Assembly (NCBI GenBank): GCA_030549335.1
Contig: CM060192.1
Location: 22,138,157 to 22,202,156 of the forward strand
Direction of reading: 5' to 3'
Length of the DNA: 64,000 bases
DNA from: Pontederia crassipes
Lineage: Eukaryota > Streptophyta > Magnoliopsida > Commelinales > Pontederiaceae
The notes below the pieces were generated by a model. The model was not told the origin of the DNA. It ran no database searches and saw only the letters and a program-made list of their open reading frames with translations. Position numbers and translations under genes: made by a program. Of the stretch, positions 1 through 64,000 are shown piece by piece. Each line of letters begins with the position of its first letter. The first letter of the stretch is position 1.

Positions 1-1439
1 ATTCACTCATTGAAGAAAAAAATCAAGTTATCAAAAGAAGACCATTCTCTTGAAGTTTTCATTTTATAGCTTTCTCTTTTTTCTCTCTTATCTTCTTGTA
101 AGCATAGAATTGTAAAAAAAGATAAATATTTTTGTTCAGAAAAATTGAGAGAGCTCATGTGTAAAAGATGTTCAAAATCTTACCTCTTGAGCGAGAGAAA
201 AGATTAACTTCTTAGGATGAGAGGTAGCCTTACCTCTCGAAGCAGAGAAACGGTGGTGATGTAAAGAGTTTTCTTCCTTGCTCCATTTGAAATAAAGGAA
301 GTGCTTAGTGGAATCTCTGACGGTCTCGAGGTCAAGAAGTCAGAGCGAAAATGTAGGCCAAAGTGTGACCGAACCTCGTTAACAACTATCGTGTTCATTT
401 GTATTTGATTTTCTCTCTCACTCCCTCTCATATTATATTTATTATCTGAATTGCTTTGATTTAAAAGAATTAACAAATCAATTTCATGCTTCCACGATAG
501 ATTTTGTGAAATCGATATTTTTTGTTTTAACACCAATTCACCTCCCCCCTCTTGGTGCCCTTTGGGAGCCTACACTGACTTGAAGCCAAACAAAGAAGGA
601 CCCAATATGTCATTATCTTCAACCAGATTCTTTTAACCTTACAAAGTTGAATGCATATTATGCATAAGTTCAAAATATGCTCCTAAAAATTCAAACTTAT
701 CCCATTCATACCTTAAGAGCTAAGAAAAATGTTGCCATTCACATTCCTCACTTCCATTTTTAATGGATTTTTAGCCAGGTACTTATTGCCTCATTTTCTG
801 AACAACTTCTGCGAAAGGGTGATTCATAATCTTGCAACATCAGTCAAAGATGGTTCAATAAGGAAGTTCACCATAATTTAGTAGATAGTAATTCACCATA
901 ATTCAAAATCCTTGCAAACCGAACAAGAACCTGCACTGAACATGCACAAAACCCCTTCAAACATTCACTTGTCACGTAACATGCAGAAACCTCTTTCAAA
1001 CATGCACAATGGCACCTCAAACCTGTACTGAGTTTAAAAGTTTGCACAAGAGAAGAGCATTGCAATTAAAGCTTGTCAAAATATAATAAATCTATAAGTA
1101 TAACACACAAGTCACATCTCTTATACTCCAACTTCCATACTATGGGTATGGAAATTGCAAAATTATATTAATCCATAGTACCAATATACCATCAAGATAT
1201 ATTAATCATTGAAAATTGTAAAAATATAAAACAACAATTAGGCAACCATCTAGTCCACAATCCATTAGTCATTAGAAAATACAAAAGTAGCATCACATAA
1301 GCTACCATTCCAATTACTTTAGCTTAATAAAACTTCCAAAATGAAACAATAAGGAGACATAAGCAACCAACTTCACTTCAGTGTATCTTGCAAAAAAATA
1401 TATATATAATATGATAAACATTTCCAATCTAAGTATACA
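1..1439. other. AT-rich intergenic DNA, no gene recognised
   Basis: No coding region could be supported here. The open frames are short, resemble no protein I know and lack splice context. Near 530-570 a C-rich stretch ending in CTTGGTG resembles the sequence that often follows the 5' repeat of plant LTR retroelements. No second repeat or coding domain confirms this, so it is not called as an element. Confidence 0.5.
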
Positions 1440-1448
1440 TTTAATGAA

Positions 1449-2184
1449 GGGTTATTTTATCTGACTTCCCCCGAACTATCGCGAAATATCACATCTAATC
1501 CCAAACTACGAACTTCATTTTTTGGGTACCTAAACTATCGCGACTTTTCTAATTTGGTCCTTCTGTTCAATTCCGTGAAGTTTTTTGTTAATTTCGATTT
1601 TTTTTATTTATGAAAAGACCATTCTATCCCTTCCTTAAAAGTTAGTTTATTTTTACATCAAATAATATATAATAATAAATATAAAAATTATTAAAAAATG
1701 ACTGCGTGGGGGCGACGCCCCCCGTGTCTCCGGAGCGAAAGGGGGGCGCCGGCCCCCCTAATAACCCTCGCCGCGCGCGAGGGAGAAAGGGGGGCCGGCG
1801 CCCCCCTGAGCGAGCTCGCCGGGGGGGGGGGGGGGGCGCCGGCCCCCCTTTCTCCCTCACGCGCAGCGAGGGAGAAAGGGGGGGCCGGCGTCGCCCTGAA
1901 ACGAGCTTCGGTGCAGTCATTTTTTAATTTTTTAAATTATAATTATTTTTATATTTATTATTATATATTATTTGATGTAAAAATAGACTAACTCTTAAGG
2001 AAGGGATAGAATGGTCTTTTCACAAATAAAAAAAATTGAAGTTAACCGAAATGTTCACGGAATTGGACGGAAGGATCGAACTGGAAAAATCGCGATAGTT
2101 TAGGTACCCATAAAATGAAGTTCGTAGTTTAGGGTTAGATGTGGTATTTCGCGATAGTTCAGGGGAGGTTAGATGAAATAACCC
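1449..2184. mobile_element. Mutator-like foldback element (MULE-MITE) with GC-rich core
   Basis: The element starts GGGTTATTTTATCT and ends AGATGAAATAACCC, the inverted complement with one mismatch. It is flanked by a perfect 9-bp direct repeat, tttaatgaa, at 1440-1448 and 2185-2193; a 9-bp duplication is the mark of Mutator-like transposition. The inverted arms are very long, about 260 bp each (1449-1708 and 1912-2184), and share phrases such as CTATCGCGA and a CGAACTTCATTTT-like motif. No transposase is present, so it must be moved in trans. The core at about 1709-1911 is extremely G+C rich while the arms are AT rich, which suggests captured or expanded foreign sequence. A second family member lies at 43231-43751. 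Confidence 0.9.
1703..1915. repeat. GC-rich core with G-runs inside the foldback element
   Basis: This block between the arms is almost wholly G and C. It has repeated phrases of the kind GAGGGAGAAAGGGG followed by GCCGGCGCC, at about 1780-1805 and again, in related form, at about 1845-1895. It also has an unbroken G-run of about 17 at 1820-1836. Several G-runs of four or more on the plus strand could form G-quadruplexes. Open frames crossing it on both strands are Arg/Pro/Gly-rich products of base composition, not genes. Confidence 0.8.
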
Positions 2185-2193
2185 TTTAATGAA

Positions 2194-2469
2194 TAATAAA
2201 CAATGAAACAAAGAATGGTATGACTTTTACCTTGAGATTCAAAATCCATATCTAACTCTTAACAAAATGTCACCTTTCAAAATGTAGTTAACTAGATTAT
2301 GCACGATCCTCTCCGAGTCCAAGCAACCCTACATTAGAAAATAGAAATAGGCATAACAAAATACATAGTGAAATGAAAGTATCAAAAACATTGTAAACTG
2401 TTTTTAAGATTTTGTTACCTTCTTCAATCTTCTCAAGTTCATCTAGCTTTACACGAAGATTAGTTAACT
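2194..2469. other. Spacer between foldback element and hAT gene
   Basis: AT-rich sequence without a supported gene. The reverse strand could hold the 3' flank of the neighbouring transposase gene, but no poly(A) signal or terminal inverted repeat was identified with confidence. Confidence 0.4.
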
Positions 2470-4506
2470 TTGTAGGATTTCTTAACCAATCCTAAGTGCA
2501 AATCAAAGCCTCAATGATGGACGGAAGCACGCTACTCCGAAATGCATCAAGAAATCGACCCATTGTGCTAAACGCACTCTCAGATGACACTAAAGACACA
2601 TGAATAGTCAATATATCTCTTGCCATATGAGAAAGAACATAACATTTTGAAGATTTTGCTTTCCACCACTTTAAGATATCAAATTCATCGATATTTTCCT
2701 CCACATCGTCCTCGATGTACCTATCTAATTCACTCTTTTTACTTCTCCTTTGTTTCCTTCTGACTTTCAATATGAATTCATCCTCTCAATCAACATCATT
2801 TTTACAAGCATTAGATGTTGAGTCTATCATGGAGGTTAAGCAACTAGAATAATTCCTATTAAGAGGTATTAAAATTTTGTATTCCTCAAACAATAGGTGG
2901 ATGTAAGTTCTTAATTTTTCTAGCATTTCCTTGCTTCTACTTCCATTATACATTCGAGTAAAACAAAGCTCAATATATTTCAATTTGTAGCATGAATCTA
3001 AGAAAACTGCAATAAATAATAAATAACTCAGCATTTTATCATCATCCCAATATTCATCAAATTTTAATTGCATTGCCGCCGTCATTGCTTGTAGCACTGA
3101 GTCATCAATTTGTCCCCATCTTTTCAATTGCTTTTGAATATCAATGAAGTTATGAAAGAAACAATTTGAAGTAACATGTAATGATCTTGAAAATGAGAGT
3201 GTGGCATCATAAAAAACCTTCAAAAAGTGCGCAAATACTCGAACACGAATTCAATCTTCACTTGTAGGAATTGCTTTTTTAGCATCCTTAAAATATAATA
3301 TGCAAGACCCATCATGATTAAGTCTTTTAAATGCCTTTTCAAACTTTTTAGCAACTTCTAACATTAACTAAGTGGAGTTCCACCTTGTAGCTACATTCAT
3401 GAGCACCTTCCTCTTGCAATTTATATTTGACATTTCAACGCACCTATTAAAAGACGTAAATCTACTAGGAGAATATTTAACATACTTGCATGTAACTCTA
3501 ACTCTTTTAATAGATGCATCAATTATATTCATTCCTTCATGAACAATTAAATTTAATATATGGACAGCATATCCCATATGTGTCATCTCTCTATCTAGAA
3601 ATGTAGAACTGCCCTAATCGCTCATGCTATCAACCAAATAAACAATAGCTGGCCTATTGAAATTTGCATTATTCACTGTGACACGACCTATTTTCAAGAT
3701 CCCACAATTCTTCATGCACGTTTCCAATGGTATTGCCTTTGTGATCGGCAATTAAGTCAAAACTTAGTATCTTATTATACAATTCCCACATCATCTATGT
3801 AATGGGCAGTAATACACATATAATTTGTATTCTGAATTGAAGTCCAAATATTTGTTGTTAAAGAAATCATTTGACGGTTCTCAAAAAATATATTTTTCAA
3901 TTTATGTTTCTCAGGCATAAACAATTGCATAATATCTCTGGCAGCATTGATACAAGAAGGAAGTTGAAGCCTTGGTTGACATTCAGCTATGAATTCTCTA
4001 AAACCTTGATTTTCAACAAACTTGAATGCAAGTTTATCAACAACAAGCATTTTGGTAAGTGTTAATCTATGCCTTTCTTGATTAAAATAAACTAATTTCA
4101 TAGTAATGAAAGTGTTAGGATCATCCTTACTTTGCTTGCCAATAGCAATGATTTTTTGCTTCTTATCAAGGCCTCTTTCTGAATTTTTGTCATTAAGCTT
4201 TATATGCTTTAATAGATTTGATGTTCCGTGATTAGAAGTATTGCAAGCATAAGACTTATGACAATAATTACAAATGGCTCTATCTTTTTCTCTTTTAAAA
4301 TGCGCCCAAGCATTAAAAGAAGGTCTCGATGGTTTTCTTTTAAGTACCTCTTGTTGTTTTTCTGAAGTAACCTCCTCTGGTGGTTGAGCTTCAAGTGATG
4401 ATTGTTGATCATGTACTTGTTGTAAATCATTATAAGAAGCTCCACATAAATTTGTCAGAGTAGGTGCACTTCCAATATGGGTTCCACTTGTATTTTGGGT
4501 CGTCAT
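2470..4506 (-). mobile_element. Decayed hAT transposase gene (BED zinc finger, RICESLEEPER-like)
   Basis: The reading runs on the minus strand. A start ATG at 4506 opens an N-terminal part with a BED-type zinc finger: Trp in FNAWAHF, then Cys-x2-Cys in CNYCHKSY and a distal His in NLLKHIK. Middle blocks at 3368-3586 and 2786-3223 carry the hAT core, with phrases such as NVATRWNST. The C-terminal block at 2492-2770 is the hAT dimerisation domain, with the hallmarks ILKWWK, LSHMARDIL and SSESAFSTMGR. The reading is interrupted between blocks. The last block stops at ALICT, where family members usually continue QDWL, and DWL is still readable after the stop (about 2480-2491), so Gln probably became a stop. 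This is a non-functional relic. A domesticated gene is unlikely given the breaks. Confidence 0.88.
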
Positions 4507-4596
4507 TCTTATTATCCTATAAAAAGAAGAAATTAGAAAACTATAAACAATTTGTTCTAATAAGTTAATAATATACATTTCACATATACATAGCAT

Positions 4597-5749
4597 ATCT
4601 CAATTTGAACTTTGATGAGCGAGGAAAGGAATTGAGAATGCTTTATATTTTAATTTCAAGGAACTGAAGAACATTTGTAAGAAACATCAACCTGTAACAA
4701 CATAAAAAACCTCAATGAGAAAATAGGTAGGACAAGTGGACAACATGCATAAAAATGGATAAAAAATACATTTTGTTCAATAGAATTGATGTGCAAACTA
4801 CAAAGAGTTAAGCTTCAAAACAATCCTTAGCAAGGTGGTAAAAAACAATCCTTAGCAATTATTGAAAACCTTAGTAGAAGCACAAGCACTTGCCAAAAAC
4901 TTATGACCAAGAGTTCAAAGTCTTCTACTTTCACTAAATCACTAGTGCATATACTGATATGTACCTAGGTGGGCTCTGTAAAGCATATGAAACAAATAAT
5001 GCATTGTCACATTGTCCATTCAATTTTCCACATTGAATGTGATTCTTTCTTCTTGAAAAATACACGGTGGGAACTGAGGACTTCATGAAGACAAATTATA
5101 GTGACAGTGACTCCATCTAGAAATATAGCACTGACTATTATTCATGTATTATCATCTAGATCGTGACTATTGTGTTCATGCATTGTCGGATTCTTCTCTT
5201 GCTAATAATTAACATCATTGATTTGGATGTAATGAATTAACTTTGAAACCACGGTTCCAAACCTTAAAGGTACATGACACGGAGAAGGAAGCAAACATGG
5301 ATTCAAGGGAGACTCTCGGCTGCGTGTTTTTGCGAGGTGGCGAGCAGAGTCACGAGAGGATGAGAGGGGCTTCTATTCCATCATTCTGCACATTTCTATG
5401 AGGCGCCAAGGCACGAGGACCACCGATCATGGGCAAACTAGCGTAATGGCATTTTTGCGAGAAGGTAGGGGTCGTCAGTGGCAGATGAGAGGCTTCGGAG
5501 TTCGGGCCTTTGGCTTTTTGTGAGGCAGCCATGCCGGCGAGGCTAAGACTTTGCCTGTGAGTGCGAGAGCTGAGATGAAGCGATGCCGGCAGGGCGAGTG
5601 CTATCGTGCTGGCACAGCTGTCGTGTGTAGGCATTGGGAGACGACGTCCGGGAGAGTTACCGTCACACCGAGTTAGGGGCTAGGGAAAAATGCAGGCAGC
5701 ACTTCAGTCTTCACTAGATAATTTCAGTATTGAAAGTTGAAAACTTGAT
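4597..5749. other. Intergenic DNA with a GC-richer patch
   Basis: No gene is supported. The patch at about 5300-5650 is richer in G+C and has a 94-codon minus-strand frame (5350-5634) that I do not recognise. It has no obvious splice structure and could be a captured gene fragment or chance. Confidence 0.35.
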
Positions 5750-5980
5750 CTCGGTTCAATTTCAACCCAACTCGATGACTCCCGAGTGGATCCGGCCTAG
5801 TCTATTGGTTCGGGTGGTCGGATCCATTCGGGTAAAAAAATTGAACCCGAACCCGACCCAAATCAAGTCGGATTCAACTCGATTCAGGTTGGGTTCGACC
5901 CGACTTTGAATCCGAACAAACCCAAATACTAATGGATCAGTTCGGATTACCGGGTTCACCGGGTCTGACTCGGTGAACAC
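5750..5980. mobile_element. Partial hAT-type MITE (GGGTC-rich family)
   Basis: The stretch is packed with GACCC/GGGTC phrases (Gly/Asp/Pro-like ORFs on both strands) and ends in GGTGAACACCCTTAG. That is close to the terminal GTGAACACCCCTA of the complete copies at 8490-9149 and 21820-22330. Only the right half is recognisable and no target duplication is seen, so it is an old, truncated member. Confidence 0.6.
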
Positions 5981-6249
5981 CCTTAGTGATGACTGTAGGC
6001 AACTCTGACTCTGATTGAGTTGTGAAGAGAATTACACGGGGCGTGACGGACGTAAATTTTGACTCATAGTTTATTTTTGAAAGAATTCTCAATGCACAAG
6101 GTCTCCAGTTCTTACCATATGTCCCAGGGATCAATAGGAAAGAAATTAGAACAGGATTTTTTTTTTTGTTTTACAAGACAAAACTTTCATAATAAATAGG
6201 ACTCTGAATTTACCTTATTTCATAAGGAAAAAGTTTTCATTTATTCTCA

Positions 6250-7190
6250 AACTTCATGAAAACGTGAGCCTCTACTAGGGCCTGCTACAAAAGCTTTCAA
6301 GCTAGGAACAAAGGAGCACATCTGAAGAACGAAGAAGAAGATTTCTGCGCAATACACTCTACGCAATAAAGAGTATTCCTGATCTATTTTCTATAGGGAT
6401 GATAAGAACGATGTTTTAGGATTAAAATGTTTATCTCAGTGTTCTGAATAGTTGGTTTTTATTTTACTATTAGTTGCAAAAGTTTTATCTTGAAAACATA
6501 TTATGAACTTTTGTCAATTGAATAATAGAAAGTCTGGCTTTAAGAACACGTTTGCTATGCCTTATGCTTTTCTGCAAAATTGATAATCTTTTAGGACTAA
6601 TTATTGATTGGGTAGTGTAATAAGTTTCGAAGTTATGATTCTTTGTTTACCATAAAGCAATGCATATCACAATCTTTTATAACCGGGTGGTATTTGTTAT
6701 TGTGTAGTCTGCTTAATTGATCCGTGTGGACTGTTGAATAGTTTAGGAATTACAATTTAATGCATCTCGTTACTGATTAGATTGAGGATAGATCTCGGTG
6801 GAGTGTTCTCATTTTAATGGTGATTAAGATAGTTGATTTATCTGGTAAAGGAAATCATATATTTAGTGTTCCTAATCCATCTTTAAACTAACTTGAAGTT
6901 TCTCAGTTTTAAATCAAATTTTCAGAAGTCATATATTGTTCCTTTTCATTATAGATAGGACCTATGCATCGTTAGATTTAACTCTTATCTTTCTGACAAT
7001 TTATTTTATACACACATTTTACCCAAATTTTATCTCATCTCCTATTAGCCTCCGAGGTTTGATAGATAAGTAAACTAGTTCCTCGTGGGATTGACAACCT
7101 ATACTTTTCACTTTATTACTTGAGCGGCTAATGCACTTGCTAATATTTAATTATTATCAATTCTTGCATCAGCCGTGAAGCACACGTTTC
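6250..7190 (+). mobile_element. Probable LTR-retroelement non-coding remnant
   Basis: AT-rich sequence containing a phrase at about 7085-7145 (CTCGTGGGATTGACAACC, then ATTACTTGAGCGGCTAAT) that recurs in altered form at about 17155-17215. Such wording is common in the untranslated leader of large plant LTR elements of the Ty3 class. No coding domains or paired repeats are seen. It is an old, broken fossil. Confidence 0.4.
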
Positions 7191-8489
7191 ACGGGTCGTG
7201 ACACAGGAATAACGGCCCACATATAAGGGGAAACAGAAAATAACAAACTATTTATAGGAAATCATGGCCTTTACAGAACGATTGACAAAAAAATAGAAGC
7301 ACGGCCCACGATCCGAGTTTCACGGCCCTCACAAGATGATCTTCGTCTACAATGATGAAAGGTTCCTTCCTGGAAAAACATCGTTGGTCGGTCGTGGGCG
7401 GCGTTGATCATCAAAAGTGATCGTATTAACTCATATAATTTTACAATAAATAATGAGACAAATAAGTCACACGAACATCTCTAAATCAAATTATAGTAAC
7501 TCTTGGTACATATTGTAGTTGCAAGCACCCCTAGCCTTGTCGAGACCCTAGATTTGGCGATCACTTGATTGCAATTGGGCCCTAAGACCTTGTTGTGATC
7601 AATTAATCAAATCTTAATCTATTCACCATTGCAACCATCAAGTCATGATGGGCCCTTATATGGAGGAGAGGTCGCAACCTCCTGCCGTTGTGACGCGACT
7701 ACCATTCTACGATTATGACTCCTCAAACCATGATGAAACCATCCCTTCCTTATTTGATATGGGTGTTAGTAAAATTATAATTGTCGTTACCATCGTTAAT
7801 AATGACAACCGCAGAATTCTCCCTACGTACCTTATTATCATGACTTTCGATAATCATGAGATGGTTGCGATGTCGCTACTTTATTGTGTCGAGTTTTAGA
7901 CTACTCCAGAGGGAAGAATTATAGATTTATTTTTTAGATACATTTATAAAAAATAATTATGCTTTAATTCTACTTAAAGTTCTTATTTAATTTTGATAAG
8001 AAGTATTGAAAATTTAATATTTCAGTTCAAAATTAAACTTTAGTTTAAACTCTCAACTTTAATCCAATCCAAACTCTTCATCTAATTTAACTTACCTCTT
8101 TCTTCATATTCTCTATTGTCTCCTATATATTCAAATTTTATTTTAGAAATAAAACAATGAAACATTGTTTTATTAAAATCTTAAAAAAAAATGGGGCGTC
8201 AGATCAATAGCCTTCGGTCTGTCTAGAAATTAATGAGCAAACAAGTTGGAACGGTGTCTCAGACAAGAAGCCAACAAATCCACTAATAAGTGGTGCTGCC
8301 TGTGGGCCTGTAGTAAATCTCTGCTGCTCTGTAGTTGCATTTGGCTTTCTTTTTTATCATTCCCTACTGCAAGAATCATGAAATGAATCAGATTGATTTG
8401 ATTTGTTGCATGAACTGCCAGCACGAATTGGATTTTGCAGAGATATAAATCAAAGATCCCTGATTGATTTGATATGATACTTGACCCAC
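7191..8489. other. Intergenic DNA, no gene recognised
   Basis: AT-rich spacer. An 84-codon frame at 7645-7899 on the plus strand is isolated, has unusual residue composition and matches nothing I know. Nothing else is supported. Confidence 0.4.
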
Positions 8490-9149
8490 GAGGGGTGTTC
8501 ACCACTAGTCGACTCGGTGAATCCAAAAATTCGACCCAAGTCGGATCGGTGGTCGAGTCGATCCGACCCGACTCAATCGTCGGGTCGAGTTCGGGTTGAA
8601 AAATTTCAACCCGAGTTGACTCGACTCGACCCGATGACTAAGTTTATTTTTCTTTTTTTAAAAAAAATTTAAATTTTTTTTAGTTAAATGTATAGTTTTA
8701 TATATTTAAATACTAAAAAATATGAAATAAATTATTTTAAATGGAGAAAAGTATATAGATATTTAAAACAATATTTTTGTTATTTAAAAACACTTTATTT
8801 TGTATTAAAAATAAAATAATAAATATTTTTTTATATTAGAAAATAAATGAAAAATAAAAAAAGTAAAAGGGTGGTCGGGTAATCCGACCACCCGACCCGA
8901 CTCGGCCCGGCCCGGGTCAGGTCGGCTCGGGTCACAGTCAAAAAAAGAGGGGACCCGACCCGACTCGGACCACCCTTTTGTTTTTTTTAAATTTTTTGTT
9001 TATTTTTTAATATAAAAAATATTTATTATTTTATTTTAATATAAAATAAAGTATTTTAAATATTAAAAATATTATTTTAAATATTTATAGATCGGGTCGG
9101 ATCGAGTTTGTTCACGAGTCGAATCAAATCCAACCCGTGAACACCCCTA
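8490..9149. mobile_element. hAT-type MITE, GGGTC-rich family
   Basis: Terminal inverted repeats are GAGGGGTGTTCACC at the left and GTGAACACCCCTA at the right. Between them lie GACCCGA-rich subterminal stretches flanking AT-rich DNA with mirrored phrases (for example AATAAATATTTTTTTATA against TATAAAAAATATTTATTA). There is no coding capacity. The 8-bp flanks do not match each other, so this copy is older than the one at 21820-22330. It also appears to contain two convergent GGGTCGG blocks at about 8870-8970. Confidence 0.75.
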
Positions 9150-10200
9150 AACAACATGCAAAAGCTGAATTCAGCAGAAATGAAAATCCTCAATCATGAT
9201 TCCTCCAGGCCCACCATCTTTCTTCAATTTGCCTCAATTGTATTCCAATTTGCTGTATGGCAAGAATTTCTTTTTTCTTGGTTAATTGGTGTTCGTGAGT
9301 TTAACGTCAACTAACAATGCACCAATATCTTTTTTTTATCATTGACCTTAAAGATCTTTAAATTCAATGTTGGGTAGATAACATACATCTAACTGAGATA
9401 AAATATTGCTTGCTTGACAGTTGTACAATGGATATTAACTTGACATAATTGTCCAAAGGATGAATTATCTTCATTTTTTTCCTGGTCTAAATTCGGCCTG
9501 GGTTCACTTGTATTAAAAGTCACTATCTAACAAATTATATTTAAAAAATTAAAAACTAAATCCTAATTCAATTAGTGATTAAAAAATTTAAATCTGCACT
9601 TACTCTCCACACCTTCCAACGCTCTCTTATTAACTATGAGTCAATCAAACTTAACTTTCTGTGTGTATTGACCATTGAGGAAGAGAAAATATTTACTCTC
9701 TTACTTACTCTGTTTTTTTTTATATAAAGTTAATGGGATCGGAAAAATGGCAATTGAGGGCTTTGCATCTGGTAGTTAATGAAGAGATTGTAACTCTTCA
9801 TGTATTCTCTCCAATTGGATATTTTTAGTGTTCTTCGCAACATACAAAGTATTTTCTATGTCGAACTTATTTCTCTGTTTTTTATTCTGTCCGTAAGAGT
9901 AAAGAGTTAGATCTTTCTCTAAAAAAATATTTGGTTATGCGGGCCCTTAATTTTAAAATTCAATATTAACTATTTCAACCAAACAATTACTTAAAAAACT
10001 TCTCACTTTTTCTTCCATAATCGACGCAACGTTTCAGATAATTTAGAACAATTTAATGTATTCATAGTCAAGTCTATTTCTTTTCTACAATTTTCTTAAC
10101 GTATTATAACTATCTCTATTATTACTCCATAAATTATTATTATTTTAGTTTTAAAATGGTTGAAATGTTTATTCTGAGGTGGCAATAGTATCATCCGCAG
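9150..10200. other. AT-rich intergenic DNA
   Basis: No gene or recognised element. Scattered T-runs and A-runs only. Confidence 0.5.
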
Positions 10201-10209
10201 GGATGGACT

Positions 10210-10238
10210 CCATCTTTCTTTTTTTTGGAAATTTTGAT

Positions 10239-10273
<35 letters not shown>

Positions 10274-10433
10274 CTTTCTGTTTTTTGAAAATTTGGATTC
10301 TCTCTCTCTATATATATATACTAACTTAAAATTTAACATATAATTTGATTTATATCGATATTATTCGTTTATCTATAATAAAAATATATTTTTTCGTATA
10401 TTTCTAATATAATTTTTGTGACTAAATATTCTC

Positions 10434-10495
<62 letters not shown>

Positions 10496-10500
10496 CTAAT
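10210..10500. repeat. Duplicated (CT)n(TA)n segments and long (TA)n array
   Basis: A ~60-bp segment made of CTTTCTTTTTTTTGGAAATT, a CT run and a TA run (from about 10216) is repeated in slightly diverged form from about 10274. It is followed at 10434-10493 by about 30 uninterrupted TA dinucleotides. These are microsatellites. The Tyr/Ile repeat frame crossing the array is not a gene. Confidence 0.85.
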
Positions 10501-10669
10501 GTACCTACCCCACGAGCTCACGGAAAATGAGACAAACCTCATGAGCTCACGAAAATTAGGAATATTGGGATTGAAACCTTGGGGTCGTTTGGAATGTTTC
10601 TTTGATAGGGCATGCTGCGATCAAATAGCCAATCCCAAATGCTACACCGGGATCAGCAGCTTCCGGTGA

Positions 10670-11580
10670 AGACCAAATGGGTCGGGCATGCATAATTAAA
10701 TTGATTGATTAATTTGAATTGTATTTAATTGAAGTGAAATTTATTTACGAGGAATAATATGATTGATATAATAAAAAAAAATAGATGTGATTGATAAATT
10801 TTTTATGAATTTTAAATTTAAAATAATTATTATAATTATGAAGTATAATTTTATTATTAATTGAAATAAAATTATAAAATAATTTTTTTATAGAAAAATC
10901 TTGTTAAAAAATATATTATTTAAATATAAAAAATCATTTTTTAAAAAAATTAATTATATTTAGTAAAATATTTAATTTTTAGTAAAAAAGTAATAAATAG
11001 TATTATATTAATTTATTATTATGATTTTTTATATTTATTAAATAATTTATTTTATGAAGCCATTGTGTGAGAGAAAAAAAAGAAAAAAGAAAAAAAATTA
11101 AAAATGACTAACGTGTCCTGTCAAATAAAAAAAAAAAAGATAACCTCCGATTTCAATACATTTATTTTCACTTCCAAATTGAATTTCGAAATGGTCTTTT
11201 GACAGAACCGAACGAAACTAGGTCGTATCACATTGTTCTTCTCGCTCCGAAATCAAATTCCGAAATGATATTTGAAAAAACCGAATGGGGCGCGATTGGT
11301 TCCACAAACAAACGACTCTTGGTGAGGAAGTTCAAATAGACCGCTCGACATTACATATAATAAAATAACAGAGGCAAAGTTATATGCTTGTACCAAGGTG
11401 ACGACGTACATAATTTTTCCAGCGTGCACAGATACCGCAATAAATGAAGGAATACAGCACAAGGTCACACTTAATTATTAGACATCAAAGATCCGGTCCT
11501 CAACATGCTCAACTCATTCAACATAATATATCATATGCAACTTAATTCAAAGATCATGCATCAGCCGAAAGGAAGGCAAT
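10670..11580. other. AT-rich intergenic DNA downstream of the phytoglobin gene
   Basis: No coding region. The segment next to 11580 will contain the 3' untranslated region of the minus-strand phytoglobin gene, but I cannot fix the cleavage site. Confidence 0.5.
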
Positions 11581-11591
11581 CCAATGCCTAA

Positions 11592-12488
<897 letters not shown>

Positions 12489-12534
12489 CTATGGTCTTCG
12501 TGTAAGGGGAGGAGTTTAATTACTTGTTGAGGGC

Positions 12535-12612
12535 AGTGAGAGAGAGAGGGGGAGGGAGAGAGAAGCTTACTTAATTTGGTTAGAGAAATAGGATTGTTCG
12601 TATTTATAGTGT
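12535..12612 (-). promoter_or_regulatory. Phytoglobin core promoter and CT-rich leader
   Basis: Read on the minus strand, ACTATAAATA lies at 12601-12610, about 115 bp upstream of the start codon. The leader between them is rich in CT (plus-strand GAGAGAG at about 12539-12562), which is common in plant 5' leaders. A start of transcription near 12570-12580 is inferred from the TATA position. No specific hypoxia element was identified with confidence. Confidence 0.6.
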
Positions 12613-13216
12613 AGGATGCATGAACGTCTGAGATGAAATAACTATAAGAGGGGGCAAATGGCCCTTGGGGTAATGGAAAAGCCCAAGGGTGTGGAAGAAG
12701 CCTGAACTGTCCCGAAACAACTCGTATAAATATACCAAGCTGGCGTGGGATCTGACAAAAAATCTGTTGGCAGAGCTCTTTGTGGTTTTTTGTACCGTGG
12801 GCGGATCCATGAGAGGAGGAGGATGGATGTCACGCCATGTGTGTTCAATGACCTCAGAGGACACAGAACGTGCAGCATCCATCCCTGAGCAGAGCAACGT
12901 CGACTTGCCTTCCCGTTCGGTTCTTGGTCACTCGCCAGCTTCCAAAACGTTTGAGCAATTAATTATATCAGGTGCGTCCTGTTTCTGACGGTGTTTGGAT
13001 TATTATTATTTAATTGTTACGTCGTGTAAAAGTTATATGTTATTCAAGGCGTATTAACTGTATGTTTCTACGCCTCTCTTTGTTTTTTCTTTTTATTTTT
13101 CTTTTTTTGGTCTAATATATGCATTATGTTTGTTTGGAGTTAAAGGAGGCAGTGGTAACATTTCTTTGAGAACATCAAGGCAAGCATAACAATTAGAGAG
13201 CAAATAAACCGTAGGC
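12613..13216. other. Upstream region of the phytoglobin gene
   Basis: Probably includes regulatory DNA for the phytoglobin. Overlapping short open frames on both strands (12604-12988) match no known protein and are not called. Confidence 0.4.
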
Positions 13217-13909
13217 GTGTACCGGCCTCGAATTTTAGAATTTTTTTCTAGTCCGATTACCTATCGAGCCGATATTGAATCAGGACCAAGTTAAAAATCG
13301 AATAAATTATATCAAATATCTTTGCTCATAGATGTTTTCAACTTTAGTTTATAATACGATTGTCCTTCATATTTTAACTCGTTGCACCGAATGATCTTTT
13401 CACCTTTGATTGCTCATTTTTCGATCACCGAAAAATGTAGCACCCACACGGCATATTATCTTTTCTTCATGCGAGCATTTAATTGACGCAACATTATTAA
13501 AAATAAAATAATATTCCCTCTCCTTCACGTTACCATCTTTCCTTGCGCGACATAAGGCCGCCTACGACCTTCGCACGCCGACAAAGGTCGTGGGGGAGAG
13601 AGGGGGTTCACACCGGCGAAGGATGCAACGAACTCCTTGTGTGACCTTCGCGACCTTCATGGGGGGTGGGGGAGGGGGAAGGTGGGTGCCCCCCGTCGTG
13701 CATACATTATATTATATTATTATATATAGTTTAATCATAATTACTATATTTATATAATAGTCTTAAACATTTTTAATATTATATTTAATTTTTTTATTAA
13801 TTATGGTCGATCGGGACAATAAAAAATGTTTGTGTCCCGATCGGACGCTTTTTGAGACAACTGAGGCAAACTAGGTTGGGACGATTCCGAACTCAATTTT
13901 ACTCACCCC
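13217..13909. mobile_element. Possible degenerate hAT-like MITE
   Basis: The left end TAGGCGTGTACCGG and the right end ACTCACCCCTA are imperfect inverted complements in the style of the TAGGGGTG family at 8490 and 21820. The interior has a GC-rich patch at about 13555-13690 and an AT-rich remainder. No target duplication is visible. The call rests on end similarity alone. Confidence 0.35.
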
Positions 13910-14222
13910 TATGCACACCGTCACAGTTTTGAATTGTAATTCATAGCTGCATCATCATTTTAACTCTTAAAATATTTTAATCACCATAATTAAATTGATG
14001 ATTAATAATGTATCAATTAAAATATTGACATGTATTCACATCAATATTTTCTCTCACTCACACATCATAATAAAAAAATTAAAAATAAAAAGGTATCCTC
14101 CATATCACACATAATATTAATAAAAATAAGAAGAAAAGAGGGGGGTCGTGCTCCTCCTCCCTTTTTCCCAGCATTGATGAGAGAGAATAGAGGGGCTCCT
14201 CTCCTCTCTCTTGCAAAGATTA

Positions 14223-15042
14223 AGGCTATGTTTGACAACACCAAAAGTAACGTTTGAAATAGTGTTTAGCGGTTTAAACGTTAATTTTTTATTTAATAAA
14301 TGACAAAAATAAGTAGTGTTTAGCGTTTCACATGAAAACATTAAAAAACTACTTCTACTAGCATTTAGCGTTTAGAGATTAGCATTTTATAATTTTTTTT
14401 CAATTTTACCCTTATTCAAATACATTATTTCTTTTTAACTTATCTTATTATTTTCTAATCATAACTATATTTCTTTTTATATCCATGCTTAATTAATTAA
14501 AAATTAACGAACAAAGAGAAAAGCCCCTTTCAAGAACGACAGAAACTTCCTTGACCAATAGGATAGATCAAGAAAACAGTAGTAGCAGTTGCAACAGGAA
14601 TTGAATATGCAATAGCAATCCAAGGACACATACCCAGACATAAACATTTATATGTTAACAATGAATAAAAAATAGTTTCACAATTAATACTTTAATATCA
14701 TGGGTGCACTATATAAAAACTATTGTCAATATAAATTTCAAATATATTTTAACAAAAAATTAGTTTGTGAAATTTTATTTTATTTAATTAAGATGTAAAT
14801 ATTTAATTTATTTGTATTATAGTATAATTTGTATAGTGCTTAAATTAAATAATTTGTTATATGTCTAGTTATGTCATTTTATATTCATCAGCTAATTATA
14901 CCGCTAAGCTTACCAAATACTTATTTATTATAACATCTAATCGCTAATAATCATCCGCTACCCGCTATACGCTAGTTAATCCACTATTCACTAGTTAAAC
15001 ATATATCCACTCGTCAAACCGCTAATAATGTCAAACAGAGCT
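14223..15042. mobile_element. Harbinger/Tourist-like MITE
   Basis: The left end AGGCTATGTTTGACA and the right end TGTCAAACAGAGCT are inverted complements with small differences. A TTA trinucleotide repeats on both sides (14220-14222 and 15043-15045), as in PIF/Harbinger insertions. The arms carry repeated short phrases of the kind GCGGTTTAAACG and CCGCTAATA, which are subterminal repeats. No transposase is encoded. The superfamily rests mainly on the 3-bp TTA duplication. A hAT origin for the end sequence is the alternative. Confidence 0.68.
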
Positions 15043-15699
15043 TTAGTGATGTGACCTAAAAGAGAGGAGAAAGAACCTACCCTTCCCTTTCACAGAAGAG
15101 TCTCTCTCTTTCTTTGTGCGAGGAAGCGGCTCTTCTACGATGTCAGTGTCGGAGAAGGGGAAGGAGATGGCTCCTCCCATTGCCGACAAGGGACGAAAGT
15201 CCTATTTTTTTATTAATTTTATATGTAATGTAGTGGATACTTCCTTTGTAGTTTTTCTATTATTTTAAATCTGATGTGAAAGGAGAAAGAAAATGTTGAT
15301 GTGAGTATGACATTGATGTTTTAGTCAATCAAAATTTATCCTGACTTAAATATTATGATTACAAAATTTGATCAATTGCCAGCTTTGCTTATATAGTTAT
15401 ATGGCTTAGAGCATATGGGACTTTGGTGACATTTTGTGTAGGTTTCCAGAGCAGTACTAGTGTACACGATTTGTTCTGTGTTTGTGCAAAAGGGATTTGT
15501 GTACTTGAGTTTATCCTTAGTTACTCTTTTTGATGCATGTAAAATATAACATATTTGAATTTATTATTTTAATTATTTTTTTCTATAATTTGATCATAGC
15601 ATGCATTATTTAAGATCATTTTTAGTCGTAATTCTGGATTTATCAATTTTGATTATTAACGCTTTAAATATTTTAACTAAGAGGGAATTTACTTAATTT

Positions 15700-17270
15700 T
15701 TTTATAAATATTTTACATGGAAAGTCGAATTAATATCAAATGGTGGATTATGGGATAGATTAATTCAGTCACGACATAAATGAGATAAGAAGTAAAAACA
15801 TAATTGGGTGACATTTAGAGGCTTTATCTGTATTGGGCGTAAAAGATAATTGGAAAAGTTGTTGCCATCCTCGAAGATATATCTTTATGGAATTATCAGC
15901 CATAATTCACATCACAAAGAGATTTTGGGCAATATAGGATAAAGGAATTATCTTTACCCCTAGATCTTATGGACGAGAAGTATCATATCCAGGCCATAAA
16001 ATCGAGGTTATCACCTTCGATGGATAAAATCTTACGTCTGACTTCCTTGGGGGTAAAAAAAATGCAATTTGATTTTTATGGGCGTAATCCATACATGGTC
16101 AAAAGTTATTGGTCGACAATTGAACGTATGACATATAAAGGGAGTAAAGATAAGAAAATTTATCATGTTGGGAGTAAGGATCAGAAGAAGTTATATTTTG
16201 ATCGAAATCCGAAGAGACCGTGATCAACTTGAAGTTCGTATAGACCTATAAATAGAGGACGAAATCATCATTCCAACTCGTGCTTTGAAGTATAGTTTTC
16301 TTCTACGGCGAGTCGTGAGCTCTGCAGGCTTTAACCAAGAGAGAGATTTGATTGGACAGCTGATTCAGATGTTCCGACAACATTTGAGGATCCTGATTTA
16401 TTCTTGATGTAATTCTTTCAATTATTATTATTTTGTTATTATCTCTCTACGATTCTAGGATGAACTCCGTGTTTTTAATTATTTTATTTTAGGAGATTAT
16501 TATTGAAGGGAAATTTTGTGAACCCTTATTTTATTGTTAAATATCTTTTGATCAATTTTTAATTATGTTTAATACTTTTGACTTAATTATTTAAATTTTT
16601 GAGTTAAGTAATTACCAATTTGTGGACTACTTGATTTCAAATTTTATTTAATTAAATTAAATGATTTTATTGTGAAATTAAAAATTAACATAGGTCTAAT
16701 AATTAGTGTGTGGAGAATTAGATTTGTGTGGTATGTTAATCTATACCAGTTTGTAGAGTGATTAATAGTCTGGGATTTTCATATTAATGCATCTTAATTT
16801 TAATTTCATCTACATGAATACCAGTTTGTGGAACTTCAGTTTTGGTTAAATTTAAGATAATTTGATTTGCTTGATTAAATAGCAGAATTAACAGTTTATG
16901 GACTCAGTGATTTTAATCTTGTAAATGAATAACTTAGGAAAATTCTTAATCCATCTTGAGAACTTTAATTTATCTTTTCTGATTCACATATTTATCCTTA
17001 ATATATTATCATCGTAAGACCAACTTCAACATCATTATCTTATCTTATTATTATCTTATTTTCTCTATTTTATCTTACAATTACAAAACTTATTTTCAAA
17101 ACCTATGTTTTTCTTCTCTTATTAATTTATAAAATCAGAATTAATAATATTCATCGTGGGTTCGACACTCTTTACTCCTTTGATTATATTACTTGAGCGA
17201 CTAGTGCACTTACTAGCAATTTTATTTTGCTATATCATTTTACGCATCACTATTTTTTAACGACCTCTTT
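15700..17270 (+). mobile_element. Probable LTR-retroelement remnant (repeat end plus leader)
   Basis: A promoter-like segment (CTATAAATAGAGG at about 16247-16259) is followed by a long AT-rich leader. Near 17150-17230 comes a phrase related to one at 7085-7145 (GTGGGTTCGACACTC, then ATTACTTGAGCGACTAGT). This fits the 3' part of an LTR and the untranslated leader of a large Ty3-class element. No protein domains or second repeat are visible. It is old and broken, with the CACTA element at 17442 lying just downstream. Confidence 0.42.
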
Positions 17271-17629
17271 TTACAGTTAGACAAGGAAAATTTATTTAAT
17301 TCAGCTAAACTTTGAAACATAGTTAAAATGGTCATATTTTTGGAAACCAAAATATGGAAGATAATTCCAGGGCAAGTGTTTGATCAACCGTAAAGAACAC
17401 AAAAAATATATAATATGTATCTTACATTTGAATCAAGTTGTCACTACCCGAAAATTGAGATTTTTCGACGGATAATTTTCGATGGACAGAAATCCTTCGC
17501 AATTTACGATGGATTTTGCGACGGACAGCAATCCGTCGGAACTTTTGATGGTACTGTCGGAAATAAAAAATACGTTGTGGAACTTCTTATACTATTATTT
17601 TATTTTCTGACAGTTTGGAACGTTGAAAT

Positions 17630-18330
17630 TTTTTACGGCTCCCTTTCTGTCGCAAGTTCAGACGGTTCGGACCATCGGTAATAATAATTAAATAGTATAA
17701 TCTTATATATCATAATATAATATAATTCGTATTTTATTATTATAATTACCGACAGTTTCGTCCGTCGCAAGTTCAAACGATCCGGATCATCGGTAATCGT
17801 AAAAATAATGAAATATTATAATCTTATATATCATAATATATAATACAATTAGTATTTTATTATTATAATTATCGACAGTTCTGACCGTCGCAAGTTCAAA
17901 CAGTTCAGACTGTCGATAATCGTAAAAATAATTAAATATTATAATATTATATCATAATATATAATGATAATTAGTATTTTATTATTATAATTATCGACAG
18001 TTCTGACCGTCGCAAGTTCAAGCAGTCCGGACCATCGATAATCGTAAAAATAATTAAATATTATAATCTTATATATCATAATATATAATATAATTAGTAT
18101 TTTATTATTATAATTACTAACACTTCGGACCGTCGCAAGTTCAGACGGTCCGGACCGTCGGTAATCATAATAAAAAATAAATATTATAATCTTATATATT
18201 ATGATATATATTATAAGTAGTATTTTATTATTATAATTATTGATAGTTTTGGACCGTCGATAATTGAAAAATTAATTAAATATTATAACCATATATATCA
18301 TAATATATATATTAATATTTTCGATAGTTA
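17630..18330 (+). repeat. ~120-bp tandem repeat array inside the CACTA element
   Basis: About six units begin at roughly 17635, 17751, 17874, 17995, 18118 and 18242, giving a period of 116-124 bp. Each unit pairs a GC-rich motif (CGACAGTT...CCGTCGCAAGTTCA..., then a second GGTCCGGACC-like half) with an AT-rich spacer ending in TATTTTATTATTATAATT. The GC part of a unit can fold back on itself, since CCGTC is followed by a GACGG-like complement. Confidence 0.9.
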
Positions 18331-18462
18331 GGACTGTCAGAACCTCCGACCATCCGAGCTCCATCGCAAGTTCCGATGGCCTTGGCCGTCAGTAATTAAA
18401 AAAAAATTCCCCCGCTGCTTTTTCTTCCTTTTCCCCTCTCCAGCTATTTTTCCCTTTTCCCT

Positions 18463-19020
18463 CTATATATTACATTCACCCTCTCTCCTCTCTCCCTCAT
18501 CTGTCACGACCGGCACGACGACTTTCGCCCGAACAAGGACCCGTCGGCGACCTTCTCTCTCTCGAGCTTTGTCTTCCTCCGGCTCCGGCCACATCTCCCT
18601 CTCTCTTGATCTCCCTCTTCGATATGGCGCTAGTGGCCTGATCGGCCGCTTAGTGGCCTGATCTGTCGTCTGCGGTCGGATTTGGCCGCATAGCGACCGG
18701 ATATGCCGTCTGTGGTCGGATCTAGCCGCGGGCAGCCGGGTCGGCTGCCTATTAGTCGGATTTGGCAACGGACGGCCGTATCTGCCGCCTGCGGCCGGAT
18801 CTGGTCGCGGGCGATCGGATTTGTCGCCTGACAGCCGGATCGGCCGTGGGTGGCTGGATCTGTCGCCTGCGGCCGGATTCGCCTCTCGCGGCCAAATTTG
18901 ACCTCGGCAGATCTAGCCGATGCAGCCGAATTCGGCCGCGGACGATCGGATCGGCTGTGGACGATCGGATCGGCCGCCCACGGCACTAGACAGTCGACCG
19001 GAGCGGCCGCTTGGCGGCGG
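18463..19020. repeat. GC-rich minisatellite-like block in the CACTA element
   Basis: Repeats of the phrase GGATCTGCCGCCTGCGGCC and variants (GATCGGATCGGCC) make up the right half. The left half is CT-rich (CCCTCTCCTCTCTCCCTC). Long open frames on both strands here (Arg/Pro/Gly-rich) are composition artefacts. A matching block in opposite orientation lies at about 62767-63180 in the second family copy, so it is part of the element and not a local insertion. Confidence 0.75.
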
Positions 19021-19331
19021 GTAAATTTTTTTTATATGATAAAAATTCATTTCGATGGTTGCGGCCGCCAGAACCTTTTCGATGGTGGAGACCGTCGGAA
19101 CTTTCGACGGTTGCGGCCATCGGAATGTTTAGTTGCGACTGTCGAAAAATGTTTCGACGGAATGTTCGATGGTCACAACCGTCAAAACTTCGGACAGATT
19201 TTTTTGAGCCGTCAAAAATGATCTTGCGACACCCTCTTTTTCGACCGAACTGAAACTCGGTGTCAGACGGGTTTCCTTTGATTTTCAGACGATTTGGACT
19301 GTCTGAAAAAAGCATTTTTCTTGTATTGTGT

Positions 19332-21638
19332 AAGACAAAAATACAGGATTTCGAAGTTACAAGGGTGAAATTTATTCTCACTCATTTCCTCAAAATACAT
19401 GCTACATCTATGAATTAAGTGTCCTGAAACAAAAATTGCTTGCACCATCAAATATTGGAAACAAAGATTATGACACCATATTTTAACTAGGTTGAACACA
19501 AGTCCAAAAAACATCGAAAGGACTCAGTTCACCTTCATTCTAAAGAGATGTCTTTAATGATGCTACTCATATTATCGAGAAAAAAAAAATCTATGTTCAG
19601 ACTCTGTTTCTACATAAAATCCAAACATCTCATTTTTCTTTATTTTTCCTGCATGAAATTAGCATGCTCAAATTAATTAAGCCAACTCGCACAAAAACAT
19701 GACTTTGAATCCATAAGAAAAACATAAATTATTTGCTAAATGACCACGCTATCATATCCCAAAAGTTTCTCCTTATATGCGGCTACCGTGAACAAGATGC
19801 CTTCCTTGAGAGAAAGCTCAAACAAATGCAATCTAAGGACATGGAAGCAAGTAGAGCAGAAAGAAAGAAGATGGAATTTGTAGAGCGCTGACTAGCTACC
19901 TGTGCAAAGTCGGGTCGACAGATGCCGCTCCGGTATCAAAAAGACATTCGACCTTTACTTCCTCTCTTCTCACTTCTTCATCTTCATCGTACTTCTACTT
20001 CGCCTGCTCCAGCGCGCTTCTCAGTCGAGGGAATTCACTTGGCGGCCGTTCATGACCACGCCGATCACCACACATCCATGTCTCCCGCGTTCTCTCGGCT
20101 ACCACGGGCGCAAGGAGTAGGAGGATTTGACAAGAGGATTGGCGTTTCAGCTTGGGAGGAGGAGGAGGAGGAGGGTGGTAAGCAGGCCTTCGCTAGTCCG
20201 ATGGTGGCGACTTGTTTGTTAGTTTGTCTGAGAGTCCGGAACTCCGGATAATGCACGCGGGAGCAAAGCGAAAGGAGAGGTCGTTACTCCACCGCGGTCG
20301 TCATTTTTCGAATCGACTTTTTAAATTTAAAAGTCATCCTAAATTTTTTTCTTAAAAAAAATGACTTTGATCAAAATTTTCGAATTTTTTTAAGATCTTA
20401 TTTTTATATAATTATATTTCAATATATATAATAATTTAAAATTAACATAAAAATATTAAATTTTATAATAAATATAAAAAAATACTACTAAAATTTTAAA
20501 GTCACCAAACTAGAGTTGAAAATGTGATACAAATATATGAAAAAATATTATATTTATAATAAAACATGATAAATTATGAATTCATTATATAAATAAAAAA
20601 TGGACTCCACATGTATCTACAATTTTTTCACGTGGGATCTTAAATAAAAAATCACTCTAAATTATATTTCAACTCTTAATTTTTAATTTTTTTCGATTTA
20701 AGTTTTTCATATCGGATATTTTTTTGGATTGAACAGTTTTCCTTACACTCGCTTGCTCATTATATTTTATCACGGTTATATCTTCATTAAGTTTGGTTAC
20801 CAGATAATTCGTAGGTACGATCGTTTTTTTTCTATTTAATTTATTATTCCATTAACATATATTTTTTTAAACAACTTTTCTATATAATTACCTTTGAATG
20901 CTTTAGCTGACAAATATACCTCAATTTATTAATTTTATAAGTTTAATAAAAATATGTTTGCTCGAATTAATCAAATTACCGAAAGAAGACCTTTAACATT
21001 ATATTAATTGTTATTTTAAAAATTTTATAAACTTTTGAACGTTATTAACTTTCATGTTTAATATAATATTTTTTTATAATTTATTATATTATAAACTATT
21101 TTTAGCATAATTAATTATTATTAAAGAAAAATATGCAAGAGATAAAGAAAAGTGTTCCTAATGTTGTTTAGTGCGAGAGACGATGATTTTATATTGTATT
21201 TGCGTTTCAAACTTTATTCTGTGAGGTGCTTACAAAATTAAAGATCAACTAGTGAAACATAGTGGATGAAAACCGCTTTCGCGCAATCTAGCAGTGCTAC
21301 CAAGCTTGAACTCTGAACCGTCCAGAAACCAAATTTGTAATTGATCTTATCTCAAGGTTCTGAATCTTTCCTATTAGGGTTTAAACTTTGGTTTGGAAGG
21401 TGCAAAAGCATATCGATTTTAGTGATGTTCATATTTCACCGACTTATATGTACTCTTTCTCAAAGGAAAGATGAGCAGTAGGCAGTGGGGGAGCCAAAAA
21501 TTATTATCATTGGGTGTATATTATAAAATATTATAATTAAATAATATAAAGGGTGAGATCAAATATGATAAAAAAATTTGCTTTATAAATAAAAATTTGA
21601 TAAAGTTTTAAAATTTTACATAGTTTTTAAATTTGACA
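19332..21638. other. Intergenic DNA with a short GC-richer island
   Basis: The island at about 19840-20290 has overlapping 60-110-codon frames on both strands, one with a Glu run (about 20155-20180). No known domain is recognisable and splice context is unclear. It may be a gene fragment or a small unrecognised gene. The rest, to 21638, is AT-rich with nothing supported. Confidence 0.4.
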
Positions 21639-21647
21639 TAGTTTTAA

Positions 21648-22973
21648 GGATTTAATGGGGTCATGACCCTCATATGTAGCCGGCCCACCCTCCGATCTAA
21701 TCGGATGGTGCCTCTTCACCTGCAACCCTTGTGACCCCATCACCGTCCGAGGATCACCGCTGACACCCTCGACCCTCTCTTCTCCCTCACTCTCTCTCTC
21801 TCTTCCCTTCACCCACTGGTAGGGATGTTCACCGGGTCGGGTCGGTCGACCCGGTGAACTCGGAAATCCTACCCGACCCGACCAAGACCCGCGGGCTCGG
21901 GTTAAAATTTTCAACCTGAGTTGACCCGACCCAACCCGATGACCCTTTTTTTTTAAATTTTAATTATTTTTAATTAAATGTATATTTTTATATCATTTAA
22001 AATCTAAAAAATATGAAATAAACTATTTTAAATGTAAAAAAGTATATATATATTTAAAACAATATTTTTGGTATTTAAAAATACTTTATTTTGTATTAAA
22101 AATAAATTAATAAATACTTTTTTATATTAAAAAATAAATAAAAAAATAAAAAAAAATAAAAAAAAAAAGAAAAAGGGTCGAGTAACTCGACCACCCGGCC
22201 CGGTCCGGGTCGGGTCGGGTCGGGTCACAGTCAAAAAATGAGAGGGATCCGACCCGATCCGACACAGCTTGGTCGGGTCGGATCGGGTTTGTTCATGGGT
22301 CGGGTCAAACCCGACCCGTGAACACCCCTACCCACTGTATCTCGCCACCCATGAGTCGAGTGTCGTCGTCGTGCCCAGATCAATATCGAGCTCGTGTCAT
22401 CGAAGGGAAAGATATGTATCGGAGGGAAGGATCCATATCCACGTCGGAGGGGAAAGATCCGTCGTCGATCCGACCTTGATCTGACCTCACATGTGGAGTT
22501 GGGAACCTTGGGAGGCCGTGCGGCCGACGCTCTCGAGGGCTGGGAAGATGGGGGCTGCCGGCTGGCACTCACTGGGGTGGAGGAAGGTGGGGCTGTCGGT
22601 CGGTGAAGGGGAAGACAGGAAGGGAGAGAGGGGCACCGATCACATGGGAGAGAGGAGAGTGGGGGAGATGTTGTCGCAGGAGAGAGAGTGAGTGGGAGGC
22701 TGGGGGAAAGTTGTCGTAGGAAGAGATACATCGATGCGAGTAGAGACGTCGACGGCGGCAAAATCGGTGGCAACGACGACAAGATCGACGCGTGCAAAGA
22801 TTGGCAACGGCGGTGACAAAATCGATGTTGCAAAGGGGAGGTGAGGTTGCTGGGCGGCAGCGCTCGAAGGGGGAGGTGAGGGGAGGAGAGCAACTCTCGA
22901 TCATATCCCACCGTCTGATTATATCGAACTGTGGACGGGCTAAGTATGAGGGGCGTATGACCCCAATAAATCC
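21648..22973. mobile_element. Mutator-like element with 9-bp target duplication and GC-rich cargo
   Basis: Inverted ends start GGATTTAATGGGGTCATG at the left and, read inward from the right, GGATTTATTGGGGTCATA. They stay similar for about 70 bp (both reach a GATCTAATCGGATGGTG-like phrase). A perfect 9-bp repeat, tagttttaa, flanks the element at 21639-21647 and 22974-22982. The interior outside the nested MITE is GC-rich and non-repetitive, unlike the AT-rich surroundings, as in Pack-MULEs that capture host sequence. I cannot identify the source gene. The 226-codon minus-strand frame at 22231-22911 crosses the boundary of the nested element, so it is not a gene. Confidence 0.88.
21820..22330. 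mobile_element. hAT-type MITE nested in the Mutator-like element
   Basis: The ends are TAGGGATGTTCACCGGGTC and GTGAACACCCCTA, inverted complements. The flanks are CCCACTGG (21812-21819) and CCCACTGT (22331-22338), an 8-bp duplication with one mismatch, as expected of hAT transposition. The interior has GACCCG-rich arms around an AT-rich centre, like the copy at 8490-9149. It inserted after the surrounding element arrived or was formed. Confidence 0.87.
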
Positions 22974-22982
22974 TAGTTTTAA

Positions 22983-24348
22983 TGTTAATTAATAAGTATT
23001 GTTATAATTTATTATTTTGTTACATTGGTTGTGCTCTCTTTTATGTGCAATCCTTTTTTCCATAATATATTTTCATAGTTACTTATATGATATGTAAGAA
23101 AAATATTAGAAAGTATATAATGATATTTGGTAAATCAAGTGAAAAATTAAAATAAAAGGATCATATTAAATATTATCATTAAATTGTATTTACATAAACC
23201 TTTGAATGAAATAATTAGCCAAATAACAATATTAATATAAATAATAACCATATATGATTGCTAAAATTAAAAATGTTAATTAGGAAAGTTGGTGTGTATG
23301 TTTATTAGGGTGCAATTATCAATATTTTATTTAAACAAGTGATGATCAAAAGCTAAAAAAAGAAAATAATAGTATTTGACTAAAATATTAAAATTATGAT
23401 AAATAAAACAAATAAAAATTGTTTTTTTTCAGATTTATAATAGTACAAACAAAAAAATTCTTATTATAAAAAAATTAGGAATTAATTAGTATACATAAAA
23501 TAAATAAGAAACAAGATTTCTAAATTTGTATTAGTATAAAAGAGAAAAACGATACTAATATAATAGTATAAAGAAACCAAATAATGTCAATACACGAGAT
23601 TCCATCACGCTATCCCGTCAAATGAAGGGAGACAGTTCTATCGCTAATACAAATGCAGATATTTGAAGATCTAATGACTCTTATTTACTTATCAGATCTA
23701 CAGCATGGACATTCATGTGGTGTGGCTCCGCGGCAGCAGCCTGAAGGCTCTACCAATCTACCAACTTGACAAATATGTTAAATATTAATAGCAGGTCTAC
23801 TTATTTAGATTTTCGGCGGATGCACGTGCAAGTTGGTTTAATGTATTTGGCTCCGCCTTTGCTAGTTTTTTCTTGATGTACCTTGAATTATTATAGTCTG
23901 AACTCAAAATTATGAAAGTAAAAAAGAAAAAATAACGAAAATAAGAATATGTGATATCGTGTTGTACTCCATTTTGTTCGTAATGAATTTTTTTACGACG
24001 ATTTTCTTTATTTGTAAATATTTTTTTTTTGTTTACACTGATAAAAAAATTATCATGTTAAATATCTGTGTTCAATTTTTATTTTTTTTTTGGCTTTGTC
24101 TACTTCTTATTATTAGTCGATCCTCTATTTTATTCCCAACACTCTTGCATTGTACAATTGCATGGAAGTGAAAGATTTATCTCAGCCAAGATGGCTGGAA
24201 TCAGTGCCTCGCGCTTTGAGGATATAAAATATTTACCAACCCTTGATTTTCTTCCTCCACGTATAAGATGGATGAAGTTAAAACAGATCTAAACAGAAAA
24301 TACCATTCAAAGTCAATGTCATTAGTCATGGTCAGAGGCATCCCACAC
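22983..24348. other. AT-rich intergenic DNA
   Basis: No gene or element recognised. The short frames at 23959-24292 are AT-driven (Phe/Leu/Ile-rich). Confidence 0.5.
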
Positions 24349-24356
24349 CACATAGA

Positions 24357-24920
24357 TAGGGATGAGCACCGTTATCCCATTCACCGTTACCGTTGATTAA
24401 CCGATCGCAATTTTAATCGATTAACCGAACCGAATTATCCGATTCGATTTCAGTTTGGTTAACGGATAAAAAAATTGCTAACCGAAATCAATTGGACGGT
24501 TACGATTAATTAACCAAAATTTTGGTTAAAAATCAAATTAAGCGATAATTATTATTTTATATATTTTAATTTTTTTTTGTAAAAACTTGTTATGTGTATA
24601 TGAATTTATGTATTTTTGTTTAATTCGATTTGTATCCTAGCTATTGAATGTATTATCATGTTCAAATTTAATCTTTGCTTTTAATTTTGAATACGTTTTA
24701 ATCTTTACTTTAATATATTTTCAAATTTTGTGAATTTTATAATAATATTTTAAAATATTTTTTATTTTTGGTTAAAACGGTGAATTCACTGAACCGAACC
24801 GAAAAAATCAGTTAACCAAATTTTTTGGTCCGGATAATGGTTAAATTTTTCGGTCGATTCGGTCAATTAACCGAATTATCCGGTCGGCTAATTAACCGAA
24901 CCGACTGTTGCTCTCCTCTA
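24357..24920. mobile_element. hAT-type MITE with perfect 8-bp target duplication
   Basis: The ends are TAGGGATGAGCACCG and TGCTCTCCTCTA, inverted complements with two differences. The octamer cacataga is repeated exactly at 24349-24356 and 24921-24928. The arms are full of AACCGAA/TTCGGTT phrases in both directions, giving strong self-complementarity, around an AT-rich centre. This family is distinct from the GGGTC-rich family but has similar terminal bases. It lies about 150 bp beyond the 3' end of the MIP1-like gene. Confidence 0.9.
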
Positions 24921-25081
24921 CACATAGAAAGAATTCCATCAGTTTCATTTAGGCTAAACGTAGAAGTACATTTATGCAGCATTGCTTTACATGACTGTGT
25001 TGGCTCTTTACAAGCTGATAAAAAGAAAAGAAAAAAAATGTAACCAATCAACTCAAGAACATTTATGTACTCCGCAAGCCA

Positions 25082-28000
25082 TCAGTTCATGTGAGGAAAT
25101 GCTAATTCTCTGGAGAGTAGATATCGAAAGTTGAAGTTGTGAGGTACCCAGTCAATGATCTTGTTAGATCTGCCTTGTTGGCATCTCTTCATGGCCATCT
25201 TAAGAGTCTCCGGAAGGTAGCCCTGAATCATGCCCAGCAAACTCTGGGTGCTTAGCTTCATGTCCTTGGCATATAGATCAATGACCTTTGGGAGGAGTAT
25301 CTTCTGTTCCTTCCATATGCCAACGCTGGCACGTATAAAGTCCTCTTTTGCTGATTCCAACTGCTGGAACAGTTTCTTGGGACTATATATCCGGACCTAC
25401 AGAACAAGATATGTGGTTTTGAGGATTTGTACAGAAGATTCTATTCTGGAGATCGAGAGGCTCTCGGTACTTGACTAATGATTGTAACAGTTTATCTCAT
25501 CCCAAAGAAATAGGTCATATTGGTTTTAAGTATAGATAACTAAGTACATAAACATGATTGACAGATGAAATTGAGAAGCTTACTGCAGGATCAGAGTGGC
25601 TGCCGGAGCAAAGTGCAAAATAAACTAGAGGTTCCATTTGTTCAGTGGCAAAGGCTTGCCATTCATCCAGTGACTTGTGCTTGATCCTCGGGTGAAGCAA
25701 TGTCCGGAGCCACTGCAAGAAAAAAAAAGGACGCTTAAAGCATCTCAAGCTTAAATGCTTATCATGGAACACAAAATTATGATATACTCTAGACCAGAAC
25801 ATGTTTAAAAACTGCTTAGCACATTTTTATCCTTTAACGAACTGCAATAATCATGACCTCCACAGGCCTCCAGATGTGGCAATTGCAAACATTAAGAGGT
25901 TTACCTGACCAGAAAAATAATTGCGGCACCCAAGAATAGAACCCTGTATTGCAGCTGCATTGACAGCACGCCCACCTATGTTGCATGAAGCCTGGAACTC
26001 ATGTTAATATGATCACAAGATCGGTGCTCTTTTCTCTATTACAACACTGACAACAGAAGGGAAAAATCATGAACATGTTTACCTTGAATAACAAAGATGT
26101 CTTTTTTATGTTATTTTGTGGAATTCCAAACTCTATATATGCCTGTGGAAGCAGCATGTACAGAATCATTACATTGTCCAAATCAGAACATAAATTGATA
26201 AATGGTCTGAAGAGATTTCATAGACCAAGGATATTCATTACATGCATCATTATGCCATTGTGTATGTTTATCCAAAAGGCAATCCTCTCCTCATTGTTCA
26301 TCTTCCTGGGATCAACAGTCTCCAATCGCTTAAGAATTGACCTAGAAAATCATGTTACAAGTTATTGCTTTGCGAAATAGAAAACCATGGATGAACAGCT
26401 GAATTAATGGTGTATTTAAAATGCTAGGCAGACTAATCATCATAAGGAAAATAAAGCATGACTGCATAACATTGGACTAAAGTTGCTTACTTATATTCTT
26501 TTAGCATTCCTTCAACGTCCTGTAGTCTTCGATGGTCTCTACAAATAGAAGGAATCTCCACCATAGTGTTGTATGGCCCACTGAATTCTTTAAGTCCTTC
26601 AACTTGGAAAGGATTGATTAACCGAGAATCAAGAGTGCTTTCTTTCTTATAGCAAGGACTCCACACGTCTCCCAAATATTGAGGAGATACAGCAGTTATT
26701 GAGGAGACAGAGGAAGTAGAACTTGACAAAGCATGTTCAACTAAAGGAGGATCAGCAAGTTTGCGATAGATGGAACTCATGCACCCAACCATGTCTTCTG
26801 AAAGTTTATTAGGTGTTTCAGGGACAAGATCAGCAATACTGGTACCGAGATATTCTGCTAAGCTGATCACCATTGAAGCAGCATTCTGTTCCTCCTGGTG
26901 AAAAGTAAATTTAATTTTAGTGCGAAAGAATATTTCTTGTTCTGCTGGTCATTCTGAAGCACACCTGAAGACTATCAAGTAATATGGAAGCTTGAGATCC
27001 ACTTACCTCAAGAAAAGATAATGGTTGAGAGTGGCATGAGCGAAGAGCTCTGGCAAGACTCTCTTCTGAAGGGGCTATCCTAGCTGATGAAACAGCACGT
27101 TGAGATAGTGCAGAGTGGCTGCAATTGGCAACAGAAGGAAGCTTTTCCTGGTGTCCTATGTCACAAGCTTCACACGCTTGATCATTTGCGCATTTTCTGG
27201 ATAGTTGACTCAGACTACTTTGAATTTCTGAACTTCCTTTTGGAGATAAAAGCTCTAGACTTCCAGCTTCCTGAAGCAACTCTGGTTGGTTTTTGCTTAT
27301 TGTTACTTTTAGTCCTTCCCCGTTAATAGGAGAAAATATGTACTTTTGCTGGTCAAAAGCTTTTCGGTAGAGTGATAACAAATATTGTTCCAGATGCATG
27401 ACTTCCAACTCCAACACAGCAATCTCCCTTATCAATTCTTTAGTGGGCTGAAATGGTGACATGAACAAATTAGCTACATTTGCAATTAAGAAATAACTTA
27501 TATTATATATATTAAGAGGCTAAAGAACATGAATTTAAGAAATTAACTATGACAGTAAAAAAATAAGCCTCAATTGTGTGCTAGGTTTACAAACAAATAA
27601 ATATATTGCCAATTATTTAACAAACAGATAACTACCAGTGATGGAAAGAAAATAATTGAGTGAGAATCATGTGTTCTATCTCATTGTAGAAATAAACTGC
27701 GTGGCACGATCGATGGATTCTCATAAGAATTATGTCTCTTTCCTCATCAGGATTGGAAACTTGGTTATTTTTTGTCGTTGAGAAAAAGGACAAATAGTTA
27801 TTTGCATACTGAATACTTTTCCAGTTCTATTGGAGTGACCTAGAGAGACAAAGGAACGTGGAAAATCATCACATTATTAGAAGAGAACTACCTTTGGCAT
27901 GGTTAAATTGTCGCTGGAAGAATAAACCGCTGAGGAGCTGTACCCCAATGCCTTTTCTAAAGCACACCTCATTGTCATCTGATCCTTTAACCTCTCCTCA

Positions 28001-28769
28001 AGCTGGATGATCTGAAGGAAGGTACAAGATTCTGATTGTAAGAATGAATCATCTGAACTTCCAGTATTTATGTACAAGAATAGCGGTTTAAAGTGGAAAC
28101 TTGGATGCTTCACTACCTCTTGCTGCAGCGATTTTTGGGCCTCTGCATCAGGCAGCGGTTTCTTCCTGATGACACTGTAGCAGGTAGCTTCTTCCATATC
28201 CTGGCGGCCATATACAGATTAGGTTTTTTATGTCATCAACTAGACCAATCCTGATTTGGAAAGATTCGTGGAAAAAAATCTCCGAGACAGGGCTTGTAAA
28301 TATCACAGTAGGCAGAAAGTGGAAAACAATAGAGAGTAATAATAGAAAAATGACAGCAACTAGCAATGCTCTTTAACTTTTAACTGCATTTGGTATCGTC
28401 CAATCCTCAGGTTTTGACAAGGAAAGATTGAAGAGTCAGCATAGCCGGAGGAACAATTACCAGCTTCTGATTGATGGACTTGGGCGACGAATCGAAGTTA
28501 TCATCACAGTCTCTCTTGTGGGTATCACTGTAACAAGAAAGTCAACTACAAATAAGCAAGGGATGCTTTTTTACCAACATCGTGCTATAAAACCAAGTGC
28601 TTTGCAGGGAAATCTCCACACTACTGCTAACTCGTTCGAGCTCGGAAAGAAGAGGCAGCAGCAGCAATGGTTTTGTGAAGGAGATCAAAGTGTACCTCTT
28701 CGAGCGCTTGTGCCTGGGGAGAACCTTGTTGGAGTTCACCGACTCCATGATACAGCAAGCTTCCTGCAT
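25082..28769 (-). CDS. MIP1-like leucine-zipper and DUF547 protein, 626 aa, 11 exons
   Basis: Coding exons on the minus strand are 28696-28769, 28461-28527, 28117-28200, 27892-28011, 27007-27447, 26491-26894, 26242-26341, 26083-26142, 25905-25991, 25584-25712 and 25082-25396. They total 1881 nt including TGA, with all introns GT-AG and phases consistent. The N-terminal RHKRSKSD motif is followed by a leucine zipper (about 70-97, LEERLKDQMTMRCALEKAL, and about 118-142, IREIAVLELEVMHLEQYL), the ternary-complex-factor MIP1 type. A Ser-rich linker (about 150-390) leads to DUF547 (about 400-530), with ERIAFWINIHNGIMMH and GGRAVNAAAIQGSILGCRN. The biochemical role of DUF547 is not known; the zipper suggests protein-protein contacts. 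The start could also be the in-frame ATG seven codons later (MESVNSNK). No breaks are seen. Confidence 0.93.
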
Positions 28770-28805
28770 TTAGGAGCCATGGCCTCCCTCCAACGCCATT
28801 TGCAT
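28770..28805 (-). promoter_or_regulatory. Upstream ORF abutting the MIP1-like start codon
   Basis: On the minus strand an 11-codon ORF (MQMALEGGHGS, then TAA) ends exactly where the ATG at 28769 begins, giving TAAATG, and it is in the same frame. If the transcript begins upstream of 28805, translation would have to reinitiate at once or skip to the next ATG (28748). It would be silent if transcription starts downstream. The ORF and the abutment are seen directly; a regulatory role is inference. Confidence 0.5.
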
Positions 28806-29099
28806 GTGCTGGTCAGAAACTTTTCCGCCAAACAGGATATAAAGAGACACGCCTCCTCTTAAATGTCCAAACCCACAGCAAATGCAAATCTCGTGTAAGT
28901 TTGAGAAAGAAACAAAAGGAGGACACTTCCACATACAGAAGGGAGGAAAAGGAGTCTCACTTGCAGAGGAAGAAGAACCAAAACTAGTGACAACTCCAGC
29001 GGGCAGATTGGTTTGACCTCAGTGATCCCCAGCACCCGTAAACCACGTTTCTTCTTGAAGGCCAGAAAACAGCAGTCAGTATATTCCAACCGACCAGAA

Positions 29100-31596
29100 G
29101 AAAAGTTCTCCCAGCTTGAGTTAGCGTTTTATAGACAACACAATCCAATACAGTACTGTTTCAGAGTGGATTTTTTTTTTCTCTTTTTGTATTCCTTTTT
29201 AAGAAATGGTATGACATGGTAAAAAATTAGTGGAACTTTTCCTGGAAGTCATGGAATGGGCGAAGTCAGTAACTACGAAACATCGGCTCAGACGATCACG
29301 CCACCTTTTACTGTGTGCTAATTGAAAGGGGCACAGAACTATAAGCTTAATACTCTTTTTGCCAGAACTTACATGTTCAAATATTTATTTTCTCGTTTCA
29401 TGATAGCATGTATTCAAGAATGTTACTACTGTGGAGTACTGCTACCCATGTTTGGTTTTCCTCACCTCCATGTTTCATAATGCACAAAGGAACAAATAAG
29501 AGATTGCATGGATTGTTAACATTTTTACTGTCAGGATTCAGGAAATAGTATATTGTGGTCATGTAAGAATGAAGAGGTTAGTAATAGAAATTTTTTATTC
29601 TTTGTTTGAAATTGATGGGTGCCGATGTAGAGGCCAGGGAGTTTGCTGTTTCTATGAAAAGGTTTGCAGTAATTCAAATTTGTGATACGAACCTTCTGAA
29701 AATTTGTGCACTAATTCAAATTTGTGGTAGAAACATTCTACATATTGACAAGGCTGCAACTGTTTCTTCGAGTTTAATCAGAAATGGTTTATTGGATGAG
29801 AGCAATGGGATTGGTCTGTGTGTCTACTGAAGGATTAATTAGCATTTTTAAGGCTTTAAGCAACGTTTCCAAGCAAAACAGGACAAAAAGGGACTTGTCC
29901 AGGGAATGTCCAAGTGCCTTTTGGTTGTGTAAAGCAAAGTTAAACAAACCCTCAAAAGGGACGAAAGTGAAGGATAAAGGTGGTGGTGGAATTGGGTAGT
30001 TCAAGGAGAACTGGTTCCATTTGGTGTTTCCTCTTGTTTAGGACTCGATGATTCTTCAAAAGAGAGCTCAAGATACCAATATGTTGTCCTCAATTCTGCA
30101 CTGGTTAATGCTTGTCAACAGAATCAAGTTTAACTAGTGATCTACGTAGGTTTTGGCCTCTTGCAGAGCCAATGCACAAGAGGAAAAGAGGGGTAAACAA
30201 AGTGGTCACGGCAAAAAGCTTCCTTTTTCCTAATGCCTATTTGAAGTGGGCACCAAGAGAAACACAAAAGTTTTCTGTCACCACTTGAGTCTGTAGCTTT
30301 GCACTGTTGCGGAGTATTCTTATTCAAAGCAAGCCAAGCCAGATTACAATAATGGCTGCCTCTTGCCATGTTCAACATGGAAACTTTGGTCCCCTCTAAT
30401 CCTTTCGTTTTACACATGGAGCAGGGAAACTGCAACTTCTGGTGGCACTCGTTCTGTCTTTTTCCTTGTCTTCAGCAAAAAATCAGCAGAGAACTGATTC
30501 ACTGAACTGCCTTCGAATATTAAGGTCACGACCATGGTCATAAGATCAACTCACTATCATATTACCAAATTTTCGCAGATTTCAAATTTGCAGGACGTGC
30601 GCATTTCTGTCAGGGATCACGCAAACAGGATTCTCTGAGGAAATTACATGTCGATGAGACGAGGGACAAAACCATCCGATCATTTGGAACTCTTTGTTTC
30701 GTAGGCGTCAAATCATATTGTATTTGCAACGCCTCAATGCACCGACAGTTGCTTCCTCTACATTCATCATTTCTTTATTAGAATCTACAAGTTAAAAAAA
30801 TCTTTACAACGTTTTCAAGCTTTTCGAACATCGAGGCTTGCACTAAACAGCAAGCAATAATATCTGACCTGTGCCTTGGTCCAAGTACTGTTGAGTTGCC
30901 ATGGGGTTCAATTTGTTGCCTGACGCCAAGGGCCTCTAATTAAATCTCGTGGCGTTGGCATCACGTAGCTCACTAAAATATAAGGACTTGCACTATGCTA
31001 GAAGTGCCGTTTTATGTAAGTACCTGCCATACATATGATAAAGTATTAACCAATCAACAACTCAAGAACACAAGCAAGCACAGTAGTGTCTTCATGTCAC
31101 AAAGGATTGCGCTCAATCAATAAAAAAAAAAGATGTTAACTAATGTCGAATTATATGGATATAAGCAAAACCAACTTTGAAGCCAGTCTTTTATGATTGA
31201 GATCCACAAAGATGCCTGGCGCTTTGTAGCTTCCTGTTTCTACAGACAATAAGGTCAAAACCCTGCAGAGTCTAGACCTATCTCACTTCCAAGTTCATGA
31301 CAAATATTTAAAGCTAACATGTGTCCGTTTTTTAATATTTGCCACCACTCGAATCGTCACCACTATTCTGTCACTATTCTGGAGTAGGTTTCCCTCAAAA
31401 CATGCATAATTAATCATCAAGACAAGGCCTCATCATAAATGACATGAAAGTTAGATGGTGGGTATTGTGATTCAAATAGGTAATTAACGAGATAGAAATT
31501 CTCATGACCACGTTCAAACAAAGAGTAAACCATTATGGTGGAAATATTGAAGAAAGAGGGCCCTTTAACTTTAGATAGCGATGATTCATGATTTGC
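29100..31596. other. Intergenic DNA upstream of the MIP1-like gene
   Basis: Probably contains the 5' leader and promoter of the minus-strand gene near 28860-29200. Isolated frames at 29606-29999 and 30142-30435 match no known protein and lack splice context. No transposon ends were recognised. Confidence 0.4.
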
Positions 31597-31962
31597 CTAG
31601 TCCTGCGACGTACCCATGCGATTAATTAAAAGCACCACAAAGAAGAGATGAAAAGGTTGGAAAAGAAAGCAAATGAAAGTAAAGCAAAGACGCCAAGAAA
31701 AAAACCTGCAAGACGTGGTCACCGGGAATGAGAGGGTCTCTTCTCCCCAAGTATCAAGCAGAAGCTTTCGCAAAGGCAGGCGTGCGCCGGCGTTGGCGAG
31801 CTTTAATTTTGGGAGAAGTTGAAGTAACAGAAAAGTAAGATGCATGGCATGGACGAAGGGAAAGTTAAATCCTTTAGATTCGCATCCAGTAAAAAAGTTT
31901 AAAGCAGAAACAAATATGTAAAGAAGGATTAAGGAGCGACTGGAGAGTGTAACTTTTGCCAT
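31597..31962 (-). CDS. Uncertain small ORF with signal-peptide-like start
   Basis: The ATG at 31962 opens a 121-codon frame. It starts MAKVTLSSRSLILLYIFVSA, a basic residue then a hydrophobic stretch ending near Cys-Glu-Ser-Lys, which looks like a secretory signal peptide. The rest is Leu/Phe-rich and matches no family I recognise. A donor-like GT after CACGTCTTGCAG could end an exon near residue 87. No downstream exon was found. It could be a small secreted peptide gene or chance. Confidence 0.25.
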   Translation of the reverse strand: MAKVTLSSRSLILLYIFVSALNFFTGCESKGFNFPFVHAMHLTFLLLQLLPKLKLANAGARLPLRKLLLDTWGEETLSFPVTTSCRFFSWRLCFTFICFLFQPFHLFFVVLLINRMGTSQD

Positions 31963-32829
31963 TTTATCTTTATTTTTTTGCTTCGTTTTAAGTTCAGATC
32001 AGCCAAAGAATTATTTAGTGCTAGAGAATAATCATCTCACATAAAAATGTTCTTTTCTTCGGAAATTTATTTTGATTGATGCATTATGGTTAAGCTTAAT
32101 CTTCAGTGAAATAGTATATGTTATTGATTTTCAGTCTGTTGGACAAATAAGCATTTAAGCCATGGCCGATGTTAGAAAAATTATCTTGATTTTCTCTTGG
32201 ATATATCTTGGACAGCACCAAAAAAAAGGTCGGATAGGAACACTGAACACACTCGAAAGAAAAAAAAAAGGAAGAGCAGTTAAATTTAGGTTTGCTTGGT
32301 TTGGGAAATTGTTTTTTAGAGGTGGGGACTTGAGCGATAAAGATAAATTCTATCCAATATAGACTCTAAAAATATATATAACTAAAACCTGAGAATCTCA
32401 AGATACAACTCTATTGTCATAACATCCAATAAATTTCTTTATAATCAAAATGCTACCTGTAAAATTCTCTCAGGCAATGAATATGAAAACTGCTCAGTCT
32501 TATTAGATGAGATTGTACAAGTTTATATAATAGTATATTACAGAGTCATAAGCTCGAAAGGTGGAAATGGTAGTTACACATAGTTTATAGGCTTTAGAAT
32601 AGGTCATTAAGACTAAATCGGTTTGTTGCTACGTGTATCTTGTTGCTGAGGACAGTCTGGTTTGAAGGAAAAATTCGAGAACAGGAAATCGTAAAGAGAT
32701 TACAGAAAAATAGAGGAGACGTACGATTTACTCAGGTTCATTCTTGAGATTAGGATTACGTCCTGCAAAGAGGTTCCACTATATCATTTTGATTATAACC
32801 GTTACGCAGATTACATCTGAAAATAAGCT
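31963..32829. other. Spacer before the copia fossil
   Basis: AT-rich DNA. The part nearest 32830 may include the 3' repeat of the neighbouring element, but I could not pair it with a 5' repeat. Confidence 0.35.
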
Positions 32830-35800
32830 ATAAATAAGCCTCTTCCAAATGGGACCGTCGTCGGGGGGGGGGGGGGGGCCCTCCCTCTTTTGTTCGTACG
32901 CCAACAGCACAGGTAATTGGATAATACTCAAATTCCTCTAAGTTCACGTGGACGAATCTGATGTGAGAAATAAGGGGTCCTGAAGTATTCATCAACTCCA
33001 ACATGGTTAACATCCCCCCTTGAGCCCGAGGAGGTCGGGGATCGAGACGGAGCTTGCTTCGCATGAACTGAAATTGGTGACCGGTTATTGCTTTTGTCAT
33101 GGGATCCACAACTTGATCTTTAGTAGAGATGTAGCGAACTTGCAGTCGATGTGCAACAACTTCTTCCCTAACAAAGTGAAAATCAACTTCCATGTGTTTA
33201 GTACGCGCGTGGAAGATTGGATTGGCTGTGAGGTACATTGCACCAATATTATCACATCATAGAAGTGGCAATGGCAGAAGAGGATAACCGAGCTCTTGGT
33301 GTAGGGTGCGAAGCCAAATAAGCTCCGTAGTTGCATAAGCCGAAGCTTTGTACTCAAATTCAGTTGAAGACTTGGAAATAGTGCGCGGCTCTTTGCTGAT
33401 CATGAGATGAGATTAGTGTCGCGGTACATGGCATAATTACCGACAGACTTCCGATCATGTGGACTGCCAGAGCATGAGAGAAGGCTTGTAGTTGCAGGGA
33501 GGTAGATTTAGTTATGTAGATACACAAAGCATGGGTGCCACCCAGATAACATATAATGTGTTTAACAGCTTGCTAATGGTTAAGTGTAGATTGATGTATG
33601 AACTGGCTAACATGATTAACAACAAAGATAATGTCAGACCTAGTAATGAATAAGTATTGGAGAGCATCAACAGTTTGGCGGTAGAGAAGAGCATTCTCAC
33701 AGGGTTGTCCATCGAGTATGAGTTTGGTCTTGGCTGAGAGAGAAGTTTTGACAGGTTTGGCTCCAAGCATGTTAGCTCGTTTTAGTATGGAAAGGATGTA
33801 ATATTGTTATGTGAGAGCAAGACCACATGAGGTGTGAAACAGCTCGATGCCTAAGAAGGAGTGGAGTGCGCCAAGATCATGAATTGCAAATCGTTGGGCA
33901 AGATAATTCTTTACGCAATTGAGCAGGCGATATCAAGAACCATTTACAATGATGTCATCAACATAAATAAGAACAAACACAATCTCGGTAGACTGAAGGA
34001 AGATAAACAATGAAGTATCAGTGGTAGAACTTTTGAAACCAAATTGAAGTAACTCTTGTGCCAGGGTTTGAAACCAAGCACGTGGTGCTTGCTTGAGACC
34101 ATAAATGGCCTTGTGTAATTTGCATACATGAAGCATATGTGCAGCATCAACGAAGCTTGGAGGGTGGGACATGTAGACTGTTTCGGAGAGATGCCCATCT
34201 AAGAATGCATTACTTACATCTAAATGATGTAAAGGCCAATTGTGGGAAACTGCAAGCAACATGACCAATCTAATTGTTGTAGGCTTGATAATAGGACTGT
34301 CAAGTGTCGGTGTAGTTAATTCCAGGGGCTTGGTGGAAACCTTTAGCGATGAGACGTGACGAGCCTTGTGTCGATCAAATGCATCAGCATGAAGCTTGGT
34401 TTGATAGATCCAATGGCAGCCCATAACATTCATTTGTGGTGTGCGCAGAACAAGAGTCCAAATACCATTTCGGAGCAGAGCATTAAATTCATCAGCCATA
34501 GCTTGGCGCCAGACAGGAGAGGTAGCCGCTTTCAGGTTGGAGTGGTGATAGGAAGTTGGGATGCTGAGAGGAGGGCTTTGAGGCCTGCTAGACAATGATA
34601 CTCAGGACAAGGACGGGAGCAAAAAATCCACGGAGCAATTTGGTGATGAGGTAAATTCGAAGCAGGTTGAGGTTGCGGGGGTGGGAGACATTTGAGGAGA
34701 TGGGTTCAGAGGGAGGTGTAAGAGGGGCAGAAATATGTGTATAGAGATAAGGTTATGGGAGTGGAATGTTGGAGGATGTCGGCGAGATAACAGTAGTAAA
34801 AGGAAAAATGGTTTCAATGAAACAGACATGTCAGGCAACATAGGTTTTGCTTGTGGATGGATGATAACAACGGAAGCCAATAGTATTAGTAAGATAGCCG
34901 ATAAATACACATGGAATGGAATGGACATTGTATTTGTGGCGATTGTAAGCTCGAATATGAGGATAAACTATTGAACCAAATATACGCAAATGCTTGTAGG
35001 TGGAATGTTTTTTATGTAGGCGGTGGTAAGGGGTGTCGTGGGCATGATATTAATGAGGTAGACCAATGTTTCAATTGCATAATGCCAAAACCTATGGGGG
35101 TCGGAGGCATGTGTGAGCAACGTAAGGGTAGTCTCGACAACATGCCGTATTTTTTGCTCAACAAGGCCATTCTGCTGGTGTGTGTGGGCACATAGTAAGT
35201 TGATGGGCAATGTCGTGCGTAGCTAAGGACGTAAGGCAAGAAACTCGCCACCTCGGTTAGTTTGTAGATTTTTTTATTTTGGTACCAAACTGACATTCTT
35301 CGAGTTTATGAAAAATAGGAAAAATTTTTGCAACATCAGATTTATTAAGGGTACATCTAGGAATAGCGACTAAAGTCATCAACAATTATTAGAAAATAAG
35401 AGTGGCATGATGATGACTGAGCTGGTCCATACATCAGCAAAGAGAAGCTCTAATGGTGAGGACCTCTTTGAATGCAAGAGGGGTGACCATCCGTTGAAGT
35501 CGTAGAAGACAATCATTGACGACGAAGGATGGTTGTGAAAATGTGGTGATGAGGATGACTCAGGCAAGCATTCCATAATGCTAAAGATGTAGAAGCAGCG
35601 AGGAAAGTAGGCGCAACAATAGTCGGGAGGGAAAGATGGTATAAACCATCTTTAATTTGGTCGTAAAGGAGCTGTCAGTGTGTGGCCGGATCCTTAACAA
35701 CAAAGGAGGAGGTGTGAAATTAAAAAATGCAGTTATTATCATATGCAAATTGATGTACAGAAAGAAGATTGCGATTTATTTATGGAACATGCAAAATATT

Positions 35801-36250
35801 GCGCATGTGGAGAATACGGTAGATCAACCAGATCAATATTTCTAATGGCAAGGGCATTACTATTGCCGACATGAAGTTCATATATACCTTGATATTGGTC
35901 TGCTAATTGCAGACGTTGTGTGGTGCGCGGCGCCAGTGTTAGGAACCAATTAGCATATGCGGTCGGGATTGTAGGAGAGGTGAACTAGACTGGTGCAGTT
36001 GTATTTGCAATGTACGCCTGAGCCTGTTGAGAGCGATGCTGACGATGCCCGGAGGATGGCCATGAATATTGCAAATAGGACATGGAGAACGTCCTTGTCG
36101 TCCACGTCCACGACCACCACTGCCGCCAAGTAAATGTCCACTAGTTCTATTTTCTTCCCTTTTATATTCTACCGTATTATGTAAGTATTTTGCACCATGT
36201 AATTTCTGTCCATTCTGGCCGTGCAATGGGTTATAGAACAGTGAAGAGTA
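32830..36250 (-). mobile_element. Old Ty1/copia LTR retrotransposon (fossil, broken)
   Basis: On the minus strand, from 5' to 3', there are traces of a gag zinc-knuckle region (about 35940-36230), integrase (about 34970-35210), reverse transcriptase with the YVDDI hallmark (about 33930-34600) and RNase H ending in TKDQVVDPMTKAI (about 32900-33360). Integrase ahead of reverse transcriptase places it in Ty1/copia. The coding part is broken in several places. A pair of terminal repeats was not recognised, so the outer limits are approximate. A G-run of about 17 lies at 32863-32879 near its 3' end. It is probably an old insertion. Confidence 0.9.
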
Positions 36251-36617
36251 AGTTTCTTAAGATTTATTTGGTTTGCATTCGAGATATTTGAAATATTTTT
36301 CTCATGAAACCAGATATTGCATCTGTTTGGTGTAGATGCGCATGTAATGTAAAGCATATGGTTCAGCAACGGTTGTCAAGAAAAAATGACTTCATGATGA
36401 TAAATATATCATCTAATTTGAAATATGAAACTTTCTCCATTGTCAGTTTGATACTTTATTTATGAAAAAGTAAAAACATGTTTATCATTACCTAGCACGT
36501 GATAGCCAAGTCACTTGCAATATCAGATGCAGAAATAACCTTATACATACAGAGGTGTTAACAATAGAATACCTCCTTGGAAAAAGAAACCTTATGCATA
36601 CAATAGGTACAAATCAA

Positions 36618-36750
36618 CAACAACAACAACAAAGCCTTATCCCACTAGGTGGGGTCGGCTACATGGATCATACGACGCCATTCCGCTCAAATTCGTTGAT
36701 CCATGTTCATAAGATTCGACATGATTTTATGTTGGCTGTCGGGGCCTAAC
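36618..36750 (-). mobile_element. Au-type SINE, 5'-truncated, perfect target duplication
   Basis: Read on the minus strand the copy begins TTAGGCCCCGACAG, passes GTCGTATGATCCATGTAG and GACCCCACCTAGTGGGATA, and ends AAGGCTTTGTTGTTGTTG. These match the 3' part of plant Au SINEs. The 18-bp direct repeat acaataggtacaaatcaa occurs at 36600-36617 and 36751-36768, although its last bases overlap the (CAA)n tail. The perfect duplication suggests a fairly recent insertion. It lacks about 50 bp of 5' sequence present in the copy at 54461-54633. Confidence 0.92.
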
Positions 36751-36768
36751 ACAATAGGTACAAATCAA

Positions 36769-37980
36769 GCTCTAAAAAAAACTTTAAAGAAAAAGAGGTT
36801 GGTTAACCATCCAAAATTGAAGATCAATTGACCCTGTAGGATATTGAATGGTTGAATTGATTATTCAACTTGCTGAGAATTTCTTAATAATGATTTCAAA
36901 GTTACTAACCATTGAAGAAATGGTTATGGTCAGCACCACCTCTGTGCTCCCTTGTTGCTCTTTGCAGTTCAGCTTTACCACAACCTTCACCTTGTTCATG
37001 TCAGCTAGGACCAAGGTCAAGTGCCTTGACTGCACCATCCTGAGTGTTGTGAAGCCTGAAATTCTTCTTCGTTGTGCAATAGCTCACTAAAAATATGTTG
37101 ACCATGAGGACCTCAGCTCTCTAGCTTGGAAAGAAAAAAGGTGTCTCAGCTCAAAATGCTTGCCCTCCAATTCAAACACCGTCATTTTCAAATGAAGCAA
37201 ACGATAAAGAGAACACACTGGAACTCATAGCGAAGAGAAAGATTGAGCAGCAAACGAATTGATGGAGATGGGTCAAGATGGAAAAGCAACTTTAAGCAAC
37301 AAAATTATAGAAAAACAAAACAATAAAGGACATTGTGTCTTGGTTAGAGTTCTCTATGTAGTACTCAATGATCTTTGGTTACAATTTTGCTGCTCATTAC
37401 TCCACTGAAATCCAGTACCAAGGATTAGAAGTTACAAAAAATGCAGTTTGAGGAAACGATCTTCCATTGAGTAGACAATTAGATAATTTGAGACATAAAA
37501 ACCATGCAATTGTAATGTATAAATTTTGTGGGAAGACCTACTATGATAGACATGGGTACTTAAGAAAAATGGATATGGCCTTCAAAGAGTCGATATGCTC
37601 TGTGTTCTCTATTTGGAGTTTTAGATCTATTTGATTGATGTTTGTGCTATCAGTTTAATGTGATATAGTGCTGATTACCTCTGTTAATACACTGAGTTGT
37701 TCATGAAAAGGGAACTCACCTTCGCCATGCTGCATATTTTGTAGTAATATTTCCTGGGTTGGACTTGTTGGAACAGTTAACTAAATATGGTGCATCAGTT
37801 GACCTTAATTGTCCACATCTCCTATTGAGGTTTTGAGATGCAAAAACATACATCTGTTATGGGTTCTAAGATACATAAGTTGACTTTTGATGGAAACCAA
37901 CTAAGTTAATCTACTAATAAATCCTAAATTAAGTTAACCACATAAGAAATAATCAGAAAATAATCATTCATTCAAACCTA
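36769..37980. other. Intergenic DNA, no gene recognised
   Basis: A plausible coding-like patch lies at about 36900-37090, where both strands are open and codon-like, but no family is recognisable. Nothing else is supported. Confidence 0.35.
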
Positions 37981-37983
37981 CAT

Positions 37984-39260
37984 TCCAAAGCAACCATACA
38001 AAAATGTTTATAGGGGTTCTAAATACCCTATGCCAAATAACAAGGAAATCCAAGGAAAACTAATTAAAAGGAAAGTTAATGTAAAGGACATAATTAAATA
38101 CTAATAACGCATTGGCAGAAAAACCCATAATAATTAATCCAATTCTGCCCAAATGAGAAAAAATTGACTCTGTCGAGTTGCAAGACAGGGATTCCTAAGG
38201 ACAGCGTCAATATGTTGAAATGCAACTTCTAATCCAAGTAACTTCAGTAAGTGGGCGAATAGACCATCGAACCCAAAGGTGATGACGAGGCTGGCATGAA
38301 TGATGGTTCTCAGGAGAAGCACATATAGGTAGAGGAGGCAAATCAAAAGGATCATAGTAGGAGTGAGAACTTTTAACATTGAGCTTATGCCAAAATCAGA
38401 TGACAAATTCAATACATAAATATTGGGTTCCTATCTATGAAGGTTATAGAAAGTCTCGCTCAGGAAACTCGTTAAATGTAATGATTTATAATTCATGATG
38501 TATACAAACCATCACACATTCACTTGTATGTCCACAAATTGGCTACGTTCATCAACATCGAATTTATAGTTATTATTAGAAAATGTTAATTGCTTATGAA
38601 ACTCCATTTGAGTGTTAGATATATAATGAGCAGAGGAATGGCCAATTTTTGAAATATCATCAAGGTAATGAGGGTGGAGCAATGTGTGTGCAATTTGCAC
38701 GACAAAGAGAATCCATGGGTAAAGCTCATTAATATCTAAAAGTTCTATCAAATGATCAATGTCCTCAAGGCTATCACTGATTGAGAAAGAGCAATTTACA
38801 TGAAACTATTTGTTCAAAACAAGGACTCAAGGGAACTCGAAACTATCAGCAAAATAAAAGGAAGATCTACTCCCGCTAACACTAACATACTCAGATGTCA
38901 AAGGAAATAGAGAATTGAAATTGTCTTTGAAGGATGGTTCATTGAGTTCTAGCAGATAAAAGTCATCATCATGCGAGGAATCATGCAAAGGAGGCAGCGG
39001 TGACAGACGATTGGAAATTAGGATTTGACGCATAGGATCACAATTGTTTGATGATATTCAAATGGTTGATTTGCTCTGATATGAATTGCGGGGAACTTGA
39101 ATTTATTTAGGATAAATATGCTAATAGTAAATATTTATTAATCAAGTTTCTTTTTCTAATACAATAGATAGAGAATATTTATAAGGTTCTAAACACACCC
39201 TAATGCCAAATAATAAGGAAATTTGAAATAAAAATAAAACTAATTAAAAGAAGATTTCAT
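37984..39260 (-). mobile_element. Unclassified decayed element bounded by related repeats
   Basis: Two stretches, at about 38000-38080 and about 39170-39255, share the same order of phrases (TTATA, GGTTCTAAA, CCAAATAA.AAGGAAAT, AAACTAATTAAAAG) in direct orientation about 1.17 kb apart. Between them are short minus-strand frames I do not recognise. This could be a small LTR-type fossil or a segmental duplication. It is broken and old either way. Confidence 0.35.
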
Positions 39261-40020
39261 ATAAGGAAAACTTTTAATTGGCTCCTAATTAAACCGTAGA
39301 CGGAAGGCCTAGGGCAGAGGCCTATAATTCTATTCTTGTCCTACGTCAACCTTACTTTTGAATTTTGTTTTGTTGGGCATTCCATGGGCTTGATGCTTGT
39401 GTTTTTTGGTAAACTTATGACTTTTCTTAATATGTGTGTGGGTGGGCATTGCCATCCCTTTGCCCCCCTAAAAAATTACCAATCGTCTTTGCCTAGTTAG
39501 GTTGCTTTATGAAAAGTTTGAAGCACATCAATAGTACTTGTATTTTCCAGTTCGCTCAGGAGAGAATAAAAACTCGTGTAGTGCAGCTGCAGAGGACTCG
39601 GACACTTTTTTTTAGAATGCCAAGGCATCCTTTATCTTCTTTACTGTTTGATATTTTATTAGGACTCATCATTAAATAGATAATAACGTGCACGTGCTAC
39701 TGTAGCTGACTAGGAATTAAATTGTTTCTATTTAAATGTATTCAGTTTAAAAGTTTCTTATTTGCTTTTTGCTATCCCGGTAAACTAGTTAAAAATGCAG
39801 TACTCTTGTTACGGAGGACTTGTATAGAATGCCATGTTTTGGGGACCTCAATATAGTGTTCTTCGCTATGATGTTTTTTTTTTTTTTTTTGTTTCATTTC
39901 TTCGTGTTCACTAATCTGAATGGCCATGTGAGATATATTCTACCTTTTCATACCAAAAGCTAACATTTACTATTGGACATTTTTGTTTCTCTTTTGACAA
40001 ACACTCAAATATTTGCTTAT
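39261..40020. other. Intergenic DNA with a possible exon
   Basis: A stretch at about 39551-39602, after a CAG acceptor-like site, reads FAQERIKTRVVQLQ in one plus-strand frame. That is helical and codon-like, but it cannot be connected to a gene. Confidence 0.25.
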
Positions 40021-40110
40021 TTGTGGGCAGATCCGTGGAGCGGTCAGCACCAAAGGAACTGGATTCTCAGATTTCAAAGAAAGACATCCGCAAGGAGGAG
40101 AAACACTAGA
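40021..40110 (+). CDS. Possible 3'-terminal exon of an unidentified gene
   Basis: A CAG acceptor at about 40028-40030, preceded by a T-rich tract, opens a frame reading RSVERSAPKELDSQIS and then KKDIRKEEKH before TAG at about 40108-40110. It is charged, lysine-rich and tail-like. About 90 nt further on, AATAAA-like sequence occurs (40205-40210, CATAATAAAGG), as expected of a 3' untranslated region. The remainder of the gene was not found upstream, where transposon debris dominates, so this may be a gene relic. Confidence 0.25.
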
Positions 40111-40199
40111 GTAGCTTCAGGCTGCAATGCACTGAGTGCATGTACAAGGAAGCAGTAAACTGAAAATAGTTCGCATTATCTAGTGATACTTCTTGGATC

Positions 40200-41389
40200 C
40201 TCATAATAAAGGCGGTCTTCCAATATCATGAAGCAGTACAAGGTTGATGTTGCATCATTTGCAGCGTCTATTGCTCATTTCTGACTGTTCTAATCTCTGA
40301 AAGGACACCTTCATGACTCAGGATTTCATGGTGTTTCATTCTTATTGGACTGTGCAACCATGTAAACAATTGTGGAGATTGAAGCCAGTTGAAGCATACG
40401 GCCGGCCTTACAGGGTGGAACTTTACTGTTACTGGCAACTCAAGGAGAGGCTGGGATCATGTCACGGGCGGCGAGGGGTGGGTCATGACTCGTCATATTT
40501 TGTACAAGTGTGCACGGCTCATCTCTAAACCTACTTTGAACCCTTTCTTTGATAGTTTAATAGCATCTTGAGAAAGTACTATCGGCTGCTTATGAAGGGC
40601 AAGTGGTGATGAGAATTATGTTGTAGCCAAAGTAATGATTAAAGCAGAAGGTGAACAGGGCGTTAATGCCCAATGAGAGGAGCCAACGATGGCAACCCTT
40701 TAATAATACCTCTTGGCGTAGGCCCCAAAACTTCAAAAAGAAAATGTAAATTTTTATTTTGATTCCAGCAAAGGAGAGCTTTCCCATGGAAGCGAACAAT
40801 GCATGGTACAAACTCCGAACCCACAGTTTGTAATTTGTGAAGCCCCCAATTATTAGAGGACCGCCATGCTTGGCGTGGCCTCAGAGAAAGCCGAGGTCTA
40901 AACCAGCAGCATCCCATGGATGGGCGCGTGGCCAACAAAGATGTCACGGAGTGCAGTGCTCCGTCCGTCGCCACCAACCAAACAGTTCAAATAATAATTT
41001 TTTATTTTTTGTTTGGAGGCATGATTGACTTGTCATAATTTATAAAACTATGTTAAAACTTTAACATCTGTTTCAAGGGATCATCGATATTGTATTACGA
41101 AAAAAACTCCATCTGGCAATAATCACAATAATATTTAAGTTTATATTTATTGTTTTCTCGCTAACTATATTTAACTTGATGCTTAAATTAGAAAATAAAT
41201 AATTTTTTTCTTTCAATTCATTATTCTAGATTTAGCGACGGGATAAAACAGTACTAATACATTATAACATTAGACTATCATTTCGATTTTATGAAGAAGG
41301 GGAAATGTGTCATGCACCTTTGCTTATGGACTCGTATCCTTTGCCAAAAGTTGACTTCAACTATTCAGATCGTGATCTGAACTTTTTTT
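40200..41389. other. Intergenic DNA
   Basis: No supported gene. Overlapping frames at 40313-41028 on both strands are unrecognised. Confidence 0.4.
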
Positions 41390-41640
41390 TTTCTGTTGAC
41401 GACTCAATTCGTCTGGCATTAATAATTATGTCCACTGTTCATAGGTTGGATGTCGGTCTATAGGTCGGATATCTGTCTGCCATCGATCTCAATTAATTTC
41501 ATATGATCCGTCGCATACTTGATAAGTAGATGAGACTCTCAACAAAAAAAATTTATATACATCGAAACTCGAACTCAATAACCGTATTTAAGTGAGGGGG
41601 AGGCGTTTACCAATCTACTGCAACCATTGTTATTATCACG
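41390..41640 (-). mobile_element. Putative tRNA-derived SINE
   Basis: On the minus strand a head with an A-box-like TAGATTGGTAAACGCC (about 41605-41620) is followed at tRNA-like spacing by a B-box-like GAGTTCGAGTTTCG (about 41566-41580). A body of about 170 bp comes after it. The box order and spacing fit a polymerase III promoter. No second copy and no target duplication was found in the window, so the call is tentative. Confidence 0.45.
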
Positions 41641-41699
41641 ATCTAAACTGTAACCCTTGAATCCAACTCCATGTATACACTACACTTACACATAACAGT

Positions 41700-43048
41700 A
41701 CCACCTATAATAAATATATTATATTACACTGTACAATGTAACTACTTTATTAAAGGTTGGGTAATTCTCAATGGAGCTTTTTCTAGTAAAAAAATTATTG
41801 GGAGCGTCAAAGTTAGACATGTTAGTCAAGTAATACTAAATTAATTGGACTTGATGATGAATTAAAATTGTACATAATTTGTTAGCACAATCGATGCGAC
41901 TTTTCGAATACTAAAGTAGCAGTCCAAAAAAAAAGTTGGATGCTTAATTAACAGTATTTATATTGATTGAAGAGCTTAACCTGGGATAAAGTTATTGCAC
42001 TTATTATTTGTCAACTAAAGTTCAAATTCGCTAGTGAAACAGTGCATCCAATAATCCAATTCATCACAGTATGTTGGACTCCCTCTCTCCTCACGTCCAT
42101 GCATGCAAGACGGGGAGGAAAGGAAAAAAAAATAATGACCTCGACATCTCAATTACTTCTGTAAACTGTCCATTTCTATCATTTCAGCAAATAAAAATAT
42201 GCACTTATTCTTGGCGCGCTTGTCTTGCTCTATCGAGCCTTACATGGTTTTAGCCTTAGGCCCTTGTTGGCTAAAAAAAATTTAACTCATGAATTTTAAA
42301 ATTCTATAATATAATACTTTTCAAAAAGTGACATACCATGAAAAAAAAAGTTATTGAAAAATTTCATTCAAAGTGTAAACAAAGATATTACCGTAGTAAA
42401 AATTTAAAAGTAAAAATGAAATGACAATTTATTTTAAAACTCTTGTTTCCTTCTTTCTGCTGGAGCAACTCACATATCCAAAAAAATTAGGAACTTTCAT
42501 CTCCTAATTTTTTAACGACGTATTAAAGTCTAAACTATTGTATTAAATTCTGTCAAATTGATATCCAAACGTGAATTTGTAAATTTTCCTACTTTAGAAA
42601 AATAAACTTCAGTTTTCTCTCTTTTCATCCATTTTATGGCCCTTAATTGTGTACCGTAGGATCTTTTGGTGCTCTGAATGTTGTGTCGCATCAATCAGAG
42701 CAGGGAATGTCGGGGCTTATTCATGAGTTAAGAAGACTACTATACTGTTTCTTTCTTGTCTTTTGGATATGGAAACTCAAATTCTTATTAATTTTTTAAA
42801 AACAATTTATTAGATAGAAAATTTTAAATTTTATATTTGAATGAAAAATATAATGATAAATAATTGAAAATTTAATTAGATAGATAAGTTTTTGTTGATG
42901 TTTGGATAAAAAAATAAAATTAAAGAAATAAATTATTATTTTATCAAATAAAAATAGTGTTATCATTGGATGGTGAGGTAGGGAACACCATAATTAAACT
43001 CATTACTCCATTGAATAAAATGATGGTGCTTATCTTCACCCATTACTG

Positions 43049-43084
<36 letters not shown>

Positions 43085-43230
43085 TGAATTAAATTAAAAA
43101 TCAGGATTTTATTAAAAAATAAGTTGTGACACAATAAATTAATATTAATTTTGGCTCAAATTTTCTTTTATATTTAATTAATGTTATAATTAATGTAAAT
43201 AATATCTTAATATGATCTTAATATAAATAT
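41700..43230. other. AT-rich intergenic DNA with (TA)n at 43053-43079
   Basis: No gene supported. A phrase at about 42245-42275 (GGCCCTTGTTGGCTAAAA) resembles a MITE end, but no partner end was found. Confidence 0.4.
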
Positions 43231-43751
43231 GAGTTATTTCTATTAACCTCTCATAAACTATCGTGATTTTTCGCATCTAACCTAACTATGAACTCATTTT
43301 TTGTATCTCTAACCTATCACGATTTTTTTCACTTTAATCCTTCCGTCTACTTCTGTTACATTTTATGTTACTTTTGATTTTTCTCATTTATGAAAAAACT
43401 AAATTACCCCTCCTTCATAACACATCAAATAATAAATATAAAAAGATAAAAAAATTAGGAGGAGGGTAATTTAGTCTTTCTCATAAATGATAATTCTTTT
43501 TACCACTTTAATCCTTCCAATGATTTTTTTATTTTTTATATTTATTATTTCATATTTTTCTAAGGGGAGGGGTAATTTAGTCTTTTCATAAAATGGAAAA
43601 AAGTAAAAATAATGAAAAATGTAACAGAAGTGAACGGGAGGACTAAAGTAAAAAAATCGTGATAGTTTAAGGAACTAAAATAATAAGTTCACAGTTTGAG
43701 GTTAAATGTAAAAAATCGTGATAATTTAGGAAAGGTTTATCGAAATAATCC
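43231..43751. mobile_element. Second member of the Mutator-like foldback family
   Basis: The ends read GAGTTATTTCTATTAACC at the left and, inward from the right, GGATTATTTCGATAAACC. Both continue into CTATCGTGATTTTT and a CTAACCT-like phrase, as in the element at 1449-2184 (GGGTTATTT...CTATCGCGA). The arms cover most of the length and the centre is AT-rich, with no GC insert. The 9-bp flanks do not match clearly, so it is older than the 1.4-kb copy. Confidence 0.75.
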
Positions 43752-44724
43752 TAAATTATATTATGCATAAATTTTTAAAAATATTTTAAATTATTAAAAT
43801 TCCATAGTAATACAACAATATATAAGTATACGCAAGGTTTACTTAATTAATGATTGAAATTTTAAATTTCATTGTAATATAATACTAAGTAAATTAGAAT
43901 AATATTTATTATCATTATATCAACATAATTTATTTTATAATTTTTATGACAATTATTATTAATAAATGAACTTTTTACTTTACTGTAATATACTACATAT
44001 AATATATATACTTTTTTATTAATATTTTTTTGTCTTTTTTAGATAATTTATTAATAAAAAAAGTAATTATATATAATATTATTAAAGTAATTAGTTATAT
44101 AGTATATATCTATATTAATAAATAATTACATAGGTCTAAAAGTAGACATATATGATGTTAAAATAAAAAAATAGCATGCCCTATCAATAACAAACTGAGT
44201 TCTTGTTATAAATAACAATTGATTACGTTAAACAATGTGACGTTTGACAAACTCGTCGTTAGAATTCGGGATAGGAATCAAGGCTCACATGACCGTGGTC
44301 CCATCTCTTGATTCCACCCTTTTGAGGAAATGTAGCGGTTTTCACCTTTTTTTTATTGATGTGATAATTCCTTTTTTAATTGATCTATTAAATATAAAAT
44401 ATTCATATAAAAAAATTAATTTAATATTAGGTATTACTTGTTCTTCCATTAAAAAAAATAATATTTCATTTAATATAAATTATTTTAAAAATGATTTTCA
44501 TATTTAGATAATATAGTTTTCAACAAATTCTATAATAAAAAATTAACTTATACGATTATTGTTATTAATTAATAAACTTAAATTCTATATTTATAATACC
44601 TATTTTTTCAATCAAACACCTATTAAATTAATCTATCACATCTAATTTTTCATATCTTGATTTGGATGATAGATGTGTTTGGATGAAAAATCATGTGTTT
44701 GGATGAAAAGTCAATTACATATCG
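43752..44724. mobile_element. AT-rich DNA with probable MITE debris
   Basis: A stretch at about 44590-44660 (ATCAAACACCTATTAAATTA and on) is related to one at about 46066-46135 (TTCAAACACTCATTAAAATT and on). Each lies at the end of an AT-rich segment beginning with a GTTTGA-like phrase (44240 and 45631). These look like two copies of one MITE family whose limits I cannot fix. Confidence 0.4.
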
Positions 44725-45552
44725 TTCTTCAATTTTGACTCAATATCCCAATTGTCCCACAACTTTAATTTGTAGTTATATTATCTTCGAACTTTGCTTT
44801 TCTTGCACGTCTCATCCTTATAATCGACAATAATCAGTTCCCTTATTATAATGTTGAGGTGACACAATAAAAATTAATAAAATATAATAAAAATAATATT
44901 AAAAAATAGGGTTGGTGCCTCCTTTTTCTCCCTCGCTGGTGTCGTGGATGTGAAGTTGACGCCGATGCACTGCAGGTGGATGATGCCGCTCACGTAGCCC
45001 ATAATTCTTCGCAGGAGCAACACCACCCAACGGTTGTAAAGCACCATCGTGACCATCTGAAAGATGACCAGGATCAAGAATAGGGGACATATGGATCTTC
45101 CCCAGCCATGTGTTCATGGTACTCCCTTGCTGCACCGTGAATGTTAGCAAAAGCGCGTTGGGCGTGCTTCCGACGACGAAGCTTATCAAGAGGGGAAGCA
45201 TCCTGACGACAATCTTTGTCTCCTCCACTTGGGTAATGGAGCACATCGATGAAGGTCGAGTGTCTCCAACTAAAATGAAAGCTCAATCTAAGAATGCAAT
45301 GAGAACGCACAAGGGATAGTGTCATGCCAAAGAGGAGAGGGGAAGGAAGGGGTGGCCCTTTTTATTTTTAATAGTATTTTTATTAATTGCTATTGTGTCA
45401 TATCAGCATTGCAAATGAGAATTGGTTATTGCCGATTAGGAGGACGGAGTGTGCAAGAAAAATAAAGTTCGAGAATAATCTAATTACAAATTAAAATTGA
45501 TGGACTGTCTAGTCACGACACTCAAAATTGAGAGGCGATTCGTGTAATTTAC
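44725..45552. mobile_element. Foldback (Pack-MULE-like) element carrying an NPF gene fragment
   Basis: Long imperfect inverted arms face each other. The left arm at about 44733-44895 and the right arm at about 45365-45540 (read in reverse) share TCAATTTTGA, TTTAATTTGTA, TCGAACTTT.TTTTTCTTGCAC, CGGCAATAA-like and GACACAATA phrases in the same order. The core at about 44910-45345 is GC-richer and unlike the arms: it is a captured piece of a host transporter gene. The ends fall within MITE-like DNA and a target duplication was not found, so the outer limits are approximate. Mutator-like is inferred from the long arms and the cargo. Confidence 0.78.
44910..45345 (-). pseudogene. Captured NPF (NRT1/PTR family) transporter fragment
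   Basis: On the minus strand one frame reads CSITQVEETKIVVRMLP and then TFTVQQGSTMNTWLG (about 45090-45246). A second frame reads MVTMVLYNRWVVLLLRRIMG and then SGIIHLQCIGV (about 44940-45060). These match in order the NPF segment CTVTQVEE-K-RMLP, FSVQQG-TMNT, LYDR-F-P-ARRITG and G-THLQRIGVG. Upstream, a third frame reads CVLIAFLDLAFI, like the FLDKAA region. The order is right but the frame changes within the fragment, and only about 140 residues of a ~580-residue protein are present. It is non-functional cargo inside the foldback element. I am sure of the family and unsure of the subfamily (NPF4-like wording). Confidence 0.85.
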
Positions 45553-45629
45553 TCCTTGATTTCTCATCATTATATTTTATTTCATCCAAACACACTTCGA
45601 ACTAATATGTCAATATAACTATCCATTAT

Positions 45630-46180
45630 ATCAGGGTAGTGTTTGATTGGGGAACAAGGCTGGAACCAGGCCCAACTAGTTCTCCAAACACCATGGGGCA
45701 TTCTATTCCCGAAGTGGAACCAAGCCGCCTAAAACTAGGATCATGGACTTTGATTTCAAGATTTCGGTTCCACCCAAAGCAATGTAGCGCCACACCCTTT
45801 TTTATGACATTTTGTTTTTCTATTTTTTTTTTCTTTTCTTATTTTCTTTCTCACACATTTCTATATAAAATATTTATAATAAATTATATACTATTATTAT
45901 TTACTATTAAATTAAAAAATAATATTTAATTAAATATATTATTAGAAATTATTTTTTCCTTTTAAATAACATATTTTAAACTAAATTTTCCATAAATTTT
46001 TTTAAATTTATACTTTTATTTTTATTAAGTAATAAATTACATTTTGTATTACAATACATATTTTTTTATTCAAACACTCATTAAAATTAATTCATCATAT
46101 GTATTTTTCCTATCACAACTCCTTGATTCTTCATTATTAAGTTCAACTCCATCCAAATACACCCCAAATTAATCTCAATT
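45630..46180. mobile_element. Probable MITE next to the foldback element
   Basis: The segment starts CAGGGTAGTGTTTGATTGGG and contains an inner GGAACAAGGCTGGAACCAGG phrase. It runs into AT-rich DNA ending in TTCAAACACTCATT and a CATCCAAATACACCCC phrase. The last phrase, reversed, resembles the GTGTGTTTGGATG near 45573-45590 that borders the foldback element. A MITE is likely; the limits are uncertain. Confidence 0.4.
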
Positions 46181-46892
46181 CAATTATTCACGGAGAACTT
46201 GAGAAAAACTAACGTTCTGTTTTCAAATGCAGTCCAAAAGAACAATGATTTCACAATCCAAACACAAGCAAGAACTACCAAAATTCAAGTTCTAATCTTT
46301 TTTTTTCTACTATTTAATGAAACTTGGACAAAATTCTAATCCAAATTTGTTAAACGTAGCCTTTTCATTTTTGTTACATTTGTAGCTATCGAGATGCATT
46401 CTATTATCACTTCCCCTCAAATTCATTGTTATGTAACTTAACTACATATTTCTTGGTTTAGGAAGGAAGTTTGCCTAATGCAACATTCTGAAAAAATATT
46501 GTTTGCGTTATATTAATACATACGCTCAGTTGCATAATCAATAGTGAAACCACAGCAATAGAGATTGAGATAGAGTGATAATTGACTTTTTTTCGTTTAT
46601 GTAAAATCTTAAATTTAATTTTTTTATAAATAATGAAAATTACTATGATTAGATACGTAAATTTTTATAAATATGGATTAGTTTGATGTCGTTTTTTAAA
46701 TATTGGAGGCCGACTATTTAAAAAAAATTAAAGTGAAACCACAATATGCACACTATTTATGATCACTGAGACAAACAAATGATGGAAAACAATGAGGAAG
46801 CTGCACATGATTTTTTTTTCCTCTGCTGTAACAAGTAAAGCATTTGAACTGCAAGAGATGAATGCTGAGCAGTTTATGTTGCCATTAATGGC
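46181..46892. other. AT-rich intergenic DNA
   Basis: No gene or complete element recognised. Confidence 0.45.
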
Positions 46893-47087
46893 TCAAAAGG
46901 AGTTGGATAAAAGATTTGCATCATAAGACATCGCAGAACGGTCATAAACTCGATACTGGAGCAATATCTGATCACAATCTGCTTCTTGAAATCTCAATTT
47001 TGACGAAATGATTGCTACTTGTGAGCTACCAAAAGGTAAAAGTGGGTCCATAATAATGCAACAACCGACCGCCTTGCCAGATCTAAA
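46893..47087 (-). CDS. Possible 3'-terminal exon of an unrecognised gene
   Basis: On the minus strand a TACAG acceptor (about 47088-47092) opens a frame of about 64 codons. It reads FRSGKAVGCCIIMDP, then SSQVAIISSKLRFQEADCDQ and ILLQYRVYDR, and ends NLLSNSF with TGA. Composition and codon texture are protein-like, with no low complexity. I do not recognise the family. A candidate upstream piece (47408-47532 region) contains a 38-codon ATG frame ending GAYMSL, but the splice link is unproven. Confidence 0.35.
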   Translation of the reverse strand, partial: FRSGKAVGCCIIMDPLLPFGSSQVAIISSKLRFQEADCDQILLQYRVYDRSAMSYDANLLSNSF

Positions 47088-47539
47088 CCTGTACCACAAA
47101 AGCACAAAAAACGTAGCTATTTTTTGAATTCAATTGATGGAGAAGTTAAAGCTTCCATCTCGCCTTCTTTATTCGGAAGAATCATTTGAAAGCTCCAGTA
47201 CGAAGCAAGTGGGACGGACGAACTCTCATAATATTGCTTGGAAAAAAAAAACGAAGTCAAAAGTGTGAGGCATTAATTGGCCACAAGGTGGCAGCTGCTT
47301 GGTTTTGTTTTCTTCTCTGTTGTTACCTTCTACTTCTTTTTTTCTTCTCAGTTGCCAATTCACAAAGGTTTGCTTGTGATTCTGTATAATAAGTAGGACA
47401 ATGCCATTTGTAAGATTACAATGACATGTACGCACCATAAGGCTCAAGTGCTTCAAATTGGGAGGAAACAAGAGGATAATAGGAAGTACCTCCTGAATGG
47501 TTCTCATTGCGTTCTTGCATAAAAAGTTTCATCTTAGAA

Positions 47540-49180
47540 AAGGATTGCAAAGACAGTCTCTACCAGTGTCAAAATCTCCTGAGTCCATCCATGTCAAGCA
47601 TGTGTTATGAACTAAACAGTGAGCATGATTAAACCAAAGAATGCATATATATTATATATATATATATATATGGTGTTAGTGCAAAATCTATAAACTGTCT
47701 TAACATATTTCGGCACTATATAATGAGTGGCATTAATTATTTGGTCGAATTGGAAGGAAGCACATAAACATCTATGAAGGGTGGCATAGACGCAGAACAA
47801 GGGCCCTGCACTGCATTTCTCTGTTGCATGTCCCCTTGGTCTTATTAAACATTAGACCCCAAATTCAACAGCATCAAATCTATACATCTTAATTCAGAGT
47901 CTGCATTTTGGCAATGCCGCAGGAGTCCAGGAGCTGTCACATTACAAGTCCCACGTCCATACCATTGTTAATTCTTTTTTCTTAGGAAAAAAAATCTATA
48001 GATTCAAATGTGCACCACTCTTAGAGGTTCAAAGTTCAAAGTTCAAAGCTCACCTTGATAAAAACAAATTAGCCCAAACCAAGAGACTGCGTGATCTGTC
48101 AGGGACGCTTACCAGGGACTTAATTTAAGATCCGTTGAATCCAAATTGATCTCGGAATAAAACAACAGCACCCATAAACAGATGATTCCGTGAAGGCAAA
48201 GCCACCAACTCTTCTTTCAAATCCACAAACACAACCCCATATATATATATAAAAATATATATACATATATATAATTTTCCCCTCAAGATGTCTTCATCCT
48301 TCAACGACCATGTGCACCACTAACTTCCATTCAACTAATCAACGCACCCATCCACCTTTAAAAATCCAAATCTCTTGTCCTTCCTCCTCGTTGCTGTAAT
48401 TGCATTTGTTTGGAGCTTGAAATTCAAAAAGAAGAAAAGAAAAGGAGAGTAAATTTTAAACAAGCTCAAAAGGTTGGTGGCTTCTTTCCAACTGTTACAG
48501 AAAACAGCATCCCCCAAACACAAGTTGCAGTCGTATAAAACCCATTTGGAGGGTGGTGGGGGGTGTCGACTGGGTCCCCATCCCACTCCCAATTCCCATA
48601 ACAGTCCACGATCTCATACAACAGTGCCAGCTTGCTGCTGTAATAGAAAAGAAAAAAAAGGACTTTGGATCTTTTGCTGTCTCTTGCCCTTCTTTTTGTT
48701 GCTATTGTTGGGGCATGAAAGTGGGATATGAGTGAACAATGAACCCATCTCGAGAGCACCCTCAAGGCCTTTTAATCCTCTTCAAGTTTCTCCCAACCCA
48801 AGGCCCGCCCTTTTATCCTACCTCTACGGGTTTACCAACACAATGTAAATATTATAATGTCAATATCGTAGAGAAATAGCAGCGAAGGGCGTTTTGGTAC
48901 TACATCACGACACCGAAAAAGTTGAATAAAACAAAGGACTGGGAAATGGGGCAGCGATCTGTGTTGGCATGGTGTTAAAGGAAGTGTTCAGAGGGGGTTG
49001 TTCGGAATATATGACTACTTGAGAGGAAAAGAAGGGAACACTCTTATCTGGTAAAGGCTAAAGATTTCTTTTTTTTATTTCTATCACTTGATTCAGAGGG
49101 TATGAATTGAGAGAGCCATCATTTCCGCCTGTGATGCCCTGCCAGTCTGGTTGCCTCGACGCATAACATCGGACCTCCGT
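47540..49180. other. Upstream region of the BTB gene with simple repeats
   Basis: Contains (TA)n at about 47646-47672 and 48240-48272 and a short triplication of GTTCAAA at about 48028-48048. Overlapping frames at 48335-48765 on both strands match nothing known. The promoter of the plus-strand BTB gene is expected towards the right end. Confidence 0.4.
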
Positions 49181-49185
49181 TGCAT

Positions 49186-49965
49186 CATTAGGATCCCAGT
49201 GCAGGGGAGGTGGCGTGGAGATAAGGAGTTGGGGGAGGCGGTTCAAGGAGCTGAAAGTCAGAGAGGAGGTGAGTAGAAAGATGGCTTCTTTTAACCTCCA
49301 TCTAATGTTGTTCTTTTTTTTTTTCTGCTTACTATTTTTTTGTTTGTTGGTGTTTCATTCTTTTCAAACATCAACTTTTTTTTTTGTTTTCTACTTGGAA
49401 GAAGGGGTTGAATAATCTTCCAATCTGTGAAATAAAAAGTTAGAAACTTTGTGTTAATCTAGCAATTAAAACTCCATTGTTCAAAAAAAAAAAAAGTGGT
49501 GATGCGAACTCTTTATATCTTCCTCTACAATCCTTGCATGTAAGTTGGGGGCTGGTCAAGTTACATTTTTTTTCCAGGAAGAGAATCCAGTTCTTCAAGT
49601 GTTACTTGCATGTTATCCACTTTTAAATGGATTGTATTCTGTCGTTAGCTTTGGTTTGATGCAAAAGTGACATGCTATTTAGTTTCTCTTTGTTCTAGAT
49701 GCTTTGGTCATGAAACAAAGAACATGTCCTTTATCATCCTTTGAGTGGGATCAACTTGATCAAAAGAAACAGATTTCACTTCACATTGATTTTACACGTC
49801 GAAGAAGTTAATTTATTTATCATACAGGTTCGTGCAGTTGTGCATCTATTTTGAAGACACATTTTGGTTGCTTGCTGAGGTTTGGAGCTGCCAAATTCGT
49901 CTCTGATATTCTAATTGGATGCGAACTTTTTTAGTTAGAATTTAGGGGGAAAACAGACAGTAGCA
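49186..49965 (+). promoter_or_regulatory. Probable 5' leader of the BTB gene with a leader intron
   Basis: A consensus donor GAG|GTGAGT lies at 49266-49274 after a purine-rich stretch. Acceptors CATACAG and GTGCAG lie at 49827 and 49837, upstream of the ATG at 49966. A leader intron of about 560 bp is therefore plausible, including T-rich tracts (49315-49385). This is inferred from splice-site consensus only. Confidence 0.35.
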
Positions 49966-51428
49966 ATGACTGATTTTAGAGTTAGAAAGCTTGAACAGGC
50001 CCAAGCCAAGATCAAAAGTGTTCCAATAGCGGTGACTCCTGAAGGTTTCTGGTGTTGCCCCTCTCCTGCAGTTTTACAGAAAACCCTTAAGCATCAACAT
50101 CAGCAAAGTAAGACTAAAGCATCATCGCCGCCGCACTCAAAATCACCATCGCTTCAGAGAACATCGATTCCCCCGGTGGACAAAAGAACTGATTCTACTC
50201 CATTAAGGGCAAGGATTGCTTCTGAAGATCAGAGATGTGTGAACTCAGATGCTGCTCCAGTAAGTCCTGCACCAGTTCCTGAGAGACCCCCAAAGCCACC
50301 AAGTACAGATAATCCCCAGAGGAAGATATCCGTTGGCTTTGGTCAGACTGAGACAAGCGACTTAAAAGTTATTTTGTATGGGAAAGAAGGTCTTGCTGTG
50401 AGAATGAGTGTTCACCGAAGCACTCTTGCAGAAAATAGTAGTTTCTTTGAAGAGAAGCTATCTAGGGAATCTCCGGTACCATGTGTGGAAATAACAGACT
50501 GTGAAGATGTGGAAATTTATGTTGAGACTGTGGGATTGATGTACTGTAAAGAAGTGAAGCACAGACTGATTAAGCAGAGTGTTCCTCGAGTTCTCCGCAT
50601 CCTAAAGGTTTGTTTTTCATGAAGATGCTCAAGTTTCTTCATCCATGTACTAGTTACTGTTTCTTATTGTGTCTCTGTAGTAGTTTCTCATTTATGGACT
50701 ACTTGACTTCAAGAGCACGAACCATCCTTTTATATTGTTGTTTGAATTATTGAATGTTTGCAAGTTTTACAAATTAAATGCAAATAGCATCAATTTACAT
50801 ATGACATGGACAAGAAATTGTCCTTTGCAAGTTTGTACTTCATCAAACAGTATAGTTTTTTTTTTCCTATGGTAATGAAGTCATCTTACTAATGCAATCT
50901 TGGTGAACATCTAGAGCCATTTCACATAAATATCCTATGTTTCTCATTTACTCTTAAGTTGCCATATTCAACTATTTCCTTTTAAGTTTCTGGTTCATGT
51001 AGTTTAGGTGTACACAGCCTGAGTGTAGCAAAAATTTAAATTTGAAAGAACTCAAAGGATATAGATACACTTTGGTGCACATGGGATATATATCCTTGTT
51101 CTGTAGAAATATTCTCAAAGTAGCTTAATACAGAATGAAATAGCTGATTAAGTTCAATTGTTCATTATCATAAGTTTCTAGGTCAAACTGATTTGCCTTA
51201 TTAAGCTGCCACTGGAGGGTTAATACAGCAGTAGCGGAAACCTTGTGATTCTTTTTTTAGACACCAACTTGTGTAATCAAATAGAGAAAGTTTACTTAGA
51301 TCATATCATCCTTGGCGGCCTCTTTTTCTCTTTAAACTTTGAAGTACTCAAATGGCACAGATACTTTTTTGGGTAAAAGATGGAGGTGCGAAGGAGATAT
51401 ACATGCTCATGCTGTGGAAATATGTATG

Positions 51429-51488
<60 letters not shown>

Positions 51489-52939
51489 CATATACATGCT
51501 CATGCTGTGGAAATATTCTCAATGATAACCTAGTACTGAACATAAAATTGCAGATCAATTTGATTTTTCTCCTAGTTCATTGGAGAGCTAAAAATGGCAC
51601 TAATGGAAATCTTGTGATTTGGTATTCTTTTTCTAGATGCTAAATTCAGTAAAACAAGCAAATATAGAAGATTTTGTTAACTAGTACGCCTTTGGTTGAC
51701 ATTCCTTCTTCCTTTAAAGATTACTTTATCTAACTTCCAAGGGATTGAACTGTTTAAGTTTCACATTAGTAACTATCTGTTTGTTTAATTTTACGTTACC
51801 CTTGTAGTTATCTAGTGGCAGAAGGATATTCAGACGGATATCCTTACAAAGAATATTAAGTATTTAGTATTTTCACATTATGTAATAATGTCCCCCACCT
51901 AGTGGGATAAGGCTTTGTTGTTGTTGTTGTTGTCTGCTTGTCTAGCTTGATTTAGAATCTCTCAATTTGTATAACATGAGGTATCTTGGTGCAGGTTGCA
52001 GAAACACTTGGGTTTCGCTCATGTGTGAAATCTTGTTTGGATTACTTGGAAGCAGTTCCATGGGTTGGTGAAGAAGAAGAAAACGTTGTCTCATCCATTC
52101 GGCATCTTCAGACTGAGAATTATGGAATCAGTCCTATAATGAAGCGAGTAGCCTCTGATATATCGAACCCGCCAAATGATACACTTGCTCACATATTAGA
52201 GCTGGTCCTCAAAAGCAACGTTGATAAAGGTCGTCGTGAGATGAAATCTTTAGTATTGAAACTCCTCAAGGAAAATAGCCTCTGGACAAATGGATCTGCA
52301 GACATATGTACTGAAACTTTATACAGTTCCTGCAAAAGTTGTTTAGAATCCCTCTTAAGTCTGTTCATACAAGCATCTGAGCCAGGTTTCTCAGATAAAC
52401 CTTTGGAAAATAAGGATCCTGTGGCGAGACAGATAGCCCTTGAGGCAGATAATCTCCTTTGGTTAGTTGAGATTTTGGCCGACAGGCATGTAGCAGAAGA
52501 GTTTGCAGTTATGTGGGCAGGCCACAGTGAGCTTGCTGAATTACACTCAAAGCTTCCTATTATGTCAAGGCATCTAGTTAGCTGCATCACAGCAAGGCTT
52601 TTTGTTGGTATTGGGAAAGGCGAGATTCTCCCTTCAAAGGAAACTCGTCAGTTGCTGTTACGCATTTGGTTGCAACCGCTTATGGATGACTACAGTTGGT
52701 TGCAGCATGGTTGTCGATCATTTGATGGGAAGGTAGTGGAGGAAGGAATAGGCAGAACCATATTGACACTTCCTCTTGAAGACCAGCAGAGTATTATGCT
52801 TTCATGGTTAGGTAGCTTCTTGAAAGTTGGTGACAATTGCCCAAATCTTCAGAGAGCTTTTGAGGTCTGGTGGAGGAGGACTTTCGTAAGGCCTTACACT
52901 GAACAACAGGGGAGCAGCCTCCAGCCAGAGAAAAATTGA
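49966..52939 (+). CDS. BTB/POZ domain protein, At1g63850/At3g50780-like, 528 aa
   Basis: There are two coding exons, 49966-50607 (214 codons, donor AAG|GTTTGT) and 51995-52939 (acceptor TGCAG|GTT, ending in TGA). They join in phase 0. The N-terminus (1-125) is Pro/Ser/Lys-rich and probably disordered, with a PEGFWCCPSP motif typical of this plant subfamily. The BTB fold begins at about 133 (DLKVILYGKEG, then MSVHRSTLAENSSFFEEKL) and continues across the intron to GFRSCVKSCLDYLEAVPW. The C-terminal ~290 residues are helical and conserved in the subfamily (LLWLVEILADRHVAEEFAVM, then WLGSFLKVGDNCPNLQRAFEVWW). Relatives are BTB proteins with presumed scaffold or ubiquitin-ligase adaptor roles. 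No specific substrate can be inferred. The 1.39-kb intron holds a duplicated segment, a (TA)n array and a SINE fragment. The gene looks intact. Confidence 0.93.
51080..51660 (+). repeat. Degenerate duplication around a (TA)n array in the BTB intron
   Basis: The stretch from about 51107 (GAAATATTCTCAAAGTAGC, ending near 51275 in ACCTTGTGATTCTTTTTTTAG) reappears from about 51512 (GAAATATTCTCAATGATAAC, ending near 51640 in ATCTTGTGATTTGG...CTAG). Separately, ATACATGCTCATGCTGTGG is repeated exactly on both sides of the (TA)n array (about 51401 and about 51494). The array spans about 51433-51481. Confidence 0.75.
51892..51932 (+). mobile_element. 41-bp 3'-end fragment of an Au-type SINE
   Basis: CCCCCACCTAGTGGGATAAG is followed by GCTTTGTTGTTGTTG. 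This is the 3' tail of the Au SINE seen at 36618 and 54461. It sits in the BTB intron about 60 bp before the acceptor. No clear target duplication flanks it. The 12 bases before it (TATGTAATAATG) resemble the duplication of the copy at 61489. Confidence 0.8.
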
Positions 52940-54443
52940 TTATAGTTAAGCTGGAAGAGGTGCCTCTTTTAACTATACAGCATTAGTAGTCAGGTCAGGT
53001 GATGAATGCATGAGCAAGGAAACGAAGTCCCTGGTCTTGGTGTACCGGAGAATGCAAGATGGGTTTACTGTTTAACCTTAGAACTTTGTTAGGGTGTGAA
53101 CTATTGACAAGTTAACATTTTTTTATGCTTCCTGCATGGAATGGCCTATGGCTCCGTAAGTTGTGCCCACTTTTGAGAAAGTGAAGGTATGTTCAAAGTT
53201 CATGTTTGCTTGTGACCTACACAGTTCTACAAGTTACCGTTGACAAGTTTTATATGTAATATGTTTAAAATCATCTATCGTTCTTTCGGTCCAAAATTCC
53301 CAGGTTGATTTGTGGTACCATTTGTTTGTGGTGGAAATGTTAATGAATGAGACAAGCATCTCATTGTTCGAAGCTTTACATGTTTAGCATCTGGGTCCTG
53401 ACTGAACCGTCTTTCACCTATACCAACATGCAAAAGAGAGCTGCTCTGATATTTCTAATCAGAGCCTTTGACATGATGGATCGAACGCGTCTTTTTTTTC
53501 CCATCTTTCCTGGCGAGAATGCAAAATTCTTGTGCACTGTATCAGCAAAATCCATCTGGATAAACGGAGATCCAAGATAATGCCAAAATGTTTGGTCTCC
53601 AAAAGTGAAAAAAAGGAGGAAAAGGTGGCCACAGACAGTGTGGAGCCTTTGACATATATGAAAATGGTGAGCATTAGATATTTGCATTCTTTTATAAAAC
53701 ACAGCCTGGTATCTGATTGCATTGGTGGATGGCTAAGCAACTTGCATGACTTTTTAAGTTTGCAGGTTACAATCTGAGATTTTTAAAGACCCTCATCATA
53801 CATGCCTGCACTGCTGGACGCAGCTTCATGACTAGCCATACAAAACTACATCAACTTCTTGTTAGTTCATTGCGATTGAGCGTGAACCCAAGAAAATACT
53901 AATAAAAACGCGAGAATTGACTCAATCTTGTGAAATTTTGAAAAATTCAATGTGCAAAAGTTTAAGAGACATTAAAAAAAAAAGAATTTTCATCAGTTTC
54001 AATTTCTTTTTACAGTCGATACAAATTTAACTATGCTTTACCAAAGGATGGTCAAAGTCGCTTCAGGAAGATTTTTCTGTTGAAGGAAGAACTTTGTGCC
54101 GTTCAAGTTTTATGTTTATGTCAGGACACCGAATCCTATTTGCCTCATTTAAGATTTATAGTTAATTAGGACGTATTTCTTTTTTTCTTATTTGTTTCTT
54201 TTCTTCTATAAAATAACAATCCCTTTAAAATATTTATCAATATTATATAAAAATGCATTTCTTTAATGATTTATTTGGAGCAATTGCTGACACTCTAAAA
54301 AATGACTTATTGGAGGTTTGAACACTCGAAGTGATTAAGGTATTAGATGAACTTGGATCCAAAGTTTAGGTCAATGCCTTTCTATGGCTTCATGACAATG
54401 CTCACCTATTACTTTGCTAACTAGCATATTATTTTGCACACTT
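52940..54443. other. BTB gene 3' region and spacer
   Basis: The 3' untranslated region follows 52939. Frames at 53347-53777 on both strands match nothing recognised. Confidence 0.4.
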
Positions 54444-54460
54444 ATTACAGTGCTATCAGC

Positions 54461-54633
54461 AACTCCGCCTATGTTTTACAGCCAATTTCAAGTCCGGATA
54501 AAGAATGAGAGTTGTGTTAGGCCCCGACAGTCAGCGTAAAATTCTGTCGAATCTCATGAACATGTATCAACGAGGCGTCGTATGATCCATGTAGTCAACC
54601 CCACCTAATGGGATAAAGATTTGTTGTTGTTGT
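54461..54633 (+). mobile_element. Near full-length Au-type SINE
   Basis: The copy contains TTAGGCCCCGACAGTCAGCG, GTCGTATGATCCATGTAG and CCCCACCTAATGGGATAAAG and ends in (TTG)n, as in the copy at 36618. It is extended by about 55 bp at the 5' end. The flanks attacagtgctatcagc (54444-54460) and attatagtgctatcagc (54634-54650) are a 17-bp duplication with one mismatch, which fixes both ends. The length of 173 bp is close to that of a full Au SINE. Confidence 0.92.
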
Positions 54634-55277
54634 ATTATAGTGCTATCAGCCTACTTGATGCTTTCCCCAGTTCACAAGTTGAAGTTAAAATCATGCATGA
54701 CGCCGTATAGATATATATAGAGGATGTAGGATGTTGAACTCGTAAGTCGTAACCACTGGTTAACAAAATGCAAAAGCAATCATCAGACTTCTTTTACTAT
54801 GCACATCACAATCATAACAGAATACCTAACAGAGTCTCGGTCCCCAGCCAAAGAACAGGCAGAATAGAAACAAGTTTTGCATTACATGTTACAAGTATTA
54901 TGGAATTTACAACCGTACAAATAAAAACAGTATCTGATAAAATGTGTATACTATATTCGTGTGTTGTTGTGGTGCATAAAGATACATGTATATGCATTAG
55001 AAAACATGACTTGAGGATAGCCCAATAGTATTCACGATTTGGAGTTACAGCTGTGAGGGGCCCTTCTTAAAGGGAAAATAGCATGTATTTCTCAGAAAAA
55101 TGATGTAAGACTTCAACAGTACGTTATGAAGGAATGCCTCGGAAAGAATGTATTGTTTTTGCCGATCTTTCTTCCATCTGGTGGAAATCAGCTTCTCAAG
55201 ACATTGAATTCTCAGTTAGAGAATTCATGGGCAATCCAGTTGAAGTATATTAGAAGTAATGCCCAAAAAGCAAGTAA

Positions 55278-58200
55278 TTAAACTTTCGAAGTTTCATCCA
55301 TTTTAGTTATTTCTGGAACTTTGTCAAGTAAGCGATTCATCTCATCAGGAAATTCAAGTTTTGATCTATTCGTCTTGCCCCCAACAACAACTGTTGTTCC
55401 ATCCTGCAGTGCCCATATCTAGAACAGAAATTTCATTGAACAATAGAGAAGAAATTAGATATACCACCAGACCAAGAACGTAGGGTCTAGGTAAGCCATT
55501 TAACTTTCAGGTACACTTATTAAGTGATGCAAGTTGTTGCATGTAACTGAGATGAACAAACACATTTTGTTTTCAAGAAAGCTTCCCAATCATGAAAGAA
55601 TAAAAAACAGAAATTTACCTGTGAATGAGAGAAATAACTGATACAAGTTGTTAACATCAGAGCACCAAACCCAGCATACACTATGGGCACTCCTGGATCA
55701 GTCTGAAAACAAAGGAATAGATAAAGGAGAAACACATAATTAGGAATGATTGTTTCAGATTTAGCAACTAGTCTATAACAGTCAAAGAAAAAGAGACTAG
55801 CTTATGAAAAGTTACCTTAAGATCAAGTCCAGTACTGCCAATAGCATCTTCAATCACAATACTAATACCATTAATATCAATTGGAAGTTTTGAGTTAGGT
55901 CGGCGAACTCCTACAAATTTTCCTTCTTGATCATACAAGATAATGGACTGAAGATCACGAGCAAGCATTGATCTGAAAAAAAAGTAGCATGTTTTTAACA
56001 ATAGTCACAATTGAGCCAGAGGCCTTTGCCAAAGAAACTGAAGGAAACAAATCAGACAGCTTACATTCCCTTCAGATTAGGAGAACCGGAATCTCCAATA
56101 GGCAGGAATGTGCCATAAAGCTTTTTATCGCCGTTAGTCTGTAAAGGAGCCATAGCCAAATTGAATGGGCCTTCACCATTCTTTGTAATTTGAAGTGCTG
56201 AGAATCCCCAGTCAGTCTGGTAGATAGTGATTCCTCCATATCTTAATGGATCATTTACCCTTATTGTTTTCCTCATTAGCTCTTTTCCATCAAGACTAAG
56301 TAGTGAAATATCACTATAAAATTGTGAAACCTGACAATACAAGTGGAGAAAATAATTATATAATTAAATGCGGCATCTCAAGCTATCTTGAACTATTAAG
56401 AGGAGATCAAAACAATTATCACTCAAGTTTAGATATGAACATCTTGTTAGAGGAGAAAGATCCAACATAGCACAAGAAATGTTAAGATAACATGCAGTGT
56501 ATTGCAAAGCAAGAACTTCCAGAACATATGAGTACCTCCCCACTGTCATAATAATCCATGTAGAATCTGTTAACATGAACTTCAGTATTGAATGCTTGTG
56601 TAGGAAAAGAAAGAAAACCACTGGGATTCATCACATCACCAATTACAAAGTTCAGTCCCTGGGGAACAGTGACGGAGCCTTTAAAGCTTCCAGTAGCACT
56701 TAGTGTACCTCCTGCCATTATCAGAATCATTGCTAAGTGAACACCAATGGGAGCAAACCGACCAGCCATCCCTTTGAAAGCATATAAGGATGGACCTTTT
56801 GAAAAGACCTAGAATATGGATCATAAATAATAACACAGTGTCAATACTCGAGTGTCAAAGTGAAAGACAAGAGTACTAGCTATCAAGCAACAATGACAAA
56901 GATTGACATGACAATGAAGGCAAGCAAAGATTCATACCACAGTTCCTTTACCTCATATCCTGCACCCATCAAAATAATCCCCAAGTCCTGAATAGAAGCT
57001 CGTGGAAGAGAGTCGGAAAACTCCTGTTTGCGGATAGTCTCGGCAGATTGCATGAAGGACCATCTGCATGTTAAAGAAGAGAGAAATCATGAAACAATTG
57101 AAATTTTTTAATCTTTCATAACAATTTTGGGAACCAGACCTTCTAGCAACTTTAACCAAAGGGATCTGAGTTGTATATGTGCAAGCCATCAATGATGCTG
57201 CAAGTAGTATTAACATGCCTAGAAAAACTGGGGAACTGAACATGTGATCAAAACCAAGAGGAAGAATCCATCTCCAAGTCAAAAAACCAAATACAGGATT
57301 TTCCTCTGAATATTTCTGGAAATAGTAATCTGGAGCCTCCCCTTGATCTATGGCAGTGCCTGCAATCATTTTAAGAGAAGCATTTGGGGCATGAGTGTTA
57401 GTAACGCATGCCATAATTTATATAACATAAGGGGGCAAACATAAGCTATCATACTCAATGCCAGGTTCTTTAAGCCAATCGTATATTGAAATAAGAATCA
57501 TGAGAAGGCAATACACAAGCAGCGTCAATGTGTTGCCACGTCTTCCAACCTTCCTCCAGTTGTCTAGGAAGCAGCAATTAGGAACACTGAGATTTTATCT
57601 AATTCCATATAACCAGCATAAATCATTGATGTTACTCATTGTAGCCTTAGGTATTGGGTCTGAACCAGCAAACGCAGGGAAATGCGAGAGTATATTGCTG
57701 GCAGAATGCTAAAAACCTCGTTACGTACTCTCTTTCTTCTGTAGTGTATTTTGCCGTCTGTTACTCGGTGCTTATTTAAACATGCGATAAGGTAACTCAA
57801 ATTATTTCTTTTTTTCAATATAAAAAACTATCTAAATCGAATTTTGGATTACTGTACACGACATGATTCATGAACAAGCTATGCCACGGTTGACAAATAG
57901 CAAATAACATGATTCTTGATCACAGTATGGCAGGAAACTTTAACGCAGAAGGATTTGCGAGAACAAATTATCTTAATTCTTCAGTTTTAAGAGAATTCTA
58001 AATTGACACAGTATAAACTTTACGAGCTAAGCTCGATAATTTATACAACAGAGGTTCCAATTATGCTTTTTATCTTAGGCAAAAGAAAAAGAGCTCTTCT
58101 TTTCTTCATACCCAAAGCCATTAGAGCCGCAATGGTGGACATCTCCCCGATGGCCAACGGGAGGTTGGAAAGTAGTGCCAGGACCCTTTTCGGTATCCTC

Positions 58201-58541
58201 TTTAAGAATCTCGCCGACGGAGAACTCCGGCCCTCTCCATTTCCTGCAATGCGGCCGCCCCTGTCTTCTTCCGATAGCGGCGGCGCCGCACCAAAGAGGA
58301 CAATCTTCTTCTTCTTGCTCCTACCGCTGCTGCCCTCCTCCGAGACGGCTTCTTTCTCTGTGTCTCGTTCTCGGGACGTCCTCATCTGAGCTCTTACAAG
58401 AAGAAGGCCATGGCGGGGATAAGAAGAGGCTTTAAACGGGGAGAAAAAGAAGAGCTTGGGGAGTGCGATAGCTGCTGTCAGGGTTTTGGTAGGATTTTGG
58501 AGGAGGAGAAGAGAAGAGGAGGAAGAAGATGACAACGACAT
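55278..58541 (-). CDS. CCS1: CCS1 (ResB), chloroplast c-type cytochrome biogenesis, 560 aa, 8 exons
   Basis: Coding exons on the minus strand are 58112-58541, 57140-57359, 56952-57063, 56536-56808, 56065-56330, 55816-55972, 55619-55702 and 55278-55418. They total 1683 nt including TAA, with GT-AG introns in consistent phases. Residues 1 to about 70 ([20 protein letters not shown] and on) are a Ser-rich chloroplast transit peptide. Membrane segments lie at about 126-145 ([18 protein letters not shown]), 185-205 ([18 protein letters not shown]), 272-292 ([19 protein letters not shown]) and 491-511. The large loop between the last two faces the thylakoid lumen in known family members. His278 in GVHL is the candidate for the conserved histidine essential in algal Ccs1. 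CCS1 works with CcsA to move and attach haem for cytochromes f and c6 (System II). The first intron is about 750 bp. Length fits the family. The ATG at 58541 is chosen because the upstream extension of the frame has no ATG. Confidence 0.96.
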
Positions 58542-58613
58542 TAAGCTTGTTCGAAGGTGTAGCAGTGTGGTCTGTGGGGCGAGAGGAGAGAGAACAATAT
58601 TTACAGAACACAA

Positions 58614-59918
58614 GCGCTGAATGCAGATGGATAAGGGAGGAGAAGGTGACGCGCCTTTTTATTCTCCCGACATTTGCTATTTAACCGGTTAGACGAAATG
58701 TGTTATAATAATAATGAAAATAAAAAGGACAAAAACTTTAAAAGGACTTGGGTTTGCCGCAGCATTGGGCTTTAACCATACGAACCAGTTGGGCCTTAAA
58801 AAGTCTATATATAGATAGATATAAGTTATCTTACAATTAAATTACCTATTATTTATGTGTTATTTTCTAAAAAACAAACTGATTGTGCAGTGCCAAAAAA
58901 ATATTTTATAAAATTATTGATGAGTTTAGTTATAATACACTGCTTTCACAACTCAAAGTATCAAGACGATTTCAATGATTGATGTGTCAGCAAAAAAAAA
59001 AAAAGAAAAAAAGAGACGTGTTTCTATGTTTTTAAATTAAAGTTTGCATGATTAAGTTCCAGAACAATATAGGGTTTTGGGACAAAAAACTTGGACCTAT
59101 AAATCTGTCTGATTTAAAAAAAAACAAATAATCGAATATAGTTTAAAATGATTTTTTAATATAACAAAAACTCCGCAAGAAAATGGTTCCTACTCAAAAA
59201 ATGGTAGTGCCCCGTGGAATCTATATTATTAGTTCATAAGTTTATTTTATTATTGACATAGTAGCTTTTATAATTTAATATTATTTTGGAAGTCTTATTT
59301 GATTGTTTTAGTTTTTTTCATATTTTATATTTAGTACAAAATAAAATTCAATTTTATTAATTTTAATTTACTATTTAATTTAAAATATTATTTCATTAGG
59401 TAAAGGACTGAAAAATTTGAACGAATAATCAGTGGTTTTTTTAGAGTAACATTACTTAAAATGACAATAATAATTTTTTAAGTGACAATAATGATAATCC
59501 TTCTGAAAATATATTTTTTGAATATATTTTAAATTTTTTTAAGAATATATATATCTAAAATAATGAATAAGTTTTGTGACAAAAAAAACCGAATCAATCC
59601 ATACTCTATTAAGGAACATTATTAACACTTAACATGGAAATAATAGTGTTTCTGGAAACGGATAAATGATTCTGGGAACATGGAAATAATAGTCTTTTCT
59701 CATAAATAAACGACATATACTCAAGGACATTCAAGTTTTTTTACCGGCATAACATATATTATAAATATGCTATATATCATATATATTTTTAAAGTTAAGT
59801 TAATTGGTTTGGCCACTCCTAAATTAAGTTCAGACAACATACTGTTTAAACTTTTATGATTATTATTTATTATTTTTATAATATATCTTGGCCCTTCAAA
59901 AGTTTTGGATATATCCCT
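58614..59918. other. CCS1 upstream region and AT-rich spacer
   Basis: The CCS1 promoter is expected just above 58541. No gene or complete element was recognised in the rest. Confidence 0.45.
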
Positions 59919-60224
59919 CACTACATAAAAAAACTTTTTAGAAATCAAACACATTAATTTCTAGAACTTCAATTTTAGTATTTAATATTTTTTGAGATCA
60001 AAATATCTTAATCTCTCATGATCCTTACAAGTTGGTTATTAAAAATTCTTAGTGGTCAAAATTTTTTCATTAATTTTTAAAGAATGATCTTTTAATGACC
60101 ACAAATAAAATTTTGATTTTAAATGGATAAAAATTTAGAACTAATATTACATTAGTCTTTAATATTTATACTTTTAAGAATCACCTTACAAAATTGATTT
60201 CTAAATTATAATTTTGTTGTGGTG
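59919..60224. mobile_element. Small CACTA-type MITE
   Basis: The left end CACTACATAAAAAAAC and the right end TTTTGTTGTGGTG (inward CACCACAACAAAA) are inverted complements. TTTAGAAATCAA-like phrases follow on both sides. CCT is repeated at both flanks (59916-59918 and 60225-60227), the 3-bp duplication of CACTA elements. Only 306 bp, with no coding capacity. It differs in sequence from the 17.4-kb CACTA family. Confidence 0.82.
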
Positions 60225-60227
60225 CCT

Positions 60228-62419
60228 GATATTCTCTCGAGACATGCATGACAGTTAATTACCAGAACTTAATGTCGTGTTGATATCAGTTCACAGTTCA
60301 CATCACCTTACAGCAACAAAAGTTTATCCATAATTATTTAGTGACAGCATAATATTCTGAAGTTCTTTTTTTTTCAACTAAGTTCCTGATTTTATCACAC
60401 CCCAAAAAACTACCATTTTAGATCATGAGTCCATATGTGTGATCAAAAGGAAATTTTTATCGACACCAAGAAAAGACTATTTTGATTGGAAATCAATTAT
60501 GTCACCTTTGTTAATTTTTCCAACTAATAAACAATGAATGCCATGTTTTTTTTTTCAATTCAAAAAAAAAAAACTGCATACAATTACAGCTTGCAGCAAC
60601 AAATTTAAAGTGATGAGGTTGCATCATGTAAAAAGTAACCAATGCAATGCAGGTGGTGGTGGGACTTCACGTAGATATCTTCGAGTACTCTCTCTCTGCA
60701 TCCAACCCTCTTTTTTTCTTTTTCTCTAATTTCCTCATGGGCAAAGTTTTATATTAAATTGTTCATGACAGGAGGAAAAGTAATGGAGTGTGTACACGAA
60801 CCTGCATGGATTTGAAGTGTGAACTATTTATATTAAGTGCATGTGGCTAAAGACGACCATGGTCCCAACCTGAGCCTTTACTTTTGTTTTTAGGCATAAA
60901 TGCTCAGGAGGTAGCCATGCCCCATGCATGCATGCATGCTACCCTCACGCAAATTATAATTGCTACCCTATCCATAATTACCCCATGCATGGGAAATAAT
61001 TTAAATATATATCTTAATATAGTTTAAGTAATATGTAACAAAAAATTGTACAATCAATATAGATTCACTAAATTGTTGGATGATGATCACATGATTGAAA
61101 TTAAATTTAATAACTTAACATTAAATTCTCAGACTATTAATTTTCATATTAATTATACAAAAATTAGTTGCATGCTATTTAATCATATATATATATATAT
61201 ATAATTTAATCTTTTAAAATGACTCGACTGCTCATATTAACGAAGCACTCTCGGTCGCATGGAGATGAATATTTCATCTTGAATTTCGAGATGCTTCCAG
61301 AACAGATTTAAGACGAAAGTGCATTTTGAGCAAATATTTATATAAAAAAATTGAATTTAGTCAATTTAATGTTCATCAGGCTATTATTGGAAGGGGAAGG
61401 GAGGTGAGCATTATAAATTATAATTAGAGTATGGACTACGATAAGGAGATTAAAAATAAATTAATCTTTGATATGTAATAATAGACATTAGTCGACCTCA
61501 CCTAGTAAGATAAGGTTTTGTTGTTGTTGTATGTAATAATAGACATATCACTTTCTAATCTCACAACATCTAGTAATATAAATATATATATATATATATG
61601 TAGTTATTAATGCTTATTACAAGACAGATTAATTAATTTGCAGATTATGTTGTCCACGCTTATTTTATTGAAATTAAATTCGAAGAGTAATTACGTTTTG
61701 TTGTACCTGCAAAGTAAGAAACCAAAGATACTGTTTAAACACCATAAAATTATTATAATTATATTCATCAAAAAAAAAATTTCTTGTAGGGCCGAGGGGA
61801 CAAGAATATGAATTTTTTTTTTGCATGTGCTTCGACAAGTGGCACATAGCATTGCAGCAATTTTTTCAACGCAAGCTACTTTAATTAATAATATGCTATA
61901 ATTAATTAATAGTCTGAGTGAATTTTACAAATAAATAAAGAAATAAAGTTTTCTTTTTTCCATTAGAAGTATTTCGTGATATATCTTTATTTCATGTTCC
62001 CCTCAAAAAGTACATACATCCCACAAAATAACGAATTATAGTAATCTCACTCTCGCTAAACTTCCTTCTTCTTCTTCTTCTTTTTTGGGGCTTAACAAAT
62101 TATTGAAAAGCTACCTTTCCATTCTCAGACAAACAAAAAACTAAAAGAAAAAAATAGCATAGTCTCTATATTTTACACTTCTATTGTTAATCTGTCCGTT
62201 TGTTCTTCAATTCCATAGATCTGCACTCTCAAAGCTATCTTTTTGTCCTTTTAACTAATTAAGCACATATAAAACGTATCAAATAACTCTACATATTAAT
62301 TTTTCCTTTCTTTTTTAATATCTTTCTGGATGATTCTCAAAAATTAGTTTAGGCCACTCAAGTAAATTTTAGAGATTGTCATCCAACTTATAGGGTATTT
62401 CAGTAAAGTCACCTAACTT
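60228..62419. other. AT-rich intergenic DNA with simple repeats
   Basis: Contains (TA)n at about 61186-61203 and 61564-61600 and a CATG-rich stretch at about 60927-60940 (GCATGCATGCATGC). No gene recognised; the 63-codon frame at 60538-60729 is low-complexity at both ends. Confidence 0.45.
61489..61529 (+). mobile_element. 41-bp truncated Au-type SINE with perfect 17-bp duplication
   Basis: The insert reads TAGTCGACCTCACCTAGTAA, then GATAAGGTTTTGTTGTTG. This is only the 3' end of the Au SINE. It is bounded by identical 17-mers tatgtaataatagacat at 61472-61488 and 61530-61546. The duplication shows that it is a true retroposition event in which reverse transcription stopped after about 40 bases, not a decayed full copy. 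Confidence 0.9.
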
Positions 62420-63194
62420 CACTTTAAGAAATAAGAGAATTACAGACGGTCCAAACTGTCTGTAATTTCTCGAAAACCGTCGCAAATGACGATTTGCGAC
62501 GGATTTTTCAACGGAACCGATACGTCGAAAAAACGATCATTGCAAATCAATTTTCGACAGTTGGAAAAAATCACCGCAAGTTTAGACGGAAGTTCGGCGG
62601 CCGCAACTGTCAAAAGTTTCGACGACCGTCGAAACTTTCGACGGTCTTTGAAACCGTCGATACTTTCGGTGGTGGCGATCGTCGAAACTTTCGACGGTCT
62701 TCCAACCGTCGAAACATTCGACGATTGCAACCGTTGCAAAGAATTTTTTTAATATAATAAAATTAGCCCGAAAGCTAGCCGCCAGACCGGCCGCGGCCGA
62801 TCCGACCGCCAGCCATTGGATCCGGTCGCCAGCGGCCGGATCCGGCCCCACCGACTGGATCCGACTGCCAACGACCAATCCGGGCGCCAGGCTGCTAGAT
62901 CTGGCCGTCAGCAACTGGATTCGGCCACCAGGCTCCGGCCGCCAGCGGCCGGTGGCCAGATCCACCCGCGGCTGGATCCGACAGCTAGATGGACGATCTG
63001 GCCGGGGGGGGGCAGCGGCAAAGGGAGGGGGAGAGAGACGGGGGGAGAGGGTCGTTGGCGGGAGAGGGTCGTCTGGGAGAGAGAGGGTCGCCAGCGGGAG
63101 AGGTCATCGTCCGGAGGGAGATGGTCGTCGGCAACATAGGAGAGGGAGAGAGAGAGAGTAGAGAGGTAAAGAAATAGAAAGCGAAGGAGAGTGG

Positions 63195-63197
<3 letters not shown>

Positions 63198-63275
<78 letters not shown>

Positions 63276-63276
63276 G
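63198..63276. repeat. (TAA)n microsatellite
   Basis: About 26 uninterrupted TAA triplets inside the CACTA-family copy, at the junction of its GC-rich block and its tandem array. Confidence 0.95.
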
Positions 63277-63329
63277 TAGCGAGAAAGCGGAAAAATGAAA
63301 AAAAAAGTAGCGATAGAGTGAATTTTAAT

Positions 63330-64000
63330 TACCGATGGTTATGACCGTCGAAAACTAAGCAAATATTAATAATATATATATGAATATGATATTTAATTAT
63401 TTTTAAAATTACTGACGATCGAGACCGTCAAAAATTATTTAATTATAATAATAAAATACTACATATATATATAATTTATTTTTTAGGTTGCCGACGGCCC
63501 AAACCGTAAAAATTTTTGACGGTCGGGACTGTCGCTAATTAGATTAATATTTTTTTTATATTATACTAATTTTTCATTTACTGACGGTTAGAACCGACGG
63601 AACCGGCGAAAATTACGACGGTATAAACTGTCGCTAATTATATTAATAAATACTCCTTATATTATATTATTTTTTTATTTACCGACGGCTCGGACCGTCG
63701 GAATTTGCGATGGTTCGATATCCGTCGAAACTTTCGGCATTCCTAATCGTTGAAAAATAAAATAATAATAATTTATTATTTTTCATTTATCGACGGTCCG
63801 AACCGTCGAAAATTACGACGGTTGGATATCCGTAAAAAATTGTGACGTTCCTAATTGTCAAAAAATAAAATAATAATATAACAAATTTTATAATTTATTA
63901 TTTTTCATTTATCAATAGTTCGGACTGTTGGAAATTACGATGATTGGATATCCATCGAAATTTTCGACGTTTCTAATTGTTAAAAAATAAAATAATAATA
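63330..64000. repeat. Tandem GACGG/CCGTC array in the second CACTA copy
   Basis: Units start at about 63331, 63411, 63489, 63580, 63679, 63788 and 63910, with a period of 80-120 bp. Each has a GACGG.CCGAACCGTCG-like hairpin, often a second hairpin, and an AT-rich spacer. The array continues past the window. Confidence 0.8.

Follow-up and report, generated by a model that had tools for sequence, protein, structure and literature searches.

A fragment of an NPF (NRT1/PTR) transporter gene lies between two long inverted arms in the 64-kb window, that is, in the whole stretch of 64,000 nucleotides analysed here. Irrespective of the superfamily to which it belongs, the unit made up of the arms and the enclosed core is very probably the insertion of a TIR transposon with a captured NPF fragment. 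The unit is found inside an older repeat that is present in uninterrupted form at two other places of the window. Thus, the capture of a gene fragment and the corresponding empty site can be read within the same 64 kb, and the insertion is shown without recourse to a second genome. We interpret the element as a Pack-TYPE DNA transposon that is old and non-autonomous and most likely Mutator-like, the superfamily being not proven. The features of the element and its surroundings are compiled in Table 1.

Table 1. Coordinates of the element, its parts and the repeat into which it is inserted.
Feature	Position	Strand	Remarks
Proposed whole element	44664..45554	.	891 bp, provided that the 8-bp repeat CTTGATTT represents the target-site duplication
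Additional sequence beyond the left arm	44664..44709	+	no clear counterpart at the right end
Two 20-bp tandem units	44673-44692, 44693-44712		mostly inside 44664-44709
Left inverted arm	44710..44905	+	clear pairing 44754-44896; inner limit about 44905
GC-rich core	44936..45335	-	about 400 bp, between the arms
NPF (NRT1/PTR) fragment	44952..45258	-	one frame switch near 45080
115-aa ORF	44899..45246	-	begins in the NPF frame, departs halfway
Right inverted arm	45362..45553	-	clear pairing 45362-45505
Candidate target-site duplication CTTGATTT, left copy	44656..44663	+	exact match to 45555-45562
Candidate target-site duplication CTTGATTT, right copy	45555..45562	+	exact match to 44656-44663
Repeat M1, left part	44392..44656	+	74.2% to 45863-46114
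Repeat M1, right part	45551..45632	+	aligns to the continuation of M2 and M3
M2, uninterrupted relative (empty site)	45863..46190	+	3 bases between the M1-matching parts
M3, second uninterrupted relative	10689..11033	-	about 20 bases between the M1-matching parts

Results

Inverted arms

The inverted arms on which the original prediction was built are present as claimed. In a blastn comparison, 44754-44896 and the reverse complement of 45362-45505 were 77.9% identical over 145 columns (E 2.6e-25). In a looser gapped alignment the similarity continued outward past 44710 and 45553, to nearly 200 bp at lower similarity, which is close to the limits of 44725-45552 given earlier; inward, the alignment extended to about 44905 on the left and to 45362 on the right. 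The control was carried out with 44725-44850 and 45405-45552, a pair that excludes the AT-rich inner part of the arms. Its score of 82 was far above the highest values obtained from 500 dinucleotide shuffles (29) and from 2917 random places of the window (32). A 15-base match located farther out (44674-44688 with 45580-45594) was not counted as part of the element, because its right half falls in the flanking repeat. The 46 bp beyond the left arm are without a clear partner at the right end, and this counts against the transposon reading.

No second copy of the arms was found within the 64-kb window, in which only the AT-rich inner part gave matches. The search of the window for the end and arm motifs returned the opposite arm only, together with one match of a 15-base motif with three mismatches at 30639. 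A 22-base arm pattern gave no match in viral_contigs and a single match in genome_contigs, located in a Dyadobacter genome. Since a pattern with 20 fixed bases would be expected about 0.5 times when 257 billion bases are searched on two strands, assuming equal base frequencies, this match was taken as chance.

The window contains further repeats. Two more foldback elements, at 43219-43763 and 1447-2186, consist almost wholly of inverted repeat, with a self-complementarity of 76.8% and 80.6%, respectively. Their arms are mutually related (z 20 to 25 in all four comparisons), and kinship with the element described here was rejected, as the eight arm comparisons gave z values from -1.7 to 0.0 (100 shuffles each). 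Tandemly arrayed units of about 120 bp, the copies being 83-86% alike, occupy 17646-18259, and a direct repeat (offset about 100 bp, 73.4% alike) extends from 63528 to the window end at 64000.

NPF homology of the core

The core, the limits of which (44936-45335) were chosen by eye, so that 44906-44935 and 45336-45361 fall outside the arm and core labels, has a GC content of 50.2%; that of the flanks is 29.4% (44725-44935) and 35.0% (45336-45552), and that of the 64-kb window 35.6%. On the minus strand of the core, TQVEETKIVVRMLP and TVQQGSTMNT are read in one frame and YNRWVVLLLRRI and GIIHLQCIGV in a second one, and a single frame switch near 45080 separates the two NPF-like pieces. All four motifs quoted in the original prediction occur in NPF order, as had been stated; the "changing frames" in which they were said to lie are reduced to two frames and one switch.

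When the 115-aa ORF was compared with proteins, NRT1.1/NPF6.3 was found at E 0.0029, and both sequences listed up to E 10 were NRT1.1. The second piece alone had NPF2.10 as its sole match, with a weak E value of 0.17. A composite of the two frames reached E 9.4e-9 to NPF6.3 (residues 327-425) and E 3e-7 to NPF2.10 (residues 352-458). As this composite was assembled by eye, the frameshift-tolerant alignment of the raw core is the fairer control. Carried out with NPF6.3 and NPF2.10, the two proteins covered by the NPF comparison, it gave scores of 116 and 107, respectively; the best of 60 mononucleotide shuffles reached 37 and 41, and the opposite strand of the core scored 23 and 21. The remaining window was divided into 314 non-overlapping tiles of 400 bases, leaving aside 44801-45600 and 63601-64000, and aligned on both strands with NPF6.3 only; the maximum was 40, compared with 116 for the core. 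These values confirm that an NPF-like core is present, and no NPF donor gene was found in the 314 tiles.

The Pfam family PTR2 scored 20.9 bits with the first piece and 23.5 bits with the composite, both under the curated cut-off of 27 bits, as may be expected for a short broken piece; the second piece gave no PTR2 match in Pfam. No intact reading frame extends across the PTR2 domain, since the frame switch interrupts a stretch of only about 100 codons. Upstream of the aligned NPF part, IAFLD is encoded at 45300-45286 and is followed by an in-frame stop. This site lies outside all alignments made and resembles FLDKA, which we take to be conserved in NPF proteins.

Insertion into an older repeat

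The unit is flanked left and right by the two parts of a single older repeat, M1, which has two uninterrupted relatives in the window, M2 and M3. In addition to the match of its left part with M2 (Table 1), an identity of 74.4% was found between 44377-44650 and the minus strand of 10776-11049. On the right side, 45551-45606 and 46118-46173 are 75% identical, and 45551-45632 aligned with a score of 44 to M2 and of 36 to M3, the maximum at 3918 random places being 33. The match between M1 and M2 ends at 44656/46114 and restarts at 45551/46118, which leaves 894 bp in M1 versus 3 in M2. The match between M1 and M3 ends at 44650 and restarts at 45559 in M1, the corresponding parts being about 20 bases apart in M3. 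M2 and M3 could be joined in a single 350-column alignment (71.4%) that runs across the insertion point, and a three-way alignment was also made. Since M1 is interrupted and M2 and M3 are not, the arms and the NPF core arrived together as one insertion, and the empty-site comparison with two uninterrupted relatives thus documents the movement of the unit into a new site. The repeat itself is probably a MITE, AT-rich and dispersed; M1 and M2 are situated close together and in the same orientation.

Ends and candidate target-site duplication

The word CTTGATTT is the longest one common to the flanks 44650-44725 and 45546-45570. Addition of one base leftward gives 9 bp with one mismatch (TCTTGATTT and CCTTGATTT, 8 of 9 matching). 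As 9.8% of the 1805 flank pairs drawn at random from this AT-rich region shared 8 bp or more, the candidate duplication is a weak one. The left copy is separated from the left arm by 46 bases, which include most of the 20-bp tandem repeat. For a Pack-MULE, a target-site duplication of 9-11 bp with at most two mismatches, adjoining the TIR ends, was taken as the criterion. In view of the weak 8-bp duplication and the 46-base gap, the Mutator-like superfamily, which is favoured by the long arms, the size and the GC-rich cargo, is not proven.

Pfam scan of the window

On the whole, the window resembles plant DNA. Of the 30 ORFs listed for it, 10 were scanned with Pfam, and six of these matched a family, including a BTB-POZ ankyrin-like domain, a MIP1 leucine zipper, a ResB-like domain and a copia-type reverse transcriptase. 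The latter is a fragment (RVT_2) at 33933-34595 on the minus strand. Pfam also identified the RNase-H fold of a hAT-like transposase and a separate BED zinc finger at 2786-3223 and 3775-4596 (minus), respectively, which are perhaps pieces of one hAT element. No MULE transposase was detected in the 10 ORFs scanned, which is a thin test.

Predicted folding of the element

Folded as RNA, the element was more stable than its shuffles (z -15.4), none of 20 being as good. In the predicted minimum-energy fold, 149 pairs join arm to arm and 118 are internal to the core; arm and core are nowhere paired with each other, and four pairs connect the core to the inner left edge. The NPF core is thus predicted to lie in the loop and to pair almost only with itself.

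Discussion

The position of the unit within a repeat, the two other window copies of which are without it, and the lack of any other NPF-like stretch in the 314 tiles lend good support to the capture that had been proposed for this locus. The proposal named as its counterpart a decayed local gene, to be recognized by NPF sequence extending past the arms and by arms absent from other loci. NPF sequence past the arms was not seen, in favour of capture; with regard to the arms, none were found at other loci within the 64-kb window. If an NPF gene had decayed in place and the inverted arms were unrelated neighbouring repeats, the broken and old state of the NPF piece and the single pair of arms in the window would be accounted for. 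However, the flanks of the unit would then not be expected to form the halves of a single older repeat occurring without interruption at two other places, nor would NPF homology be expected to show only between the arms, without any other NPF-like stretch in the 314 tiles. We regard a decayed local NPF gene as very unlikely, and it is rejected by the empty-site comparison with M2 and M3. Within the reading as a TIR transposon, the Mutator label (Pack-MULE) is moderately probable. PMC3310237 gives 100-500 bp as the typical length of MULE TIRs and describes a tomato Pack-MULE of 944 bp and a tomato MULE TIR library built at 80% identity. The arms of just under 200 bp and the total length below 1 kb fit the first two values, and the arm identity of 77.9% is slightly under the third. 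TIRs within this range and a host gene fragment between them, in this case of NPF origin, are what is looked for in a Pack-MULE, and the core GC content fits the GC-rich MULE captures reported in Oryza (PMC4858842). Pack-MULE, the class originally named, accordingly remains the likeliest one with respect to arm length, size and GC-rich cargo, and stays not proven with respect to the weak target-site duplication. A gene-capturing element of another TIR superfamily (e.g. hAT), or a foldback element belonging to none of the standard superfamilies, would overlap with the preferred explanation and differ from it in superfamily only; we consider this rather unlikely. The cleanest direct repeat has 8 bp, the length given for hAT target-site duplications in PMC8903248, where Pack-TYPE elements are also reported from all main plant TIR superfamilies, and hAT transposase fragments are present inside the window (2786-3223). 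On the other hand, an arm length of nearly 200 bp is the usual case in MULEs (PMC3310237). The 8-bp repeat may also represent a decayed 9-bp repeat, as 8 of its 9 positions match. In addition, hAT TIRs are short, which was counted against the hAT reading.

A present function of the element, at the protein or at the RNA level, is improbable throughout. The 115-aa ORF might be regarded as a new chimeric protein made of captured NPF and element sequence, given that it is open from 44899 to 45246. Yet it departs from the NPF frame halfway, is without a match to any Pfam family at E 0.001 and spans only part of a membrane protein; such a protein is scarcely credible, and the ORF is probably not a gene. 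With regard to RNA, the arms had been thought capable of yielding transcripts that silence the parent NPF gene. The strong predicted folding of the transcript and a precedent in maize, where captured fragments are described as siRNA reservoirs acting on donor genes (PMC13317346), would agree with a working regulator of this kind, whose fold-back transcript would give rise to the small RNAs. In the minimum-energy fold, however, the stem is formed by arm with arm, no arm base is paired to the core, and the NPF sequence is in the loop, so that any small RNAs processed from the stem would correspond to the arms and not to an NPF gene; the old arms, 78% identical, would moreover form an imperfect stem. 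Silencing of the parent NPF gene by the inverted arms is therefore poorly supported, and a working regulator is very improbable. A different route would be that the element belongs to a family through which the same NPF fragment has reached several loci, and that small RNAs from the core damp a donor NPF gene. Their source would have to be antisense or secondary synthesis rather than the hairpin stem, and we consider such damping to be very improbable; if true, the damped donor transporter would mean that nitrate or hormone transport is affected.

We therefore return to the captured NPF fragment in an old TIR transposon, for which the following course may be suggested. A short non-autonomous DNA transposon with long inverted ends would have acquired about 300-400 bp of an NPF gene between these ends. 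The capture would have proceeded by DNA-level transduplication, with the donor gene presumably located elsewhere. A transposase supplied from elsewhere would then have mobilised the element in trans and moved it into the older dispersed repeat, and after insertion the element would have decayed. The frameshift and the arm identity of 78% fit such an old, unconstrained copy. We think that the element is inert, with neither a protein nor a regulatory function at present.

Gene capture by transposons is common in plants, and the element is a clear but ordinary example of it. The element class is well known; only the present copy, with its own cargo, is new. It adds one example of an NPF fragment as cargo and leaves the general view of such elements unchanged.

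Among known systems, the NPF transporters are represented by the core, which matches NPF6.3 and NPF2.10 over the residues given above. Unlike an NPF transporter gene, the core comprises about 100 codons with a frameshift and is not a gene. With Pack-hAT and Pack-CACTA elements, the element shares a gene fragment between inverted ends, and its 8-bp direct repeat would fit hAT; its arms, however, are far longer than the core TIRs of 8-13 nt that serve as input for searches of Pack-TYPE elements, Pack-hAT and Pack-CACTA among them (PMC8903248). From a Pack-MULE it differs in that the target-site duplication of 9-11 bp is not clean here and in that the arms are only 78% alike, whereas the long inverted ends, the small size, the host gene fragment inside, the GC-rich cargo and the interior in which no transposase was seen are all features that it has in common with Pack-MULEs.
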